DNA of 64,000 nucleotides, taken from a virus. The notes beneath the pieces were generated by a model, which had not been told where the DNA came from, made no database searches, and worked only from the letters and a program-made list of their open reading frames with translations. Location: positions 62,001 to 126,000 of IMG/VR virus record IMGVR_UViG_3300020204_003072; one strand, 5' to 3'. Of this stretch, positions 1 to 64,000 are shown in pieces. Made by a program: the position numbers and the translations under genes. Every line of letters begins with the position of its first letter. Positions within the stretch are counted from its first letter, which is position 1.

Positions 1-1
1 A

Positions 2-295
2 CCTGTAAATAAATTAGTAAATGTTGCAAATAAAACTGTTGATAAATTTATTAATTCGTTAAACGAAGAAAGTAAAAAAATTTTAAATAAAATTTTATCT
101 GAAGATGAAAATAAATTGAAACTTAAATATGAACTTCTAAAAGAAGATGTTATTGATAAGTTAGAAACTATGAAAACTTCTGAAACAGATTCAGAAGTTG
201 TTAAGACAATTTATGAAACTATAAACAAGGTCGAAAAAGAAAATTTTGATAGAATTTCCTTTTTTAAATTACAAGAATTAAATAGAAGTCTTTAA
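2..295 (+). CDS. 3' end of an unknown helical protein (partial)
   Basis: Only the 3' end lies in the window; the frame is open from base 2 to the TAA at 293. The 97 visible residues are rich in Lys, Glu and Asn, have no Cys or Trp, and look helical with heptad-like hydrophobic spacing. Two (L/I)-x-E sites (LSE, LKE) are present, the type cut by T4-like prohead proteases. It lies upstream of the protease, scaffold and capsid genes, where T4-type phages carry portal and core genes (gp20, gp67, gp68), so a head-core role is possible, from position only. Its stop overlaps the stop of the convergent bS21-like gene by 3 bases. Confidence 0.6.
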   Translation, partial: PVNKLVNVANKTVDKFINSLNEESKKILNKILSEDENKLKLKYELLKEDVIDKLETMKTSETDSEVVKTIYETINKVEKENFDRISFFKLQELNRSL

Positions 296-477
296 TTCTG
301 GTTCATAAATTTTTGTCGGTGAATTGCTTTTTGTAGAACTTGTCTTCTTTCTACTGATTTTTTTGTAAATTCTTTTCTATAATTAAGATTGGAATTTTGT
401 CTGGTTTTTATAACCTTACCTTTTAATTCTTTAAGTGCTTTTTCGATGTCGTTTTTTTTTACTTGTATTATTAACAT
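292..477 (-). CDS. rpsU: Ribosomal protein bS21 homologue
   Basis: A 61-residue, strongly basic protein with the bS21 layout: a short N-terminal strand (MLIIQVK), an ALKELKGK helix, then an R/K-rich stretch with the family-typical F-x-K-x-S-V-x-R-R pattern and a second basic helix. Bacterial bS21 is 55-70 residues, so it is full length. bS21 binds the 30S platform next to the 3' end of 16S rRNA; in Bacteroidetes the bS21-bS18-bS6 cluster is known to hide the anti-Shine-Dalgarno sequence. A phage copy could be built into host ribosomes and shift initiation toward phage mRNA (inference). It is convergent with the preceding gene and divergent from the gene at 560. Confidence 0.82.
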   Translation of the reverse strand: MLIIQVKKNDIEKALKELKGKVIKTRQNSNLNYRKEFTKKSVERRQVLQKAIHRQKFMNQN

Positions 478-559
478 ATATGATTTTATTTTATTTGATA
501 TATATTACAAAATTATGTAAATTTAAATAAAATAAACATCGAGACTATGAAAAATTTTT

Positions 560-1027
560 ATGAAAAAGGGAAAAACCTCAAAAATTAATGGATTTCGTAC
601 ATCCAAAGTAACTTATGGAACTGTAGATTCCAAAAATTTTAAATCACTTTATTTAAACATCCAAACTTGGGTGGAGCCAAAAAAAGAATCCGAAAACTGG
701 AATAGGGTTGTTCTCAATATGAATAGAAGTGTTAAACATTCCGTTCATAATCACATAAGTAAAGAAATTTTTGATGTAAAATTTATTGTAGATTTAGACC
801 TTAGAACAAGTGGTTTACAGATAAAGAAAAAATCTTTTATGAATTTAGAAATAACTTTATTTTTAAATCAAGAAATAGACTTTAAATCAACGAAATTAAA
901 AAAATATCTTAAAAATCTAACAAAAGAAATTTATTCAGATGTATTTCTTGGCAATGAGTATTTCAAATTTTATTTCACAAAAAATGGAAATACTAAACCT
1001 TTAAAAGTAAAAACCGAAAAAGTTTAA
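560..1027 (+). CDS. Hypothetical protein, head-gene cluster
   Basis: A 155-residue basic protein that I do not recognise. It starts with a Lys/Gly/Ser-rich segment, alternates predicted strands and helices, and ends in a basic tail. There is no signal peptide, membrane segment or catalytic motif. It is the first gene of the rightward head cluster; only 21 bases carrying a promoter-like octamer separate its stop from the prohead protease. Position suggests a small head or core protein. An upstream ATG at 548 is out of frame and gives only 13 codons, so 560 is the better start. Confidence 0.55.
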   Translation: MKKGKTSKINGFRTSKVTYGTVDSKNFKSLYLNIQTWVEPKKESENWNRVVLNMNRSVKHSVHNHISKEIFDVKFIVDLDLRTSGLQIKKKSFMNLEITLFLNQEIDFKSTKLKKYLKNLTKEIYSDVFLGNEYFKFYFTKNGNTKPLKVKTEKV

Positions 1028-1035
1028 TATTTATA
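1028..1035 (+). promoter_or_regulatory. Putative late promoter octamer TATTTATA
   Basis: TATTTATA lies 13 bases before the ATG of the prohead protease. The same octamer, at similar spacing, precedes many transcription units on both strands of this window. Confidence 0.5.
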
Positions 1036-1048
1036 ATAAAATTTAAAT

Positions 1049-1765
1049 ATGAAAATTTTAGGACCAAACGAAACTGGAAAAGGAATCCTTATCGAATATG
1101 ACGCTGGGTATATAAACCCAAGAAGTCAAAATAATCATTACATAATGGAATCCCAAAATTTTTTGGACCATTCAAAACCATTTGAATTTTACGCTGTTCT
1201 ACAAAAGTACGATACCCCGAATAGAAACGGTAGAGTGTATCCAGAAAAGATATTAAAAAGGGAAGTAGAAAATTATAAAAAAATAATTGAAAAGGGAACT
1301 TCACTTTCTGAACTTAATCACCCAGAATCTTCATTAATTGATCTTGATAGGGTATCACACATTATTACTGATGTGTGGTGGGATGGTCCGATATTACTTG
1401 GTAAATTGAAACTATTAACATCACCTGGTTTTCACGAAAGAGGAGTTTGTTCAACAAAGGGAGACTTAGCTGCAAACTATTTAAGACAGGGAGTCACACT
1501 TGGTATTTCTTCTCGTGGTGTTGGTTCGTTAAAAAAGGTTGGTGAACAAAACGAAGTACAAGATGATTTTGAATTAATTTGTTTTGACCTTGTATCTTCA
1601 CCGTCAACACCAGGTGCTTATCTTTTCTTAGATAAAAATGATAGAATAAAATTTGATGAAAACTTGGAAGAAGAAAAAAGAATGAACGTGGAAAGAAATG
1701 TTGGTGAAAGTGGTAACAAATCTCTTGACTTAATGAAAAGATTATCCGATTATTTGGGTAAATAA
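1049..1765 (+). CDS. 21: Prohead core protease (T4 gp21-like)
   Basis: A 238-residue prohead maturation protease of the serine-peptidase type found in T4-like phages. Visible marks are the substrate-strand region with NGRVYP near residues 56-61, the catalytic His in a LNHPE context near residue 91, and the catalytic Ser in GISSRGVGS near residues 151-159, followed by a DLVSSPSTPGA segment. T4 gp21 is similar in size and cuts scaffold, capsid and internal proteins after (I/L)-x-E. It is followed closely by a small gene, the acidic scaffold and the major capsid protein, the T4 order. The C-terminal 35 residues are charged, as expected for a segment removed on self-activation. Confidence 0.88.
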   Translation: MKILGPNETGKGILIEYDAGYINPRSQNNHYIMESQNFLDHSKPFEFYAVLQKYDTPNRNGRVYPEKILKREVENYKKIIEKGTSLSELNHPESSLIDLDRVSHIITDVWWDGPILLGKLKLLTSPGFHERGVCSTKGDLAANYLRQGVTLGISSRGVGSLKKVGEQNEVQDDFELICFDLVSSPSTPGAYLFLDKNDRIKFDENLEEEKRMNVERNVGESGNKSLDLMKRLSDYLGK

Positions 1766-1773
1766 AAAAAATT

Positions 1774-1989
1774 ATGGAACAAGGAGAAAAATATTTTGTA
1801 GCAAAGATTACATCAGATTTGTTAGATTCGGAATCTGGAAGAGTAAAAAAACAAAAAGAAGAAAAATTAGTTTTGGGTTACACGCCGACGGATGTTGAAG
1901 CTAAAGTAACTAAAATCTATGAAAATTACACAATGGATTGGAGAATTACGTCAATCACAGAAAGTAAAATTGATGAAGTTATAGAATAA
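1774..1989 (+). CDS. DUF4494-like small protein
   Basis: A 71-residue protein starting 8 bases after the protease gene. Its pattern is YFVAKI, a linker with KKQKEEK, LGYTPTDVEAKV, and a C-terminal strand ending DWRITSITESKIDEVIE. This resembles DUF4494, a family typical of Bacteroidetes genomes and their phages (strand, variable loop, an EAEA-like helix, then a final strand ending in I-x-x-S-K). Its function is unknown. It shares the operon of the protease and ends just before a strong terminator. Family assignment is by eye only. Confidence 0.6.
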   Translation: MEQGEKYFVAKITSDLLDSESGRVKKQKEEKLVLGYTPTDVEAKVTKIYENYTMDWRITSITESKIDEVIE

Positions 1990-2010
1990 AACCCAAAATA
2001 ATAAAGATTA

Positions 2011-2044
2011 AAAAAGGGAATGACAATAGTTGTTCCCTTTTTTT
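2011..2044 (+). terminator. Rho-independent terminator
   Basis: AAAAAGGGAATGAC (2011-2024), loop AATA, and GTTGTTCCCTTTTT form a stem of about 14 bp with two G-T pairs, ending in a T run. It closes the protease operon. An ATG inside it (2020) would extend the scaffold frame upstream but is not a plausible start. Confidence 0.75.
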
Positions 2045-2078
2045 ATTGTCAAAAATCAAACTTTTTCAAAAATCAATG

Positions 2079-2086
2079 TATTTATT
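2079..2086 (+). promoter_or_regulatory. Putative late promoter TATTTATT
   Basis: The octamer lies 20 bases upstream of the scaffold ATG at 2107, directly after the terminator. Confidence 0.45.
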
Positions 2087-2106
2087 TGAATAAAGTCAAA
2101 AAAAAA

Positions 2107-3744
2107 ATGGCAAAAAATCAAAGAGAAATCGAAGACGCGTTATTCCAGATTAAGAATTTGGAAGAGTCTTTACAAAGAAATGCACAAGGAATACTTTCTT
2201 CAACAATGAAGGATGAAATCAAATCATTAGTAAAAGAATCTCTGACAGAACAAGATGAGGTTGAGGATGACGAAGTTGACGTGGACGTTGAGGACACAGA
2301 TACTGATAATGAAGAAGAAGAAACTGATGACGAAGTATATGCTACAGATGATGTAGATGATGAAGAAATGATGGGTCAACCAGTTATGCCTTCTGATGAT
2401 GACACAGTAGATATGACCGGAGCTTCTGATGCTGAAGTTTTAAGAGTATTTAGAGCAATGGGTGATAACGATGGTGTTATTGTAAAAAGAGACGATAATA
2501 TGATACATTTATCAGATAACGAAAACGATACAGAATATATTATCCAACTTTCTGAATCGATGATGGATGATAGTGAATTGAAAGAATTTGGAAAATCTGA
2601 ATTTGATATGTATTCACATCATTCTGATGGTGAAGATGAAGATGAAGATGAATTTGAAGATGACGATGATTTCAGCTTTATGTCATATGATGAAGAAGAT
2701 GATGACGACTATATGCCTATGAACAAATTGGATATGGGTATTAGAAAAAAAGGAATGCTTAATCAAGATCCTATGGGTGGAAGATTTAAATCTAATGATT
2801 TTGATTTCGAAGAAGAAGATGATTTTGATTTCGAAGAAGAAGATGATTTTGATTATTCAGAATTTGGGGAAGATAAAGAAACAATCACTATGGATAATGG
2901 TCAAGAATCTTCTAGAGAACGAACTGAAAACATCTATGAATTAGAATTGGATGATGATATGATGGATTTTGAAGATTCTGAAACCCCAATTGAATTTATG
3001 GAAGACGATTTTGAAGATATTCGTAACCATAGAATGATGGAGTCAAAAGGATTCAAAGCAAAAGGTGTTGGAATGGGTAATGCTTCTAAGTATAAAATGA
3101 GTAAAAAACCAAATATGGATGGTGGCTTTAAAACTGTTAAGAAAAATGCCAACAAAACTATGGGTACTGGTAAAGCAAAATTTGAATACAAAGAAGGTGA
3201 AAACTTAAATGGTGAATTCAAGGTAAAACCAACTTCTAGAAAATCAGAATTTAAAGAAGCTTCAAGAACTTTAGGTAATGGTAAGTCTTGGGGTGAAGGT
3301 GGTGTAAATAAAAGAAGAACAGCACCAGCTAACCTAAGAAAAGAAAGTACAGAAGAACTTGAATTGTTAAGAACTAAGAATGACGAATACAGAAAAGCAC
3401 TTGATTTATTTAGAACTAAATTAAATGAAGTTGCGGTATTTAATTCTAACCTTGCATACGCTACAAGACTATTTACTGAGCATTCAACAACTAAACAAGA
3501 AAAGATAAATATTCTTAGAAGATTTGACAATGTTGAAACTTTAAAAGAATCTAAAAATCTTTACAGAACATTAAAGTCTGAATTAGGAAATGTAAAAACA
3601 AGTGAAAATACGATTACAGAATCGGTACAGAGAAGAGTTGAAATTACTCCATCTACTGGATCTGCAGTAAATTTGATTGAATCAAAAACGTATGAAAATC
3701 CACAATTTTTACGAATGAAAGACTTAATGACGAAAATAAAATAA
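2107..3744 (+). CDS. 22: Prohead scaffold/core protein (T4 gp22-like)
   Basis: A 545-residue protein with an extremely acidic first half (long Asp/Glu runs, about residues 50-290) and a basic, helical second half ending in DLMTKIK. An acidic, Lys/Glu-rich core protein between the protease and capsid genes is the signature of T4 gp22-type scaffolds, which line the prohead and are digested by the protease. An (L/I)-x-E site (ESLTEQ) lies at about residues 48-53. I place the start at the ATG at 2107, because the longer frame from 2020 begins inside the terminator and encodes an unlike Phe/Asn-rich leader. It carries a 24-base direct repeat. Assignment is by position and composition. Confidence 0.78.
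   Translation: MAKNQREIEDALFQIKNLEESLQRNAQGILSSTMKDEIKSLVKESLTEQDEVEDDEVDVDVEDTDTDNEEEETDDEVYATDDVDDEEMMGQPVMPSDDDTVDMTGASDAEVLRVFRAMGDNDGVIVKRDDNMIHLSDNENDTEYIIQLSESMMDDSELKEFGKSEFDMYSHHSDGEDEDEDEFEDDDDFSFMSYDEEDDDDYMPMNKLDMGIRKKGMLNQDPMGGRFKSNDFDFEEEDDFDFEEEDDFDYSEFGEDKETITMDNGQESSRERTENIYELELDDDMMDFEDSETPIEFMEDDFEDIRNHRMMESKGFKAKGVGMGNASKYKMSKKPNMDGGFKTVKKNANKTMGTGKAKFEYKEGENLNGEFKVKPTSRKSEFKEASRTLGNGKSWGEGGVNKRRTAPANLRKESTEELELLRTKNDEYRKALDLFRTKLNEVAVFNSNLAYATRLFTEHSTTKQEKINILRRFDNVETLKESKNLYRTLKSELGNVKTSENTITESVQRRVEITPSTGSAVNLIESKTYENPQFLRMKDLMTKIK
2797..2844 (+). repeat. 24-bp perfect tandem repeat in scaffold gene
   Basis: Two perfect copies of a 24-base unit (2797-2820 and 2821-2844) encode a duplicated acidic octapeptide, DFDFEEED. 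The third copy decays after DFD. It probably arose by slippage and lengthens the acidic part of the scaffold. Confidence 0.85.
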
Positions 3745-3763
3745 ACATTTTAAAAAAACAGTA

Positions 3764-3771
3764 TATTTATA
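3764..3771 (+). promoter_or_regulatory. Putative late promoter of the capsid gene
   Basis: TATTTATA lies 42 bases upstream of the capsid ATG. The remaining leader is nearly pure A, an A-rich, SD-free leader as is common for strongly expressed Bacteroidetes genes. Confidence 0.5.
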
Positions 3772-3813
3772 ATATACATAAATAAAAAAATAAAACAAAA
3801 AAAACAAATAAAA

Positions 3814-5655
3814 ATGGGAGCATTATTAGAATCAGGTCTTGTTGGTAACATAGGTCTAAAACACCTAAAAGTTATCAAAGAAGATACAATTAACAAATGG
3901 GATAGATTAGGATTCCTAGAAGGTCTTAGAGGACATTTAAAAGAGAACGTTGCGCAGTTGTATGAAAACCAAGCGTCTCACCTAATTAACGAAGCAACTT
4001 CTGAAGGTTCAAACGGAGCTTTCGAAACTGTTGTTTTTCCTATCGTTAGAAGAGTTTTTTCTAAATTATTAGCTAACGATATCGTATCTGTACAAGCTAT
4101 GAACTTACCAATTGGTAAATTGTTCTACTTTGTACCTAAAATCCAAGGATATTCTACTGATGTTGCAGCAGGTGACGCAGCTCATTATCCACCAGTTGGT
4201 TCTCCAGAAGCTGTTAATTTAACACAAAATAGTCCAGGACAAGGTTATGATACTGGGTATCCTTATGCAAAAAATCTTTATGATTTATTCTATGAAGGTG
4301 CAGAACCAGGATTAGATCCTGCCGGTTTATTTGACTACTCAAAAGGTCGTTGGTCAGCAATTACAGCTCCAGCCACAGTTGTTGTTTGGTCAAATGGTAA
4401 TTTAGCTGATGCAATAGGAACAACAGTTAATGCTTATACTGGTAACACAAGAAAAGTTCTTATCAAACTTTGTGGATGGACTAACGTACTAGGTGCTGGT
4501 AAATTAATTGGTCCTGATGGTAATGAAATCGATTCTGAAACTTTCCTTTCTGATTTGAAAATCTTACCTAATACAGGTCTTGCGTTTGCGGCTTCTAACG
4601 TATGTCCATTACCTACTGCATCTACACCACTTTTATTTAGAGTTGTTACTCAAAAATATGGTAAAGGAATCGTTCAATACGGTAGTCAACAAGGAACAAC
4701 TTTCCCAACAACTGGAAATGGTGGATCTTTCTACGATATCTGTGATGCGGATGGTTGTATCTTCTTAGAAGTTGACCTTTCTTGCCCTGCTTGTGCATCT
4801 TGTGGTTCTGATTCACTTGACGGATACACAGGTTCTTCTATTTCTGCAATTACTTCTGGAACATCATTTACTGCTGTATGGAGAAGATATGAAGAATTAG
4901 AATTCGAAGAAAAAATCGGAGAAGTTTCTTTTGATTTGGAATCTGTAACAGTTTCTGTAACTGAAAGAAAATTAAGAGCACAATGGTCTCCAGAGCTTGC
5001 TCAAGACGTTGCTGCGTTCCACAACATCGATGCTGAAGCTGAACTTACAGCATTACTTTCTGAGCAAGTTGCTGCTGAAATCGATAGAGAAATCATGAGA
5101 GATTTGAGAAAAGGTGCTGCTTGGAACTTAAGATGGGATTACAACGGATGGAGAAGATTGTCTTTAACAACTTCTTATACTCAAAAAGATTGGAACCAAA
5201 CTTTGATTACTGCAATCAACCAATTGTCTGCACAAATTCACAAATCAACTTTGAGAGGTGGTGCTAACTGGATTGTTGTATCTTCTGAAGTTTCTGCAAT
5301 CTTTGATGACTTAGAATACTTCCACGTATCTAACGCGTCTCCTGAGCAAGACCAATACAACATGGGTATTGAAAGAGTTGGTACTTTAGCTGGTCGTTAC
5401 CAAGTGTATAGAGACCCTTACTTCCCACCAAACACAATCTTGTTGGGTCATAAAGGTACTTCTTTATTAGACACTGGATACATCTACGCTCCGTATGTAC
5501 CTCTTCAATTAACACCTACAATGTATAACCCATTCAACTTTACGCCTATCAAAGGTATTATGACCAGATATGCGAAAAAAATGGTAAATAACCGCTTCTA
5601 TGCCCGTGTTACCGTTGATGGAGTTCGTACATTTGATTTAAGAGAATTGAGATAA
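3814..5655 (+). CDS. 23: Major capsid protein (T4 gp23-like)
   Basis: A 613-residue capsid protein. The N-terminal part has LYENQASHLINEA at about residues 49-61, with a likely maturation cut at INE|A, then VVFPIVRRVFSKLLANDIVSVQAMNLP at about 71-97. That matches the gp23 segment (MVRRAIPNL...D-x-x-x-VQPMN-x-P) that opens the HK97-fold. The C-terminal region (LEYFHVSN, GTLAGRYQVYRDPYFPPNTILLGHKG, YAPYVPLQLTPT, ending FYARVTVDGV) matches the gp23 end. It is longer than T4 gp23 (521 residues); the extra length is mostly a Gly/Ser/Thr-rich middle insertion holding a Cys cluster (CPACASC, near 326-332), perhaps an exposed domain. Codon use is the most G+C-tolerant nearby, consistent with high expression. 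Confidence 0.92.
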   Translation: MGALLESGLVGNIGLKHLKVIKEDTINKWDRLGFLEGLRGHLKENVAQLYENQASHLINEATSEGSNGAFETVVFPIVRRVFSKLLANDIVSVQAMNLPIGKLFYFVPKIQGYSTDVAAGDAAHYPPVGSPEAVNLTQNSPGQGYDTGYPYAKNLYDLFYEGAEPGLDPAGLFDYSKGRWSAITAPATVVVWSNGNLADAIGTTVNAYTGNTRKVLIKLCGWTNVLGAGKLIGPDGNEIDSETFLSDLKILPNTGLAFAASNVCPLPTASTPLLFRVVTQKYGKGIVQYGSQQGTTFPTTGNGGSFYDICDADGCIFLEVDLSCPACASCGSDSLDGYTGSSISAITSGTSFTAVWRRYEELEFEEKIGEVSFDLESVTVSVTERKLRAQWSPELAQDVAAFHNIDAEAELTALLSEQVAAEIDREIMRDLRKGAAWNLRWDYNGWRRLSLTTSYTQKDWNQTLITAINQLSAQIHKSTLRGGANWIVVSSEVSAIFDDLEYFHVSNASPEQDQYNMGIERVGTLAGRYQVYRDPYFPPNTILLGHKGTSLLDTGYIYAPYVPLQLTPTMYNPFNFTPIKGIMTRYAKKMVNNRFYARVTVDGVRTFDLRELR

Positions 5656-5676
5656 TCAAAATCTTAACTAAATAAG

Positions 5677-5706
5677 AAAAAGGAGACAATAAATTGTCTC
5701 CTTTTT
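5677..5706 (+). terminator. Strong terminator after capsid gene
   Basis: AAAAAGGAGACAA, loop TAAA, and TTGTCTCCTTTTT form a 13-bp stem running into a T tract. Confidence 0.85.
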
Positions 5707-5761
5707 TATTTTTATTATGGGAACTATAGATTTTTAGATAGAATAGTTCATATTTATTAAT

Positions 5762-6439
5762 ATGAAGAAATATGTACCAACACAAGAAATTATTGATGTA
5801 ATACTTAAAATGTATAATGATGAATTATTAGGTTCTAAATCAATTTCAAAAGAATTAAATATAAACCAACAAATCATTTTAAGAATTTTGAAAGAAAGTG
5901 GTATTCAAGTTGGTCCTTCTGGAAGAAGATTTATAGGTGGTAAAAAAATTGCAGATAAAAAATATAGACAAAAAAATAAAGAAAAATTAGATTTAAATTC
6001 TAAAAATTGGTATGAACAAAACAAAGAACATAGAAAACAATATTTAAAAGAATACCGCGAAAAAAACATAGACAAAATTCGTGAAAATAAAAGAAACTAC
6101 GAAAGAACCCGTAAAGCAAATGACCCAATTTATAAATTAATTAATAATTTTAGAACGGCAATCTATCAAGTATTAAAAGAAAACCAAGTTCAAAAAAACG
6201 GACATTATTTTGATATATTAAAATATTCACCAGAAAACTTAATAGAACATTTAGAAAGTAAATTCAAAGATAATATGACTTGGGACAATTATGGTGAGTG
6301 GCACGTAGACCATATAAAACCAATATCATCTTTTAAAATTACAGAAATTGGTGATAACGAATTTATGTCTTGTTGGTCATTAGACAACCTACAACCATTG
6401 TGGGGTGATGAAAATATCCGAAAATCAAATAAATTATAA
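5762..6439 (+). CDS. HNH homing endonuclease with N-terminal helix-turn-helix
   Basis: A 225-residue protein. Residues 1-50 form a helix-turn-helix of the kind attached to phage homing enzymes (SKSISKELNINQQIILRILKE). A long basic coiled segment follows (about 60-125). The C-terminal HNH nuclease has WHVDHIKPIS at about 180-189 (the DH pair holds the general-base His) and SLDNLQPLWGDENIRKSNK at about 206-224. Such genes are selfish: they cut alleles lacking the insert and spread by repair. It sits between the capsid terminator and a membrane-protein gene, beside one of the best-conserved phage genes. A TATTTATT octamer ends 3 bases before the ATG, so the mRNA may be leaderless or the start internal. 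Confidence 0.85.
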   Translation: MKKYVPTQEIIDVILKMYNDELLGSKSISKELNINQQIILRILKESGIQVGPSGRRFIGGKKIADKKYRQKNKEKLDLNSKNWYEQNKEHRKQYLKEYREKNIDKIRENKRNYERTRKANDPIYKLINNFRTAIYQVLKENQVQKNGHYFDILKYSPENLIEHLESKFKDNMTWDNYGEWHVDHIKPISSFKITEIGDNEFMSCWSLDNLQPLWGDENIRKSNKL

Positions 6440-6453
6440 TCTAATTAAGGAAG

Positions 6454-6924
6454 ATGAATAGATGGGATATGTTTGAAAGGTTGTTCACATCGTTTTTGGC
6501 GTTAGCACAACCCTTCATTGTTTATTTCCTATACGGTGACAATCACGCAATATCAAGAGTTTGGGACACACCACTACAACCTTTATTTATTATCACAAAT
6601 GCTCTTGTTAGTTTTTTCTTTTTTAAAATACCTAAATGGAGAATCCCAGCGTTACTTCTTTTATTATTAACATCGTTTCCGGTTACAGATTATTTTGTAT
6701 TACATAATATTTTTGCAATACTATTTTTTATATTTTCTGGTGTGTCACTCTGGAGTATAAAAAAATTCAGATACTACCTTGGGATATTTTTAATTTCGGC
6801 TTTGTTTTTGTTTCATGGATTGTTCTGGGCTGAAACTTGGGGAATAATTACTTTGGTTGCGTATCACACACACGTTTTACTATATTCACTTAGCCTTACT
6901 AGAAATCGTTCTAATAGCCTTTGA
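6454..6924 (+). CDS. Multi-pass membrane protein
   Basis: A 156-residue protein with five or six hydrophobic segments (about residues 10-25, 45-58, 65-80, 85-102, 107-125, 128-148) joined by short loops. I do not recognise a family. It could be an inner-membrane protein acting in lysis or superinfection exclusion, but no motif shows which. It begins 14 bases after the HNH gene. Its last 39 bases overlap the 3' end of the convergent gene 6886-7104. Confidence 0.6.
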   Translation: MNRWDMFERLFTSFLALAQPFIVYFLYGDNHAISRVWDTPLQPLFIITNALVSFFFFKIPKWRIPALLLLLLTSFPVTDYFVLHNIFAILFFIFSGVSLWSIKKFRYYLGIFLISALFLFHGLFWAETWGIITLVAYHTHVLLYSLSLTRNRSNSL

Positions 6925-7104
6925 AATTACTTCAACTTCACCTATACTAAAAGCACCTCTTTTATGTGCTGCTTTTACTGATTCAATTAAATAATAAATT
7001 GAATGTTCTCTATCCATAGTTGTAAGAATTACATCGAGATGATCTTCACTTAAAAGGTTAATAGAACCAAATAAATTACCGAATAGTTTATTTTCATTTT
7101 CCAT
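6886..7104 (-). CDS. Hypothetical 72-residue protein
   Basis: A small, mostly helical protein (LLSEDHLDVILTTMDREHSIYYLIESVKAAHKRGAFSIGEVEVISKAIRTI) without recognised motifs. It looks like a globular helical bundle. It is transcribed divergently from 7129 from the palindromic promoter at 7113-7128 and overlaps the 3' end of the membrane-protein gene. The helical pattern and a dedicated promoter octamer support a real gene. Confidence 0.6.
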   Translation of the reverse strand: MENENKLFGNLFGSINLLSEDHLDVILTTMDREHSIYYLIESVKAAHKRGAFSIGEVEVISKAIRTISSKAK

Positions 7105-7112
7105 AAATTATG

Positions 7113-7128
7113 ATATTTATATAAATAT
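7113..7128. promoter_or_regulatory. Palindromic bidirectional promoter
   Basis: A perfect 16-base palindrome, ATATTTATATAAATAT, contains the TATTTATA octamer on both strands. It lies 15 bases before the leftward gene (7104) and 7 bases before the rightward gene (7129). Confidence 0.55.
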
Positions 7129-8241
7129 ATGAAAATAGAAGAGATAATAAAGAATGTACTTAAAGAAGCGACTGGTGACTCAACCGGTAGTAGGGGGTCT
7201 TTTGCACCACCATTACAACCTGGAATACGTGATTTTGATAAATCAAAATTAGCACCTTTTACAGATTCTTTAACAAACTATAAAAGTCCTTTAGTTGCAT
7301 ACGATAGTTATGACCACGATTGGGATTTAACTAAAAATCAAAGGCAAAGTTTAGAAAAAACAGCAAGAAAGATATCAAATTTTATAAAAAGGCATCCAGA
7401 AGCAACTAATAGTGATGAAGATGGTAATGTTTTGAACAGAACTCCAAGTGGTAAAGAAAATTCAAAAAAATTAGAAATAGTCCCAGTAAAACATAAAAAA
7501 AATAAATCAAAAATTAACGAAATAACAACAACAACAACTGCTGGTGAATATTCTGGTCCACAAGAACTTGGTTTAAGAAAATGGAAAAAATCAGAACTAG
7601 GTGCTTTTGATATTGAAAGCGATAATCCACCAAATAATGTCTTCAAAAAAAGAACAACAAAAAAAAATGTACATAAAGTAGTTGGTGGTTGGGAACCACA
7701 ACACGGTAACTTTGAGGTTCCAACATATGATGTTGATGGTGAACACGAATCACAATTATCAAAAGGACAACTAACAAATGACCCTATTGAATGGTATAGA
7801 CCTTTAAAAAGAAAACCAGTAACAAAAAAAGATATTATTAAAAAACAAAAAATGAATGAAGATCTTGCTGTATGGTTTGGTAAAAAGAAAAAACCAAAAG
7901 GTTCTTCAGAACCAAAAGGACCTTGGGTTGATATATGTAGAAAAGTAGATGGTAAACATCCACCTTGTGGTAGATCAGACGCTAGCACCGGTTCTTATCC
8001 TAAATGTAGAGCGGCAGGTGTGGCAGGAAAAATGTCAGATTCACAAAAAAGAAATGCTTGTCAACAAAAAAGAAGAGCCGAAAAAAATGACACACAATCT
8101 GGAAAAGGTCAAAAACCAGTAATGGTATCACATACGAAAAAAACGAATGAAAATATAAAAAGAAGAATTATCACATTAACAGAAAATGATTTAACAAGAA
8201 TTGTTAAACGTGTTTTAAATGAAGATACAAATAAAATTTAA
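7129..8241 (+). CDS. Putative internal head protein with targeting motifs at both ends
   Basis: A 370-residue basic protein. The first residues, MKIEEIIKNVLKEA, and the C-terminal segment ITLTENDLTRIVKRVLNED are both short amphipathic helices ending in L-x-E. They match the start of the proteins at 9449-9928 and 63018-63350. The middle is Lys/Pro/Thr-rich and likely disordered. Residues about 264-330 form a Cys-containing basic domain (PWVDICRKVDGKHPPCGRSDAS, YPKCRAAGVAGKMSDSQKRNAC) seen in many viral proteins, possibly DUF5872. T4 internal proteins use N-terminal targeting helices cut by gp21 after (I/L)-x-E, so packaging in the capsid is inferred. The reading frame stays open beyond its TAA. 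Confidence 0.65.
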   Translation: MKIEEIIKNVLKEATGDSTGSRGSFAPPLQPGIRDFDKSKLAPFTDSLTNYKSPLVAYDSYDHDWDLTKNQRQSLEKTARKISNFIKRHPEATNSDEDGNVLNRTPSGKENSKKLEIVPVKHKKNKSKINEITTTTTAGEYSGPQELGLRKWKKSELGAFDIESDNPPNNVFKKRTTKKNVHKVVGGWEPQHGNFEVPTYDVDGEHESQLSKGQLTNDPIEWYRPLKRKPVTKKDIIKKQKMNEDLAVWFGKKKKPKGSSEPKGPWVDICRKVDGKHPPCGRSDASTGSYPKCRAAGVAGKMSDSQKRNACQQKRRAEKNDTQSGKGQKPVMVSHTKKTNENIKRRIITLTENDLTRIVKRVLNEDTNKI

Positions 8242-8652
8242 GGTATTGGTAGGTTAGATTTAAAATGTGTCAACTATTTAAATGGTAATAAAAAAGAATA
8301 TTTAGATTATACTTTTTTTAGTGAAACAGAACCAGGACAATTTTCTATAAAAAAAATAAAAACTAGTGCAATACCAAATGATGGGATTCAAGAACGAACT
8401 AATGAATTATTATTTTTAACAATATCACAACCAAACCAAGAAATAATGGACTTTATTAAAAGTAGGCTTCCTAATTTTTATTGGAATGAGGCGTTAAAAT
8501 ATATTATTTATTTGTCAACAACAGCAACACCGTCATATTTTTGTAAAGTAATGCAAAACGGTGTTGACGCAGGCGGTCAAACTTCAGAAAAATGGATTAC
8601 TTTTTTTGAAAATAGCTCGGTTGCTTATAACTTACCGAATTCAATTTTCTAA
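8242..8652 (+). pseudogene. Open frame without start codon, in frame with upstream gene
   Basis: After the TAA at 8239 the same frame stays open for 136 codons to the TAA at 8650. The translation looks like a real globular protein (for example LDLKCVNYLNGNKKEYLDY and FYWNEALKYIIYLS), yet the first ATG is only at 8446 (68 residues). No GTG or TTG start is in frame before it. It may be the remains of a gene that lost its start, the product of readthrough of the TAA, or a gene using a rare ATT start near 8245. I do not recognise its family. Confidence 0.45.
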
Positions 8653-8939
8653 TCTTTTTTTTCTGGAACACCACTATCAACTAGTAGATATTTTTTTATA
8701 AAAACTAAAAGTTCTTCATCTGACATTTTGTTCATTGCAAGAGCTAAACTCTTTTCACCATCGTGAGAGTCACTAAAGTCAACACCATTAATATAGAATT
8801 TTTCTTTATTAACACTTACCGTTTCAATATTTGACCTTTCAATCGGTTTTGGCTTTGGCATTACAGTTGGGTAACCTTCTTTTTGACCAAAAGAATTAAA
8901 AGAAAATAATAAAGTTAAAACTAAAACTAACTTTTTCAT
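8649..8939 (-). CDS. Small secreted protein with signal peptide
   Basis: A 96-residue protein. Residues 1-18 are a clear signal peptide: KK, a hydrophobic LVLVLTLLFSF core, and an SFGQ cleavage region typical of Flavobacteriia. The mature part is a short polar domain ending in a helix (SDEELLVFIKKYLLVDSG). It is probably exported to the periplasm and processed there; the function is unknown. The host-like signal peptide suggests acquisition from, or adaptation to, a Bacteroidetes host. Its stop overlaps the end of the open frame on the other strand. Confidence 0.65.
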   Translation of the reverse strand: MKKLVLVLTLLFSFNSFGQKEGYPTVMPKPKPIERSNIETVSVNKEKFYINGVDFSDSHDGEKSLALAMNKMSDEELLVFIKKYLLVDSGVPEKKD

Positions 8940-8949
8940 ATTATATAAA

Positions 8950-9381
8950 TTATTGGTTATTACTATTTGAAATTCTTTCTAATACATTATGTAACGAATT
9001 TTTAATCTGAGAGTTGATTGTTTCTTCGTATTTTAATCTTCTTTTTTCTGTTTCCATATCAAAAATATATGTGACTCTTTCCCAATCTCTACCGGTAAGT
9101 TTAACACTATAATGATATATGTGATTTGTTAAATCGATTCTACCATAATCCATAGTAATAAAAAGGTCGATTTCTTTATTTTCAATATACCTTTTATTTG
9201 ACATTGGTGCAATCATAAATTTGGTTGATGGGTGTTTTATCACTTGAAGGCAAATTTGGAAACAAGTTTTCTCATAAGATGAAACTTCTTCTTCATATGT
9301 TTTAAACATTTTACCTTTTTTACTTAATAAGTAAAATCTTAATTTTAACCTCCTAAAAAATCTGACTATTCTTTTTATCAT
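8950..9381 (-). CDS. Hypothetical protein with basic N-terminus
   Basis: A 143-residue protein starting with an Arg/Lys-rich segment (MIKRIVRFFRRLKLRFYLLSKKGK), then an alpha/beta domain (MIAPMSNKRYI, IDLFITMDYGRIDLTNHIYHYSVKLTGRDWERVTYIFD) and a C-terminal helix. I do not recognise the family; the basic amphipathic start could bind nucleic acid or membrane. It lies 10 bases upstream of the secreted-protein gene and is probably co-transcribed with it. The 67 bases before it hold no recognisable promoter octamer. Confidence 0.5.
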   Translation of the reverse strand: MIKRIVRFFRRLKLRFYLLSKKGKMFKTYEEEVSSYEKTCFQICLQVIKHPSTKFMIAPMSNKRYIENKEIDLFITMDYGRIDLTNHIYHYSVKLTGRDWERVTYIFDMETEKRRLKYEETINSQIKNSLHNVLERISNSNNQ

Positions 9382-9448
9382 ATCTTTAACTTAACTCCAC
9401 AAAGATATAAAAAAAATAATTATACTTCCAAATTATTTTAAGTTATTT

Positions 9449-9928
9449 TTAACAATATGCCCCAGAACATCTTTTTTTACCATCAAGACCTGGTTTTGTT
9501 CCTTTACAAACTTGTACGGCGTAACCATTGGCGTAAGCACTAGGATACACGTCAAATTTTGCTTTGGCCGCTGCCTTTCCTCTGGCACATAGTTTTGTTC
9601 CAGTTTTTTTTCTTCCTTCAGCCATCACCATATCTTTATCATCAATATTCATTGACATTTCAATACCATCTTTTTTTGATTCATTCATAATAAAATCAAA
9701 TACTTGATCCATATTGTTTTTTGCTTCAGCTATGTGATCTTGGGCCCAGTCATGTCCATTTTCTAAAATTGACTCAACCATTTCTTCATCTAAATCAAGT
9801 AATAAATCACATTGTCTTCTCATTTGTTGTAGGTTTGAAAAGAACATATATCTTGACGACCCGTGTTCTTCTTCTCTTAAAACCTTTCTAATTATTCTAT
9901 CTAAATTCATATCTAATATGTTAAGCAT
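9449..9928 (-). CDS. Putative capsid-targeted basic protein
   Basis: A 159-residue protein. The N-terminus, MNLDRIIRKVLREEE, is an amphipathic helix ending in LRE|E, matching the motif of 7129-8241 and 63018-63350. A helical middle follows (DLLLDLDEEMVESILENGHDWAQDHI). A basic Cys-bearing domain comes last (about 105-159: KLCARGKAAAKAKFDVYPSAYANGYAVQVC then KKRCSGAYC); this KxKFDVYPSAYAN pattern recurs in virion proteins. Two ATGs fit (9928 and 9910); the first overlaps the stop of the preceding gene, and the motif begins at the second. A virion protein packaged through its N-terminal helix is inferred. Confidence 0.62.
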   Translation of the reverse strand: MLNILDMNLDRIIRKVLREEEHGSSRYMFFSNLQQMRRQCDLLLDLDEEMVESILENGHDWAQDHIAEAKNNMDQVFDFIMNESKKDGIEMSMNIDDKDMVMAEGRKKTGTKLCARGKAAAKAKFDVYPSAYANGYAVQVCKGTKPGLDGKKRCSGAYC

Positions 9929-10538
9929 TTAATCCGTTTGGTCCTCCTAAGACAACCATATTTAATTGTGTTACAGGTGTTCCATAACCATCTGTCCATA
10001 CTGGGTGTGGTGGTGTTACAGCTGTTGATCCAGTAAATTCACAATCTGGAATACAAATAAAATTTTCTGTATTTGCACTTCTTGGTGGTGATGTAGTAGT
10101 TGTTGTAGTAGTACAATCACAATCATCGTAAATTGAGGAATCGTGTGAGCTGTATCCTTCAGTAGGGTCATCACTAATAGCACCAATAAGTTGAGCACAA
10201 ACTGTGGTATCATCGACTGCATAGTCGAATAAAAAAAACGGTGGTTGAAATTCTGGACAAAAAGCTTGTGAATTTATAATAAATTCTGTTGGTTCCTCTT
10301 CCTCTCCACATATTTGAAATACTAAATTTAATTCGTTTTCTCGAAAACATTCACAACAAGTACCATACGTGTCCCCAAGGACTGAATCGGAAGAATCTAT
10401 GGTTTCTTCTACTACTACTCCGCAATAAATGGCTTCTCCAAAATATAAACTTATAAAGTCACCTAGATTTAAGGTGTCACTCGAAGAAACAATAAATGTA
10501 TCTTCAGTAATACAATTTCGTACTAAATAATTTGTCAT
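9921..10538 (-). CDS. Thr-linker tail or fibre-associated protein
   Basis: A 205-residue protein: an N-terminal Cys-rich beta domain (about 1-135, with TCCECF and several paired Cys), a poly-Thr linker (TTTTTTT near 142-148), and a short C-terminal domain ending TQLNMVVLGGPNGLNA. Short poly-Thr linkers joining small beta domains are typical of tail and fibre proteins of Bacteroidetes phages. It lies just downstream of a 485-residue tail protein, so a tail-associated role is likely but inferred. The same Thr-run style appears at 53071-53619. Confidence 0.5.
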   Translation of the reverse strand: MTNYLVRNCITEDTFIVSSSDTLNLGDFISLYFGEAIYCGVVVEETIDSSDSVLGDTYGTCCECFRENELNLVFQICGEEEEPTEFIINSQAFCPEFQPPFFLFDYAVDDTTVCAQLIGAISDDPTEGYSSHDSSIYDDCDCTTTTTTTSPPRSANTENFICIPDCEFTGSTAVTPPHPVWTDGYGTPVTQLNMVVLGGPNGLNA

Positions 10539-10550
10539 ATTTTTATTTTT

Positions 10551-12008
10551 TTATTTTTTATTAACTATTTGAAACTTTATCTGTTTCTTATAAGTATTTA
10601 TCTCTCCCGATGAAATCACTTTAATATCAATAAAATATTCATTAGGTATTTTATCTCTTGTATCAAATATAAAATAATATTCATTTGGTGTTCTATTTAG
10701 TTTAGTCCAATCCTGGACTTGAACTTCTGTTTGACCCTCCCTAACATATATTCTATAATAAGATTCTATTTTTGGTAATTGTTGGTTTTTTGTATAAGCT
10801 TTTTTAATTATTACACCAACTTTTCTGATATCAGTATCTAATATTTTTTCATCTTGTTTAATCCCATAAAAATCAAATCCATAAATTGATGGGTCATTTG
10901 TCGTTGTTCCAAACTGTAATGAACTTTCCAATGGTTTGATCACAAATTCATTAACAACATTTGGTAATGAAAAATTATTTAATTTTATATTTGACCAAGT
11001 ATCTGTAAAAATACAAGGCGAATGATAATTTAATAATGGAGGAATTGCAATTTCATAAACACCTTTTGTTCTTTGGCAACTATCTAAATTAATAAGTCCA
11101 GGTATTGGTGTACCAGTTTGGTCTGAAATTGTTACTTTTGGTATTTCATCTAAATTAACAAAATCACCATCTTCATATGTATAAAGATATAATTTATTAA
11201 CTTTTCCCAAAGAAAAATTATTTCTATCATCTTGGATTAAATCATCGTATATCGTTTCAAGCCTCGGTTCATAAAATGTTTGAGTGTGTCTTGAAAAGAA
11301 ACCAACATAATATGATTCTGTTGTACCAGTTAAATTTTCGAGTTGAGGCAAAAATGATATCCCCCAACCCACCGGATTTACAAATGAACCATCTAAAATG
11401 GCTTCAATTTCACTTGTCATATCAATTTCCAAGTCTTCATTACCAAATTCAAAGTGCTGTGTACCAACAATTGTTAAAGCTGAAAATGGAAAATTTCCAT
11501 AGTTTTCATTGTTGTACACACCTTTTTCTTCCCAAGGTGTAAGTGTTTGTCTCAAATACCAATTTGATGGTCTTGTTGAAAAGTTTCTGTCACCAGGTAC
11601 CGAATCTATGTCCGTAAAATCATAACCAACACCCTCATCCCAATATTGTGGTAATGTTTCGTTGAAATCTTCATAGGGTATTCTCCAGACAATTAAATCA
11701 AATGATGTTGCCCTTTCTTTTTCTTCAGATGTCTTTGTGTTTAAAAAATCACGACTGAACGATGAAGTGTTAATCATACGTAATATGTGTTTAATATTCG
11801 TTGTACAACCAGTTGAAATAATTTTTTGATTATATTTTTCTTGTAATTCTGATAAATCAATATCAAATATACATCTTGAAAAACCAATAGGTACTTTTAC
11901 ACCACCATCAGCATAATATAGTTCTATTATTGGATTTCTACCAGTATTTGTTTCACCACTATAAACAATAGTATTGTTTCTACTAAAATAGGAATTATGA
12001 ATTGACAT
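10551..12008 (-). CDS. Tail/baseplate structural protein
   Basis: A 485-residue protein rich in aromatic residues, Asn and Thr, with predicted beta structure throughout. Residues about 1-260 hold a jelly-roll-like domain (RCIFDIDLSELQEKY, EDLEIDMTSEIEAILDGSF, GWGISFLPQLENL). The end resembles an immunoglobulin-like module (IESYYRIYVREGQTEVQVQDW, FIFDTRDKIPNEYFIDIKVIS). I cannot match it to a named T4 protein. It lies next to the gp5-like hub gene, with its own promoter octamer 12 bases before the ATG, so a baseplate or tail-tip role is likely. Confidence 0.55.
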   Translation of the reverse strand: MSIHNSYFSRNNTIVYSGETNTGRNPIIELYYADGGVKVPIGFSRCIFDIDLSELQEKYNQKIISTGCTTNIKHILRMINTSSFSRDFLNTKTSEEKERATSFDLIVWRIPYEDFNETLPQYWDEGVGYDFTDIDSVPGDRNFSTRPSNWYLRQTLTPWEEKGVYNNENYGNFPFSALTIVGTQHFEFGNEDLEIDMTSEIEAILDGSFVNPVGWGISFLPQLENLTGTTESYYVGFFSRHTQTFYEPRLETIYDDLIQDDRNNFSLGKVNKLYLYTYEDGDFVNLDEIPKVTISDQTGTPIPGLINLDSCQRTKGVYEIAIPPLLNYHSPCIFTDTWSNIKLNNFSLPNVVNEFVIKPLESSLQFGTTTNDPSIYGFDFYGIKQDEKILDTDIRKVGVIIKKAYTKNQQLPKIESYYRIYVREGQTEVQVQDWTKLNRTPNEYYFIFDTRDKIPNEYFIDIKVISSGEINTYKKQIKFQIVNKK

Positions 12009-12020
12009 TTATCTTTTTAA

Positions 12021-12028
12021 TATAAATA
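12021..12028 (-). promoter_or_regulatory. Putative late promoter (minus strand)
   Basis: TATTTATA on the minus strand lies 12 bases before the ATG at 12008. Confidence 0.5.
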
Positions 12029-13570
12029 TCAATTAATTCGAATATTTGGATTCAAATATCTTTTTCTTTCTAATTCAGCTCTTATCTGTTCTTTACTAAT
12101 TCCAGAACTAGTTTTTTTGGCCGGCGGTCTTAATGGATTATGAACGTGATCTGTCATAAAAGTAACAATCTTATCAAGTAGTTCATATAGTTCATCACCT
12201 CTAACCATAGCATTTGTCCTACCTTTCAAGTAATCAGTAAATGTTGGTTGTTCAATACCATATAAAGTATTTTTCAAATCAATTGTAAAAACATCATCGG
12301 TAGTTTGATGTGTTAAAAAGTAAAGAAAATCACCACCCATTGTTGCGTATGTAACTGGGTTTGACTTATATTCAGATTTTTCAACATCAACGGATGTTTC
12401 AATATTTTGTGGCCCAACGATATTATAATCCCAAATTACAGCAAATCCAGGTTCAGTACTTGAATCAAAAAGTTTTATTTTATTATAAATGTTAGTTACT
12501 ACATTATTTTCTGTAAAATCTGTTGTTGGGTTTATATCTAAGATTTTTGAATTAGTTGACACACTAGGCCCATAAACAAAAGGAAACTGGTCAATTAATT
12601 TTCCAGAATTTGGGTATTTGTTATACCCTTCAATATTAATAACACCTTTATTGAAACCTCTAATGTATGTATTAATAAAATTAATCGAATCTTCGATACT
12701 TAGTCCAGTAAAAACATATTTTGAATTAGGAATTAGATTAAAATTTACAGTAGTCCCAGTATCAAAATTAAAATTATATGTTGTAACATTTTTTACAGTA
12801 TTTATTTGTACATAACCATCAACAGTATTTGCAGTAATGTTTATGTTTGAAATGTCCCATTCAACAAAATTTTTAACTTCTTTATCGACAAACTTTGTTA
12901 TATCAATAGTTTCAGTACCAGTATCAACTAATTCTTGGTCAAAAATAGATAATTGTAAGAATGATCTTTTATCATATGGTCTTACATCTGGTTGTGTTAT
13001 TTGGCCAGTATCAGTAAAATCTAAATCAAATGTTTTTCTATATTTTCCAGCACGTAATAAAACATCAGTTTTTTTTAAAACTAAGTCTGTTGATCCACGA
13101 CTTAACAATGCGTTATCACCAGGTAACGGATAAATATCCTTTACAATTTCTTGAACATTACCAGTTTTACTATTTCTTGTTTCGTAACTTTTTTGAAGTG
13201 GTGCACCATTATCTAAGACTGATTGTGCGTTATTATAATTTTCACGAACATTATTCCAAGGTCTACTGATTGGTCCTTGAATATAGAATTTATTACTAGA
13301 TAAAGGTTCAACTCTTGTTGAATACATAATGTTGACATATTCACCGACTTCAGGTACTTGACTAATGTAATAAGGTAATAAAGGTAAAAAAATGAAAGGG
13401 TCGTCAGATGTCCAAGCGTATTCACTAACTGATTTTGGTGTCCCATCTGAATTTGTGGGGATAGATTGATTTTCAAACTTTGTTTGGGGTTCAACTCTAA
13501 TTCTACCAATCATAAGTGGATCAGTATTATCTAAAACTTTACCAGGAAGTATTATTCTATTATCTTGCAT
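12029..13570 (-). CDS. Baseplate hub protein (gp5-like, OB-fold)
   Basis: A 513-residue protein. The N-terminal part (about 1-110) has the OB-fold signature of T4-type hub proteins: ILPGKVLDNTDPLMIGRIRVEP and, after an insertion, FIFLPLLPYYISQVPEVGEYVNIMY with SNKFYIQGPIS. The middle is beta-rich. The C-terminus holds a helix with DKIVTFMTDHVHNPLRPPAK, a typical gp5-like tail, and ends in a basic charged segment. No lysozyme domain is visible, unlike T4 gp5. It would form the trimeric hub at the base of the tail tube. It overlaps the small gene 13560-13769 by 11 bases. Confidence 0.72.
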   Translation of the reverse strand: MQDNRIILPGKVLDNTDPLMIGRIRVEPQTKFENQSIPTNSDGTPKSVSEYAWTSDDPFIFLPLLPYYISQVPEVGEYVNIMYSTRVEPLSSNKFYIQGPISRPWNNVRENYNNAQSVLDNGAPLQKSYETRNSKTGNVQEIVKDIYPLPGDNALLSRGSTDLVLKKTDVLLRAGKYRKTFDLDFTDTGQITQPDVRPYDKRSFLQLSIFDQELVDTGTETIDITKFVDKEVKNFVEWDISNINITANTVDGYVQINTVKNVTTYNFNFDTGTTVNFNLIPNSKYVFTGLSIEDSINFINTYIRGFNKGVINIEGYNKYPNSGKLIDQFPFVYGPSVSTNSKILDINPTTDFTENNVVTNIYNKIKLFDSSTEPGFAVIWDYNIVGPQNIETSVDVEKSEYKSNPVTYATMGGDFLYFLTHQTTDDVFTIDLKNTLYGIEQPTFTDYLKGRTNAMVRGDELYELLDKIVTFMTDHVHNPLRPPAKKTSSGISKEQIRAELERKRYLNPNIRIN

Positions 13571-13769
13571 TTCTAGACTTATATTCTTTAAGTATTGTGT
13601 TATATGTTATTTCTAACTTGTCCAGATGGTCTGTAAGTTTAATAAGATTTTCTTTTGTTTTTTCAAATTCAGTATTAATAAATTCAAGGGCAATTTCTAA
13701 ATCTTTATTAGATTTTTCTTTATACTTTGAAACTATTTCTAAAATTTGTTCTTTTGTTACCGTTTCCAT
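13560..13769 (-). CDS. Small coiled-coil protein
   Basis: A 69-residue helical protein (QILEIVSKYKEKSNKDLEIALEFINTEFEKTKENLIKLTDHLDKLEITYNTILKEYK) with heptad-like spacing, most likely one coiled coil. It sits between the 651-residue tail protein (2-base gap) and the hub gene (overlap), so it is translated with baseplate genes and may be a chaperone or small structural part. There is no recognised family. Confidence 0.5.
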   Translation of the reverse strand: METVTKEQILEIVSKYKEKSNKDLEIALEFINTEFEKTKENLIKLTDHLDKLEITYNTILKEYKSRNAR

Positions 13770-13771
13770 AT

Positions 13772-15727
13772 TTATAATTTTTTTCCAAAAGCAATACTAG
13801 GTAATGTCGTACCAATTGGTGTTATGGATAATGGATCAATTGCGATTTGTACTTGATTATTTTCAGCGTCTTCTTTATCCATACCATCAATTATAGCCTT
13901 CATTGCTAGTAAGTATTCATTTGGAGAACCGTCAGGTAATGGACCTGTCGGTATCCCAAGTTTTTCTAATTCTTCAATAACATTAAGATAAGCTCTTGTT
14001 GAAGAAAATCCACTTAAAAATCTTGTTGCTAATAACAAAGGAAGTGGTATTTGATTTCCGAAACCCCTAGATGCTAATTTTAATAATTTTAATAAATTAT
14101 CTATAACACTTTTACATTCTCTAACATCAGTGATGATATCTGCAATTACTAAAAGAATTTGTGTTAAAGCAAATATAACCGATAATGTTTTTTTATTTTT
14201 TTCAAGTTTAATATCAATTGTTATTGTTGATATTAATTGCTTAATGTCTTGAACGACTAAATCAAAAATAATTTTTATAAATATTCCATATATTTTTGAA
14301 GTTACATTTACAGCAAAATCTTTGAATTTTTTAAAAAAATCAACGTATGATTTTACTAAATTGAGAGTTTCATTACCTAAAGCCAACAGCACAATTGCTA
14401 ATGGTAAAATAACTTTAGGTGACAGTACTGAAAATAAAACCGCCTTTGGAAATTCCTTAATCATTGATTCGTCAATGTTTATTTGTAATGGTAACCAATC
14501 TGGGTTTTTTGTTAATGAATCGGTAATATTTGTTGCATTATCTATTGTATTATTATTATTTGATCCGGGTACAAAATTTAAGTTATTTATACTAGTTATT
14601 ATTGCGGAAGTATCTACAGGTAATTTTATTGTTTGACATTCTTCAAACTCTACAACACCATTAAGTGTGTCTGAAATAGATTGGTCAATAAATAAAGTGT
14701 CTAATTCATCAAATTCAAAAAAAGAATCGTCAATATTGTCGTTTTCAGAAACTTTAGCACTACCAGAAACATCAATTTCTTTGTTGCCGTCAAAACATAA
14801 ACCAAGTATTCTCTGTACAATTAAAGAGACTTTATAAAAATCACCAAGGTCATTTTTACCATCACCTTTTTCTATCGAAATCGCCCCAGTTAATATATTC
14901 ATTAAATTTGCAAAAATTGCTTTGAAATCTATAATTTCAATGGACTTATAGTAATCTTTAATAAATTCTTTTATCTTTTGACCAGAAACTCTTTGTTTTG
15001 GCGTTACCTTAAAATAGTTACCTGAAACACCATTGTTATCTACTTCGGTATAAGAAATATCAAATAAATCTTGTAATGAAATACCTTGAAAGTTAGAAGA
15101 ATATTGAATTGAAAAATTTTGATTTATATTTTGAATTCTTTGATATAATTCTTTATTCATTGGGAATGGGTTGGAAGGGTATGATAAATTTTCATTTTCA
15201 TATGAAATTTTTCCAATTTCAGTTGTGGGATCAATTTTTAATAAACCTAAAAAATCGATTGATTTTACATTAATATATAAATCTTGATTTGGTTGGTATG
15301 TCTGGTCGTCTGAACAACCAGCAGTATTTAAAACTTCTTCTTGTAGTAAACTAAGAATTTTAGGTTTTAATTCATTTAATGCTGTAATAAATTTACCAAT
15401 TATGTATTTTTTAACATCACCACCCTTTTTATATTTTTCTAATTTATTTGGGTCTAAACTTTTTAAACCATCGGTAAACTGGTCATCAGCAGATAAAAAT
15501 TTTATCTTCAACAATTCGTCTAATTGACTATTTTGTTTTTTTTGCCATTTATTAAATTTTGATTTTTGTTTTTGATATCTTTTGGTTATTTTAGATTTCT
15601 TTTTTTCAAAAGAAGTACCAAGCTTCTTTTTTAATTTTTTATAGTCTCTAGAAAGTTTTTTATATGTTTGATTTTTTTGTATCGAACTACCAATAGTTTC
15701 ATATCCTTCTTGAATATCAATTGCCAT
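13772..15727 (-). CDS. Large tail/baseplate protein
   Basis: A 651-residue protein. An N-terminal very basic coiled coil (about 20-70) is followed by a mixed domain (about 75-330), an acidic stretch near 330-360 and a hydrophobic C-terminal half with a long near-membrane segment (FPKAVLFSVLSPKVILPLAIVLLALG, about 440-465). Further amphipathic helices follow, then a Pro/Gly-rich end (GPLPDGSPNEYLLAMKAIIDGM). Proteins of this shape next to gp5-like genes in related phages are virion or baseplate proteins, but I cannot name a T4 equivalent. The hydrophobic helices could enter the host membrane during injection (inference). Confidence 0.5.
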   Translation of the reverse strand: MAIDIQEGYETIGSSIQKNQTYKKLSRDYKKLKKKLGTSFEKKKSKITKRYQKQKSKFNKWQKKQNSQLDELLKIKFLSADDQFTDGLKSLDPNKLEKYKKGGDVKKYIIGKFITALNELKPKILSLLQEEVLNTAGCSDDQTYQPNQDLYINVKSIDFLGLLKIDPTTEIGKISYENENLSYPSNPFPMNKELYQRIQNINQNFSIQYSSNFQGISLQDLFDISYTEVDNNGVSGNYFKVTPKQRVSGQKIKEFIKDYYKSIEIIDFKAIFANLMNILTGAISIEKGDGKNDLGDFYKVSLIVQRILGLCFDGNKEIDVSGSAKVSENDNIDDSFFEFDELDTLFIDQSISDTLNGVVEFEECQTIKLPVDTSAIITSINNLNFVPGSNNNNTIDNATNITDSLTKNPDWLPLQINIDESMIKEFPKAVLFSVLSPKVILPLAIVLLALGNETLNLVKSYVDFFKKFKDFAVNVTSKIYGIFIKIIFDLVVQDIKQLISTITIDIKLEKNKKTLSVIFALTQILLVIADIITDVRECKSVIDNLLKLLKLASRGFGNQIPLPLLLATRFLSGFSSTRAYLNVIEELEKLGIPTGPLPDGSPNEYLLAMKAIIDGMDKEDAENNQVQIAIDPLSITPIGTTLPSIAFGKKL

Positions 15728-16095
15728 TATTTTTTCATTTTATAATTTTTATCTGAAGTATCTTTTTCTATTAATGACTTCATAACGTCATCATCTAAAT
15801 CTAAGTCTGAAAGAGTAAACTCTTCTTCTTTTTCTTGTGATTTTTGCCAAATTTGGGCTTGTAGTTTCGATAATGAAAGTTTCTTTTCAACACAATCGTT
15901 TATAATTTTTTGTTGTTTTTCAATAACAGGACCAATTAGTGTCATATCTTCTGGTTCTTTCATCATTGTTAACATTTTATTTTGAATCCTAATAGCTGTA
16001 TTTCTTTGTTCAACAAGTTCATTATAAATTTCTTGCATCAAAGATAACATAGAATCTTTTGTAAGATTAATTTGTTTTTTTTGTGGTCTTGGCAT
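15727..16095 (-). CDS. Hypothetical helical protein
   Basis: A 122-residue helical protein (DSMLSLMQEIYNELVEQRNTAIRIQNKMLTMM, then two further helices and an acidic-basic tail). The first part looks like a coiled coil. It overlaps the large tail gene by one base (stop/start sharing) and follows the gp55-like gene by 11 bases, so it belongs to the same leftward operon. It may be a small baseplate or tail-assembly protein; no family is recognised. Confidence 0.5.
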   Translation of the reverse strand: MPRPQKKQINLTKDSMLSLMQEIYNELVEQRNTAIRIQNKMLTMMKEPEDMTLIGPVIEKQQKIINDCVEKKLSLSKLQAQIWQKSQEKEEEFTLSDLDLDDDVMKSLIEKDTSDKNYKMKK

Positions 16096-16106
16096 ATTAA
16101 TAAATA

Positions 16107-16859
16107 CTAATCTTTTAAAATATCCTGTAACAATTCACCATATAATTTTTTATATCTCTTCATAGATGCCCTAATTTCTTTAGTTGTTAAATTAGTCATC
16201 TCCCTCAATTCAAATAAAATAACATTTTTATTGAACTTATTATTGTTGTTTGTTTCAATAAAAAGATTTTTATAATTTTCAAAAAGGTCAAAAAGTGATT
16301 GACCAAGTTTTTGTTCTTGTTCAGTTATTTTTTTATCTTCTAATGAAGTTTTAAGTTTTTTAAGAAATTTTTTCATAATTTCTTCACTTGTAATTTCTTC
16401 ATTGTCGATATAGTAAACCATATCTGGACTATTTTGTAAATCAGTTGAAATGTCTTGATAAGAAATTTTTCTATTCATTTCTTTTTGATCTTTCATTATT
16501 TGACCCATCAAATAATTTTTACAAATAGTTCCAAAATAGGAATACGCTTTTTTTTCTTTTGATGGTTTAAATTTATCAATTTTGGTCATCAAAAATGAAT
16601 GTGTGTCAATATGGATTTCTTCGTAGTCCATATCTTTTCTATATAATTTGTATCGTCTAATTATTGACGATATCATTTTATCTAAAGGATGTTTCAAAAA
16701 ATCATTATATATTTTGTTTTTTTCTTCAAAAGTAGTTGCTTTTAGATAGTTTCTTACCGCAATTTCTTCTTGTTCGGCAAAATAGTTTTTTACTTTTGGT
16801 TTTCTTCCTTTCTTTTTCTTATCATCACATTGTTCACAATTTTCTTCATTAATTAACAT
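16107..16859 (-). CDS. 55: Late sigma factor (T4 gp55-like)
   Basis: A 250-residue protein with a sigma-70 region-2-like core: a core-binding helix pair (LDKMISSIIRRYKLYRKDMDYEEIHIDTHSFLMTKIDKF, about 60-98), then KAYSYFGTICKNYLMGQIMKDQKEMNR (about 105-131), matching the AYFTRIxYNAFLRRI-like segment of gp55. The rest is acidic and helical, with a possible helix-turn-helix near the C-terminus (MTNLTTKEIRASMKRYKKLYGE). gp55 replaces the host sigma factor and directs RNA polymerase to late promoters. The start is the ATG that shares one base with the preceding TGA. Its likely targets are the TATTTATA octamers. Confidence 0.7.
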   Translation of the reverse strand: MLINEENCEQCDDKKKKGRKPKVKNYFAEQEEIAVRNYLKATTFEEKNKIYNDFLKHPLDKMISSIIRRYKLYRKDMDYEEIHIDTHSFLMTKIDKFKPSKEKKAYSYFGTICKNYLMGQIMKDQKEMNRKISYQDISTDLQNSPDMVYYIDNEEITSEEIMKKFLKKLKTSLEDKKITEQEQKLGQSLFDLFENYKNLFIETNNNNKFNKNVILFELREMTNLTTKEIRASMKRYKKLYGELLQDILKD

Positions 16860-17665
16860 CAAACTTCTTGTGGTTCATATTTTATATCTCTTTCTTTAAT
16901 AAAAAGATATTCTCTTTTAGCGGAGTCAATCCAGAATTTAACTTCATCTTCAGATAATCTATCATCACCATTTTTGTAATTCCAGAAAATTGACCCATCT
17001 CTTAAATTCATATGTTTGTAACCGATTCTTGGTATTGTCATAATTTTAACATTGTTATTTGTCATTCTTAACAAGAACTCATAACCAAACGTGAGTTTGA
17101 AAGAATCTTTTAACATTCCAAAATCAACGAAAGATTTTTTTCTTATGACCATTCCAGATATTTGGAAATTTTGGTATGTAAGTAAAGTTTCATTATCCAA
17201 GTAACCCATTTCAGTTGAAAAGTTTGCAGCAAAAGTTGCTTCATTGGTAAAACCCACAAAAACACCTTTATAGTCCACATCAACAACTATTGGTAAAAAT
17301 GCGTCAACATTACCATAAATGTCCATATAATTTTTTGCATTCTTGAACCAAATTTTGGAGTATTCATCGTCAAATTCCAAAATAGAAACCCACTCAGATG
17401 TTGCTTTACTAACACCATAATTTACCTGGTTTGCAAAACTTGGGCTTCCGTCAAATTCTTCTATAATTACATCTAATGTTCCAAAATCAAAACTTGAAAC
17501 AAAATTTTGAAAATAACTTTCTCCTACGTGAACAATAATTAATTCACTAACTAAACCTTCTTGGTTTTTTACAGAAGTTATTGCCTTTTCAAAAAATTCT
17601 TCAAAGTCTACTGCTTTACCAGATTTTATTGGTAATATAACCGATATTGTGTTTTTACTTTCCAT
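16859..17665 (-). CDS. Glycosyltransferase family 2
   Basis: A GT-A fold glycosyltransferase of about 268 residues. The N-terminus (NTISVILPIKSGKAVDFEEFFEKAITSVKNQ) is the GT2 nucleotide-binding start. SELIIVHVG and the acidic EFDDEYS near residues 94-100 mark the DxD-like metal site, followed by ISGMVIRKKSFVDFG in the acceptor half. The likely start is the ATG at 17665, just after the TAA of the upstream gene; a longer frame uses TTG at 17683. It is coupled to the GT4-like gene upstream and the sigma-factor gene downstream, an odd mixture of glycan and transcription genes. The sugar and acceptor cannot be told. Confidence 0.75.
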   Translation of the reverse strand: MESKNTISVILPIKSGKAVDFEEFFEKAITSVKNQEGLVSELIIVHVGESYFQNFVSSFDFGTLDVIIEEFDGSPSFANQVNYGVSKATSEWVSILEFDDEYSKIWFKNAKNYMDIYGNVDAFLPIVVDVDYKGVFVGFTNEATFAANFSTEMGYLDNETLLTYQNFQISGMVIRKKSFVDFGMLKDSFKLTFGYEFLLRMTNNNVKIMTIPRIGYKHMNLRDGSIFWNYKNGDDRLSEDEVKFWIDSAKREYLFIKERDIKYEPQEV

Positions 17666-17666
17666 A

Positions 17667-18728
17667 TTAATCAATTGTTTCAAATTTATTTAGTTGTTCT
17701 TCAAATGTTTTCATTCTTGTTTCTATCATTTCTGAAAAAACACTAATAACATTTTTTTCAAAGTTTTCGATGTTTGAGTATTGCTCAACAGTTTTATCCA
17801 TAGCATCAAAAAGTTCTGGGTTCAAATTATCTTCTAACCAGTTCTGTGTAAAATCGGCAACAACTTCAACCAATGAATTTTTATTTGCTAACCAAATTCC
17901 GTTGTCTTCGTTCAACCATTCTGGTTGTAAATGTGGTAACATACCAATAACTGGAACACCAGATTTCATTGATTCTAATGGGAATGTACCAAAACCACTT
18001 GTTTGATCAATCCATACCGAAACAAAACTTTCTTTAAGTGCTGTTGCAAATTCTTTTTCTGTTAGTCCTCTTAAATCTCTAAATGTAATCCATCTATATT
18101 GTGGAAACTTAACATAGAATTGTTTAATTAAATTTACAGTTTCCCTTTGATCTCTTGAATGGATTGAAATGATAGTTTTTGCTGGGTTTTCACTTTTAAC
18201 AAAACAATCACTTATTATAGGTTTTATAATTTCGAAAGAAACTTTTCTCATAATTTGTTCAATATGGGTTTTTTGTGTTTCGGAAGTTGTGATACATTTA
18301 AAAAACCCTAATTGTTGCCAGTTTTGTCCAGGTTGTAGTGTTTCAAAAATATGGTCATAAGCTTGTGCTATAACAACTTTTCCACAAGGTAACTTTTTTA
18401 CTTGGTCCATAACATATCCAAAAATTTCTGGTATAATTAAAATATCATCTGGTGAAATTTCTAAATTACCATCATCAATAGATTTATGTTGTAGTTCATT
18501 CATATATTCTTCACCTAACCATTCACCAACACCAATATATTCTTTGTTTTCGTGTAATATTATAGGATTGTGACCATCTTTTTTTAAGACCATAGCGATT
18601 TGATAAGTCAGTCTAACTGAAGCTTTCGCATTTCCTTTAGTATCCTGGACAACAAAGTATAATCTGGATTTTTTGTCCTTCATACTTTGAACTGCTTTTT
18701 CTAATTTTTTTATCTGTTCGGCATTCAT
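17667..18728 (-). CDS. Glycosyltransferase, GT4-like (GT-B fold)
   Basis: A 353-residue protein. The N-terminal Rossmann-like half (SRLYFVVQDTKGNAKASVRLTYQIAMVLKKDGHNPIILH) carries a receptor-style SVRLTYQ segment. The C-terminal half has VSVWIDQTSGFGTFPLESMKSGVPVIGML (about 237-265), the GT4 donor site with E-S-M-x-S-G-x-P-V, then GIWLANKNSLVEVV. It probably transfers a hexose from a nucleotide sugar. It is followed at 2 bases by the GT2 gene. The C-terminal 50 residues are coiled and may mediate complex formation. Confidence 0.72.
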   Translation of the reverse strand: MNAEQIKKLEKAVQSMKDKKSRLYFVVQDTKGNAKASVRLTYQIAMVLKKDGHNPIILHENKEYIGVGEWLGEEYMNELQHKSIDDGNLEISPDDILIIPEIFGYVMDQVKKLPCGKVVIAQAYDHIFETLQPGQNWQQLGFFKCITTSETQKTHIEQIMRKVSFEIIKPIISDCFVKSENPAKTIISIHSRDQRETVNLIKQFYVKFPQYRWITFRDLRGLTEKEFATALKESFVSVWIDQTSGFGTFPLESMKSGVPVIGMLPHLQPEWLNEDNGIWLANKNSLVEVVADFTQNWLEDNLNPELFDAMDKTVEQYSNIENFEKNVISVFSEMIETRMKTFEEQLNKFETID

Positions 18729-18733
18729 ACTTT

Positions 18734-19036
18734 TTATATTTTATTTATTATTTTCTTAATTAATAATGAATTAAATGCAATTTTAAATGGTATTGAAACT
18801 TCATTTGATTTCATACCTAAATCTTCATCAACTTCATTTGATTCTGTTAATACTGTTTCTAAAAAATTTTTAATTAATTCATATTTTACTAAATGAATTT
18901 GTTTTTCTTCCTTTTTTTCTGTTGCCATATCAACGTCGCCACCATCAAGCTCTTCTTTAAGTTCAGCCGTAAATTGTACATATTCATCAACTGCATCAAT
19001 GTCAATGTAATAGTTTTCATTAAATATTTTAAACAT
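18734..19036 (-). CDS. Hypothetical 100-residue protein
   Basis: A small acidic protein (IDIDAVDEYVQFTAELKEELDGGDVDMATEKKEEKQIHLVKYELIKNFLETVLTES) ending in a basic hydrophobic helix. The N-terminal strand and the Lys/Glu linker resemble small phage adaptor proteins, but I recognise no family. It overlaps the HAD-like gene by 8 bases and precedes the GT4-like gene by 5 bases, so it is expressed with them. Confidence 0.5.
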   Translation of the reverse strand: MFKIFNENYYIDIDAVDEYVQFTAELKEELDGGDVDMATEKKEEKQIHLVKYELIKNFLETVLTESNEVDEDLGMKSNEVSIPFKIAFNSLLIKKIINKI

Positions 19037-19691
19037 ATTCTTCTTTTATTTTTTTTAATAATAAGTTAAAATCAGATAAAGTGGATATTTCAAAGTCACA
19101 ATTAATTTCTTTATTATATTCACGAATAAATTTTATAACAGTCTTATTTTCTGGTTTATTTTTAATTAAATCTGGATTCGATGTTATTAATATGTCTACT
19201 TCGTCCCACATTTCAGATTTTGTAACTTCACTATAAAAAACAACCTTTTCTAATAAACATCCAAATTTTGCTAAAAAAAATAATGATGCTGGCTTTGATT
19301 TACCAATTTCATCGGAAACAATCAAAAGTTCGAATTCATCTCTTAATTCGTAGTACAAATCATTTAATATGTTAAATGTGTTCATTTCTGTTGATGGTGC
19401 GTGACCAAATAATTCCATTGTATATTCTTCATACATAAATGAATATAATTCTTCTTTATTTTGAAATGAAAAATGTTTCATTAAATCTAAAGAATTGACA
19501 TCACTAATTATTTCATAGTTAAATGGTTCTGGTGTTGTTTCTTCTTCAGTATTTCCAGACATATCAAGTTTATATGTTTGACCTATAAATTCATTTTGGT
19601 TGCTATAAATTAAATGTTTTTCATAAACTTGTTTAAATTTTTCTATGGTGTCTCTTAAAACACCATTAATTTCAATCCCTATTCTCTTCAT
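19029..19691 (-). CDS. HAD-like protein with altered catalytic motif
   Basis: A 220-residue protein with the layout of a HAD-superfamily phosphatase: motif I at residues 4-14 (IGIEINGVLRDT), motif II in ELLIVSDEIG (about 120-129), a motif III Lys in KSKPASLFFLAKFG, and a late acidic patch (EVDILITSNPDLI). In active HAD enzymes motif I is D-x-D-G; here the two Asp positions are Glu and Asn. The nucleophile is therefore missing and the protein is probably not a normal phosphatase. A binding or regulatory role is possible. It overlaps phoH by 20 bases. Confidence 0.6.
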   Translation of the reverse strand: MKRIGIEINGVLRDTIEKFKQVYEKHLIYSNQNEFIGQTYKLDMSGNTEEETTPEPFNYEIISDVNSLDLMKHFSFQNKEELYSFMYEEYTMELFGHAPSTEMNTFNILNDLYYELRDEFELLIVSDEIGKSKPASLFFLAKFGCLLEKVVFYSEVTKSEMWDEVDILITSNPDLIKNKPENKTVIKFIREYNKEINCDFEISTLSDFNLLLKKIKEEYV

Positions 19692-20403
19692 ATTTTGACA
19701 ATATTTTACCTATTAATGGGTTACGAACATTTTTTGCACCTCTAAAATCAAAAACACCAATATTTGGAATATCAGTAAATCTTTGTATTGCATCATAAAG
19801 ACCTGATTGTTTTTTATCTTTATATCTGTCAGTTTGTTCTAAATCACCTGATATAAAGAATTTACTATTGAAACCTATTCTTGTCAATAAAAGTTTCATT
19901 TGATTTGGTGTTGAATTTTGTGCTTCTTCAAAAATTAATATTGAATTATCTATGTTCATACCTCTCATATATGCAAGAGCAAAAACTTCTATAATTTCAG
20001 CATCCTTTAATTTTTCTCTAGCTTCCTTACCGATAATTTTATTCAATAAGTAGTAAGAAGGAAAAATATAAGGATCTAACTTTTCTTCTAAATTACCAGG
20101 TAATGAACCAAGTTTTTCTTCAGCTTCAACAGCTGGCCTTACAATTATAATTTTTTCATAAGAATTATTTGGATCCATAAGTAAATCAACAGCTGCTTTC
20201 ATTGCTATATATGATTTACCAACACCTGCCGGCCCTGAAGCAATTGTTATTTCGTTTGATTTTAAAATATTATAATAATCTTCTTGGTGTTCAGTTAAAA
20301 ATTTATTTTTTTGTTTTTTCTTAATTACGGAATTAATGTATTCTTTTCTTGAAAACGGTTTTGATTCGGAATCATCATTCTGTGTAACTTTCTTTCTGTT
20401 CAT
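19672..20403 (-). CDS. phoH: PhoH-like ATPase
   Basis: A 243-residue protein with a Walker A (ASGPAGVGKSYIA, about 55-67), the PhoH-typical VRPAVEAEEKLGSLPGNLEEKLDPY (about 88-112), Walker B in SILIFEEAQNSTPNQMK (about 153-169) and the downstream ISGDLEQTD. PhoH proteins are ATP-dependent RNA- or DNA-acting enzymes (helicase-like) widespread in phages. The first 35 residues are a basic extension. The start overlaps the end of gmd by 29 bases, so translation is probably coupled although the jobs seem unrelated. Confidence 0.88.
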   Translation of the reverse strand: MNRKKVTQNDDSESKPFSRKEYINSVIKKKQKNKFLTEHQEDYYNILKSNEITIASGPAGVGKSYIAMKAAVDLLMDPNNSYEKIIIVRPAVEAEEKLGSLPGNLEEKLDPYIFPSYYLLNKIIGKEAREKLKDAEIIEVFALAYMRGMNIDNSILIFEEAQNSTPNQMKLLLTRIGFNSKFFISGDLEQTDRYKDKKQSGLYDAIQRFTDIPNIGVFDFRGAKNVRNPLIGKILSKYEENRD

Positions 20404-21379
20404 AGTCTTTTTTTAATTTGTTTAGCCAATAGTCTATCATTTCGTCTAACATCGTTTCAAATGTATAAGTTGGTTCCCAACCAGTTGTAGACTTTAGTTT
20501 TTTTGAATCGCCTTTCAAATCATTTAATTCTTCGGGTCTAAAAAATTTTTCATCTGTTGTAACGTATTTTTTCCAGTCCAATTCTAATTTATTAAATACA
20601 TACTCAACAAGTTCTTTTACAGAATGTGAAATTCCTGTTGAGCAAACAAAATCATCTGGTGTTTCTTGTTGTAATATTAACCACATAGCTTCAACGTAAT
20701 CTTTTGCATGCCCCCAATCTCTTGTTGCCTCTAAATTACCAAGTTTTAATTGATCAGATAAACCTAATTTAATTTTTACAGCTTCTTTACAAACTTTGTT
20801 TGTTACGAAATTTGTACCACGTCTTGGCGATTCGTGATTAAATAAAATACCATTTGATATAAACATATTGTAAGAATTTCTATAGTTTCTACAAATGTTA
20901 TATGAAAATACTTTTGCACATCCATAGGGTGATACCGGAGACATCGGTGTCGATTCTCTTTGATACCCATCATCATCAATGTTGTTTCCAAACATTTCAG
21001 AAGAAGACGCTTGGTATAATTTAATTGTTGGGTCAACAAGTTTAATAGCTTCTAACATATTTAGTGTTCCCATCCCAGTTGCGTTAGCCGTATATATCGG
21101 TTGGTCAAATGAAATTCTTACATGTGATTGTGCTGCCAAATTATATATTTCGTTTGGTTTTGTTTTTTGTATAACACTAATTAGAGATGATAAATCTGTT
21201 AAATCGCCGTAATGTAATTTTAATTGGTTATAAATATCATCAAGTCTTGATGTTTGGTTTTCTGAAACAGAATTTCTTTTTAATGTTCCGTGAACTTCAT
21301 ACCCTTTATTAAGTAAAAATTCCGCAAGATATGATCCGTCCTGACCATTTATTCCTGTTATAAGCGCTATTTTTTTCAT
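20375..21379 (-). CDS. gmd: GDP-mannose 4,6-dehydratase
   Basis: A 334-residue short-chain dehydrogenase of the Gmd type. The N-terminal NADP site GINGQDGSYLAEFL, the RRNS-like KRNSVSENQTSRLDDIY, the catalytic SSSEMFG, and the Y-G-C-A-K pair (YGCAKVFSYN) are all present. FNHESPRRGTNFVTNKV and GNLEATRDWGHAKDYVEAMW are Gmd hallmarks. It converts GDP-D-mannose to the 4-keto-6-deoxy intermediate, the first step to GDP-L-fucose. Length and motifs are complete, so it should be active in the host cytoplasm. It is directly followed upstream in the operon by fcl, which finishes the pathway. Confidence 0.93.
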   Translation of the reverse strand: MKKIALITGINGQDGSYLAEFLLNKGYEVHGTLKRNSVSENQTSRLDDIYNQLKLHYGDLTDLSSLISVIQKTKPNEIYNLAAQSHVRISFDQPIYTANATGMGTLNMLEAIKLVDPTIKLYQASSSEMFGNNIDDDGYQRESTPMSPVSPYGCAKVFSYNICRNYRNSYNMFISNGILFNHESPRRGTNFVTNKVCKEAVKIKLGLSDQLKLGNLEATRDWGHAKDYVEAMWLILQQETPDDFVCSTGISHSVKELVEYVFNKLELDWKKYVTTDEKFFRPEELNDLKGDSKKLKSTTGWEPTYTFETMLDEMIDYWLNKLKKDYEQKESYTE

Positions 21380-21381
21380 TT

Positions 21382-22296
21382 TTATTTTCTTATAAGATTA
21401 TAGTTTTTTTCAAAATATTCAATAGTTTCTTTTAAACCATTATATATTGGTGTAAATTTGAAATTTGGTAAATAATTTTTAATTTTACTATTATCACTTG
21501 GTTTTCTAAATTGCCCATCTGGTTTTGATGAATCCCATTTTACGGAACCTTTAAAGTTCATAAGTTCAACAATAATTTCAACAACATCTTTAATTGCGAT
21601 TTCTTCTGAAGTTGATAAAATAATTGGTTCATTTTCGGTGTAGTTTTCTAGAACCCACTCTGTAAGTTTTGCAACGTCACGACTAAATATGAATTCTCTT
21701 AATGGTTTTCCAGAACCCCAAATTGTAAAATCAGTTTTGTTTTTTCTAGCCAGATAACATTTGTGAATTAATGATGGAATTACGTGTCCGTTTTCTATAT
21801 TGTAATTATCGTTTGGACCATATATGTTTGTTGGTATTACAGACTTATAATTTAAATCATATTGTTCTTTGTAAGCCCTAATTTGAATGTCCGACATTCT
21901 TTTAGAATAGGCATAAGCATCATTAGAAAAATGCGGTGGACCAAGATGTATTTTTTTTTCTGTTAATGGGTATTCAACATCGTTTGGAAAAACACAAGTC
22001 GACAAAAAAGCTACAAGGTTTTTAATTTTGTATTTTCTAGCTTGTTCAATAACATTAGTATTCATCATAATGTTATCGTAAAAAAACTCACCTTTGTATT
22101 TCATATTACTACCAACACCACCAACTTTAGCAGCACAATGTATTATACCATCAAAATTTGTTTGGTTAAAAAAATTATCAACATCTAAAGTATTTCTTAA
22201 ATCAACATTATTTGATGATATTTTTATATAATTTTCTTTAGTAAATTCAGACCCAACTAAACCATAACCACCAGTAATTAAAATTTTATTATTCAT
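21382..22296 (-). CDS. fcl: GDP-L-fucose synthase
   Basis: A 304-residue epimerase/reductase. The NADP site GGYGLVGSEF lies at the start, then HCAAKVGGVGSN, the family Ser/Cys site in FLSTCVFPND, the catalytic Y-A-Y-S-K-R-M, and NIYGPNDNYNIENGHVIPSLIHK, all typical of Fcl/WcaG. It converts the Gmd product to GDP-L-fucose. It sits between gmd (2-base gap) and an FkbM methyltransferase, and the operon also holds two fucosyltransferases, so the product is probably used at once. Confidence 0.92.
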   Translation of the reverse strand: MNNKILITGGYGLVGSEFTKENYIKISSNNVDLRNTLDVDNFFNQTNFDGIIHCAAKVGGVGSNMKYKGEFFYDNIMMNTNVIEQARKYKIKNLVAFLSTCVFPNDVEYPLTEKKIHLGPPHFSNDAYAYSKRMSDIQIRAYKEQYDLNYKSVIPTNIYGPNDNYNIENGHVIPSLIHKCYLARKNKTDFTIWGSGKPLREFIFSRDVAKLTEWVLENYTENEPIILSTSEEIAIKDVVEIIVELMNFKGSVKWDSSKPDGQFRKPSDNSKIKNYLPNFKFTPIYNGLKETIEYFEKNYNLIRK

Positions 22297-22902
22297 TTAA
22301 TTTATTCTTTTTTGCCAATTTTCCCAAACAAAGTCAAAATTGTAAGTTAATTTATGTGTTTTAAGTAATTTTTCTTGAAGTTCATTTCTTAAATTTTCTG
22401 CGTCTGGTATAAAATTATGAAACTGAACTTGTATGTCTGTAAAAATTTCTATCAGATTATTTTCAATAAGTGATTTTAATGTTTCGAATTCATCACCTTC
22501 AGTATTAATTTTTATTAAATCAATTTTTTCTATTTTATTTTCTGAAATAAAATCACAAATTGATTTTATTTGACATTCAATAATTTGTTTACCTACGTTT
22601 GAATGGAAACTACTACCATCTTCTGAATAATTTATATTTAATTTTTTAGTTTCATTTGATAAACCAAAATTAAATACTTTAATTTTTTCGTTACCTAAAA
22701 ATTTATTTTTAATTTGTTCTGACAAATGTGGTATTGGTTCAAAAACAAATATATTACATTTATATTTTTCCCATATTCTACTTGTCCAGTCACCAACGTA
22801 TCCACCTAAATCAAACACTATTGAATTTTCATCAAGTTGATAATCTAATCTTAACGTCGAATCTCCATTTGCCGCAAACCATTCATTAATTTGTTGTTTC
22901 AT
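22297..22902 (-). CDS. FkbM-type methyltransferase
   Basis: A 201-residue SAM-dependent methyltransferase. NSIVFDLGGYVGDWTSRI (about 26-43) is the SAM-binding loop, IFVFEPIPHLSEQI the acidic second strand, and KIDLIKINTEGDEFETLK the FkbM signature (K/D-x-x-x-E-G-x-E). FkbM enzymes O-methylate sugars or polyketides, and phage copies are common in glycan operons. It lies between fcl and the GT10 gene with 0-2 base gaps, so its likely acceptor is a fucose or neighbouring sugar (inference). Confidence 0.82.
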   Translation of the reverse strand: MKQQINEWFAANGDSTLRLDYQLDENSIVFDLGGYVGDWTSRIWEKYKCNIFVFEPIPHLSEQIKNKFLGNEKIKVFNFGLSNETKKLNINYSEDGSSFHSNVGKQIIECQIKSICDFISENKIEKIDLIKINTEGDEFETLKSLIENNLIEIFTDIQVQFHNFIPDAENLRNELQEKLLKTHKLTYNFDFVWENWQKRIN

Positions 22903-22904
22903 AT

Positions 22905-23753
22905 TTATTGTATTAAAAATTTGTAATTTTCATAAAGATAATTTTCAGATAAAATATATTTTTTTGATTCATCAAAATTATTTTTTATCCCAGTTTTGTA
23001 CAATTCAAAATCAATTTTTTGAATTTCATTTATAACTTCATTAATTTCTTCAAAAGAGTTTACTATTATCATCCCAGAAGTGTCAAAAACCTCGTCAATT
23101 TTTGGATCCCCCCAATAAATTGGTACAGTTCCTGTTACAAAACAATCTATTAATTTTTCTGTAAAATACCCAGGCACCCTTGAATTTTCAATTGTTACGT
23201 GAAATTTGTAATCTTTTAAAGCTGTTATTTTATTTTCAATGTAATTAAAGCCTCTACCAAAAATATCAATTGGTAAGTTTTCGTTTTTAATTTTATGTCT
23301 CAATTTATGTCCTTCTAATTGTGTTTTATTAGAAATCATCATTGATACTAATTTATTTTTTTGGTATTCACAAGACCAGTCCGAATCACTTACCCAACAA
23401 CCACCAGTAGGTAACCAAAGTGAGTTTGGAATTTTAGGTATAATTTCTTTATCGTGAGTTAATACATAGTCGTATTTTTTATAATTTGATTCTATCCAAT
23501 AATAGTTCATAGGTGAAAAAAACTTACATTCTAAAAGCCAAGCTATTTTTTTAATGGGTAGATTTATTATTGATTGATTCATAATGTTAGACTCTGTAAC
23601 AAACAATGTTTCGTTTTGATTAATGTTTGGTGACCTATCCCAATAAAGATATTGTGATTTTTGTAGTGGAGGTGTTGGGTTATTACTGTATTCACAATGT
23701 GAAAAGGCAGCATCAACAATTTTTAATTTTATTTTATTTAAATTTTGATCCAT
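22905..23753 (-). CDS. Alpha-1,3-fucosyltransferase-like (GT10)
   Basis: About 282 residues. The GT10 donor site is plain in the C-terminal half: YKFHVTIENSRVPGYFTEKLIDCF, then GTVPIYWGDPKIDEVF. This is the motif in which GDP-fucose binds in bacterial and animal alpha-1,3/1,4-fucosyltransferases. The N-terminal half carries the acceptor-side WLLECKFFSPMNYYWIE and KKYDYVLTHDKEI. I chose the ATG at 23753, which overlaps the end of the GT11 gene by 16 bases; a longer frame to 23804 adds a basic leader unlike the family. Gmd and Fcl in the same operon should supply its donor. Confidence 0.87.
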   Translation of the reverse strand: MDQNLNKIKLKIVDAAFSHCEYSNNPTPPLQKSQYLYWDRSPNINQNETLFVTESNIMNQSIINLPIKKIAWLLECKFFSPMNYYWIESNYKKYDYVLTHDKEIIPKIPNSLWLPTGGCWVSDSDWSCEYQKNKLVSMMISNKTQLEGHKLRHKIKNENLPIDIFGRGFNYIENKITALKDYKFHVTIENSRVPGYFTEKLIDCFVTGTVPIYWGDPKIDEVFDTSGMIIVNSFEEINEVINEIQKIDFELYKTGIKNNFDESKKYILSENYLYENYKFLIQ

Positions 23754-24505
23754 TCTTCTAATAATAAATCTTTTATTTCGTGTTTTATTGCTGAACCAAA
23801 CCATCTACTTGGTGCCACAACAATCTTTTCATTGTTATTATTTAACCAGGCACCCCACCAAGAAAATGTAGAATTTGCAATTATATTATTTTTGCACATA
23901 GACATTAACCATAATTCAATATAGTCAGGGTTACCATCTATGTAAATTATTTTATTTTTATAATTTTTAAAACTTTCTTTACACCAATTAATATCGTCAG
24001 AAAAAATTAATAAGTTTTCTGGTTTTATAATATCAATTGCTTTATGATAGTATGACATTTCACATATTGGGTGATGTAATGGTAAATTTTTATAATCGCC
24101 ACGTCTTATATGTAACGATGTAGAATTTAAAAAATCAATATCTTTGTATTTTTCATTAATGTACTTTAATGAATTTTTGTCAATAGAAAATAAATCTAGA
24201 ATTTTATTTCTATTATTTTTGAAGTATCTTTCACTCTGGAAATAACCATTCAATAAAAGATTTTTTATGTGTGGTATTTTTTCATACGTAAAGCTTGTTT
24301 CGTTGTAAAAAAAATCAGGTTTTACTTGTCCAAATTTTAAATCTCTAAAAATATTCGGTATGTACGTTTCTATTTTTTTATGTCCGATTTTACTTGTTTG
24401 TATATCAAAAACACATTCATCATTATTATCTAAAGCTAAAGAATATGCCGCAGAAATCTGAAACATAAAATTACCCAAACCGCCGGCTAAATTTGTGCTA
24501 ACCAT
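23738..24505 (-). CDS. Alpha-1,2-fucosyltransferase-like (GT11)
   Basis: A 255-residue enzyme with the GT11 hallmarks: the N-terminal NLAGGLGNFMFQISAAYSLA, the GDP-binding STSLHIRRGDYKNLP, FSDDINWCKE, and NSTFSWWGAWLNNNNEKIVVAPSRWF near the C-terminus. GT11 enzymes put L-fucose on position 2 of galactose, as in Helicobacter FutC. Length is slightly short but complete. It is the second fucosyltransferase in the operon and overlaps the GT10 gene, so both are probably made together. Confidence 0.9.
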   Translation of the reverse strand: MVSTNLAGGLGNFMFQISAAYSLALDNNDECVFDIQTSKIGHKKIETYIPNIFRDLKFGQVKPDFFYNETSFTYEKIPHIKNLLLNGYFQSERYFKNNRNKILDLFSIDKNSLKYINEKYKDIDFLNSTSLHIRRGDYKNLPLHHPICEMSYYHKAIDIIKPENLLIFSDDINWCKESFKNYKNKIIYIDGNPDYIELWLMSMCKNNIIANSTFSWWGAWLNNNNEKIVVAPSRWFGSAIKHEIKDLLLEEWIKI

Positions 24506-24506
24506 T

Positions 24507-25136
24507 TTATTCGTAAATAATTAAATCCCACTCACTATTATTTTTTTCAAAAATTTTAATATATTCGTAATTTACATATTTTGGGTTGTAATACCAATCT
24601 TCATAAGGAAAATTATTACTACAAACGTCAGAAGAAATTAATTCATAACCCATTTGTTTAAATATTTTTCTGGATTCTTTTCGGTATTGATCTCCAAACC
24701 TATATTTGTCATGTTCATAAGTTATAACAGAAAATTCTATTTTATCAAATGGAATTGCTTTTAGACATTCTAGTGTTACATTTGCTGGCTCTAAATCTAG
24801 AGATAAATAATCAATATGATTACTATTATAATAACTTAAAACTTCTTCAAAGTCTAAAGAAGTACAATCTCTTGTTATTGATTTAGTATTTCTATGACTT
24901 GGGTATTTTGATGTTAAACTTTCGTCAATGTCAATTGACAACCCATCCCAACCAAAATCTTTTTCAAGTAAATAGGTGTTGTTTATATGAGTTGGGTGAG
25001 CACAACCTAAATCCAAAAAAGTACCATTTTTTTTCCCTTTCAAACAAGAAAGTACAAACAAATCTTGTGCTGCCTGACTATAGTTATTTTCTATTTTGTC
25101 GTAATCTGTAAATGGTAATTTAAGATTTTTTTTCAT
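24507..25136 (-). CDS. FkbM-like methyltransferase
   Basis: A 209-residue protein: SQAAQDLFVLSCLKGKKNGTFLDLGCAHPTHINNTYLLEKDFGWDGLSIDID contains the SAM-binding loop (DLGCAHP) and the acidic second strand. DYLSLDLEPANVTLECL replaces the usual SLDVEGxE, and FSVITYEHDKYRFGDQYRKESRKIFKQMGYELIS follows. It belongs to the same broad family as its three neighbours but differs at the FkbM signature, so its acceptor may differ. It is in the glycan operon with 1-3 base gaps. Confidence 0.72.
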   Translation of the reverse strand: MKKNLKLPFTDYDKIENNYSQAAQDLFVLSCLKGKKNGTFLDLGCAHPTHINNTYLLEKDFGWDGLSIDIDESLTSKYPSHRNTKSITRDCTSLDFEEVLSYYNSNHIDYLSLDLEPANVTLECLKAIPFDKIEFSVITYEHDKYRFGDQYRKESRKIFKQMGYELISSDVCSNNFPYEDWYYNPKYVNYEYIKIFEKNNSEWDLIIYE

Positions 25137-25139
25137 TTT

Positions 25140-25763
25140 TTAAATGTTGAAATTTTTATTTTTGTATATGTAATCACAACCTAAAGTAGTAATCTTTTCA
25201 AAATTTTTCGATTCTAAATAATTAGATATAAAATCTGAATTGTGATTTACTTCGATTGAAATCAAATTTATTTGATTTTTATTAAAATCAATAGTTTCTA
25301 AAATTTTCATTTCTGAACCTTCAACATCTAAACTCATGTAATCTATATTTTTTGGTAGATTTAATTCGTCAAAAGTTATAGTTTCTGTTGTTATAATTTT
25401 TTTATTACCTCCCATCATTCTTAATTCATTTTCTATTCTTAATAAATGTGCTGGATTGTAATTTTCTAATAAACCACTCAACATTTCGGTATAACCCTCA
25501 AGTAATAGAAAATTTTCAGTACCCTTTTTATTCGATAGAGCACAATTAAATAATTTACAGTTTCTATTTTCTTTTAATTTATTGAACACGTTTGGTATCG
25601 GTTCTATACAAACCCCATCCCAACCCAATTTTTCAAAAAAGTAAGTATTACTTAAAGTTATACCGTCGTGTGCTCCTATATCTAAATAAAACCCATTATT
25701 TTTTTCTTTAAAAAAGTTTTCAAATAAAAACTTATCTTGACCATATTGTGAATAAAATTCCAT
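25140..25763 (-). CDS. FkbM-type methyltransferase
   Basis: A 207-residue protein of the classic FkbM form: YSQYGQDKFLFENFFKEKNNGFYLDIGAHDGITLSNTYFFEKLGWDGVCIEPIP (SAM loop DIGAHDG and the EPIP strand), then NIDYMSLDVEGSEMKILETIDF, the D-V-E-G-x-E signature. It is probably an O-methyltransferase acting on the glycan assembled by the surrounding transferases. It differs enough from the neighbouring copies that a recent duplication is unlikely. Confidence 0.85.
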   Translation of the reverse strand: MEFYSQYGQDKFLFENFFKEKNNGFYLDIGAHDGITLSNTYFFEKLGWDGVCIEPIPNVFNKLKENRNCKLFNCALSNKKGTENFLLLEGYTEMLSGLLENYNPAHLLRIENELRMMGGNKKIITTETITFDELNLPKNIDYMSLDVEGSEMKILETIDFNKNQINLISIEVNHNSDFISNYLESKNFEKITTLGCDYIYKNKNFNI

Positions 25764-25775
25764 AAATATATTTTT

Positions 25776-26405
25776 TTAATTTAAAATGTATAGTGTGTCG
25801 TATTCAAATCTTTCTTTTATAGAATAACCAAGTGAAAACAAAAGGTTATCTAAATCATCTCTACTCAATGAATTTTCATATGAATCATACTCAAAGGTTT
25901 CGCAATAAATTATTTTTGGTTTTATTCTTTCACCCATACCTTTTATTGCGTAATATTCTGCCCCTTGTATGTCCATGTGAATGAAGTCCACATTATCAAT
26001 GTCATTTTCCTCACAAAAATATTCAATAGTAACTGTTTCAACATCAATTCCTTCTCTATTATATATTAACCCTGGATGGATAGTTACACCTTCTTCTTTT
26101 GTTGGTTGTAATATAGAACCAGAACAAGTCCATTCCATTCCGTTCAATGTTTCAGAATTGTAAAATTTTGTTTTACCTACTTTATCAGATATTGCCAAAT
26201 TAAAAACCTGAATATTGTGATTTATTGCATTAGTTCCAAATTTTTCACAGTTGTTTTTGTATGCTTCAAAAGCGTAAACCGTTGCACTTGGAAAATTTAT
26301 CTTTATGTTTATACTGTCGTTAAAGTTATGTGCCCCAATGTCAAATATTATAGGCGTTTCTTTGTTAATAAAAGTTTTTGCCCATTGATAATTAATTCCA
26401 CTCAT
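25776..26405 (-). CDS. FkbM-type methyltransferase
   Basis: A 209-residue protein with the SAM loop IIFDIGAHNFNDSI, the second strand VYAFEAYKNNCEKF, and the signature DFIHMDIQGAEYYAIKGM (D-I-Q-G-A-E). The C-terminus (YCETFEYDSYE, LLFSLGYSIKERFEYDTLYIL) is typical. It is the fourth methyltransferase of this operon. The usual V-E-G is I-Q-G here, seen in other FkbM members, so it may still be active. Confidence 0.82.
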   Translation of the reverse strand: MSGINYQWAKTFINKETPIIFDIGAHNFNDSINIKINFPSATVYAFEAYKNNCEKFGTNAINHNIQVFNLAISDKVGKTKFYNSETLNGMEWTCSGSILQPTKEEGVTIHPGLIYNREGIDVETVTIEYFCEENDIDNVDFIHMDIQGAEYYAIKGMGERIKPKIIYCETFEYDSYENSLSRDDLDNLLFSLGYSIKERFEYDTLYILN

Positions 26406-26429
26406 AATAATTTTATTTTTTTTATTTTT

Positions 26430-27191
26430 TTATTTTATCCAATTCCAAGTTTTTATATGTTCTGTCAATTGTTCTTTAGACATTGACATAACTTTTCTGT
26501 ATTCATTACCATTATGGTTATACATTGGATTTGACCCTGAACTATTGTGTGTTCTATAATGTGTTAAATGATATAACACACCTGGTGTTCTATAAATTTT
26601 GTACCCCATCTTTTCTATACGACCAACTCTTTCCCAATCCTCATGTCCCCATGAAATAAAATTTTCATTTTCCAGTCCAATTTTTGTGTAAGCGTCTTTA
26701 TTAAAAAATATAGCACCCCCCATTGAATTAGGATTAAATAGTGTACAATCATTCAAATCAATTTCATTGAATTTATTTTCAGTTAATAAACTAAAAAATC
26801 TTTGGGGTATATCATAAAACTTACCTCCATATGGAAAAACAAAATCAACTCCCGTGTTTAATGCAAATCTTGTTGCTAAATACTGTTCTATTGTAAATAA
26901 TACATCAACATCATAGTTTGCGATAATATTTGTTTTACACAATTTTGTCATGTCATTTAACATTTTTGTCCTATGAAATAGGTTACTTTCATGCTCTTCA
27001 AAAACGTAATGAATTTTTTTTGATATGTTTTTTACAAAACTTTCGTTTGAGGTTTTGTCAGATTCCATAACAATTATATTTGTGTCAAAATTTTTTTCTA
27101 AAAAATTTATTGTAACAGCAAAATTTCTTTTTCTATCTTCACTATCAAACCGTATTGGTATAATAAATGTTACGTCTTTAAAATCTATCAT
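26430..27191 (-). CDS. Galactosyltransferase-like (GT7/GT-A fold)
   Basis: A 253-residue GT-A protein: DVTFIIPIRFDSEDRKRNFAVTINFL at the start, IIANYDVDVLFTIEQYL with a D-x-D motif (about 91-107), and GGAIFFNKDAYTKIGLENENFISWGHEDWERVGRIEKMGYK (about 156-195). The GG-x-x-x-F-x-K-x-x-Y-x-x-I-G-x-x-N-E-x-F-x-x-W-G-x-E-D block is that of GT7-type beta-1,4-galactosyltransferases. It could supply the galactose used by the alpha-1,2-fucosyltransferase (inference). Confidence 0.72.
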   Translation of the reverse strand: MIDFKDVTFIIPIRFDSEDRKRNFAVTINFLEKNFDTNIIVMESDKTSNESFVKNISKKIHYVFEEHESNLFHRTKMLNDMTKLCKTNIIANYDVDVLFTIEQYLATRFALNTGVDFVFPYGGKFYDIPQRFFSLLTENKFNEIDLNDCTLFNPNSMGGAIFFNKDAYTKIGLENENFISWGHEDWERVGRIEKMGYKIYRTPGVLYHLTHYRTHNSSGSNPMYNHNGNEYRKVMSMSKEQLTEHIKTWNWIK

Positions 27192-27192
27192 A

Positions 27193-28716
27193 TTATCTTT
27201 TATTATACATAAAATTTATTGTATTGTAAACAAATTCTGGTGACATTGTAGGAGTTTCCGTTGGTGTCATCCCATGTTTTTTTCTATAGTGTTCGGTTCC
27301 TCTTTTAAAATTATCATTCCATTCAGGTGTCCTTGCAATTGTACTTTCTTGAATTGAATTTGGAATATCAGTCAAAAACTTCCAACTATCTTCAATGTCG
27401 GCAAAATACCAGAAAGGTGGGTGGAATTTATTTTTAATTGCCTGGTATGTGTGTTCTACGTGTTCCCATGCGTTTTTAAACATTGGGTCAAACAGACCAA
27501 TTTTATCTAAAACTGACTTGTGATAATAAGAAAATGCACCAACACAGTTTGGATATAAAACAATTTTAATACCATCTGGATATGGAATAACCATTCTTGG
27601 ATTTGGCTCACCGTCAACGTCTTTCCTATCTTCAAGTGTTGTAAACCCAGTAGAACCTTTTTTATTTGCGGGTCCGTGAAGAGCAAAATTTAAGTGTTTT
27701 ATACCAGATAATACTGAATGTTTTATATATTCTTCAAATACCTTTTCATCTTTAATTAAAATATCATCTTCCATTAAAAATATATGTTCACAACCTTGCT
27801 CTAAAAGATATTTCATTGCGGTATTTTTTGCAGCACCAACACATTGGTTTTTTTCGTGTTGGATTATGTGTGCTTGTTCTGGGTACGAAGAACTATCGTA
27901 TGGTGTACCATCATTTACAATAACAAAATTTTTCATCCATTTTGGTACAGTAAATGCCGATTGTTTTATCCTATGCTCAGCTTTATATGTGGTCATGCCA
28001 ATACCAACCTTAGATATATCAAGAATCATCTTTTCTTCTAAAGTTTTATTACTTGTTAATCTAACTGGTATTACTTCTTTATACTTTTCTTCAAACTTAA
28101 TTTTATTTTTTTCCCACTGTTCATTTGTTTGACCTATAGACATATGTGTTACACGAATTTGTGTTGTAACAGCAAGCCTAACATTATTCAAATAGTTTTC
28201 AAGACAAAAAGGAATTTCATAAAAATGAAATCCTTCAAATGATTCATCAAACCTTCTTTGAATCTTTTTCTTATCAACAGCAAAAAATAATCCATCAAGA
28301 ACAACAACTTCTTTTAGTTTATTTCCCTGGTCTTGAGAATATGTATTGGTCCACTTTTTTCCTTCGTGTTTGTGTGAAACAATACCAGTCATAGATTCTT
28401 TTAGTGTCCACCAACGACCATCAATTAAATCAGTTGTTCCAGCAATACCAATAATACCATACTCTGGATTTTTATTAAAAAGTTTTAATAATTTTTCACC
28501 CCAGTTATTTGTGTCAAATTCAATATCATCGTGACAAAAAACAACAATATTATTTTTTGCTTCATTTAATATTTCATTATAAACTTGAGCAAGACCCTTT
28601 TCACCATTATTAACCTTTTCAATAACTTCAATTTTCTTTCCACCACCACAAGCTTTTTTGTAATATTCTATTAGTGTTGGATTATGTTTTCTTGTTGAGT
28701 ATCCTATTGTAATCAT
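27193..28716 (-). CDS. Two-domain glycosyltransferase (GT2-like)
   Basis: A 507-residue protein with two GT-A domains in tandem. Domain 1 (about 1-225): ITIGYSTRKHNPTLIEYYKKACG, IVVFCHDDIEFDTNNWGEKL (DD/E metal site), and VLDGLFFAVDKKKI. Domain 2 (about 230-507): VGIGMTTYKAEHRIKQS, HIFLMEDDILIKDEKVFEEYI (EDD site) and VGAFSYYHKSVLDKIGLFDPMF. Tandem GT2 modules often build a two-sugar unit. It shares its last bases with the dut start region (ATGA overlap). Confidence 0.78.
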   Translation of the reverse strand: MITIGYSTRKHNPTLIEYYKKACGGGKKIEVIEKVNNGEKGLAQVYNEILNEAKNNIVVFCHDDIEFDTNNWGEKLLKLFNKNPEYGIIGIAGTTDLIDGRWWTLKESMTGIVSHKHEGKKWTNTYSQDQGNKLKEVVVLDGLFFAVDKKKIQRRFDESFEGFHFYEIPFCLENYLNNVRLAVTTQIRVTHMSIGQTNEQWEKNKIKFEEKYKEVIPVRLTSNKTLEEKMILDISKVGIGMTTYKAEHRIKQSAFTVPKWMKNFVIVNDGTPYDSSSYPEQAHIIQHEKNQCVGAAKNTAMKYLLEQGCEHIFLMEDDILIKDEKVFEEYIKHSVLSGIKHLNFALHGPANKKGSTGFTTLEDRKDVDGEPNPRMVIPYPDGIKIVLYPNCVGAFSYYHKSVLDKIGLFDPMFKNAWEHVEHTYQAIKNKFHPPFWYFADIEDSWKFLTDIPNSIQESTIARTPEWNDNFKRGTEHYRKKHGMTPTETPTMSPEFVYNTINFMYNKR

Positions 28717-29276
28717 ATTCCCGTACTTCCAAATCCTTTATCAGACCTATCTTTGTCTTCAACGCTTTTAACTTCTTTTATTTTAACCCACCTTCCGCTA
28801 ACAACAGGACATAAAACGCCTTGAGCAATTTTTTGACCTTTTTCTATTTTAATTTTACCATTTGTTGTGTTAAATAATATTACTTTGATTTCACCGGTAT
28901 ATCCTTGATCTACAGTTCCTGGTGAATTTAAAACCATAAGTCCCTGTTTTAAAGCAAGACCGCTTTTAGACCTAACCTGAATTTCGTAGTTTTCAGGAAT
29001 ATCCAAACGTAAACCAGTTGGAACTAAAGCTCTACCAAAAGGTTCAATATAGATTTCTTCAGTTGAATGTAAGTCAAAACCAGAATCTGAAGGGTATGCG
29101 TAATTTGGCGTAACAACTTCATCAGTTTCTTTTGAAAACCTTAAATCTATTGTTGGTTGATAAACACCAAGTTCTTTTTCAAGGGTTTCAACATCTATTC
29201 CAAATTCATTTAATATTTTATTGTAATCAATATCTGCGATTGAATCGTCAAACAAATTTTCTATATTATCACTCAT
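28713..29276 (-). CDS. dut: dUTPase
   Basis: A 187-residue trimeric dUTP diphosphatase. Motif I is YPSDSGFDLHS, motif II VRSKSGLALKQGL, motif III NSPGTVDQGYTGEIKVILFN, motif IV KGQKIAQGVLCPV and motif V DRSDKGFGSTG at the very C-terminus; all five are intact. An N-terminal extension of about 45 acidic residues is longer than in most dUTPases. It keeps uracil out of phage DNA and supplies dUMP. It overlaps both neighbours by 4 bases (ATGA type), placing this nucleotide enzyme in the glycan operon. Confidence 0.92.
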   Translation of the reverse strand: MSDNIENLFDDSIADIDYNKILNEFGIDVETLEKELGVYQPTIDLRFSKETDEVVTPNYAYPSDSGFDLHSTEEIYIEPFGRALVPTGLRLDIPENYEIQVRSKSGLALKQGLMVLNSPGTVDQGYTGEIKVILFNTTNGKIKIEKGQKIAQGVLCPVVSGRWVKIKEVKSVEDKDRSDKGFGSTGI

Positions 29277-29974
29277 TCTAAACTTTTTAATTTCATTATT
29301 GCTTCAATTAAAACATCCACATCTTTTTCACAATATTCTGTGATTTCTTTCATTTTTTGTTCTTCCCAATATGCTTTGTGTACTGAATCTCCAGTTATTT
29401 CACCATCCTTTGGTGTTGGTATATCTAAACAAGAACATAATAAATCTAATGAACCAATTGATGTGTAAGAACCATATTGCCAAATTTCTTTTGTATCAAT
29501 TGCTTTTATTTCCCAAGGTTTTGTATCATAAGATGGTAAAATTTTTGAAGGACGAATCCCATTTATAATCATTCGTTTTGCTGTCATTGGGATGTCAAAA
29601 TTTTTTAAATTATGTCCACAAAGATAGAATCCAAGTTTTTCACATCTATCAAGTAATGTTCTTACTTCTTTTAATAATTTTTTTTCATCTTCACCAGAAA
29701 AAGATTGTTTTTTTGTTTCGCCATTTTCTAAAACAAATGCAACTGATACACAAACAATTTTTGCAAACTCTGGTACAAGAGCTGCTCGTTTTTTAAAAAC
29801 TTCATCTTTTGATAATCCCAAATCTTCTGGAAATCGTTTTAAAAACCAATCAAAATATTTATCAAATTGATTTGCAATTTCTGGACTAAACTTTTGACAA
29901 GATTCATAATCCGGACAACCACCAACGGTTTCAATATCCAAGAATAATATTTTTGTTATAGGTATGTTTATCAT
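29273..29974 (-). CDS. DnaQ-like 3'-5' exonuclease
   Basis: A 233-residue exonuclease of the DEDDy type related to the proofreading domain of PolB: motif I KILFLDIETVGG (about 8-19), motif II FYLCGHNLKNFDIPM (about 110-124) and motif III TEYCEKDVDVLIE (about 213-225, Y-x-x-x-D). DTKPWEIKAIDTKEIWQYG and SLDLLCSCLDIPTPKDGEITG match the subfamily of stand-alone PolB-like exonucleases. Probably DNA repair or end processing. It starts 1 base after the GT4 gene and overlaps dut. Confidence 0.85.
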   Translation of the reverse strand: MINIPITKILFLDIETVGGCPDYESCQKFSPEIANQFDKYFDWFLKRFPEDLGLSKDEVFKKRAALVPEFAKIVCVSVAFVLENGETKKQSFSGEDEKKLLKEVRTLLDRCEKLGFYLCGHNLKNFDIPMTAKRMIINGIRPSKILPSYDTKPWEIKAIDTKEIWQYGSYTSIGSLDLLCSCLDIPTPKDGEITGDSVHKAYWEEQKMKEITEYCEKDVDVLIEAIMKLKSLE

Positions 29975-29975
29975 T

Positions 29976-31223
29976 TTATTTAATTAAAGATTTGTAAAAT
30001 TGTGCTCTTGTTTCTGTCACTCGGTTTAAATCATATTTGTCTTTAACTGTTTCATATAGTCTTTCACCAAGATCTGTAATCATATTTGGGTTTTCAACTA
30101 ACTTTTTAATATTTTTTGCCCAATCACTATGATTATTATTTTCATTTACAAGTAATGCGTTTCCATCTGTAAATTGTCCATTTTTAAGTGCATGTTTTAA
30201 ATCAATAGTATATGGACCAACATTAGAAGCAATTAAAGCTTTTTTATAAAAACCAGCTTCAATAACTTTAAGTTGAGACTTCATTCTGTTAAAAATATGG
30301 TTTTTAATTGGTGCTAAAGAAATATCAAATTTAGAATAGTTTTTTGCATAACTTGTAACTGGTCTTGTCCAAACCCTTACATAGTTCTCATCTAAAACAC
30401 CAGGATAATCATTTTCTGTAAATGTATCTAAATAATCTTTATATTTTGGTGTTATAATTTTATAGTTGTCCGTAAAAATTTGTTCGTATTTAACCCAAAC
30501 AGTTTCTTCTGGTTTTATTGATCTTTGTGTTTTTTGTCCTGTTTGTTGGTTAATTTCTGTTACAGTACCACGAATATCAAAACCACAAACGTAATATTGT
30601 AACTTGTCTTGAATCGTTGATAGTTTTGAAACCATACCATTTAAAAGTTGTAAATCGTGTAGGTGTGAAGAACCACCTAACCAACCAATTCTAATTTTAT
30701 CAGACTTTGGTGTTTGTTCATTAAATTGCGGGTCAGCTGGGTCAACAGCATTTGGTAATACAATAACATTTTTGTTGAACTTTCTAATTTCATTTGCAAA
30801 TAATTCTGTGGTTGTAATAACATAATCAGAAACTTTTAAATTTGCAATAATTTTTTCGTGTAATTTATTTTGAATTATTAATTGATGTATTGGGTGTTCT
30901 TTTGTTGGTAACCAATAATCATCAATGTCTGCAATAACAATAATACCCAATGACCTTAACATTTTAATAATGTTTGTACAATTATCGTAATCGGTACCAA
31001 TACTTCTATGGAAATGAACAATTTGATATTTTTTCCAGTAATTTATATCATTTATTTTTGGTTCGTAATCTATATCCACATGGAATTCATCTGGATACAT
31101 ATTTTGTAATTTAACGTGGGGGTCAACTGATCGGAATTTACCTCAGCCAACCCCCGACTGGTCACTTGGGAGAACCAATACTCTGATTCTTTCACGACCA
31201 TTCAAGGGGCTATTTTCTGTCAT
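29976..31223 (-). CDS. GT4-type glycosyltransferase with in-frame TGA (candidate bypass)
   Basis: The visible GT-B protein from the ATG at 31100 (374 residues) starts abruptly with MYPDEFHVDIDYEPKINDINYW and has TTTELFANEIRKF, IRIGWLGGSSHLHDL, FDISLAPIKNHIFNRMKSQLKVIEAGFYKKALIASNVGPY, typical of GT4 enzymes. The same frame extends upstream to an ATG at 31223. It reads MTENSPLNGRERIRVLVLPS, then DQSGVG, a TGA at 31145-31143, then GKFRSVDPHVKLQN and MYPDEF. RIRVLVLPSDQSGVG is the expected first strand and Gly loop of a GT-B fold, so both parts belong to one gene. The TGA sits between GGC and GGT in a hairpin. Either the ribosome bypasses or reads through it, or only the shorter protein is made, or the base is wrong. 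Confidence 0.7.
31118..31155 (-). promoter_or_regulatory. Hairpin enclosing the in-frame TGA (candidate recoding signal)
   Basis: On the minus strand GGGGGTTGGCTGA (31155-31143) and TCAGTTGACCCCC (31130-31118) form 13 consecutive pairs (three are G-T) around the 12-base loop GGTAAATTCCGA. The TGA closes the top of the 5' arm and the loop begins with GGT. Codons here (GGG, GGC, CCC, TCG, CAG, CGA) are ones this genome otherwise avoids, which points to selection on the RNA. Confidence 0.6.
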
Positions 31224-32124
31224 ATTTTTTAATTAGATTATTTATTATGGTTTTATCTGATTTATAATCTGATTCCCAAACCACTTCTAAATTATAACCC
31301 TTATTTTTTATTAAGTCAATCTTGTTTTTGTCGTATTCCCACAATTGTTCAGCGGTCATACCTTTTACTTGATGAAAATATTCTTTACTATATTTGTTTG
31401 GGTTACAATGCCAATAATCACCATTGTATTCTATTATTAAGTTTAATTGTGGTAAAAAAATATCACAAATTTTTGTATCAATTTTAAAAGAATGAATTAC
31501 TTCATATCCTAATTTTTTTATTTTATTTAAAATTTGTTTTTCTGTTTTAGATCTTATTACAGATTTAATTTTTCCCAATCTTTTGGTTTCTTTGATTGTT
31601 TCAGAAAAAATTTTTCTAACGTGTTCCATTTCGCCATTTTTCCATTTTTTTCTAATCATATCAGCTACCTTTTTCCTATGTTCTGGATTTGCCATAGAAT
31701 TATTTTTACCAGTCGCTTTACCTATTCTACTTTTAGAAATTTGTTCTTTTGTCTCTTTTGAATGTTTTTTTCCATAAAATGGATTTCTTTCCCCAACCAT
31801 AACATCACTCAAACATTTTTTACATACAGAATTTTCATTGAGCGCTTTAAAATAGTTTCTACAAGTTGTTGTTGGGTGTGTTGTTGCAACATCAGTTTCT
31901 TTTTTACAATTAGGACAAATCCTTTTTGTTATATACTTTTCACCAACCTTTTCAATTTTTAGTGATTTACACCTATCTCGTTTTTTTGTTACATTATTTT
32001 TTTTTAAAATTCCAAGAATTACTGGTTTTGACACATTAAATTCTTTTGCCAGCCCTAAAGAACTTTTACCTGACAAATATTCTTTAATTACTAAATCTTC
32101 ATCTAAATTAATTTTTTTACCCAT
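31210..32124 (-). CDS. Homing endonuclease (HTH, zinc-ribbon-like and Vsr-like nuclease)
   Basis: A 304-residue protein. Residues 1-45 are a helix-turn-helix (SGKSSLGLAKEFNVSKPVILGILKKNN). A Cys-rich segment holds ICPNCKKE and CKKC. Residues about 110-165 carry repeats of the NUMOD3 kind (NPFYGKKHSKETKEQISKS, GKNNSMANPEHRKKVADMI). The C-terminus (about 200-300) is a Vsr/EDxHD-type nuclease: EKQILNKIKKLGYEVIHSFKID, CDIFLPQLNLIIEYNGDYWHCNPNKY, then LWEYDKNKIDLIKNKGYNLEVVWESDY. This matches phage homing enzymes. It lies directly before the TGA-interrupted glycosyltransferase and overlaps its ATG by 14 bases. Confidence 0.82.
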   Translation of the reverse strand: MGKKINLDEDLVIKEYLSGKSSLGLAKEFNVSKPVILGILKKNNVTKKRDRCKSLKIEKVGEKYITKRICPNCKKETDVATTHPTTTCRNYFKALNENSVCKKCLSDVMVGERNPFYGKKHSKETKEQISKSRIGKATGKNNSMANPEHRKKVADMIRKKWKNGEMEHVRKIFSETIKETKRLGKIKSVIRSKTEKQILNKIKKLGYEVIHSFKIDTKICDIFLPQLNLIIEYNGDYWHCNPNKYSKEYFHQVKGMTAEQLWEYDKNKIDLIKNKGYNLEVVWESDYKSDKTIINNLIKKYDRK

Positions 32125-32137
32125 AACTATTTTTATT

Positions 32138-32145
32138 TATAAATA
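32138..32145 (-). promoter_or_regulatory. Putative late promoter of the homing endonuclease
   Basis: TATTTATA on the minus strand lies 13 bases before the ATG at 32124. Confidence 0.5.
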
Positions 32146-32179
32146 GTCCAGTAATATCAAAAGGTAATTTATTAAATAT

Positions 32180-32208
32180 AAAAAAACCTCAACAATTATG
32201 TTGAGGTT
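32180..32208 (-). terminator. Rho-independent terminator (minus strand)
   Basis: AACCTCAAC, loop AATTAT, and GTTGAGGTT form a 9-bp perfect stem, followed on the minus strand by a run of T. It ends the structural operon 35074-32230. Confidence 0.8.
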
Positions 32209-32229
32209 CGATGATACGCAAAAACTAAA

Positions 32230-32823
32230 TTACTTCTGTATTTTTTTAATATTTGTTACTTTACCTTCAAAAATATGATTACCAACTCTAAATTTAAAAG
32301 CTTCGTTAGACCTTGTTGTTGATTCAACAAGTAAACCATTTTCTTTCAACACATCTTCTACAGTTTCTCTAACAATATCTCTAATTTCACTATAATCTAT
32401 TTTAGTATTTATTTGTTGTGTTTTTTGTTGTGTAACTGGGTTTTGTGTTTGAGTTTGATTTGTCCCCATTAATCTTGATGCTTTTTCAACAAGTTCATCA
32501 GATAATGTTGCACTACCATTATAAGATGTTGGTTGTTCAATTGGGTGTTCCAACATAAGTCTTTTTATTTCGTCAGGTAACTTTGAATTTTTGATTCTTT
32601 CTTCTGTTGTCCCTTGTGAAACATTATTTTGGATTTTTACTTCACTTTCTAATAAAAATTCTTTTGGAATGTTGTAATTTCCTTGTACTGGTTGGAACTC
32701 GTCAACCTGTGGTGTGTTAAAATTTGTTTGTTGTGGTAAACCACCCCTACCGATTTCATTATGTTTTTCCATTATTTTTTTGGAAATCATAAGTTTGTTT
32801 ATTATATCTTGTTCTGATTTCAT
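32230..32823 (-). CDS. Hypothetical virion-cluster protein
   Basis: A 197-residue protein rich in Gln, Asn and Thr in the middle (likely disordered: NPVTQQKTQQIN), with helical segments at both ends (DYSEIRDIVRETVEDVLKENGLL near 141-163) and a final beta hairpin (FKFRVGNHIFEGKVTNIKK). I do not recognise it. The helix containing VEDVLKEN has an L-x-E site like the prohead targeting helices. It is the last gene of a five-gene leftward operon of small structural-looking proteins. Confidence 0.5.
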   Translation of the reverse strand: MKSEQDIINKLMISKKIMEKHNEIGRGGLPQQTNFNTPQVDEFQPVQGNYNIPKEFLLESEVKIQNNVSQGTTEERIKNSKLPDEIKRLMLEHPIEQPTSYNGSATLSDELVEKASRLMGTNQTQTQNPVTQQKTQQINTKIDYSEIRDIVRETVEDVLKENGLLVESTTRSNEAFKFRVGNHIFEGKVTNIKKIQK

Positions 32824-32828
32824 ACAAT

Positions 32829-33209
32829 TTAAAATACTGCGTTTATTATTACTCTTGTCATACTTTTATCTCCAGCTGGATTATAATTTGGTCTTGGTTC
32901 GTCAAAAGTTTCAGTTGTAGGTTTAAAGGTTATAATCTTATCAATTCTAAACATTCTCCAACTCGGTAACGGTTTTTTACCCAGATACGCTCTATGCGAA
33001 GAACCTTCCAAATCCCAAGCCCTTAATACTGGATTACCAGCCTTACTATAACCATAACAAACCGGTTCAATAATTCTTAAACCTTTACCACCTGGTTCAT
33101 CACCATCATAGTAAACAATAACCCGTTGTCGTTTCTTAATAGCATCTACAATTGTATTTATAGACGCTATTTCAACAATAAGATTATTATATACATTGTA
33201 AAGTTTCAT
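32829..33209 (-). CDS. WYL-like domain protein
   Basis: A 126-residue protein. IVDAIKKRQRVIVYYDGDEPGGKGLRIIEPVCYGYSKAGNPVLRAWDLEG, then LPSWRMFRIDKIITFKPT, matches a WYL-type Sm-like beta barrel (strand, acidic turn, R-x-I-x-P-x-x-x-G, V-x-R-A-W, and a final F-R-x-D-K-I). Host WYL proteins are ligand- or nucleic-acid-sensing regulators. Stand-alone versions lie in virion gene clusters of large phages, where the role is unknown. It shares one base with the gene at 33209-33496. Confidence 0.62.
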   Translation of the reverse strand: MKLYNVYNNLIVEIASINTIVDAIKKRQRVIVYYDGDEPGGKGLRIIEPVCYGYSKAGNPVLRAWDLEGSSHRAYLGKKPLPSWRMFRIDKIITFKPTTETFDEPRPNYNPAGDKSMTRVIINAVF

Positions 33210-33496
33210 TAAGCCGTTGGAGTGGTGTATGGTTTGTCTTTTTGATATTCATTAATCTTTATTTCGTTAATCCTTTCAAAAATGTCGGTAGACGAACCAC
33301 CATTAGCGGTATCCAAAAAAGTTCCTGTACCTTTTCCAAATTCATCACCATCAGATATTGCATCTTTATTTGTTGCTGAATATGAATTTGTTGGTTTATA
33401 GTCATTTTTTGGGATTAATTTTTTTCTTTGATCTTCACCAATCATACCAAGATCATTCATTGGTTGACTAAAATCTAATCTTTCACTTGTTGCCAT
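33209..33496 (-). CDS. Hypothetical protein
   Basis: A 95-residue polar protein (SERLDFSQPMNDLGMIGEDQRKKLIPKNDYKPTNSYSATNKD, DIFERINEIKINEYQKDKPY) with little hydrophobic content, probably mostly disordered. It has an (L/I)-x-E site (RINE). It overlaps both neighbours by one base (ATG/stop sharing), so it is translated with the virion operon. Confidence 0.45.
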   Translation of the reverse strand: MATSERLDFSQPMNDLGMIGEDQRKKLIPKNDYKPTNSYSATNKDAISDGDEFGKGTGTFLDTANGGSSTDIFERINEIKINEYQKDKPYTTPTA

Positions 33497-33966
33497 TAGA
33501 GTAATTTTTTCATTATTTCGTTTATCCTTTTAAGGTTTTCTGTTATTTTAATATCATCTTGGAACTTACTATGTTCTTTTGATGGTCTATTCATATCTGC
33601 TAACCAACCCATATCATCAACTAATTTATTATCAATTGGTTCTGGATGATAGTCTTGCCTTATTTGTTTTGACATTTGATCCCCATTTCTAATTGAGTCA
33701 AGTGTTCTGTCAACCCAACTTTTCATATAGTCAGCACCATTTAATATGTATGGAGCATCTTTTCCGTCACCACTATAATTATCAAACCAATTTTTTATTC
33801 TACCAAGTTGTTGATAAGTTACATAACCCGTGTTTCTTAATTCTTGATTTCTATTGTGCCCTTCTGTGTTTGCATCAGAGTTACTAACGTGGTTAAAACA
33901 AGTTTCAAGATATTCAGTTATTTCTTTTGGTAACTGGATTGTTTTTCCGTATAAATCTTTATTCAC
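33496..33966 (-). CDS. Hypothetical protein, virion operon
   Basis: A 156-residue helical protein (PKEITEYLETCFNHV, YVTYQQLGRIKNWFDNYSGD, PYILNGADYMKSWVDRTLDSIRNG). The C-terminus, KITENLKRINEIMKKLL, resembles the ITEN-DLTRIV helix of the targeting-motif proteins. The start codon is GTG at 33966, which overlaps the stop of the upstream gene by 8 bases. Function unknown; proteins with this WFD-x-Y and Gly-Asn-Ala-Asp layout lie near portal and head genes in related phages, but I cannot verify that here. Confidence 0.5.
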   Translation of the reverse strand: MNKDLYGKTIQLPKEITEYLETCFNHVSNSDANTEGHNRNQELRNTGYVTYQQLGRIKNWFDNYSGDGKDAPYILNGADYMKSWVDRTLDSIRNGDQMSKQIRQDYHPEPIDNKLVDDMGWLADMNRPSKEHSKFQDDIKITENLKRINEIMKKLL

Positions 33967-35074
33967 TTTTTTCTAGGTGTTTTATTAATTTATCTAAACT
34001 TATTCCTTCTTTATCTGCTAGTTTTTTTATTGATTCTAAATTTCTCATCAAAATTTTATTAATTGGAGAATCGTCTTCGCTATCTTTTGTTTTAATGTCC
34101 TTATCCTTTGATTTTTTACTTAAAAGAAGTTCATCAATCATTTGTTTCATTTTTTCTTTCCTCAATTCAACAATTCTTTGTTTTCCTTCTTCGTCTAATT
34201 CTGGGTCAAAACCAAAAGACATACATCTTTCATATCTTTCGAACGGGTCTTTGATTTCTAAATTTTTAAAAACACTAATACACCCTTTAAATGTTTTTAT
34301 ATTGTCATCATCAATTTCTTCATACCCATATGCGTCAGAAAAATCTTCTTCATCTAATATATTTTTATTTTTTTTACCTTCACCAAAATAAATTCTAGCT
34401 TTAAATGGAAAATTACCACTGGCCATTCTAGTAAGAGTTGCTCTCATATCTTGTGTCCATTGTGTGTGTTGACCCATATCTAAAATTGGAATGTTAGAAC
34501 TTGACATACTACCGTCAACGTCAACAAATTCTTCAATTTCACCACCTTCTTTTTTAGATTCTTTTTTATATTTTTCTGGAATTTTACTGGTTAACTTTAA
34601 ACCAACTTTTTCAGCTAATGCGATAATAAATGGTGTTGCAATAGTAGAACCAGGTACAACTTGAAAAACAACAATTGGTAAAATTTTTAATAAATCTTTA
34701 GATTGTGATTTTATAAATGTAACATCATCATCATCTAAATTTAAATCACCTTCTTTAATGTATGAGTTTAAAGACTTAGCAATTATTTTAGCCAAAAGTT
34801 TTGTTTCGCCTACTTCTTTTTTTGCATCACCCAACAATTTTTTAAAAGCATTTTTAATTGATGATGCAGTAAATGTTTTGTCACTTTTAAGAATATTGCC
34901 AACAATATTTTTAACTTTTTTTTCTTGTGTTTTCGGTATATCGATTTTTTCATCTTTTTCCTTGGCTTCATTTAATGTGTTAGAAACCGAATAATACAAT
35001 GAAATTTTACTTCCTTTATCTTTCAAAAAGAAATAGTAAGGTTTTTTAAAATATTCTTTATCTAACTCAATCAT
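33959..35074 (-). CDS. LETM1-like segment protein, virion operon
   Basis: A 371-residue protein. Residues about 120-165 contain KDLLKILPIVVFQVVPGSTIATPFIIALAEKVGLKL, close to the LETM1-type membrane segment (I-P-x-x-x-F-x-x-x-P-G-x-x-x-x-x-P-x-x-x-x-L). A middle part with SSSNIPILDMGQHTQWTQDMRATLTRMASGNFPFKARIYFG and a charged helical C-terminus follow. Similar proteins lie among structural genes of large Bacteroidetes phages. The single hydrophobic segment could enter a membrane or be buried in a virion. Its own promoter octamer lies 13 bases before the ATG. Function unknown. Confidence 0.5.
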   Translation of the reverse strand: MIELDKEYFKKPYYFFLKDKGSKISLYYSVSNTLNEAKEKDEKIDIPKTQEKKVKNIVGNILKSDKTFTASSIKNAFKKLLGDAKKEVGETKLLAKIIAKSLNSYIKEGDLNLDDDDVTFIKSQSKDLLKILPIVVFQVVPGSTIATPFIIALAEKVGLKLTSKIPEKYKKESKKEGGEIEEFVDVDGSMSSSNIPILDMGQHTQWTQDMRATLTRMASGNFPFKARIYFGEGKKNKNILDEEDFSDAYGYEEIDDDNIKTFKGCISVFKNLEIKDPFERYERCMSFGFDPELDEEGKQRIVELRKEKMKQMIDELLLSKKSKDKDIKTKDSEDDSPINKILMRNLESIKKLADKEGISLDKLIKHLEKSE

Positions 35075-35087
35075 AAAACAGTTTTAA

Positions 35088-35116
35088 TATAAATACTTTG
35101 ACTTGTTGTATTTATT
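35088..35116. promoter_or_regulatory. Divergent late promoters
   Basis: Two octamers face away from each other: TATTTATA on the minus strand (35095-35088, 13 bases before 35074) and TATTTATT on the plus strand (35109-35116, 10 bases before 35127). They switch the genome from leftward structural genes to rightward fibre genes. Confidence 0.55.
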
Positions 35117-35126
35117 AATAAAAAAG

Positions 35127-37991
35127 ATGTCCCAACAGAATATTAATCAATATGTTTATAAAAAAATCAATATAGATTTAGTATCTGATAGTATGGATAT
35201 GTCCTTAGCTTCGGACGAAAGAGACTATAAAGAAGAGGTTATTTTTTCACCATATATTATTGCACAAACATATGGTAATAAACTTCCTTTTTATTTTGAT
35301 ATAAACGACACCCTAACAGCGCAAAAACTTAATTTAAAATATAAAAATTACAATAAAAATAATATTTTTGTTTCACAAAATTATTATAATCCAGAAAATT
35401 CAAATTTTTGTTTATTAACAGCCTCAACATCTTGTGATATTGGTTTTACTGGAATTGATAACGGATTAGTTGATACAATGAGCGGTCAAACAATATATTT
35501 TACAAATGGTATCTTTGAAGATAGCGTTAAGTTTAATCGAATGTATTATGATAGAAGATTAAAATTATTTCAAGTTACAGGACACACAACAAATTTAAAT
35601 AGGTTTGAAGCTTTTAGTGCTCAAACATTATACGAAGTAATAAGTAAGACTGGAATAACAGAAGGTGTTTACCACGAATTATATGGTGGGTTCTATCAAG
35701 GTTTTTATAAATTATTTGGTTTTGATTATGATATTTTTCCAGAAAGAATGAATAAAGGTTGGAGCATTGAATTACTTTTGAAACCGAGATTATGTGACGA
35801 ATTTATTCCTAATTCTGGTGAAACCACATTAAACGAATTATACCCAAATAATAAAAACACTTTTTTTTATTGGGGGACCAGAGCTGAAAATAAGTTTTAC
35901 CACTATGCCGATGGGACACCAAGATGTTTTACTGGTTATACAAGAGTTACAACACCACTTGCTAATTGTTTACAGACTTGTGCTTGTTGTAATTTAAATA
36001 TTACAAATAGTAGGTGTATATATCTTTATCCACCACGTTCGTTAAATGGTATTCACGACCCACATATAAATTATGGTTGTGGTACTTGTAAAGGTAATCC
36101 TATGAGTGCGGTAACTTGTGGATGTGGTTGTAATCAATTTGCTTGTGAAACTTGTGGTTGGGAATGTCAGACACATTATTGTGGTGATGTAATACAACCA
36201 ACACCCACACCTACACCACTTCCTAGTCCAACACCAAGTTGTGATACACCACTGCCAGAATGCACACCAACTTGTACTACTTGTGAAAAGTGTGTTGATT
36301 GTTTAGATTGTCCAACATCTGGGTTTACTTCAGTAGAAGATACTTGTGAAAAAAATCCGTTATTTGATTCGATGTCCAATAACATTTCATTCAAATTATC
36401 TGGTGACCCACAAAATCCAGGAATTGGTATTAAAGTTTTAAGATTTACTGGTGAATGTATGACAACTGGAAATACAATTACTGGTACTGGAACTACTTTT
36501 GTTACTGGTTACACAATACAAGAATGGTGTACACCACCAATATATTCTTATTGTGAACAACAAAATCCAGCTTTTATAGAACAAGAACATTGGTTTTTAT
36601 TAGATGTTATTTGGAAACGAAATACAAATTTAGATAATTGTGATTTGTGGTGGTACGGTGGTTTAGGTGATATAACAAAGAAATTTTATTTAGAAAGTTT
36701 AGCAAATAATACATTTAGTTTAATTAGTCCACCATATTCAAATGATAAAAAAGATGCGGAACAAATAGAACTCGTAAATTTAAATGATACTTGGGTTTTA
36801 GATGAAAAATATAGAAAAGGTAAACTTTTAATATATGTGAATGGAAAATTAATTTATACAATAAAAGATTTCGAAGAAATTATACCAAGAGCTTTATCAA
36901 CAGATAAAGAAAAACAAATTGGTGTTCCTTTTAATATTTCTTGGGGTGGTGGAACACAAGGACTTCACGAAAATTTAGTTCCATCAACTTGTGAAAATTT
37001 AAGTAGTGATTTTATTCAGGACCCTGAATTATTCCCAACATCTGTTTTATCTGGCACATCATTGTCTGGTCTTACAACAAATATATTATTGGAAAAAGAA
37101 TTTGGTGGAACATTTGAAGGTGCTATTTCACAATTCAGAATGTATGTCCAACCACTCGATTCATCAGAAGTAAGACATAACTTTAATATATTAAAAGATA
37201 AATTCAGATTATTTAATCCTTTCTGTCCAGATTGTGATACAGAAATTTGTTTAACAAATGATTTTACATACACAATAAGTGGTGAAACTGAAACACCACC
37301 ATTAAGTTCAACAACAATCCCATTTGAATTAGGTAGAATCTATGTTGAAGATAAAAGAGATTTAAATTATTTAATAAAAAATAATCAAAGTGTAATTAAA
37401 TCGATTTCATCAAAACCACAAATATTAACACAAAGATTTTGGGATGCAAATGGTTGGTGGGGAAATCAAGGTAGCCTACCACAATGTGTTGGGTATTCTT
37501 GGGCCCATTGGTTAGAAGATGGTCCGGTACAACAATCTGGAATACCGCCAGTTGTAAAACCAAGTACAATTTATTTTAACGCACAAAAATTAGACCAATG
37601 GCCTGGTGAAAATTATAATGGTACTTCAGTTAGGGGTGGTGTAAAATATTTACAACAAATTGGTAAAGTAAAATCTTATTATTGGGCATTTGATTTACCA
37701 ACACTTGTAAATACAGTTTTAAAAGTTGGTCCAGTCGTAGTTGGTACAAACTGGTACAATGGAATGTTTTACCCAAATAAGTCTGGAAACATAAAATTAA
37801 CTGGTAAATTTGTTGGTGGACATGCTTATCTTATAAATGGTGTTGATTTAACAAAAAAAGTTTTTAGAATAAAAAATAGTTGGGGAAAATCTTGGGGAAT
37901 TGGTGGTCATGCGTATATATCATTTAATGATATGACAAGACTTATCAGAGAAAATGGGGAAATTTGTCTTGCAACAGAAATTGGTTCTTGA
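35127..37991 (+). CDS. Tail adhesin with C-terminal papain-like peptidase
   Basis: A protein of 954 residues. Start chosen at MSQQNINQ (35127), behind the promoter; an ATG at 35103 precedes only a short leader. The middle holds a Cys-rich, Pro-rich linker (about 260-430, with CACC, CGCGCNQ and TPTPTPLPSPTP) and concanavalin-like parts (WSIELLLKP near 212; HWFLLDVIWKR; FEGAISQFRMYVQPLD near 660). Residues about 760-954 are a C1A (papain-family) peptidase: GNQGSLPQCVGYSWAHW with the catalytic Gln and Cys, GGHAYLINGVD with the His, and IKNSWGKSWGIGGHAYISF with the Asn. The catalytic set is complete. It may cut surface proteins or crosslinks of the host, or mature a tail part. Confidence 0.82.
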   Translation: MSQQNINQYVYKKINIDLVSDSMDMSLASDERDYKEEVIFSPYIIAQTYGNKLPFYFDINDTLTAQKLNLKYKNYNKNNIFVSQNYYNPENSNFCLLTASTSCDIGFTGIDNGLVDTMSGQTIYFTNGIFEDSVKFNRMYYDRRLKLFQVTGHTTNLNRFEAFSAQTLYEVISKTGITEGVYHELYGGFYQGFYKLFGFDYDIFPERMNKGWSIELLLKPRLCDEFIPNSGETTLNELYPNNKNTFFYWGTRAENKFYHYADGTPRCFTGYTRVTTPLANCLQTCACCNLNITNSRCIYLYPPRSLNGIHDPHINYGCGTCKGNPMSAVTCGCGCNQFACETCGWECQTHYCGDVIQPTPTPTPLPSPTPSCDTPLPECTPTCTTCEKCVDCLDCPTSGFTSVEDTCEKNPLFDSMSNNISFKLSGDPQNPGIGIKVLRFTGECMTTGNTITGTGTTFVTGYTIQEWCTPPIYSYCEQQNPAFIEQEHWFLLDVIWKRNTNLDNCDLWWYGGLGDITKKFYLESLANNTFSLISPPYSNDKKDAEQIELVNLNDTWVLDEKYRKGKLLIYVNGKLIYTIKDFEEIIPRALSTDKEKQIGVPFNISWGGGTQGLHENLVPSTCENLSSDFIQDPELFPTSVLSGTSLSGLTTNILLEKEFGGTFEGAISQFRMYVQPLDSSEVRHNFNILKDKFRLFNPFCPDCDTEICLTNDFTYTISGETETPPLSSTTIPFELGRIYVEDKRDLNYLIKNNQSVIKSISSKPQILTQRFWDANGWWGNQGSLPQCVGYSWAHWLEDGPVQQSGIPPVVKPSTIYFNAQKLDQWPGENYNGTSVRGGVKYLQQIGKVKSYYWAFDLPTLVNTVLKVGPVVVGTNWYNGMFYPNKSGNIKLTGKFVGGHAYLINGVDLTKKVFRIKNSWGKSWGIGGHAYISFNDMTRLIRENGEICLATEIGS

Positions 37992-38031
37992 TTTTTTTTA
38001 TACAAAAATCGATACTTTGTATAATTCCTAA

Positions 38032-38039
38032 TATTTATT
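38032..38039 (+). promoter_or_regulatory. Putative late promoter of the fibre genes
   Basis: TATTTATT lies 33 bases before the fibre ATG at 38073, followed by an A-rich leader. Confidence 0.45.
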
Positions 38040-38072
38040 AAATAGATAAAATAAACAGAAAAAAAATAAATA

Positions 38073-41000
38073 ATGCCAAATTACGTTATTATTACAGATC
38101 CAGTAGGTGGATTAACAACAACAGTTAGAAGTGGACAAACAAATTCTGCTTCAGCTCTTTATTCTACCGTTTCTGGGGGTAGGGGGAATACAGCAAAAAA
38201 AGAATATTCTACAGTAGCCGGTGGTAGAGGAAATACAGCAAACGGTAATTATTCTACCATAAATGGTGGTTACTTAAATCGTACTAACGGATTACTAAGT
38301 AATATTGGTGGTGGGTGTAATAACTTTGCAAATGGAAAATCTTCAGTTGTTAATGCAGGTGCGTTTAACACAGCACAATCAGATTATACAATTGTTGGTG
38401 GTGGTTATTATAACACAGCACTAAATTTAAAATCTAATGTTCTTGGTGGTGACCATAACACAGCAATGTCCGGTTCAACAATTGTTGGTGGGGATAATAA
38501 CATTGCAAGAGGTGTAAATTCTTTTGTTGGTAATGGTCAAGAAAATAAAGTTAGTGGTAATTATTCCGGAACAATTGGTGGAAATTCAAACGTATTAACT
38601 GGTGCAAGATCAGTAATACTTGGTGGTGCTGGTTTAACAGGTACATCCGCAGACACCGTTTATGTTCCTAAATTTAACATTAAAAATGTTGGAGCAACGG
38701 CATCTATTAATAATTTAGGTATTGATGTTCAAGGCAATGTTGTGATTGGTAGTGACAATGATATATTTTTAAGTGCTTCAACATTAGATAATGTTACTGG
38801 TATTTTAACATTAATTAATAGTAATGGTAGTAACGTAGTACAATCTGGTTTTGTTACAGAAGATAATTACGTAACTGGTGGTACATTTAACTATAATGCC
38901 GGTGGACTCACTTTAGAAATGAAAAACGGAACAAATGTTTCAATTTCTGGATTACAAGATAAGTATTTTACTGGTGTAACATTTGACACAAATAATTTTG
39001 ATTTAACTATTGGAAGAAACGATGGGTTTACAGATACAATTAATCTTGGTGTTTTAGCTACTGACTTAGGTTTAACTGGTGGAACTTACAATGCTAACAC
39101 TGGCGTTGTAACATTTATAAATACATCTGGAAATACAGTTCAAATTTCTGGATTTACAACTGGATACACAGACACATATTTAACTGGTGGTACATTTACT
39201 GCTGGTGATTTAACTTTAACAAATACAGATGGCTCAACAGTTCTTGTAACTGGATTCACATCTATTGATACTTATGTTACCGGTGGTACATACGATAATT
39301 CAACAGGTACTGCAACATTTGAAGATAACCAAGGTGGTTCTTTTGTTGTCACAGGATTTACAACTGGTGCAACAGATTATTTTACAACTGGGTTTACATT
39401 TGACCAAGGTACTTACGACTTAACAGTTGAATTAAACAATTATAGTGCATACACAGTTAATTTAGGTATTTTAGCCGGTGATTTAAGAGTGACTGGTGGT
39501 ACATATGATTTAAATTCTGGTACCGCAACATTTACAAATAATTCTGGTGGTACATTTAGTGTAACTGGTTTCTTAACTGGATATACCGATACTTACGTTA
39601 CTGGTGGTTTTTACACCCCATCAACGTCAACACTTACAATCCAACAACAAAATGGTATCGTTGATATAACTGGAATTGAAGATGCTGTAATAGTACAAGG
39701 TGGTGGTGTTTCATCTACGGTTAGAAAAAATACAGCAAACAATGCCAATAATCAATATACTACAGTTTTTGGTTATAATAATAATGCTAATGGTTACGCA
39801 AGTACAATTGGTGGTGGTGTTCTAAACCAAGCAAATAGTAATAGTGATGTTGTTGCCGGTGGTTATGTTAATAAAGCTAGTGGTGGTTATTCATTTGTTG
39901 GTGGTGGTTTTGCTAACAACAACTTTGGATATATGGGTGTAATAAATGGTGGTGCAAACAATTCTATAAGTGGTAATAGTTATTGGTCAACAGTCAATGG
40001 TGGTTGTAATAATAAAACATTTAGTAGTTACACTGTTATAGGTGGTGGTAGAACAAATGTAACTTGTAATTTGGGTGATACTGTTGCTGGTGGTTGTTGT
40101 AATACTGGTTGTGGTGGAAGTATCGCAATTGGTGGTGGATTTGGAAATAAAGCATATGGTTTTGCTTCGGTAATTGGTGGTGGATATTGTAATGAAACAT
40201 ATAATTTACAATCATCAGTAGGTGGTGGTTTACATAACACAGCGTTTGGTTTTAGATCAAATGTGGGTGGTGGTTCATTTAATACATCATATGGCACAAA
40301 CAACACAATAAGTGGTGGATATAAAAATACCGCATCTGGTTATAGATCAACAATTGCTGGTGGTAGATGTAACACAGCGCTTAATTTTGAATCTTCGGTA
40401 CTTGGTGGTGTAAAAAACACGGCAATAGGAAATAGTTCAGCTATCACGGGTGGTGGAGAAAATATAGCAGAAGGTTTATGTTCTATGATTCTTGGTGGAT
40501 ACCAAAACGTTGTAACAGGAAATAGATCAGCTGTAATTGGTGGACAAAATATTACTGGTACAACAAACGACACAATTTATGTTCCACAATTAAATATCCA
40601 AACAGTTGGTGTAACAACACCAGTTTCAAATTTAGGTGTTGATGCGTCTGGTAATGTTGTTTCAGTAGCTTCTCAAACAGATTACTTTTTAACTGGATTA
40701 ACATTTGACAATGGAACATTTGATTTAACAGCGTCTGTTAATGATGGTAACGATTACACAGTAAGTTTAGCAATACTTTCTTCAGATATGACAGTAACTG
40801 GAGGTACTTATGATAATTCTACTGGTATTGCAACATTTACAACAAATTCTGGAAATACATTTAATGTTTCTGGTTTCTTAACTGGATATACCGATATAGT
40901 ACTTACTGGTGCTAGCCTTTCAAATGGCGAACTTACATTATCAAATAGTGATGGATCACAAGTTTTTGTAACTGGATTTACAGATTACTTTGTTACTGGA

Positions 41001-42224
41001 AGTACCTTAACATCAGGAAATGATGATACAAATGTACAAACATCAACTTTAGAATATAATTTAACCCCGGCTGGTGGTCCATATACAATTGTAACTGAAA
41101 ATACATTTGTAACTGGTGGTACATATGATAATGTACTTTCACAAATTACATTCGATAGAAATGATGGAAATTCATTCAATGTTGATTTAGCAACATTAAT
41201 TGATGGTGATAAATATTTAACTGGCGGTACTTATAACCCAACAACTGGTGAATTAGTGTTATCACAGTCAAATGGTGCTACTGATGTAAGTATTCTTGGG
41301 TTCCAAACACAAAATACTTTTGTAACTGGTGGGACATATTCAAATGGAACTTTAGTTCTTGGTCAAAACAATGGTACAAATGTTAGTGTACCTGGTTTCC
41401 AAAATAACGATTTCTTTGTTACTGGTGGTACATATAATAACGCAAATGGTTTAATTACATTAAATAGACAAAATGGTGTTGCAACAGTTAGTGGTTTACC
41501 AGCAGGACTAACCTCTGGAATTGGATTACCTATTATTATTCCAGGTACTGGACTAAATTCAACATTAAGATGTGGAATTGGTACTAGTGCAACTAACCAA
41601 TGGTCCGTTTCTTTTGGAGCAAGTAGTATTTCTTCAGGGGTTGGTTCAGTAGTTGGTGGGGGCGCCTCAAATGTTGCTAACGCTAGTTGGGGTACCGTTG
41701 CTGGTGGTGTTAATAATAGGGGGTGGGGTGTCGGTAATGTTATTGGTGGTGGTCAAAGTAATACAACTTGTAGTTGTTACTCAACAGTAAGTGGTGGATA
41801 TTATAATACAGCATCAGAACCGTTTAGTACAATTGGCGGTGGTAATTGTAACGAAATTGCTACTATAAATAGTTGTTTCACAACAATCGGTGGTGGTCAA
41901 TTCAACCGTATAGCATCTTGTTATGGTACAATTGGCGGTGGTAATTGTAATACAATCCATTTGAGTGTTGCTTGGTCAACAATCAACGGAGGTTGTTCGA
42001 ATAATATATGTGGAACCGCAAACTATTCATCTGCTGTTGGTAGATCAAACATTAGCTCTTTACAAGATACACACGTTTTAGGTTGTGGTATAACAACAAA
42101 CAGAAGTCTTACGACATTTGTTAACAATTTATCAATTATGAGTATACCAGTTAGTGCTTCTGGATTACCATCTGGTGCTGTTTGGAAAGACACCGCAAAT
42201 AATAATGTTTTAAAAATTGTATAA
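38073..42224 (+). CDS. Tail fibre with YadA/Hep_Hag-like head repeats (1)
   Basis: A 1383-residue fibre of three similar modules. Each starts with a G-x-x-S-T-x-R line (TTTVRSG at about 13, SSTVRKN near 550, NSTLRCG near 1167). Each continues with 14-16-residue repeats of the form S-x-V-x-G-G-x-x-N-x-A-x-G, as in the trimeric beta-roll heads of YadA-type autotransporters. The first two modules end with a TVYVPKFNIKNVG neck. Between modules lie repeats of about 30 residues, Y-V-T-G-G-T-Y-x-x-x-T-G-T-x-T-F (about 270-540, 880-1160), which should form a beta shaft. The end (LSIMSIPVSASGLPSGAVWKDTANNNVLKIV) is typical of Bacteroidetes-phage fibres. It probably recognises the host. It is a paralogue of the next gene. 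Confidence 0.85.
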   Translation: MPNYVIITDPVGGLTTTVRSGQTNSASALYSTVSGGRGNTAKKEYSTVAGGRGNTANGNYSTINGGYLNRTNGLLSNIGGGCNNFANGKSSVVNAGAFNTAQSDYTIVGGGYYNTALNLKSNVLGGDHNTAMSGSTIVGGDNNIARGVNSFVGNGQENKVSGNYSGTIGGNSNVLTGARSVILGGAGLTGTSADTVYVPKFNIKNVGATASINNLGIDVQGNVVIGSDNDIFLSASTLDNVTGILTLINSNGSNVVQSGFVTEDNYVTGGTFNYNAGGLTLEMKNGTNVSISGLQDKYFTGVTFDTNNFDLTIGRNDGFTDTINLGVLATDLGLTGGTYNANTGVVTFINTSGNTVQISGFTTGYTDTYLTGGTFTAGDLTLTNTDGSTVLVTGFTSIDTYVTGGTYDNSTGTATFEDNQGGSFVVTGFTTGATDYFTTGFTFDQGTYDLTVELNNYSAYTVNLGILAGDLRVTGGTYDLNSGTATFTNNSGGTFSVTGFLTGYTDTYVTGGFYTPSTSTLTIQQQNGIVDITGIEDAVIVQGGGVSSTVRKNTANNANNQYTTVFGYNNNANGYASTIGGGVLNQANSNSDVVAGGYVNKASGGYSFVGGGFANNNFGYMGVINGGANNSISGNSYWSTVNGGCNNKTFSSYTVIGGGRTNVTCNLGDTVAGGCCNTGCGGSIAIGGGFGNKAYGFASVIGGGYCNETYNLQSSVGGGLHNTAFGFRSNVGGGSFNTSYGTNNTISGGYKNTASGYRSTIAGGRCNTALNFESSVLGGVKNTAIGNSSAITGGGENIAEGLCSMILGGYQNVVTGNRSAVIGGQNITGTTNDTIYVPQLNIQTVGVTTPVSNLGVDASGNVVSVASQTDYFLTGLTFDNGTFDLTASVNDGNDYTVSLAILSSDMTVTGGTYDNSTGIATFTTNSGNTFNVSGFLTGYTDIVLTGASLSNGELTLSNSDGSQVFVTGFTDYFVTGSTLTSGNDDTNVQTSTLEYNLTPAGGPYTIVTENTFVTGGTYDNVLSQITFDRNDGNSFNVDLATLIDGDKYLTGGTYNPTTGELVLSQSNGATDVSILGFQTQNTFVTGGTYSNGTLVLGQNNGTNVSVPGFQNNDFFVTGGTYNNANGLITLNRQNGVATVSGLPAGLTSGIGLPIIIPGTGLNSTLRCGIGTSATNQWSVSFGASSISSGVGSVVGGGASNVANASWGTVAGGVNNRGWGVGNVIGGGQSNTTCSCYSTVSGGYYNTASEPFSTIGGGNCNEIATINSCFTTIGGGQFNRIASCYGTIGGGNCNTIHLSVAWSTINGGCSNNICGTANYSSAVGRSNISSLQDTHVLGCGITTNRSLTTFVNNLSIMSIPVSASGLPSGAVWKDTANNNVLKIV

Positions 42225-42237
42225 AATATAAAAATTA

Positions 42238-42263
42238 AAACCCCCATTTAATAGTGGGGGTTT
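42238..42263 (+). terminator. Terminator between the two fibre genes
   Basis: AAACCCCCA, an 8-base loop, and TGGGGGTTT form a 9-bp stem with a short T tail (weak tract). Confidence 0.65.
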
Positions 42264-42287
42264 GGACATAAATCAAAAATAAAAAAT

Positions 42288-44768
42288 ATGGCTTACGTTA
42301 TAATTGATGACCCAATAGGTGGGATAAATTCTACAGTTAGATGTGATAATAACAATGAGGCTAGATGTAACTATTCTACAGTGTTAGGTGGTTATTCTAA
42401 TACTGCCGATAAAAATTACGGAACAATTGTTGGTGGTTATTGTAATACAACAACTGGTTGTATGGGGGTGATTACTGGTGGTAAATGTAATACGTCAACT
42501 GGAAATTATTCTTTCATTGGTGGTGGTTATTGTAATACAAACAATGGAACATTTGGTTCAATCACTGGTGGTTATAAAAACACAAATATTGTAAACTCAT
42601 CTTCAGCATTCATTGGTGGTGGTGAATTAAACACAACAAATGGTGATCTTTCAGTTGTTGTTGGCGGTTGTAAAAATACAACATCAGATAATTGTACATT
42701 TATTGGTGGTGGTTATTTAAATGTTGCATCGCAAAATTATGCTTCAGTTGTTGCTGGTTGTCGTAACACTTCTTCTGGTAAATATTCCACAATTAGTGGT
42801 GGTGAAAAAAATACTTCTTCAGGTTATAATGTAACAATTGGTGGAGGATTTTTTAACATAGCCTTGAATGATTGTTCAACAATTGGTGGTGGTACACAGA
42901 ATTCAGCGTACGGTGATTTTTCAGTAATAGCTGGCGGTAGATACAACACAGCTGCCGAATTGAATTCAACCATTGGCGGTGGTAATTCCAACATTGCAAA
43001 TTGTACTATTACTGTAGTTGGTGGTGGAGAATTTAATACTGCCGATTCTTGTGGTAGCGCAATTCTTGGTGGTTGTTGTAACACATCTGATGCAAACTAT
43101 TCTGTTGTTGTTGGTGGATGTAATAATGTAAACTTAGCTTCATGTTCTTTCATTGGTGGTGGTTATTGTAATAGCTCCTTTTCGAATACATCAGTAGTTG
43201 TTGGTGGTTCGCAAAACAAAAATTATGGAGCGTTCGCATCAATAGTTGGTGGTTCATTCAATAAAACATATTTTGATGGTTCTAATATTGCCGGTGGACA
43301 ATGCAATACCGCAATTGGTTTTAATAGTAATATTTCTGGTGGTTTTGGAAATACGGTTTCTGGTTATTGTTCAGGAATTGTTGGTGGGGCTAATAACATA
43401 GTTGTTGGTGATTGTTCGGTTGCTTTTTCTAATAGTTCGAATTTACAAGCAGATAGAAGTGTAATTTTGGGTGGACAAAATATTACTGGAACAACAGATG
43501 ATACAGTCTATGTTCCTTATTTGAATATTCAAAACGTAACAACTGGAACTTCAATTTCTAATTTGGGTATTGATTCATCTGGTAATGTAATTTTTGGTCA
43601 AGATTTGACTGGGTCGACATTGATATATGAAGTAGGAACTGGTACAGACTCGACACAAAGAATTGGGGTTTCCGCTGAAGCATCTGGGGATTATTCATTA
43701 GTTGGTGGAGGTAGTGGAAATACAGCATGTGGGTTTTATTCATTTATTGGTGGTGGCCATTGTAATACATCGGGAGAGTGTGGTGTAATTGGTGGAGGTA
43801 GTGGAAACAGATTGATAAGTCAGTATTCATTTATTGGTGGTGGTTTTGAAAATTATATAGGTGGACCATTTTCAACTATTGGTGGTGGTCAATTAAATTG
43901 TTCTTTTTCTTGGAATTCGTTTATTGGTGGTGGTAGGATAAACGACGTATGTGGGAATTATTCTTCAGTTGTTGGAGGTCAGGCAAATACAGCAAGTGGA
44001 TATTATTCCATTATTGGAGGGGGGGCCTTTAATACAACAAATTCTACTTACAGTATAATTGGTGGAGGTTATTTTAATACAACAGAAGGTTCTTATTCAA
44101 TAATAACTGGTGGTATTTGTAACACAACATTAGACCATTATTCAATTATTGTTGGTGGTTGTTGTAACACATCGGTATCAACAGGATCAACAATTGTTGG
44201 TGGTTGTCGTAACACATCGGTTGATACAATATCTTTTATTGGTGGTGGTAGAGAAAATACTGTAAATGGGTCTGGTTCATTTATTGGTGCTGGTAGAGAA
44301 AACACAACATTAGTAAATAGGAATGTAATTGTTGGTGGTGGTTTTAATACGGTAAATTGTCTTGATTCTTTTGTTGGTGGTGGTACATACAATAAAACAT
44401 TATCTTGTCAATCGGTAATTATTGGTGGTTTTTGTAATACAACAACAAATTCTGCTTATAGTATAATTGGCGCTGGTCAACGTAACACAATTAGTGGGTT
44501 GACAGTAAATCAAGGTTGGAATGTTATTGCAGCAGGTTGTAATAACACAATAATTGGTGAATTTAGTGGTATATTAGGGGGTTGTGAGAGTAAATTAACA
44601 CACAATAATTCATTTATTGTTGGTAATAACATTACATCTTGTGCTAACAATACAACACACGTAAATTGTTTAAGTATTATTAATTTACCAAATAGTTCGG
44701 TTGGTTTACCTTCTAAATCTGTTTACTATTGTCCAACAGATTTAAATAGAATGTATTTTGTTCCTTAA
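42288..44768 (+). CDS. Tail fibre with Cys-rich YadA-like head repeats (2)
   Basis: An 826-residue fibre paralogous to the preceding gene. It starts MAYVIIDDPIGGINSTVRC and consists almost wholly of about 50 repeats of S-x-I-x-G-G-G-x-x-N-T, in two modules that each begin with an STxR line (about 15 and 455). The first ends with GTTDDTVYVPYLNIQNV. By eye it has about 37 Cys, most at one position of the repeat (GGYCNT, GGKCNT, GGCCNT), unusual for a fibre. The C-terminus (CLSIINLPNSSVGLPSKSVYY) matches the tip of the first fibre. It probably forms a second adhesin or a partner of the first. Confidence 0.83.
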   Translation: MAYVIIDDPIGGINSTVRCDNNNEARCNYSTVLGGYSNTADKNYGTIVGGYCNTTTGCMGVITGGKCNTSTGNYSFIGGGYCNTNNGTFGSITGGYKNTNIVNSSSAFIGGGELNTTNGDLSVVVGGCKNTTSDNCTFIGGGYLNVASQNYASVVAGCRNTSSGKYSTISGGEKNTSSGYNVTIGGGFFNIALNDCSTIGGGTQNSAYGDFSVIAGGRYNTAAELNSTIGGGNSNIANCTITVVGGGEFNTADSCGSAILGGCCNTSDANYSVVVGGCNNVNLASCSFIGGGYCNSSFSNTSVVVGGSQNKNYGAFASIVGGSFNKTYFDGSNIAGGQCNTAIGFNSNISGGFGNTVSGYCSGIVGGANNIVVGDCSVAFSNSSNLQADRSVILGGQNITGTTDDTVYVPYLNIQNVTTGTSISNLGIDSSGNVIFGQDLTGSTLIYEVGTGTDSTQRIGVSAEASGDYSLVGGGSGNTACGFYSFIGGGHCNTSGECGVIGGGSGNRLISQYSFIGGGFENYIGGPFSTIGGGQLNCSFSWNSFIGGGRINDVCGNYSSVVGGQANTASGYYSIIGGGAFNTTNSTYSIIGGGYFNTTEGSYSIITGGICNTTLDHYSIIVGGCCNTSVSTGSTIVGGCRNTSVDTISFIGGGRENTVNGSGSFIGAGRENTTLVNRNVIVGGGFNTVNCLDSFVGGGTYNKTLSCQSVIIGGFCNTTTNSAYSIIGAGQRNTISGLTVNQGWNVIAAGCNNTIIGEFSGILGGCESKLTHNNSFIVGNNITSCANNTTHVNCLSIINLPNSSVGLPSKSVYYCPTDLNRMYFVP

Positions 44769-44795
44769 TTAAAATACAAAATAATTTTTTATAAT

Positions 44796-44826
44796 AACCC
44801 AAATTCAAAGTTGGGGTTCTTTATTT
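44796..44826 (+). terminator. Terminator after fibre 2
   Basis: AACCCAA and TTGGGGTT pair with one bulged G, followed by a T-rich tract. It separates fibre 2 from the glycosylation cassette. Confidence 0.6.
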
Positions 44827-44853
44827 TTATAAAGTTTTTTTTATTTTTTTTTT

Positions 44854-45597
44854 ATGTTTGTGTCTGTATGTAATAAAGATTATCTCATTGGGTTTGAGGT
44901 AATGTTAAAATCTTTAATTGATAATAACCCAAGAGTTGTTAAAGACAATTTACCATTTGTAGTAATAACAAATGATTTAACACAAGAAGATTTGGTAACA
45001 TCAAGAAAAATTTATAATAATATAGACATAAAAAAATTTGATTCTAAAAAATATTCTGAAATAGAAAAATTAAAAGAACAACAAATGTCTTTTGGTGATT
45101 ACACCAAGTATGAAATTTTTTCCTTGACTGAATTTGAAAAAATTATATTTTTAGATTCAGATGTCGTTGTTTTAGGAAATATAGATTACCTTATTGATTT
45201 TGATGGTGATATTGGTGGTGTTAGAGATTTATATATTGATCAATACAACACTGGTGTTCTTGTAATATCAAAAAAATACTTATCAGAAAAAATTACAAAC
45301 GATTTAATTCATCTTACAATAATTTATGGCATTACAGAACATCTGGACCAAGACATCATAAATAATTATTTCTATGAAAATATAACCGAAATACCAATTT
45401 CGTATAACTATTTGAAAACTTATTCGAAAGAAATTTTTAAAAACACTGGTCTTCCAAAACACATCAAAATTTTACACTACATTGTTAAAAAACCTTGGCA
45501 ACAAAAACCTTTGGTATATTTGGAAGAAGGAACAATATGGCAAGAAAGATATTGGTTTGAATATTACTCTAAAATTTTAAAATACAAAGATGGTTAA
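44854..45597 (+). CDS. Glycosyltransferase family 8
   Basis: A 247-residue GT8 enzyme of the glycogenin/LgtC kind: a N-terminal nucleotide-binding strand (MFVSVCNKDYLIGFEVMLKSLIDNN), the metal site IIFLDSDVVVLGNIDYL (D-x-D near 102-104), YNTGVLVISKKYL, and a C-terminal HYIVKKPW (H-x-x-x-K-P-W) that closes the donor site. It transfers a sugar from a nucleotide sugar with retention. It starts the cassette after the fibre genes and overlaps the next gene by 8 bases. Confidence 0.82.
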   Translation: MFVSVCNKDYLIGFEVMLKSLIDNNPRVVKDNLPFVVITNDLTQEDLVTSRKIYNNIDIKKFDSKKYSEIEKLKEQQMSFGDYTKYEIFSLTEFEKIIFLDSDVVVLGNIDYLIDFDGDIGGVRDLYIDQYNTGVLVISKKYLSEKITNDLIHLTIIYGITEHLDQDIINNYFYENITEIPISYNYLKTYSKEIFKNTGLPKHIKILHYIVKKPWQQKPLVYLEEGTIWQERYWFEYYSKILKYKDG

Positions 45598-46507
45598 AAG
45601 GCATTACGAAAAATCTGAATTGATGAACTACAATGAAAGGGAACCTAATTTAGAAAATTTTGAAGGTAAAGAATTATTATTACATTTTGATTCATTCTGT
45701 TTGGGTGATACAATTTGTTTTTCATCTTTAATGGATGCTTTTATGGATTATCATAAACCAAAATATGTTTGGGTTACAACATTTTTTCCACATCTTTTAA
45801 AATCAAATAGGTCAGACTATGAATTTACAAATGCAAATCAAAATGGTTTTATTGAAATAGACAAGTTACTTGATATTGGTTATGATAAAAATAATATGTC
45901 ACATACATTGGGTGGTATGTTTTATGCCGCGAAGGATACAATGCGTTTACCACAAGATACAAAACCAGGTAAATGTCCCGTAATTCCAAAACTGAGAACA
46001 ATAGACCAAAAAAAAATAACAATAGGTCCAGAAACAATCAAAGAAATTTCACAATGGAAATATAATGGTAATATGGGTTGGCAAGAAGTTGTTGATTCTT
46101 TACATAATGGTGGTTATGATGTTTACAACATTTCTTATGAAGATACGATTAATTTAAAAAATGTTATTGGTTTTCACGGCCACAATGATTTAAATGTTGC
46201 AATTGACCATATTGTCAACTCAAGATTTTTTGTTGGGTTATCGTCTGGACTTTCTTGGCTTGCCTGGGCCTATGGCGTACCAGTTGTTATGATTTCTAAT
46301 TTCACGAAAAGTCAAAACGAATTTGATTGTTTTAGAGTTAGAAACCCTTATGTTTGTAATGGATGTTTTAATATGTTTCCTAATATAAAAACAAAATGTC
46401 CAATATTTTTGGGGACAGAAAGAGAAAACGAATGTCACACAAAGATTACACCAAGTATGTTGATAGATAAAATCAACGAAGCAATTATCTTTACTAACAA
46501 AAATTAA
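45590..46507 (+). CDS. Autotransporter-type O-heptosyltransferase (TibC/Aah-like)
   Basis: A 305-residue GT-B enzyme of the bacterial autotransporter heptosyltransferase family. ELLLHFDSFCLGDTICFSSLM at the start and NMGWQEVVDSLHNGGYDVYNISYE are typical. The C-terminal NSRFFVGLSSGLSWLAWAYGVPVVMISNFT is also typical. It ends with RVRNPYVCNGCFNMFP and KTKCP...NEC, the Cys finger that binds iron in TibC. Family members put heptoses on Ser/Thr of repetitive autotransporter adhesins. Here the neighbours are phage fibres of autotransporter-like repeats, so they are the likely acceptors (inference). Confidence 0.82.
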   Translation: MVKRHYEKSELMNYNEREPNLENFEGKELLLHFDSFCLGDTICFSSLMDAFMDYHKPKYVWVTTFFPHLLKSNRSDYEFTNANQNGFIEIDKLLDIGYDKNNMSHTLGGMFYAAKDTMRLPQDTKPGKCPVIPKLRTIDQKKITIGPETIKEISQWKYNGNMGWQEVVDSLHNGGYDVYNISYEDTINLKNVIGFHGHNDLNVAIDHIVNSRFFVGLSSGLSWLAWAYGVPVVMISNFTKSQNEFDCFRVRNPYVCNGCFNMFPNIKTKCPIFLGTERENECHTKITPSMLIDKINEAIIFTNKN

Positions 46508-46523
46508 ATTTTATAATCATATT

Positions 46524-47408
46524 ATGGGAAAAAAATATTCGATATTTCATTTAGAAGGTGGATTAGGAAAACACGTTCTATCAACGGCAGTTGCAAAATG
46601 TATAAAAAATAATCATCCAGATAGGGAATTGATAATTGTTTGTGCTTACCCAGAAATATTTTTAAATTTAGATTTTGTAGATAGGGTATATAGAATTGGT
46701 ATAACACCTTATTTTTATGATGATTACATTAAAAATAAAGATAGTTTAATTTTTAAACACGAACCATATTTTACAACTGATCATATTCAGAAAAAATTAC
46801 CATTAATTATGAATTGGTGTAAACTTTTTGGTTTAGAATACAATAATGAAATGCCAATACTATCTTTCAATTTAAGACAACAACAAGTTGCATTTAATAA
46901 ATGGAAACGTGAAAAACCTATAATGGTTATTCAAACAAATGGTGGTCCACTACAAGAACAACCATTTCCATATTCTTGGACAAGAGACATTCCATTTGAT
47001 GTTGCACAAAAAATTGTTGACCAATTTTCACAATATTATCATATAATACAAATTTGTAGAGATCAAACAAATGTTTTACAAAATGTTGAAGCACACACAG
47101 AACCTATGTCTAATATGGAATTATTTTCGTTACTAGCATATGCTCAAAAAAGATTATTAATTGATTCTTGTTTACAACATGCAGCAGCGGCTATGGGTCT
47201 TACATCAACTGTATTATGGATTGGTACATCACCAAAAGTATTCGGTTATCCAATACATACAAATGTTATTGCCGAATTACCAACAACAGTTAAATTACCA
47301 GATAGTTACTTATTTGATTATAACTTCAATGGTACTATTCACGAATGTCCTTTATTCGATACAAACATCTTTAATATAAACGAAATAATTGAAACACTAA
47401 AAAATTAA
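46524..47408 (+). CDS. Glycosyltransferase family 9 (heptosyltransferase-like)
   Basis: A 294-residue GT-B protein: KYSIFHLEGGLGKHVLSTAVAKCIKNN with the G-G-L-G-K donor loop, a central VIQTNGGPLQEQPFPYSWTRDI, and SNMELFSLLAYAQKRLLIDSCLQHAAAAMGLTSTVLWIGTSP, the GT9 donor site (D-S-x-x-x-H-x-A-A-A-x-G). Members use ADP-heptoses or similar donors. Together with the previous gene it suggests sugar addition to a protein. It lies 16 bases after that gene. Confidence 0.75.
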   Translation: MGKKYSIFHLEGGLGKHVLSTAVAKCIKNNHPDRELIIVCAYPEIFLNLDFVDRVYRIGITPYFYDDYIKNKDSLIFKHEPYFTTDHIQKKLPLIMNWCKLFGLEYNNEMPILSFNLRQQQVAFNKWKREKPIMVIQTNGGPLQEQPFPYSWTRDIPFDVAQKIVDQFSQYYHIIQICRDQTNVLQNVEAHTEPMSNMELFSLLAYAQKRLLIDSCLQHAAAAMGLTSTVLWIGTSPKVFGYPIHTNVIAELPTTVKLPDSYLFDYNFNGTIHECPLFDTNIFNINEIIETLKN

Positions 47409-47411
47409 TTT

Positions 47412-48230
47412 ATGGTACAAAAAATATTTTTCCAAAGCTCACTCCCCAGAGCTGGATCAACATTACTTCAAAATGTCATGGGACAAAATCCTGAATTTTA
47501 CGTAACGCCAACATCGGGTGTTTTAGAATTGGTTTACGCAGCCAGAGCTAATTACACATCATCTCCAGAATTCAAAGCACAAGACGCTGAATTGATGAAA
47601 AATGGATTCTTAAATTTCTGTAATCAAGGAATGTTGGGTTTTTTTAACGGTGTAACAGATAGACCATACATCTTAGATAAAAGTAGGGGTTGGGGTATTC
47701 ATTATGGTTTTTTAAATTCTTTTTATCCAGAACCTAAAATAATTTGTATGGTTAGAGATTTACGTGGAATTTTTGCTTCTATGGAAAAGAATTTTAGAAA
47801 AAGTCAACATATGGATTCTGGTATTGTTAATCACGCACAGATGCAAGGAACAACAACAGAAAAAAGAATTGATATTTGGTCACAGTCTCAACCAGTTGGT
47901 TTGGCCGTAGAACGACTTTATCAAGTTTTCAAAGAAGGTATTAATCAAAAAATGTTATTTGTAAAATTCGAAGATTTTACTTCGAACCCAAAAAAAGAAA
48001 TGGAAAGAATTTATAATTATCTTGAATTACCTTATTTTGAACACGATTTTAATAATGTAGAACAAATAACTGTTGAAGATGACTCTGTTTATGGAATTTA
48101 TGGTGACCACACAATTAAATCTAAAATACAACCATTAAAACTTGATTATAAAGAAGTTTTAGGAACACCGGCTTGTAACTGGATAAAACAAAAACATCAA
48201 TGGTTTTACGATCAATTCGGTTATTTTTGA
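47412..48230 (+). CDS. Sulfotransferase
   Basis: A 272-residue protein of the PAPS-dependent sulfotransferase family. IFFQSSLPRAGSTLLQNVMGQNP (about 4-26) is the 5'-phosphosulfate loop (P-R-A-G-S-T), and KIICMVRDLRGIFASMEKNF the 3'-phosphate site (R-D...S). MLFVKFEDFTSNPKKEMERIYNYLELP is the later PAPS segment. It moves a sulfate onto a hydroxyl of a glycan or protein Tyr. APS kinase, which makes PAPS, is the next gene (2-base gap), a strong functional link. It probably sulfates the glycan on the fibres or on the host. Confidence 0.85.
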   Translation: MVQKIFFQSSLPRAGSTLLQNVMGQNPEFYVTPTSGVLELVYAARANYTSSPEFKAQDAELMKNGFLNFCNQGMLGFFNGVTDRPYILDKSRGWGIHYGFLNSFYPEPKIICMVRDLRGIFASMEKNFRKSQHMDSGIVNHAQMQGTTTEKRIDIWSQSQPVGLAVERLYQVFKEGINQKMLFVKFEDFTSNPKKEMERIYNYLELPYFEHDFNNVEQITVEDDSVYGIYGDHTIKSKIQPLKLDYKEVLGTPACNWIKQKHQWFYDQFGYF

Positions 48231-48232
48231 TT

Positions 48233-48688
48233 ATGAAAGAAAAAAAGATTTATTGGTTTACAGGACAACCAGGTGCTGGTAAGACTGTTTTGGCAACAAT
48301 GTTAAAAACAATTTTAGAAAAAGAATATGGAAATAAAGTATTCCATATTGATGGTGATGAATTAAGAAGACTTTTTAATAACCAAAAATACGGTAGAAAA
48401 GGTCGCGAAGAAAATATAAAAAGAGCACAAGACATTGCAAAATTCTTATTAGTTCAAGGATATGATGTGATTGTAAGCTTGGTTGCACCTTACAAAGAAC
48501 TAAGAGAAAGTTTTAAATATGACTTACAAAATTTATTGGTTGAATTTTATGTTCACACAACAGACATACGTGGTAGAGAACATTATCACACGGATGAATA
48601 TGAAAAACCATTAGAAAAATTTATAGACCTTGATACAACTGGTGTTGACCCACAAATAACATTAAATGAAATTATTAAACATATATGA
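48233..48688 (+). CDS. cysC: Adenylylsulfate (APS) kinase
   Basis: A 151-residue kinase with the APS-kinase marks: IYWFTGQPGAGKTVLA (Walker A), VFHIDGDELRRLFNNQKYGRKGREENIKRAQDIAKFL (the D-G-D-x-x-R and R-x-x-N pieces), VIVSLVAPYKELRES (the Ser/Pro segment) and the C-terminal YEKPLEKFIDLDTTGVDP. It makes PAPS, the donor for the preceding sulfotransferase. The ATG at 48233 starts 2 bases after the stop; the longer frame from 48200 would overlap it. Complete in length, it should be active. No ATP sulfurylase is visible in the window, so the host may make APS. Confidence 0.9.
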   Translation: MKEKKIYWFTGQPGAGKTVLATMLKTILEKEYGNKVFHIDGDELRRLFNNQKYGRKGREENIKRAQDIAKFLLVQGYDVIVSLVAPYKELRESFKYDLQNLLVEFYVHTTDIRGREHYHTDEYEKPLEKFIDLDTTGVDPQITLNEIIKHI

Positions 48689-49164
48689 ATTGGGAAAGAA
48701 AAAATTATGGTGGAAGAGCAACAGATAATGAAAGTAAAAAATATGCAATTTTTATAGGCCGCTTCCAACCGTATCATTATGGACATATCGAACTTATTCA
48801 ACAAAAATTAAAAAATGGAAGTCCAGTTTTAATTATGGTTAGGGATATTGAACCAGATGAAAAAAATCCTTTTACAACTGAACAGACGGTTTCTATGATT
48901 AAAAAATATCACCAGTCAAAAAATGACGACGTTAAAGTTATTGTTATTCCAGATATTGAGTCTGTTAATTTTGGTAGAGGTGTTGGATATGAAATTAATG
49001 AGTTCATTCCACCAAAAGATATTGGTGGTATTTCCGCAACAGGAATTAGAAATTCAATAAAAAATGATGACGATTATTGGAAAAAAATGGTTGATATTTC
49101 AATACAAGAAGATGTTTTAAACTATCTAACAAATGAAAACACAGAACAAAACATATCAAATTAG
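48685..49164 (+). CDS. Nucleotidyltransferase (NMN adenylyltransferase-like)
   Basis: A 159-residue cytidylyltransferase-like protein: YAIFIGRFQPYHYGHIELIQQKL contains the H-x-G-H site in the NMNAT-style GRFQPxHxGH context, and GGISATGIRNSIKNDDDYW matches I-S-x-T-x-x-R. It could make NAD from NMN, or activate another small molecule with ATP. Its place behind APS kinase (4-base ATGA overlap) makes an adenylyl transfer in the sulfation branch thinkable, but the motif is NadM/NadR-like rather than ATP-sulfurylase-like. Confidence 0.72.
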   Translation: MNWERKNYGGRATDNESKKYAIFIGRFQPYHYGHIELIQQKLKNGSPVLIMVRDIEPDEKNPFTTEQTVSMIKKYHQSKNDDVKVIVIPDIESVNFGRGVGYEINEFIPPKDIGGISATGIRNSIKNDDDYWKKMVDISIQEDVLNYLTNENTEQNISN

Positions 49165-49573
49165 ATATAATACCGTATCAAAAAATGATACAGAAAGATG
49201 GAGATTACTTGAAAACGGAAATGAAATCTTGGTTTCAGATATTATAATTGACGGACACACTCAAACAACAAAAGACTGGATGCCAGAAATAAATGATTAT
49301 AAATGGCATATTAGTTGTGTTGGTAATTGTGTTGTAAAAAATAATACTGCATACATTACAACAATAAAAGAAGATTCGGTTGTCATTAGACACATACTAA
49401 AAACTTTAACGTATCGTTTTTTTGCAACACTGACAACAATAGCTACGGCATTATTTCTTGGTGCTTCATTAGAAGTTTCTTCTTTAATTGGTTTGGGTGA
49501 ATTATTAATTAAACCCTTTATCTATTTTCTACACGAAAGAGCTTGGTATAAATTAATTAAAATCAAAAAATAA
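49133..49573 (+). CDS. Membrane protein with DUF2061 domain
   Basis: A 146-residue protein. The first 85 residues are a soluble domain (YQIRYNTVSKNDTERWRLLENGNEILVSDIIIDGHTQT, KWHISCVGNCVVKNNTAYITT). The last 60 match DUF2061: HILKTLTYRFFATLTTIATALFLGASLEVSSLIGLGELLIKPFIYFLHERAWYKL, with two membrane helices. DUF2061 proteins occur beside APS-kinase and sulfate genes in bacteria and viruses. It overlaps the end of the nucleotidyltransferase by 32 bases and ends the cassette. Role unknown. Confidence 0.72.
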   Translation: MKTQNKTYQIRYNTVSKNDTERWRLLENGNEILVSDIIIDGHTQTTKDWMPEINDYKWHISCVGNCVVKNNTAYITTIKEDSVVIRHILKTLTYRFFATLTTIATALFLGASLEVSSLIGLGELLIKPFIYFLHERAWYKLIKIKK

Positions 49574-49586
49574 ATCTTTTTCATTG

Positions 49587-49594
49587 TATTTATA
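49587..49594 (+). promoter_or_regulatory. Putative late promoter TATTTATA
   Basis: The octamer lies 9 bases before the ATG at 49604, within a small GTATT...AATAC inverted repeat. Confidence 0.5.
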
Positions 49595-49603
49595 AAAAAT
49601 ACG

Positions 49604-49912
49604 ATGAGTCAAATTATAACAATACAAAGTGTAAATTTTAGTGGTGAACCAGCCCAAATCTTATTTAAACCAGATAATAGTAATATTACTATAAATATAG
49701 GTTTAGTTACAGTTCCATATACATTTCAACCTGATTTATTAACACCGCCACAAGAAATTTATGGAACATATACAATATCGACAGATGGTGGTAATTGTAC
49801 AAACTTTTTAGATGTACCAAGACCTACACCTAAAAATACTCCTATAGGAACAAAAACTGTAACCCACACCAAAATTAAGTCTAATGAGTTATTAATATGT
49901 CACACGAGATAA
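49604..49912 (+). CDS. Small virion-associated beta protein
   Basis: A 102-residue protein. The first 65 residues look like a beta sandwich (ITIQSVNFSGEPAQILFKPDNSNITINIGLVTVPYTF, then PQEIYGTYTISTDGGNCTNFLDVPRP). The tail after PTPKNTP changes to a basic Lys/Thr-rich stretch, perhaps frayed or shifted in frame relative to relatives with TPTPT linkers. The TISTDGGNC-x-x-F-x-x-V form recurs in tail genes of Bacteroidetes phages. The next gene overlaps it by 16 bases. Confidence 0.5.
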   Translation: MSQIITIQSVNFSGEPAQILFKPDNSNITINIGLVTVPYTFQPDLLTPPQEIYGTYTISTDGGNCTNFLDVPRPTPKNTPIGTKTVTHTKIKSNELLICHTR

Positions 49913-50115
49913 CAATATCTGGAACAACTGGAACACCCCCATATGATGTCTATGTATGTGATATTACAAATACATATTGTTATCTAGTATCTGGTGGTAC
50001 ATACATTTCTACATACACATTTGAAGTTCCACAACCTCTAAATAATGTTGATTCATTAGTTGTAAAACTTATAGATTCAAACGGTTGTGAATTATTTAAT
50101 TTTTATGAGTGTTAG
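49897..50115 (+). CDS. Small beta-sandwich protein
   Basis: A 72-residue protein: ITISGTTGTPPYDVYVCDITNTYCYLVSGG, then YTFEVPQPLNNVDSLVVKLIDSNGCELF. This compact beta domain with a final D-x-N-G-C-E is common as a small structural protein, or as a domain of fibre proteins, in Bacteroidetes phages. It starts inside the preceding gene in another frame. Function unknown. Confidence 0.5.
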   Translation: MSHEITISGTTGTPPYDVYVCDITNTYCYLVSGGTYISTYTFEVPQPLNNVDSLVVKLIDSNGCELFNFYEC

Positions 50116-50131
50116 TTATTTTTAACTAACT

Positions 50132-51376
50132 ATGACAATATTTGTGCAAATAGCATCTTACAGGGACCCACAACTTATACCAACAATTAAAGATATGTTG
50201 GATAAGGCAAAATATCCAGAAAATTTGAAATTAGGAATTGCAAGACAATATCATCCGAAAGATAGTTTTGATGATTTATCAGAATATAAAGATGATAATA
50301 GATTTAGAATTTTGAATATTATTTATACAGCATCCACCGGTGTCTGTTGGGCTCGTAACCAAGTACAACAATTATATAGTGGTGAAACTTATACATTACA
50401 GATTGATTCCCATATGCGTTTTGAAAAAGATTGGGATGTTAGTCTAATTTATATGTTGAAGGAATTACAAAAAGACGGATATAAAAAACCATTACTCACA
50501 GGTTACGTTTCGTCTTTTGACCCTGACAATGACCCACAAGGTAGAGTTAGAGACCCTTGGAGAATGGTATTTGATAGATTCACACCAGAAGGTGTTGTTT
50601 TCTTTTTACCAGAAATAATACCAGAATGGAAAGAACTAAAAAAACCAATTCCATCAAGATTTTATTCCGGCCATTTTTGTTTTACATTGGGTAAATTTTC
50701 AGTTGAGGTTCAACACGACCCAGAATATTATTTTCACGGGGAAGAAATTTCAATTGCTGTCAGAGCATACACACACGGATATGATTTATTTCACCCAAAT
50801 AGAATTGTTATTTGGCATGAATATACAAGAAAGAATAGAACAAAACAATGGGATGATGATAGTGTATGGTATAAGAAAAATGAAAGTTCACATTCGAAAA
50901 ATAGAAAAGTATTAGGTGTTGATGGTGAAAAATTTGAAGGAAAATTAAAATATGGTTTTGGAAAAGAAAGAACAATACGTGATTACGAAAAATATGCTGG
51001 TATTCTTTTCGAAAAAAGATCTGTACAACAATATACAGTAGATAGAAACTATCCACCAAACCCTTATGATTATAAAAACGAAGATGAATGGAAAGGGAGT
51101 TTTTTAAGAATATTCAAACATTGTATTGATGTTCCATTAGATAAAATCCCAGAAAAAGATTATGACTTTTTAGTTGTTGCTTTTCATAATGATAGGAATG
51201 AAACAATATATCGTTCAGACGCTCAAGAAGATGAAATACAAAAAATAAAAAATGATACCGATGGTTACGGAAAAATATGGAGGGAATTTAACGCAAAAGA
51301 AAAACCAAAATATTGGGTTGTATGGCCACATTCGAAATCAAAAGGTTGGTGTGATAGGTTAGTTGGTAATTTATGA
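50132..51376 (+). CDS. GT60-like polypeptide GlcNAc transferase
   Basis: A 414-residue GT-A enzyme of the family that holds the Skp1 hydroxyproline GlcNAc-transferase (GT60): TIFVQIASYRDPQLIPTIKDMLDKAKYPENLKLGIARQY at the start, GVCWARNQVQQLYSGETYTLQIDSHMRFEKDWD with the D-S-H metal site, and FYSGHFCFTLGKFSVEVQHDPEYYFHGEEISIAVRAYTHGYDLFHPNRIVIWHEY. Host versions glycosylate a hydroxylated Pro in a protein; phage copies are known but the acceptors are not. It stands between fibre-associated genes, so a virion protein could be the acceptor (inference). It shares an ATGA overlap with the next gene. Confidence 0.8.
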   Translation: MTIFVQIASYRDPQLIPTIKDMLDKAKYPENLKLGIARQYHPKDSFDDLSEYKDDNRFRILNIIYTASTGVCWARNQVQQLYSGETYTLQIDSHMRFEKDWDVSLIYMLKELQKDGYKKPLLTGYVSSFDPDNDPQGRVRDPWRMVFDRFTPEGVVFFLPEIIPEWKELKKPIPSRFYSGHFCFTLGKFSVEVQHDPEYYFHGEEISIAVRAYTHGYDLFHPNRIVIWHEYTRKNRTKQWDDDSVWYKKNESSHSKNRKVLGVDGEKFEGKLKYGFGKERTIRDYEKYAGILFEKRSVQQYTVDRNYPPNPYDYKNEDEWKGSFLRIFKHCIDVPLDKIPEKDYDFLVVAFHNDRNETIYRSDAQEDEIQKIKNDTDGYGKIWREFNAKEKPKYWVVWPHSKSKGWCDRLVGNL

Positions 51377-53043
51377 TAACACTTGTAACTGGTTTATGGG
51401 ATATTGGTAGAAGTAATCTTAATGAAGGATGGAATAGGTCTTTTGAATATTATTTAGAAAAATTCAAAGAACTTTTAGAAATAGATTGTAACTTAATTGT
51501 TTTTGGTGATAATAAATTAAAAGAATTTGTATTCAAATATAGAAAAACACATAATACAGAATTTATTAATAGGGATTTATCTTGGTTTAGAAATAACGAA
51601 TACTTTGATAAAATTCAAAAAATAAGAACAAATCCCAATTGGTATAATATTTCTGGGTGGTTAAAAGAATCAACACAAGCAAGATTAGAATATTACAATC
51701 CACTTGTGATGTCCAAAATGTTTTTATTACATGACGCTTCATTACTTGACCCTTTTAATTCTGAAAAACTTTACTGGATTGACGCTGGATTAACTAACAC
51801 GGTTAATGTTGGGTATTTTACTCGTGACAATGTTTTGAACAAAATGAAAAATTTATTTGATAAATTTATGTTTATTGTATTTCCTTATAATGCTGAAAAT
51901 GAAGTTCACGGATTTGATTATAAAAAAATGTGTGACTATACGAAAATGAAAACAGAATTTGTATCGAGGGGTGGATTTTTTGGTGGTACAAAAGAAAAAA
52001 TTGCCGACTTAAATGTTTTATATTATCAATTATTAATAGACACATTGAACAAGAATTTAATGGGGACCGAAGAAAGTATTTTTACAATAATGACTTATCT
52101 TTATCCATCTATGATTGATTATTGTGAAATAGAATCAAATGGTTTGGTGTATAAATTTTTTGAAGACGTAAAAAATAATACAGTTGTAATTAAAAATAAA
52201 AAAAACAAAATTATAAAATCAAACACAAAATCTAATGGTGTTGGTTTATATGTTATAAGTTTTAATTCACCATCACAGTTTGAGTCATTAATAAAAAGTA
52301 TGTTATTTTATGACCCAAATTTTATTAACGGAACAAAGAAGTTTTTATTAAATAACTCAACGGATTTAAACACAACACCGAAATATAATGAACTTTGTTT
52401 AAGATATGGTTTTGAACATATTAAAAAAGATAATATTGGTATAACTGGTGGGAGACAATTTATTTCCGAACATTTCAACAAAGAAGAAGACTTGGGTTAT
52501 TATTTTTTCTTTGAAGATGATATGGGATTTGTGAATAAAAATTCTGGTGTTTGTAAAAATGGATTTAACCGATATGTGGAAAACCTTTTTTCAAAAACAT
52601 TAAATATATTAAAGACAGAAGAGTTTGATTTTCTCAAAATGAACTTTACAGAATTTTTTGGTTCACACCAAACACAATGGTCCTGGTATAATGTACCACA
52701 AGAATTTAGACAAAACTATTGGCCAAAAAAACCTAACTTGCCAGTCCAAGGTTATGACCCAGAAGCACCTTGTTTAGAATTTAAAAATATAAAGTCATAT
52801 AATGGTCTACCATACGCTAGTGGTCAAATATATCTTTCTAATTGGCCAATTCTTATGTCAAAGGAAGGAAATTACAAATGTTATTTGAAAAATAGATTTG
52901 ATTTTCCATATGAACAAACCCTAATGTCCTATAATTTTCAAGAAACTATTAAAGGTAATATAAAACCTGGACTATTACTTATTACACCAACAGAACACAA
53001 CCGTTTTGATTTTTATGATGCTGAATTAAGAAAAGAATGTTGA
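51373..53043 (+). CDS. Two-domain glycosyltransferase (HtrL/YibB-like N-terminal domain)
   Basis: A 556-residue protein. Domain 1 (about 1-250): ITLVTGLWDIGRSNLNEGWNRSFEYYLEKF, NPLVMSKMFLLHDAS, and KLYWIDAGLTNTV (W-I-D-A-G) match the HtrL/YibB GT-A family. Domain 2 (about 290-556) has GLYVISFNSPSQFESLI and YYFFFEDDMGFVN with an E-D-D metal site, then a conserved-looking acceptor part. It is probably a bifunctional glycosyltransferase. The neighbours at both sides are GT60-like and fibre-associated proteins, which again points to modification of virion proteins. Confidence 0.7.
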   Translation: MITLVTGLWDIGRSNLNEGWNRSFEYYLEKFKELLEIDCNLIVFGDNKLKEFVFKYRKTHNTEFINRDLSWFRNNEYFDKIQKIRTNPNWYNISGWLKESTQARLEYYNPLVMSKMFLLHDASLLDPFNSEKLYWIDAGLTNTVNVGYFTRDNVLNKMKNLFDKFMFIVFPYNAENEVHGFDYKKMCDYTKMKTEFVSRGGFFGGTKEKIADLNVLYYQLLIDTLNKNLMGTEESIFTIMTYLYPSMIDYCEIESNGLVYKFFEDVKNNTVVIKNKKNKIIKSNTKSNGVGLYVISFNSPSQFESLIKSMLFYDPNFINGTKKFLLNNSTDLNTTPKYNELCLRYGFEHIKKDNIGITGGRQFISEHFNKEEDLGYYFFFEDDMGFVNKNSGVCKNGFNRYVENLFSKTLNILKTEEFDFLKMNFTEFFGSHQTQWSWYNVPQEFRQNYWPKKPNLPVQGYDPEAPCLEFKNIKSYNGLPYASGQIYLSNWPILMSKEGNYKCYLKNRFDFPYEQTLMSYNFQETIKGNIKPGLLLITPTEHNRFDFYDAELRKEC

Positions 53044-53049
53044 TTGGTA

Positions 53050-53057
53050 TATTTATA
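53050..53057 (+). promoter_or_regulatory. Putative late promoter TATTTATA
   Basis: The octamer lies 13 bases before the ATG at 53071, just after the stop of the preceding gene. Confidence 0.5.
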
Positions 53058-53070
53058 GTAAAAACTATAA

Positions 53071-53619
53071 ATGGAATTCTTTATTAAGAAAAATGCAACC
53101 CTTCCTTTATTAAAAATGCAAGTTGTCAAAGACGGCAGAAGTGATTTTAATAGAATGATGAGTCTTATTGAAGAATCTGCGATATTCTTTTCAATGGTTG
53201 ATGTTGATACTGGGATACCAAAGATTATCACAAGACCAGCAGGATTTGTCGCAAAAGAAATGTTGGACCCAAATGCCGAACCAGAATATTATGTTTATTA
53301 TCAGTTTTCAAATACAGATACAAGAAAGGTTGGTAGGTATGAAGGACAATTTTTATTCAGAAATGATGATGGTGTTTTGATACTACCTTTGAGAGATAAG
53401 TTATATATTGATGTACAAGAAAGTTTTATTGGTGATTCATTAGAATATAACAATTGTTATGTTAGTGAATTTCCTTGTTGTAATACAAGCCCAGTTATTA
53501 CTTCAACCACAACAACAATATGTTATATACCACCAAGTCCATTACCAGAAACATTTTATATACTAACAGAAAACGGTAATGTTCTGTATACAGAAAACAA
53601 TGATAAAATAATTTATTAA
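53071..53619 (+). CDS. Tail/fibre-associated structural protein
   Basis: A 182-residue protein. The N-terminal 130 residues form a beta domain (IKKNATLPLLKMQVVKDGRSDFNRMMSLIEESAIFFSMVD, then YYVYYQFSNTDTRKVGRYEGQFLFRNDDGVLILPLRDKLYIDVQESF), followed by a Cys pair, a TSTTTTI linker and a C-terminal piece with the repeat ILTENGNVLYTENNDKIIY. This two-part shape fits an adaptor between tail tube and fibre. It precedes the fibre gene 53666, with separate promoter octamers for both. Confidence 0.55.
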   Translation: MEFFIKKNATLPLLKMQVVKDGRSDFNRMMSLIEESAIFFSMVDVDTGIPKIITRPAGFVAKEMLDPNAEPEYYVYYQFSNTDTRKVGRYEGQFLFRNDDGVLILPLRDKLYIDVQESFIGDSLEYNNCYVSEFPCCNTSPVITSTTTTICYIPPSPLPETFYILTENGNVLYTENNDKIIY

Positions 53620-53645
53620 AAGTAAAGAATTTATAAAAATAAAAC

Positions 53646-53653
53646 TATTTATA
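53646..53653 (+). promoter_or_regulatory. Putative late promoter of fibre 3
   Basis: TATTTATA lies 12 bases before the ATG at 53666, with a purine-rich leader. Confidence 0.5.
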
Positions 53654-53665
53654 AAATAAAAAAAA

Positions 53666-56056
53666 ATGGCAGATAAAAGAATTTCGGAATTACCATACTT
53701 AGGTAATTCAGGTTATACAACGAGCGACATTATTCCAATTGTAAATTACTTGGTTAGTGTAACTGGTGAAACAAAACACACACCAATTAGTCAATTCAAA
53801 AACTATATATTGAGTGGTTTTTCAGATAATTTTATTACTGGAGGAACATATTCTAATGGTACAATCACACTTGATAGACAAAATGGTTCTGTATCAATTA
53901 GTGGACTATATACAGGTGGTACAGATTTTTATGTCACTGGAGGAACATATTCTAATGGTACAATCACACTTGATAGACAAAATGGTTCTGTATCAATTAG
54001 TGGACTATATACAGGTGGTACAGATTTTTTTGTTACTGGAGGAACATATGATAATACAACTGGTACACTAACATTAGAAGATAATAACGGAACGTCATTT
54101 GGTATTACAGGATTTACAACTGGTGGAACACCAACACTACAACAAGTATTAGATTTCAATCACGACCTTATAGATGGAAACAATTTTCAAGGAACAAACG
54201 CAGGATTTGGAAATTCAGGAATAAATGTAATTGCACTTGGAACAGATTCAGCCTATTATAACACAGGAGTTAGGGTGATTGCATTGGGAACAAATTCAGC
54301 AAGATACAACAAAGGAGATGATGTAACAGCATCGGGTTATCAATCAGCTTTTTTTAATACAGGAAATACTTTGACCGCATTGGGAAATTATTCAGCATAT
54401 TTCAACACAGGATATAATGTAACCGCAACGGGTTATCGTTCAGCCTATTACAACATCGGAGATAGTGTAACCGCATTGGGTGGAGATTCGGCTTTTTGTA
54501 ACAAAGGAGCTTGTGTAACCGCATTGGGAATACAGTCAGCCCTTTGCAACACAGGAAATAATCTCACCGCGGTGGGAACTCTATCGGCTCTTTGCAATAT
54601 AGGATATAATGTAACCGCATCGGGTTATCGTTCAGCCTTTAGGAACTCAGGAACTACTGTAACTGCATTGGGAACAAATTCAGCGTATTGTAACACAGGA
54701 AATGGTGTAACCGCATCGGGAATAAATTCAGCGTATTGTAACACAGGAAATAATGTAACCGCATCGGGAAATTATTCAGCATATTCCAACACAGGAAATA
54801 ATGTAACAGCATTGGGAAGAAGTTCAGCCTTTATGAACTCAGGAAGTACTATAACAGTATTGGGAACAAGTTCAGCGTATTGTAACACAGGAAATGATGT
54901 AACCGCATTGGGTAATTGTTCAGCCTTTAGGAACTTAGGAACTACTGTGACCGCATCTGGAAATTATTCAGCTTTTTGCAACAGAGGAAATAGGGTAACC
55001 GCATTGGGAATAAATTCAGCATATTGTAACTTAGGAAATGATGTAACCGTATTGGGTTGTAATTCAGCCTTTAGGAACTCAGGAAGTACTGTAACAGCAT
55101 TGGGAACATGTTCAGTTTTTTGCAACATAGGAAATAATGTAACCGCATTGGGAATAAATTCAGCATATTGTAACTTAGGAAATGATGTAACGGCATTGGG
55201 ACCAGATTCAGCCTTTAGGAACTCAGGAAGTACTGTTACCGCATTGGGAACAGGTTCAGCCTCTAGTAACTCGGGAAGTTACGTAACCGCATTGGGGATT
55301 CAATCGACGTGTTACAACACAGGAAATAATGTAACCGCATTGGGGACCCAATCGGCTAGTTGCAACATAGGAAATTGTATAACCGCATTGGGACAAGGTT
55401 CAGCCTCTAGGAACTCAGGAGATGATGTAACCGCATTGGGTTGTAATTCAGCCTTTAGGAACTTAGGAACTACTGTAACCGCATTGGGAATAAATTCAGC
55501 ATTTTGCAACATAGGAAATGATGTAACGGCATTGGGACCAAATTCAGCAGAATCCAACATAGGAAGTTATGTAACCGCATTGGGAAGAAGTTCAGCCTCT
55601 AGTAACTCGGGAAGTTACATAACAGCATTGGGAACAAATTCAGCGTATTCAAACTCAGGAAATGATGTAACCGTATTGGGTTGTAGTTCAGCCTTTAGGA
55701 ACTCAGGAAGTACTGTAACAGCATTGGGAAATTATTCAGCATATTTCAACACGGGAAATAATGTAACCGCATTGGGACAAGGTTCAGCATTTTGCAACAT
55801 AGGAAATGATGTAACGGCATTGGGAACAGGTTCAGCCTCTAGTAACTCGGGAAATAATGTAATTTCTTTAGGTATTAACGCAGGTAATGGTAATGGTTTT
55901 AGTCCTGCATTTATAGTTGCTAATACAGAATTACCATCTTATTTGAATCATGCAGCAGCAAGTGCTGCAATAACAATAGCAGCAGGTGCGGTAGCAGGCA
56001 ACACTTATTTTTATTATAACCAAGGTACTGATTCAATAGGAGCTGTAAGACTTTAA
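53666..56056 (+). CDS. Tail fibre of 16-residue tandem repeats (3)
   Basis: A 796-residue fibre. The N-terminus (ADKRISELPYLGNSGYTTSDIIPIVNYL) is the attachment domain found in many Bacteroidetes-phage fibres. Two and a half copies of a 33-residue shaft repeat follow (about 57-155). Then come about 35 repeats of 16 residues, V-T-A-L-G-x-x-S-A-x-x-N-x-G-x-x (about 187-735), Hep_Hag-like. The final 60 residues (FIVANTELPSYLNHAAASAAITIAAGAVAGNTYFYYNQ) form the tip. Repeats 4-30 are near identical in DNA as well, so the repeat number can change by slippage. Confidence 0.85.
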   Translation: MADKRISELPYLGNSGYTTSDIIPIVNYLVSVTGETKHTPISQFKNYILSGFSDNFITGGTYSNGTITLDRQNGSVSISGLYTGGTDFYVTGGTYSNGTITLDRQNGSVSISGLYTGGTDFFVTGGTYDNTTGTLTLEDNNGTSFGITGFTTGGTPTLQQVLDFNHDLIDGNNFQGTNAGFGNSGINVIALGTDSAYYNTGVRVIALGTNSARYNKGDDVTASGYQSAFFNTGNTLTALGNYSAYFNTGYNVTATGYRSAYYNIGDSVTALGGDSAFCNKGACVTALGIQSALCNTGNNLTAVGTLSALCNIGYNVTASGYRSAFRNSGTTVTALGTNSAYCNTGNGVTASGINSAYCNTGNNVTASGNYSAYSNTGNNVTALGRSSAFMNSGSTITVLGTSSAYCNTGNDVTALGNCSAFRNLGTTVTASGNYSAFCNRGNRVTALGINSAYCNLGNDVTVLGCNSAFRNSGSTVTALGTCSVFCNIGNNVTALGINSAYCNLGNDVTALGPDSAFRNSGSTVTALGTGSASSNSGSYVTALGIQSTCYNTGNNVTALGTQSASCNIGNCITALGQGSASRNSGDDVTALGCNSAFRNLGTTVTALGINSAFCNIGNDVTALGPNSAESNIGSYVTALGRSSASSNSGSYITALGTNSAYSNSGNDVTVLGCSSAFRNSGSTVTALGNYSAYFNTGNNVTALGQGSAFCNIGNDVTALGTGSASSNSGNNVISLGINAGNGNGFSPAFIVANTELPSYLNHAAASAAITIAAGAVAGNTYFYYNQGTDSIGAVRL
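53837..54034 (+). repeat. 99-bp tandem duplication in fibre shaft
   Basis: Two copies of a 99-base unit (53837-53935, 53936-54034), identical except near the junctions, encode a 33-residue shaft repeat. A third, diverged copy follows. Confidence 0.85.
54220..55866 (+). repeat. 48-bp tandem repeat array (about 35 units), coding
   Basis: A 48-base unit with fixed core words (GTAACCGCATTGGGA, TTCAGCCTTTAGGAACTCAGGA) runs in tandem through the fibre gene and encodes 16-residue repeats. Many units are nearly identical in DNA, others mix variable middle parts (AYCNTG, AFRNSG, ASSNSG). This patchwork suggests recombination between repeats. Confidence 0.85.
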
Positions 56057-56086
56057 TAAATAAAAATAAAAAAAACAAAAAAGGAA

Positions 56087-56263
56087 ATTAAATTATTATT
56101 TAAGTATGAAGAACCAATCACAATTGGTGAACACAAGGTAATTGCAATTAGACAAGTACCAAGAGGAATTAGATTTAGAACTGAAAACGGTCCAATTCTA
56201 AAAGAAGTCGAGTTTAAAGAAACTTGGGCGGAACAAGAATTACACGCTTTGTTATTGAATTGA
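56087..56263 (+). CDS. Small open frame lacking a standard start codon
   Basis: From a TAA at 56057 the frame is open to the TGA at 56261 and reads like a protein (FKYEEPITIGEHKVIAIRQ, GIRFRTENGPILKEVEFKETWAEQELHALLLN). No ATG, GTG or TTG lies in frame before the conserved-looking part; an ATT at 56087 follows AAAAAAGGAA. It may use ATT or be a gene remnant. About 58 residues. A terminator follows it at once, which argues that the region is transcribed and ends there. Confidence 0.4.
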   Translation: MKLLFKYEEPITIGEHKVIAIRQVPRGIRFRTENGPILKEVEFKETWAEQELHALLLN

Positions 56264-56270
56264 AAAAATT

Positions 56271-56303
56271 ACCCCCAACTTTAAACTTAGGTTGGGGTTT
56301 TTT
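56271..56303 (+). terminator. Rho-independent terminator
   Basis: CCCCAAC (56273-56279), an 11-base loop, and GTTGGGG, followed by TTTTTTATTT. It ends the fibre 3 transcript ahead of the polymerase gene. Confidence 0.75.
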
Positions 56304-56330
56304 ATTTGACATTATTAGACAATTTAAATA

Positions 56331-56338
56331 TATTTATT
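56331..56338 (+). promoter_or_regulatory. Promoter-like octamer before DNA polymerase
   Basis: TATTTATT lies 58 bases before the polymerase ATG at 56397. It is followed by a GAGGTAAGGTAA purine tract and a short upstream frame at 56351. Confidence 0.4.
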
Positions 56339-56351
56339 GAGGTAAGGTAAA

Positions 56352-56368
56352 TGTCGTTTGATACGACA
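56352..56368 (+). promoter_or_regulatory. Leader hairpin before polymerase (candidate translational operator)
   Basis: TGTCGT (56352-56357), loop TTGAT, and ACGACA (56363-56368) make a perfect 6-bp stem, 28 bases before the polymerase start. It begins inside an ATG that opens a 22-codon frame overlapping the polymerase start. T4 gp43 is known to repress its own translation by binding a hairpin in its mRNA leader. Confidence 0.45.
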
Positions 56369-56396
56369 GCAAATAAACCACTCAAAAAAATATATA

Positions 56397-59330
56397 ATGA
56401 TTACAGCAGAAGAAATTAAATCGTTTCTAGAAGGAAACGACACAGAAGAACACATTGTGGCAATTGAGTTTGACTATCAAAAAGACCACATTTATAAAAT
56501 CAAAGAAGTACCAGGAAAAGGAAAATCAATTGCTAGAGATAGTTTAATTGCATTTGCTTGGGTTGGCGATTTAAAAGGTCTTAATTTTTATCAAGGTTCC
56601 AAAGCATTACAAAAAGAAGCTATGACCAAGTATGGAATTATCATAGAAAAATTGAGAACAGATGGTAATGAACAATTAGAAAAAGGTCTCACTTTCTTAG
56701 TCAAATCACTAAAGGGATATAGAGCTCTTACACAATTTTTTAGAGATGGTGGAATTGATCCTTGGGGTGAAAAAGTAAAAGATAAGTTCTTAATGTTAAC
56801 ACCAACAGAACAATTCCTTATTTCAAAAGAAAAAAGATTATTTAAGGGATTTGAAGATTACAACGATATCACAAGACTTGTATTTGACCTTGAGACGACC
56901 TCTTTGGAACCAAAGGATGGTCAAATTTTTATGATTGGAATTAAAACAAATAAAGGTCATAAAAAAGTAATTGAGTGTTCAAATGAAGATGAAGAAAGAA
57001 AAGGTATTGTTGAGTTCTTTAAAATTATTGACGAGATAAAACCTTCAATTATTTCCGGATACAACTCAGCAAACTTTGACTGGTATTGGATTTATGAAAG
57101 ATGTAAAATGTTAAATCTTGATATTAAAAAAGTTGCAAAGTCACTTCACGGTGAAAGATCTATCACACAAAAAGAATCAATATTAAAGTTAGGAAACGAA
57201 GTTGAAAGTTTTACCCAAACTCAAATGTGGGGTTATAACATTATTGATATTATCCATTCAGTTCGTAGAGCACAAGCAATCAATTCATCAATTAAGGAAG
57301 CTGGTCTTAAATACATCACAAAATTTATTGATGCTGAAGCTAGTGACCGTGTTTATATTGACCACGATAAGATTGGTTCCTTATACAAAGAAAAAAACTT
57401 GTATTGGTTAAATATTGAAAACGGTAAATATAAAAAGGTTGGTGTTGATGAAAAAATAGATGAAGTATGTTCAAGAAGAACTGACATTTATATTCAAACA
57501 ACTGGTGATGATATTGTAGAGCGTTACCTTGACGATGACTTGGAAGAAACCCTACTTGTTGATGAAGAGTTCAACCAAGGGTCATTTCTTCTTGCATCTC
57601 TTCTTCCAACAACATATGAAAGGGTTTCAACAATGGGAACAGCAACAATCTGGAAACTTGTAATGCTTGCCTGGTCCTATAAGAATGGACTTGCAATCCC
57701 AGCAAAAAAAGAGAAAAGAAATTTTGTTGGTGGATTATCACGATTACTTAAAACTGGATATTCAAAAGATGTATTAAAGCTTGACTACTCTTCCCTTTAT
57801 CCATCTATTCAATTAACGCACGATGTTTTTCCGGAATCAGATATTACTGGTGTAATGAAAGGTTTATTATCTTACTTTAGGGATACCCGTATTATGTATA
57901 AAAATTTGGCATCTGAATATAAATCAATTGATAAGAAAAAAGCAAAATCATTTGACACAAAACAGTTACCAATTAAGATTTTTATCAACTCTTTATTTGG
58001 TGCTCTTTCAGCCCCACAAGTATTTCCATGGGGTGATATGGATAAAGGAGAACAGATTACTTGTACTGGTCGTCAGTATTTAAGACAGATGTTAAAATTC
58101 TTTATGAAACGAGGGTACACACCACTAGTATGTGATACAGATGGTATGAACTTTTCTTTACCAGATGAAGGTTTGGAAGATAAAAAATACATTGGTCGTG
58201 GATTAAACTGGTTAGTTAAAGAAGGAAAGGAATATATCGGATATGATGCCGATGTGGCCGAATTTAACGACCGGTTCATGCGTGGTACAATGGGACTTGA
58301 TTGTGACGGTACTTGGAATTCTTGTATTAACCTTGCTCGTAAAAACTACGCAACATTAGAAATTAATGGAAAAGTAAAACTTACAGGTAATACAATTAAA
58401 TCTAAAAAGATGCCAAAGTATATTGAATTGTTTTTAGATAAAGGTGTTAAATTATTACTTAATGGTGACGGACAATCATTTGTTGAGTGGTACTACGAAT
58501 ATCTAGAAAGAATATTTGACCAAAAGATTCCACTTATGGATATTGCAAACAAGGCAAAAATTAAACAATCTATTAATGATTATATAAAAAGAAGTAAAAC
58601 TAAAACAAAAGCTGGTGCTGAAATGTCAAGACAAGCTCATATGGAACTTGCAATAAGAGAAGGTCTTAATGTTAATCTTGGTGATGTTATATATTATGTA
58701 AACAATGGAACAAAAGCTTCACACGGTGATGTTCAGAAAGTTAACCAACCTAAAAAAGGATGGACTAAAGAACAAATTGATTTGTTTTTCTCAGATAGTA
58801 AAACATCTAAAGTTGATTTCAAACAAAAAGAAAATTTTTTAAAAAACAATGGTTGGGAACAATCTTGGTCTGACGATAACTGGGTACGAAGTGATGCTAA
58901 AAATAAAGAAGCTAATACGGGTATCCCAACTGACTTAGCGTATAAGTTAACAACCACAGACTCAGTTATACAACTTAATTGTTATCGAATTGACCCCCAA
59001 GAATTAGAAAGTAATCCAGGGTTAACTGGTGAATATAACATACAAAGAGCAATTGCAACATTTAATAAAAGAGTGGAACCATTACTTGTTGTTTTCAAAG
59101 AAGAAGTAAGAGACGGACTTTTAGTTAAGAATCCAGAAGAAAGACCTTTCTTTACAAAAAACCAATGTGAATTAATAAACGGAGTTCCTTTTGAAGAAAA
59201 AGATCAAGACGACATACAAAAAGACCTCATCGATATGGAACAAGGTGAAGTTGTTTTTTGGAAAAATGTTGGTATTAATCCAGAATATATTTATGAATTG
59301 GCTGAAGATGGGTGGGAAGTTTATATCTAA
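56397..59330 (+). CDS. 43: Family B DNA polymerase (T4 gp43-like)
   Basis: A 977-residue replicative polymerase. The exonuclease domain has Exo I VFDLETTSLEP (about 162-172) and Exo II ISGYNSANFDWYWIYE (about 220-235). The polymerase motifs are A, LKLDYSSLYPSIQLTHD (about 460); B, KIFINSLFGALSAPQVF (about 527); and C, LVCDTDGMNF (about 576), with all catalytic Asp present. The C-terminal part carries the thumb (QAHMELAIREGLNVNLGDVIYYVNNG). T4 gp43 is 898 residues; the extra length lies mainly near the end. I chose the ATG at 56397 (MITAEEIKSFL); a longer frame from 56358 gives an unlikely leader. The only rightward gene between fibre 3 and the leftward neck cluster. Confidence 0.93.
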   Translation: MITAEEIKSFLEGNDTEEHIVAIEFDYQKDHIYKIKEVPGKGKSIARDSLIAFAWVGDLKGLNFYQGSKALQKEAMTKYGIIIEKLRTDGNEQLEKGLTFLVKSLKGYRALTQFFRDGGIDPWGEKVKDKFLMLTPTEQFLISKEKRLFKGFEDYNDITRLVFDLETTSLEPKDGQIFMIGIKTNKGHKKVIECSNEDEERKGIVEFFKIIDEIKPSIISGYNSANFDWYWIYERCKMLNLDIKKVAKSLHGERSITQKESILKLGNEVESFTQTQMWGYNIIDIIHSVRRAQAINSSIKEAGLKYITKFIDAEASDRVYIDHDKIGSLYKEKNLYWLNIENGKYKKVGVDEKIDEVCSRRTDIYIQTTGDDIVERYLDDDLEETLLVDEEFNQGSFLLASLLPTTYERVSTMGTATIWKLVMLAWSYKNGLAIPAKKEKRNFVGGLSRLLKTGYSKDVLKLDYSSLYPSIQLTHDVFPESDITGVMKGLLSYFRDTRIMYKNLASEYKSIDKKKAKSFDTKQLPIKIFINSLFGALSAPQVFPWGDMDKGEQITCTGRQYLRQMLKFFMKRGYTPLVCDTDGMNFSLPDEGLEDKKYIGRGLNWLVKEGKEYIGYDADVAEFNDRFMRGTMGLDCDGTWNSCINLARKNYATLEINGKVKLTGNTIKSKKMPKYIELFLDKGVKLLLNGDGQSFVEWYYEYLERIFDQKIPLMDIANKAKIKQSINDYIKRSKTKTKAGAEMSRQAHMELAIREGLNVNLGDVIYYVNNGTKASHGDVQKVNQPKKGWTKEQIDLFFSDSKTSKVDFKQKENFLKNNGWEQSWSDDNWVRSDAKNKEANTGIPTDLAYKLTTTDSVIQLNCYRIDPQELESNPGLTGEYNIQRAIATFNKRVEPLLVVFKEEVRDGLLVKNPEERPFFTKNQCELINGVPFEEKDQDDIQKDLIDMEQGEVVFWKNVGINPEYIYELAEDGWEVYI

Positions 59331-59698
59331 CCCATCTTTAGTCCATCACTAGCAATAACATACCAGTTCCCTTCTACAAATTGAAACTGAACACAAGCTC
59401 CTTTTTCTAAAAGTAGTTCGTCCCATTCTTCATCAATAGAACCTACATCTGATTTAACTAAAACATTTGTTAGTGACTTTATTGTAATTTTTGTTGTAAT
59501 TTCAGAATTGAGTAAGACTTCCGAGTTTTCAACATCTTTTACAATTAAAAATGTTTCATCATTTGTTGTATAAGTAGAATCTGAAATTATTTTATAAACT
59601 TCTTTTGGTTTGTCAATAACAACTTGTGGTTCAACAAAAGAATGTGTTTGATATTTTACAACATTTTTTCTTGGTGTTATGTTTTCTACTTTTATCAT
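59327..59698 (-). CDS. Small virion beta protein
   Basis: A 123-residue protein. The N-terminal 40 residues are an extended, basic arm. The rest is a beta domain (DETFLIVKDVENSEVLLNSEITTKITIKSLTNVLVKSDVGSIDEEWDELLLEKGACVQFQFVEGNWYVIASDGLK) similar in design to small decoration or fibre-tip domains with a final G-x-W-Y-V-x-x-S-D-G. It is co-translated with the gp13-like neck gene (overlap at the start). It converges on the polymerase gene with a 4-base overlap of the ends. Confidence 0.5.
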   Translation of the reverse strand: MIKVENITPRKNVVKYQTHSFVEPQVVIDKPKEVYKIISDSTYTTNDETFLIVKDVENSEVLLNSEITTKITIKSLTNVLVKSDVGSIDEEWDELLLEKGACVQFQFVEGNWYVIASDGLKMG

Positions 59699-60825
59699 AT
59701 TACATAAATTTGTCTTGGCATAGCTCTAAACTTGAGCTGTTTATTTAAGTTTTCTGCAAGTAATGCTTCACGTTCCATAACCTTTTCTGGTTTTAAACGA
59801 GTAAGTCTTCCTTCAGCACCTATAAGTTCGTCAATAAGTTTTGTTTTTTCATCTTTGGCTTCGGTCGCCAGTGATGTATAATCCAAAGTTAAATCACCAC
59901 CTTCGCCAGTTTTTAAATTACCACTAAACTTACCACGAACTCTTGATAGTGTTTCTTTACAATATGCAATAAACCATCTTCTAACCCAAACTTGTGCTGG
60001 ATTATTTAAATCAAACCAACTCATTTTATCAAATGGAACATCAGATGGTAATTTTATTATATCTGGATTATTTGCTAAACATTTATCCCTTTCACCAGGA
60101 CCAACATCATAATACCAATACCAAACTCTACCTTTTGTTAAACTAGCATTACCCCAGTCAAATTTACCACCAGGTGTATTTAATAAATGAATTGCTTTTT
60201 TACCGTCTGGTAATGCGGTAATTCTGTATGTTAAATCCCCAACTATAATTCTTCTTTGTATATTAATTTCTTGCATTCTTAATAACATATCAAAAGCAGG
60301 CATCATAAAATAACTACCACCCATACTACCCATTTGTGCAAGACCACCTCCACCACCTAAACCACCACCTAAACCTAGGGCTCCGAAAGACCAAGGATCA
60401 AACATAGTATTATTTAGCGTTGCTGGTGTGAACCAAAGTAGTTCGTTTATTTCTCTATTTGTTGGTATTTCATAGATTTGTTGTTCTGGTACCAACTGTA
60501 TGTAGTCTTTCTTCAATTCCCATTCACCACCAGCTTGAAGTCCAACAATTTTCGAATAGGCATATGTGTATCTTGTTTCATAGTCCAAACTTCTTGTTGT
60601 GAAAGCTTTTGCCAATGATTGAGTATCCAAATTGAGATTATAAAGTGCTGTCCATTGAGACTCAATTAACCAATCCTGAACATATTGTGAATATTCATCA
60701 ATTGAAAATTCAAGTAAAGTGTCCATTTGTTCATCTTCCAATTCGACACTTCTTAATGGAGCACCAAGTAAATGTCTTACTTTGGTATATAACTTACTTC
60801 TTTCTGGTTCGTCAATAATTGCCAT
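59695..60825 (-). CDS. 13: Neck protein (T4 gp13-like)
   Basis: A 376-residue protein. The N-terminus (SKLYTKVRHLLGAPLRSVELEDEQMDTLLEFSIDEYSQYVQDWLIE) is a helical part as in T4-type neck proteins. The middle contains IYEIPTNREINELLWFTPATLNNTMFDPW and, unusually, a Gly-rich run (GALGLGGGLGGGGGLAQMGSMGGS, about 149-172). The second half has WYWYYDVGPGERDKCL, DKMSWFDLNNPAQVWVRRWFIAYCKETLSRVRGKFSG. gp13 closes the head after packaging and joins it to the tail. Assignment rests on these parts and on gene context. Confidence 0.68.
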   Translation of the reverse strand: MAIIDEPERSKLYTKVRHLLGAPLRSVELEDEQMDTLLEFSIDEYSQYVQDWLIESQWTALYNLNLDTQSLAKAFTTRSLDYETRYTYAYSKIVGLQAGGEWELKKDYIQLVPEQQIYEIPTNREINELLWFTPATLNNTMFDPWSFGALGLGGGLGGGGGLAQMGSMGGSYFMMPAFDMLLRMQEINIQRRIIVGDLTYRITALPDGKKAIHLLNTPGGKFDWGNASLTKGRVWYWYYDVGPGERDKCLANNPDIIKLPSDVPFDKMSWFDLNNPAQVWVRRWFIAYCKETLSRVRGKFSGNLKTGEGGDLTLDYTSLATEAKDEKTKLIDELIGAEGRLTRLKPEKVMEREALLAENLNKQLKFRAMPRQIYVI

Positions 60826-60837
60826 TGTGATTTTTTA

Positions 60838-60845
60838 TATAAATA
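60838..60845 (-). promoter_or_regulatory. Putative late promoter within an inverted repeat
   Basis: TATTTATA on the minus strand lies 12 bases before the neck ATG. It is flanked by a perfect 8-base inverted repeat, ATTGTGAT (60824-60831) and ATCACAAT (60845-60852), which could serve as an operator. Confidence 0.5.
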
Positions 60846-60855
60846 TCACAATAAA

Positions 60856-62949
60856 TTATTTTAGTATCCTTCTGATGTCAAACTTAAATCTTTCATTTCT
60901 TGAAAGGTTCCTAATAATGTCTTGTGGAATATTATCACCTAATTTACCAACACCATATCTTTGACCTAAACTATTGAATATATCTAAAACTTCTTTTGTT
61001 TTTTCATCACCCAATAAAAATTCTGAATATTCCTGTGTTGATATTTCTGGAAACTTAATTACACCTCTTTGCGGTGATACTTCAGAACCTATTAATTTTA
61101 ATATCTTTGTTGAAAATCTAATTTGTTGTGAATTTTTAGACTTTGGAGCTGTGGTCATACCAGGTAATTTAAGAATGTTTTTAAGAGCATTCTTATCATA
61201 ATAATATAATGATATTTCATAATTGTCTTTTGGAACACCTAATAACATACCATCAATATCACTTAATAAATAACCTATTAAATCTTCAGCAACATTAATA
61301 ATATCTTGGTTTCGACTATTAATTAAATGTGCAATAAAATTAGATTCACCTTCAATTGATTGTAAATATTTTTTATTTTCTTCACTACCGGTATATGAAT
61401 TAATATAATCAGAAAGTGATGCTTTGATTCCTTTCAAAACGGGTGATTCACTTGTGTTTCTTACAATCTTACAAGAAATTTTTAACCCATCTGGTGTTAT
61501 TAAATCATAAGGGGTGTTTAACCCAGATGAAATTTGACCACCAAGTAAACCAGAAACTAAAGCTTCAAAATCTAAACCTCTTGACCTACTTCTAATAAAT
61601 CTTTGATAATAGTTATTAAATCTAAATCTTGTTCTTTCTGAAGTTTCAGATAAATCTAAATTCATAAGACCTTCGATTGTTCTATTAAATTTTAAACCAC
61701 GTTCATCAATTTCAGTTGTTATAATATTATTTATTGCAACTTCAGCAGCTTCAGCATCCAAAGGTATTAATCTAATTTTTTGTAATTCTCTATTCATAGC
61801 TTTTTTAACATCCGGCTCAAATTCTTCACTTTCCAATAGAATTCTTAAATAAGTTTCGTTTAATTTTTTCTTAGATTTACCAACATAAAGTTCATTAACA
61901 AATTCCCAATTTATATGATTCCAGAATTTTTTAATATATTTGTCTCTTTTATTTCTATATCTTAAATAATAAGCGTGCTCCCAAACATCAAGACCTAGTA
62001 ATGGATATCCACCGTCTTTAATAATATTCATAAGTGGGTTATCTTGATTTGGTGTTGACATAATTTTTAACCTATTTGTTTTTGTTAAAACAAGCCAAAC
62101 CCAACCAGAACCAAATCTTTCTTTTGCAACATCATTAAACTCATCTTTCATCTTTTTGATATTACCATATTGTTTGGTAATTTTTTCAAAAATTTCACCT
62201 TTTGGTATTTGTTTTTTTGGTGATAACATTTTCCAAAATAATGCGTGATTAAATGCGCCACCAGCATTATTTCTAACCTTTGTATCGTACTTACTTATTG
62301 ATTTTATAATATCTTCTAAATCAACATCTTTATAGTTCTTTTTAGAAAGAGCGTCGTTTAATTTTTTAACATACCCTTTATAATGTTTGTTATAATGTAT
62401 GTCCATAGTTTCTGGATCAACAAATTGTTTTAAAGCGGAATATGAGTACGGTAATTTTTCAATACCAATTTTTTTCATTTCCAAAATAAATTCTTCTCTA
62501 ATAGTTTGTTTTTCTGTTATTAAAATACTTTCTTTTAAAAGATTTATCTTTTTATTTATACCTTCATACATCATTTCTTCTTTATCTGGAAAATTTTTTT
62601 CAAATTTTTTTAACAAAGAACCAGCTTCAGCATTTGCTTCATCTTCCAGTGGGCCACCAATGTCTTGTTTTGGTTTTTTACCCTTTATATTAATTTGCCA
62701 TTCGTGTACCCATTCGTGTGCCAAAGTTCTGAAAATATCTCTATTCATCCTTCCTTTAGTTAATATTTTTAATTCAGAATCTTGTGTTCTACTTCCAGAT
62801 GTCATAGTACCAAATCTTTCACCGGTAAAAATAATTGTAATATCTTCTTTTAATGGATATTTTTTTTGTAAAAACTTTATAAAGTCATTAGCCAAGTCCC
62901 TATCTTTTTGAGACATATCACATTTATGGTGCTTTACTTTTATTCGCAT
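60856..62949 (-). CDS. Metallopeptidase-like / superoxide dismutase / nuclease-like fusion
   Basis: A 697-residue, three-part protein. Residues about 1-130 resemble a zinc peptidase: LAHEWVHEWQ (H-E-x-x-H near 78) followed by EDEANAEAGSLL as third ligand. Residues about 165-365 are a complete Fe/Mn superoxide dismutase: MDIHYNKHY (first His), GGAFNHALFWKML (second), and GLDVWEHAYYLRYRNKRDKYIKKFWNHINW (Asp and third His), all four metal ligands kept. Residues about 375-697 look like a PD-(D/E)xK nuclease fold (RGLDFEALVSGLLGG, PYDLITPDGLKISCKIV). (L/I)-x-E sites (LLKE, ILITE, TIRE; RILLESEE) flank the dismutase, so the prohead protease may cut it free. Promoter octamer 4 bases before the ATG; MSQKDRD at 62916 is an alternative start. 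Confidence 0.8.
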   Translation of the reverse strand: MRIKVKHHKCDMSQKDRDLANDFIKFLQKKYPLKEDITIIFTGERFGTMTSGSRTQDSELKILTKGRMNRDIFRTLAHEWVHEWQINIKGKKPKQDIGGPLEDEANAEAGSLLKKFEKNFPDKEEMMYEGINKKINLLKESILITEKQTIREEFILEMKKIGIEKLPYSYSALKQFVDPETMDIHYNKHYKGYVKKLNDALSKKNYKDVDLEDIIKSISKYDTKVRNNAGGAFNHALFWKMLSPKKQIPKGEIFEKITKQYGNIKKMKDEFNDVAKERFGSGWVWLVLTKTNRLKIMSTPNQDNPLMNIIKDGGYPLLGLDVWEHAYYLRYRNKRDKYIKKFWNHINWEFVNELYVGKSKKKLNETYLRILLESEEFEPDVKKAMNRELQKIRLIPLDAEAAEVAINNIITTEIDERGLKFNRTIEGLMNLDLSETSERTRFRFNNYYQRFIRSRSRGLDFEALVSGLLGGQISSGLNTPYDLITPDGLKISCKIVRNTSESPVLKGIKASLSDYINSYTGSEENKKYLQSIEGESNFIAHLINSRNQDIINVAEDLIGYLLSDIDGMLLGVPKDNYEISLYYYDKNALKNILKLPGMTTAPKSKNSQQIRFSTKILKLIGSEVSPQRGVIKFPEISTQEYSEFLLGDEKTKEVLDIFNSLGQRYGVGKLGDNIPQDIIRNLSRNERFKFDIRRILK

Positions 62950-62953
62950 ATGA

Positions 62954-62961
62954 TATAAATA
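62954..62961 (-). promoter_or_regulatory. Putative late promoter close to the start codon
   Basis: TATTTATA on the minus strand ends only 4 bases before the ATG at 62949, implying a leaderless mRNA or use of the later ATG at 62916. Confidence 0.45.
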
Positions 62962-62972
62962 TAATTTAAAAC

Positions 62973-62999
62973 AAAAAACCCCACTTTTAAGGTGGGGTT
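62973..62999 (-). terminator. Rho-independent terminator (minus strand)
   Basis: AACCCCAC, a loop of about 7 bases, and GGTGGGGTT (8-9 bp stem), followed on the minus strand by TTTTTTG. It ends the transcript of the gene at 63018-63350. Confidence 0.75.
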
Positions 63000-63017
63000 A
63001 TGTGAATTAATAAATGA

Positions 63018-63350
63018 TTAATATCCTCTATATTTTTTTCTTCTACTTTCCGTAACATTTGGTAAATTCATTGATGTTGTCTGAAGTGGTGTTTTAGTTA
63101 CATCTGCAATTTCTTGGAATGTTGGAAAAAACTCTTTAACAAAAGTGTTAAACGGTAGTTTATCCATAGCTGAAGATAAACAAGCCGCAGAATTAAAAGT
63201 TTCACTATTTGTACTACATTCCGGAATATCTGAAACACCCTCAATTTCTCCAAGTTTACCAACAGAACTTAAGTTCATTTCTTCTTCATTTATAACTCGT
63301 CTGACAATACGAGCAAAATCTGAATCTGTTAATCTTATTACTTTTTTCAT
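63018..63350 (-). CDS. Small protein with capsid-targeting-like N-terminus
   Basis: A 110-residue protein starting MKKVIRLTDSDFARIVRRVINEEE, which matches the C-terminal segment of 7129-8241 (ITLTENDLTRIVKRVLNED) almost position by position and ends in INE|E. A Cys pair (ECSTNSETFNSAAC) and a helix (FNTFVKEFFPTFQEIADVTK) follow, then a basic tail (SRRKKYRGY). It has its own octamer 13 bases before the ATG and its own terminator. It could be an internal head protein trimmed by the prohead protease (inference). Confidence 0.62.
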   Translation of the reverse strand: MKKVIRLTDSDFARIVRRVINEEEMNLSSVGKLGEIEGVSDIPECSTNSETFNSAACLSSAMDKLPFNTFVKEFFPTFQEIADVTKTPLQTTSMNLPNVTESRRKKYRGY

Positions 63351-63363
63351 AATATTTTTATTT

Positions 63364-63371
63364 AATAAATA
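63364..63371 (-). promoter_or_regulatory. Putative late promoter TATTTATT (minus strand)
   Basis: TATTTATT on the minus strand lies 13 bases before the ATG at 63350. Confidence 0.5.
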
Positions 63372-63388
63372 TATAAAATAAAATGAAA

Positions 63389-64000
63389 TTATCTTTTTTT
63401 ATTTATTAAATTTAAAATTTCTTCAACAACGTCACCAGATTCTTGCAGTTCATCACCCATAACGGTACCAATTACTTTTTTCTTTTTATTTAGTATATCG
63501 TAAATCACGCCTTCGATTGTGTTTTCAAAAATTGGGTAATAAACTAACACATTATTTTTTTGACCATAACGATAAGCCCTATCTTCAGCTTGTGCGTGTT
63601 CTGCTGGAACAAAAGATAAATCATTCATAATTACAACTTCGGCCGCTGTTAGAGTAAGACCAACACCTGCTGCTTTCAAATTACCAACAAAAACTTTAAT
63701 CTTTTCATTTTCCTGAAATTGGTCAACAGCATACTGTCTTTGTACTTTATTACAACTACCATCTAGATATACCGATTCTTTACCAAAGTGATTATGAATT
63801 AGTTGTAGTGTGTCTGTAAAGTTTGTAAATATAATTAATTTTTTTCCTTGGTCTATAATGTTTTGTGCGAACTCAATTGTATCTTTTACTTTTTCATTTG
63901 CAATTACTTTTCTTACTTTCATAAGTTTTGAAAACTGAACTGTAAGGGATGAAGATTCATCAGTTTTATTCTTTAGCCAATGATAATACTCACCCATTAA
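63389..64000 (-). CDS. SNF2-type helicase, C-terminal part (partial)
   Basis: About 204 C-terminal residues of a gene that runs off the window. KLIIFTNFTDTLQLIHNHFGKESVYLDGS (motif IV region), KVFVGNLKAAGVGLTLTAAEVVIMND (motif V) and QAEDRAYRYGQKNNVLVYYPI (motif VI) are those of the second RecA domain of SNF2/SMARCAL1-like superfamily 2 helicases. In phages such enzymes act in branch migration and replication restart. The ATG at 63997 is inside the domain, so it is not the real start. The 3' end lies 18 bases from the promoter of the preceding gene. Confidence 0.85.
   Translation of the reverse strand, partial: LMGEYYHWLKNKTDESSSLTVQFSKLMKVRKVIANEKVKDTIEFAQNIIDQGKKLIIFTNFTDTLQLIHNHFGKESVYLDGSCNKVQRQYAVDQFQENEKIKVFVGNLKAAGVGLTLTAAEVVIMNDLSFVPAEHAQAEDRAYRYGQKNNVLVYYPIFENTIEGVIYDILNKKKKVIGTVMGDELQESGDVVEEILNLINKKR

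Follow-up and report, generated by a model that had tools for sequence, protein, structure and literature searches.

A probable mobile homing endonuclease cassette with inferred short translational bypassing in viral glycosyltransferase genes

In a stretch of viral DNA of 64,000 bases (positions 62,001 to 126,000 of IMG/VR record IMGVR_UViG_3300020204_003072; here called the window), a glycosyltransferase (GT) gene is interrupted by an in-frame TGA directly behind a homing endonuclease gene. The same arrangement was recovered in 114 matches, representing 49 distinct cassettes on viral contigs from many metagenomes, and is very likely a mobile homing-endonuclease/short-bypass cassette, in which ribosomes would hop over the stop to a matching codon. 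Bypassing is without experimental, protein or ribosome-profiling evidence.

Locus structure and stop-free relatives

The virus record containing the window spans 127,688 bases, and its major head protein belongs to the phrog_138 family. The genes of the locus are arranged on the minus strand in the order unknown gene (32823-32230), endonuclease gene (32124-31210) and glycosyltransferase gene (from ATG 31223). The following features were assigned.

32230..32823, minus strand: upstream gene, taken as the boundary of the empty site
31210..32124, minus strand: homing endonuclease gene, 304 aa, with an HTH-like N-terminal region, a NUMOD3 motif and a C-terminal Vsr/EDxHD-type nuclease domain
31146..31223, minus strand: glycosyltransferase ORF1 of 26 codons, MTENSPLNGRERIRVLVLPSDQSGVG, made up of an N-terminal extension specific to the cassette and the recoded beta strand 1
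31146..31148, minus strand: take-off codon GGC (Gly)
31143..31145, minus strand: TGA, the in-frame stop adjoining the take-off codon
31140..31142, minus strand: landing codon GGT (Gly); translation is inferred to resume at AAA 31139-31137
29976..31142, minus strand: ORF2, which encodes the body of a GT-B (GT4-like) glycosyltransferase and has 387 codons past the landing codon

The ATG at 31223 sits within the last 14 bases of the endonuclease gene and opens 26 codons ending in TCG GGG GTT GGC, which are followed by TGA and GGT AAA TTC CGA. The frame reads ...RIRVLVLPSDQSGVG-GGC-TGA-GGT-KFRSVDPH... and continues into the GT-B glycosyltransferase; past the TGA it is open to the stop at 29978-29976. 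A second match to GGGGTNGGNTRA in the virus record, at position 28859, lies outside any cassette. The upstream gene was taken to mark the edge of the empty site because cassette-free relatives share the same end point.

A reading of the window made before any comparison (the sequence-only reading) had described the single TGA (31145-31143) between GGC and GGT in the frame from ATG 31223, and the 14-base overlap of the endonuclease gene (31210-32124) with the start; both held. Its statement of a high G+C content (49% of 111 bases) held in kind, with 47% for 31110-31223, a value equalled by just 0.4% of the 114-base stretches of the window. Likewise, the codons named as rare were confirmed as such by counts of 89 (GGG), 39 (GGC), 70 (TCG) and 16 (CCC) in 16,273 codons. 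TGA had been considered not to be reassigned, which also held: because 11 of 45 window genes end in TGA, it is a normal stop here. No tRNA genes were found in the window.

Relatives of the 374-residue glycosyltransferase body (80 in total) were collected from IMG/VR. The majority begin MKEKINVLVLPSD.SGVGKFRSVDPH and are stop-free, and in 12 the extension (NPLNGRERIRVLVLPSD.SGVG) is present, with a stop and then another Gly codon behind it. Cassette-free relatives, including two that are 92-94% identical to the window gene, contain an uninterrupted GVGKFRS. A comparison with close homologues had been suggested as a check, and these read GVG-KFRS without the two extra codons. Homologues starting at MYPDEF without the upstream strand would have counted against the sequence-only reading; the stop-free homologues do have the upstream strand. 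The proposed hop of a Gly-tRNA from GGC to GGT, giving SGVGKFRS, is supported by these homologues, and remains inferred since protein evidence is lacking.

In the AlphaFold2 model of the stop-free L002 protein (pLDDT 78), beta strand 1 comprises residues 4-9 and GVG residues 15-17. The stop position maps to the first Rossmann domain, in the loop behind its beta strand 1; a product initiated farther downstream would therefore miss a core strand. Top PDB matches of the model include GT4 glycosyltransferases, e.g. MshA and BshA. When annotated phages were searched with the GT body, only relatives below 60% identity appeared, and no annotated isolated carriers were found.

Two further sequence elements were noted upstream. 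On the minus strand at window positions 32130-32150, before the endonuclease gene, TATAAATA resembles a T4 late promoter, and a hairpin followed by T's is present at the end of the gene upstream of the endonuclease.

Variation among the cassettes

Cassettes beyond those among the 80 relatives were added by pattern scans and by an endonuclease-based scan. Most cassette contigs are metagenomic. The 49 cassettes are interrelated, and counts and p-values obtained without a tree are optimistic. The gap was defined as the distance between the 3' ends of the take-off and landing codons. Gaps of 5 nt (3 cassettes), 6 nt (32), 7 nt (3), 8 nt (2), 9 nt (1), 11 nt (5), 12 nt (2) and 13 nt (1) were observed. 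Thus defined, the gap is out of frame (not divisible by 3) in 14 of the 49 cassettes, and gaps of 11 and 12 nt occur in close sister genes. The stop is TGA in 26 cassettes, TAA in 22 and TAG in one. The variation is illustrated by the following cassettes, written from take-off to landing codon.

L093: GGT TAACTAAA GGT
L135: GGT TAACCAACA GGT
L144: AGC TGACTA AGC
L178: AGC TGACA AGC
L189: AGC TG AGC
L190: GGT TA GGT, where the G of TAG doubles as the first base of the landing codon
L159: GGC TGAATTTAAA GGA

All 41 Gly take-off codons are followed by Gly landing codons, and seven of eight Ser AGY take-off codons by Ser AGY (Fisher p 9e-8, uncorrected for kinship). Third-base differences occur in Gly pairs (GGT to GGA in six, GGC to GGA in one), and L166 is the lone mismatch (Ser AGT to Gly GGC); strict codon identity is therefore not needed. 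Deletion of the stop, the spacer and one codon copy restored the uninterrupted protein in every cassette. The anatomy, its recurrence, the codon matching and the out-of-frame gaps are thus shown directly by the sequences.

ORF1 is 26-29 codons long across the cassettes, and its N-terminal extension is missing from stop-free relatives. The dN/dS ratio of the GT body was 0.14 in genes with the stop and 0.125 in genes without it; for the last 16 codons before the stop, values of 0.16 (stop-bearing) and 0.18 (stop-free) were obtained. Both gene halves are under purifying selection, which is as strong as in intact genes.

Hairpins in the mRNA

Two hairpins were predicted in the window. All hairpin structures rest on single-sequence folding.

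31148..31212, minus strand: 5' hairpin of about 25 pairs within the ORF1 mRNA, with a folding energy of -28.1 kcal/mol and a base extending into the take-off codon
31118..31155, minus strand: 3' stem, with the take-off codon and the stop inside the stem and the landing codon in the loop

Against synonymous recoding, the 5' hairpin of the window had a z-score of -4.9. A strong hairpin ending at the take-off codon was present in all 48 cassettes with a readable upstream ORF. The segment from the start to the take-off codon folded with a mean of -28.7 kcal/mol (z -5.3) in 33 stop-bearing genes and of -5.8 kcal/mol (z +0.3) in 49 stop-free genes, z-scores being relative to random synonymous recoding; the two groups do not overlap. 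The 3' arm of the hairpin, GGGGTTGG, lies directly before the take-off codon or runs into it, and the 5' arm is formed by the AACCCC of the extension. Positions -6 to -9 are paired in 48 of 48 cassettes, with three pair types (CG, GC and TA) at position -7 and six at position -10. In two class-wise alignments, the pairing fraction and the covariation score exceeded those of all 500 shuffles and of all slid registers. The cassettes' own arms outperformed swapped arms in 20000 of 20000 permutations. Covariation of the hairpin is thereby shown. Since the 5' arm lies in the extension and its pairing covaries, the ORF1 extension likely exists in order to carry this arm.

No structure was obtained by RNAalifold from a plain MAFFT alignment of all classes, nor did a joint realignment of the trimmed arms of all classes yield a usable one, because subclasses differ by 1-2 nt in the offset of the two arms. 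Instead, each class was aligned separately and each sequence was folded individually.

The sequence-only reading had put the weight on the 3' stem as a perfect stem of 13 pairs (31155-31143 with 31130-31118). The coordinates are right and all 13 positions do pair, but three of the pairs are G-U, which makes 'perfect' a little too strong. The 3' segment of the window folds at -24.4 kcal/mol, and the stem is strong throughout the TGA/6-nt class (-14.6 to -25.7 kcal/mol) except in L130. It is weak or absent in most TAA, 11-nt and 12-nt cassettes, and its CCCCC arm also occurs in 8 of 50 stop-free genes. The 3' stem is limited to one subclass and is not the universal element; the hairpin on the 5' side of the take-off codon, which is stronger, much better conserved, universal and covarying, had been missed. 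By analogy with the T4 take-off stem-loop, the 3' stem may possibly help in the TGA/6-nt class.

The hairpin reaches to within one base of the stop in 8 of 8 cassettes with gaps of 11-13 nt and in 7 of 40 with shorter gaps (uncorrected for kinship). This correlation between gap length and hairpin base, which involves few clades, agrees with the inferred role of the hairpin as a motor and might be a lead on a stroke-length rule.

Endonuclease linkage and mobility

The endonuclease matched NUMOD3 (E 1.6e-7), the homing endonuclease family phrog_3339 and, weakly, TIGR00632 vsr. Its AlphaFold model had the catalytic domain of I-Bth0305I (3r3p) as best PDB match (prob 1.00, TM by target 0.73, E 3.5e-3), followed by Vsr; a Vsr-like nuclease fold of the I-Bth0305I type is predicted from this model. 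Searching bacterial genomes with the endonuclease gave weak matches only, and no host was indicated.

The gene tree was based on the GT body without its first 60 residues. On this tree, 19 changes of state were inferred for the stop, at least 11 of them on well-supported branches. In 9 of 11 independent pairs the endonuclease changed in the same way as the stop, and in none in the opposite way (p 0.004). Cassette and endonuclease were gained or lost together at least 11 times; cutting and self-spread are inferred from this only indirectly. Almost all stop-free GT genes lack this endonuclease, which also answers whether homologues without the TGA lack it, a check suggested beforehand. Empty sites were found in the close pairs with and without cassette L072/L073, L011/L016 and window/L002, and consist of the upstream gene and its downstream region without endonuclease. 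In these pairs the segment from start to landing codon is written in different codons, and close identity resumes just past the landing codon. Endonuclease linkage and empty sites are shown by these comparisons.

An intact cassette is accompanied by a decayed endonuclease in L011, L032, L140 and L125 and by no detectable endonuclease in L093, L101, L126, L122 and L127, the GT body staying open in all of them; the gene thus keeps depending on the cassette. Conversely, an endonuclease of the family precedes stop-free GT genes in L005, L066, L184 and L191-L210, so the endonuclease does not always need the stop.

Several observations concern the range of these loci. In L184, L186, L191-L210 and L212, the first 14-17 bases of a stop-free GT gene lie within the gene of a shorter endonuclease (about 250-280 aa), and neither the hairpin extension nor the stop is present; this arrangement is a possible precursor state of the cassette. 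The motif GVGKFRSVDPH, otherwise nearly invariant, is altered in some stop-free genes (L028, L030, L062, L064, L066) to forms such as GVSKFRTVDPH, GCGKFRSVEPH and GVSKFRSVGPH, which could conceivably mark endonuclease-resistant alleles; L066, a member of this group, has the endonuclease without the stop. In L004, the same endonuclease/stop cassette and GT gene lie behind a different set of upstream genes, and the GT gene itself therefore moves between contexts. A scan for similar cassettes at endonuclease relatives that neighbour other genes gave candidates with weak hairpins or arbitrary codons, which were for this reason regarded as chance.

Proposed mechanism and alternative explanations

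The mobile unit would consist of the endonuclease gene and about the first 100 bases of the glycosyltransferase gene. Presumably, the endonuclease cuts cassette-free glycosyltransferase genes, and repair copies the unit in. The copied DNA would differ in codon choice between the start codon and roughly the landing codon and would bring in the stop and a short spacer, destroying the cut site. Both endonuclease cutting and protection by the insert are inferred. Programmed ribosomal bypassing would preserve the function of the gene. When the Gly or Ser take-off codon occupies the P site and the stop the A site, the peptidyl-tRNA would let go, the ribosome would move forward by 5-13 nt (6 nt in the window), and the same tRNA would re-pair with the matching codon. 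Translation would then resume to give a product identical to the cassette-free ...SGVGKFRS... The upper hairpin may refold behind the ribosome, and closing of the hairpin base would pull the mRNA 5'-ward and the ribosome 3'-ward, upon which the peptidyl-tRNA would come off and pair again with the next matching codon. Such a motor would be a minimal form of the role proposed for the T4 5' stem-loop (PMC5009743). The cassettes fit the criteria for bypassing in that the joined ORFs equal the uninterrupted homologue, the codons match and any frame is possible; the joined product, bypassing itself, its efficiency and the hairpin as motor are inferred.

Readthrough, in which a near-cognate tRNA decodes TGA or TAA and two residues are added (GVG-X-G-KFRS), would be compatible with the 6-nt in-frame gap of the window and of 32 of 49 cassettes, and TGA is a leaky stop in bacteria. 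It is nevertheless very unlikely: the gap breaks the frame in 14 distinct cassettes, TAA occurs almost as often as TGA, no matching codon would be needed after the stop, and the extra residues would land in the conserved first Rossmann loop. For the window itself, readthrough is excluded only by analogy, because its gap is in frame. Very unlikely, too, is a split gene, i.e. a short ORF1 peptide with reinitiation further downstream (e.g. at MYPDEF) or a gene dying after endonuclease invasion. The window does have an ATG 13 codons past the landing codon. However, 12 cassettes contain no ATG, GTG or TTG within 40 codons after landing, and a reinitiated product would be without beta strand 1. Against a split or dying gene, purifying selection on both sides equals that of intact relatives, ORF2 is open in every case, and the hairpin is kept by compensatory changes. 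A pseudogene was likewise rejected.

A +1, +2 or -1 frameshift near the stop could in principle fit the gaps of 5 and 7 nt, but the gaps span all three frames without a shared slippery sequence, and residues encoded by the spacer would be kept; removal of the spacer from the mRNA is contradicted by spacers as short as TG or TA, too short for an intron. These other forms of recoding or processing are also held to be very unlikely. A sequencing or assembly error at 31143-31145 could be invoked because the exact phage is represented by one record only. It is all but excluded, since the same anatomy is seen in over 100 matches (49 distinct, many metagenomes) and no single error makes a cassette-specific extension with a hairpin; the same structure in dozens of contigs counters the view of the TGA as a lone error. 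Codon reassignment was rejected because TGA is a normal stop here and TAA and TAG also occur. A group I or II intron or an intein was likewise rejected, without an Rfam search, as the whole N-terminus lies downstream of the endonuclease with no exon upstream; neither the endonuclease nor the ORF2 protein gave an intein match.

Comparison with known systems

Efficient programmed bypassing in phage has so far been essentially one studied case, the 50-nt translational bypass of T4 gene 60 beside the homing endonuclease gene mobA (PMC3014915, PMC5009743, PMC11194080); Bonocora et al. 2011 (cited in PMC8300805) reportedly also bears on this pair. T4 gene 60 and the cassette share a take-off Gly codon followed by a stop, a matching Gly landing codon and a hairpin 5' of the take-off codon (5'SL). 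In the TGA subclass, the take-off codon and stop also lie within a second stem, as in T4. In both systems, a homing endonuclease gene lies directly upstream and is absent in cassette-free relatives, and protection against the endonuclease has been proposed. The gap is 5-13 nt in the cassettes and 50 nt in T4, ORF1 has 26-29 codons compared with 46, and the interrupted gene encodes a glycosyltransferase here and a topoisomerase in T4. A KKYK-type nascent-peptide motif as in T4 gene 60 was not found in any ORF1, the extensions being of the NGRER/PVGRK type. Unlike T4, the cassettes use Ser as well as Gly for take-off and all of TGA, TAA and TAG, and there are dozens of independent carriers in place of one. 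The T4-like bypass of the sequence-only reading held in part: with 6 nt in the window and 5-13 nt in the family, the hop is short and is better termed a stop-hop than a 50-nt slide. Its comparison with a mobA-like mobile cassette held for function and failed for homology of the parts, because the endonuclease is of the Vsr/I-Bth0305I type and MobA is an HNH enzyme (PMC3014915).

Synthetic stop-hops, in which matching codons flank a stop and 9 nt yield one amino acid, have been described, and in 2016 no natural in-frame stop-hop was known (PMC5009743). The GGC TGA GGT of the window, read as one Gly, has exactly this configuration; unlike the synthetic constructs, the cassette is natural, recurrent and provided with a conserved hairpin. 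The byp elements of Magnusiomyces capitatus mitochondria are also short inserts bypassed by ribosomes (PMC5009743), as is inferred for the cassette. They differ in occupying many sites of a mitochondrial genome, in their independence of mRNA context and in relaxed codon matching, and no linked endonuclease is mentioned in the relevant passage (PMC5009743). In the open-access literature searched (subscription papers and preprints were outside the scope), no report of this cassette family was found.

If the interpretation is true, T4 gene 60, which has long been regarded as unique, is a member of a widespread class. That short natural examples with matching codons should exist had been anticipated for decades. 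The 49 natural variants in gap, frame, stop, tRNA and hairpin are a ready-made mutational series for take-off and landing, and the family makes it testable whether bypass sequences serve homing endonucleases as mobile immunity cassettes. Translation-level repair would then join introns, inteins and split inteins as a non-lethal route of gene invasion. A bolder reading, held to be more likely than not, is that of an extensive natural family of mobile stop-hop cassettes. In these, a short leader-codon hairpin directly 5' of the take-off codon would suffice for a bypass of 5-13 nt in any frame with a Gly or Ser tRNA, and the cassettes would be the endonuclease family's substitute for the split inteins used in other genes.

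Fractured genes are reported to combine split inteins with the I-Bth0305I-type endonuclease family (Dassa 2009, Taylor 2011, cited in PMC10448857). They share with the cassette the endonuclease class and a means by which the invaded gene can still give rise to its protein, which is protein splicing there and translation, by the inferred bypass, here. In L350, L357, L367, L371 and L388, endonuclease relatives lie directly before ORFs beginning with intein C-terminal halves, which belong to TerL and DNA polymerase (DnaE in L388), the arrangement of a fractured gene. As far as can be inferred from sequence alone, one endonuclease family seems to use two protein-saving devices, the bypass cassette and split inteins.
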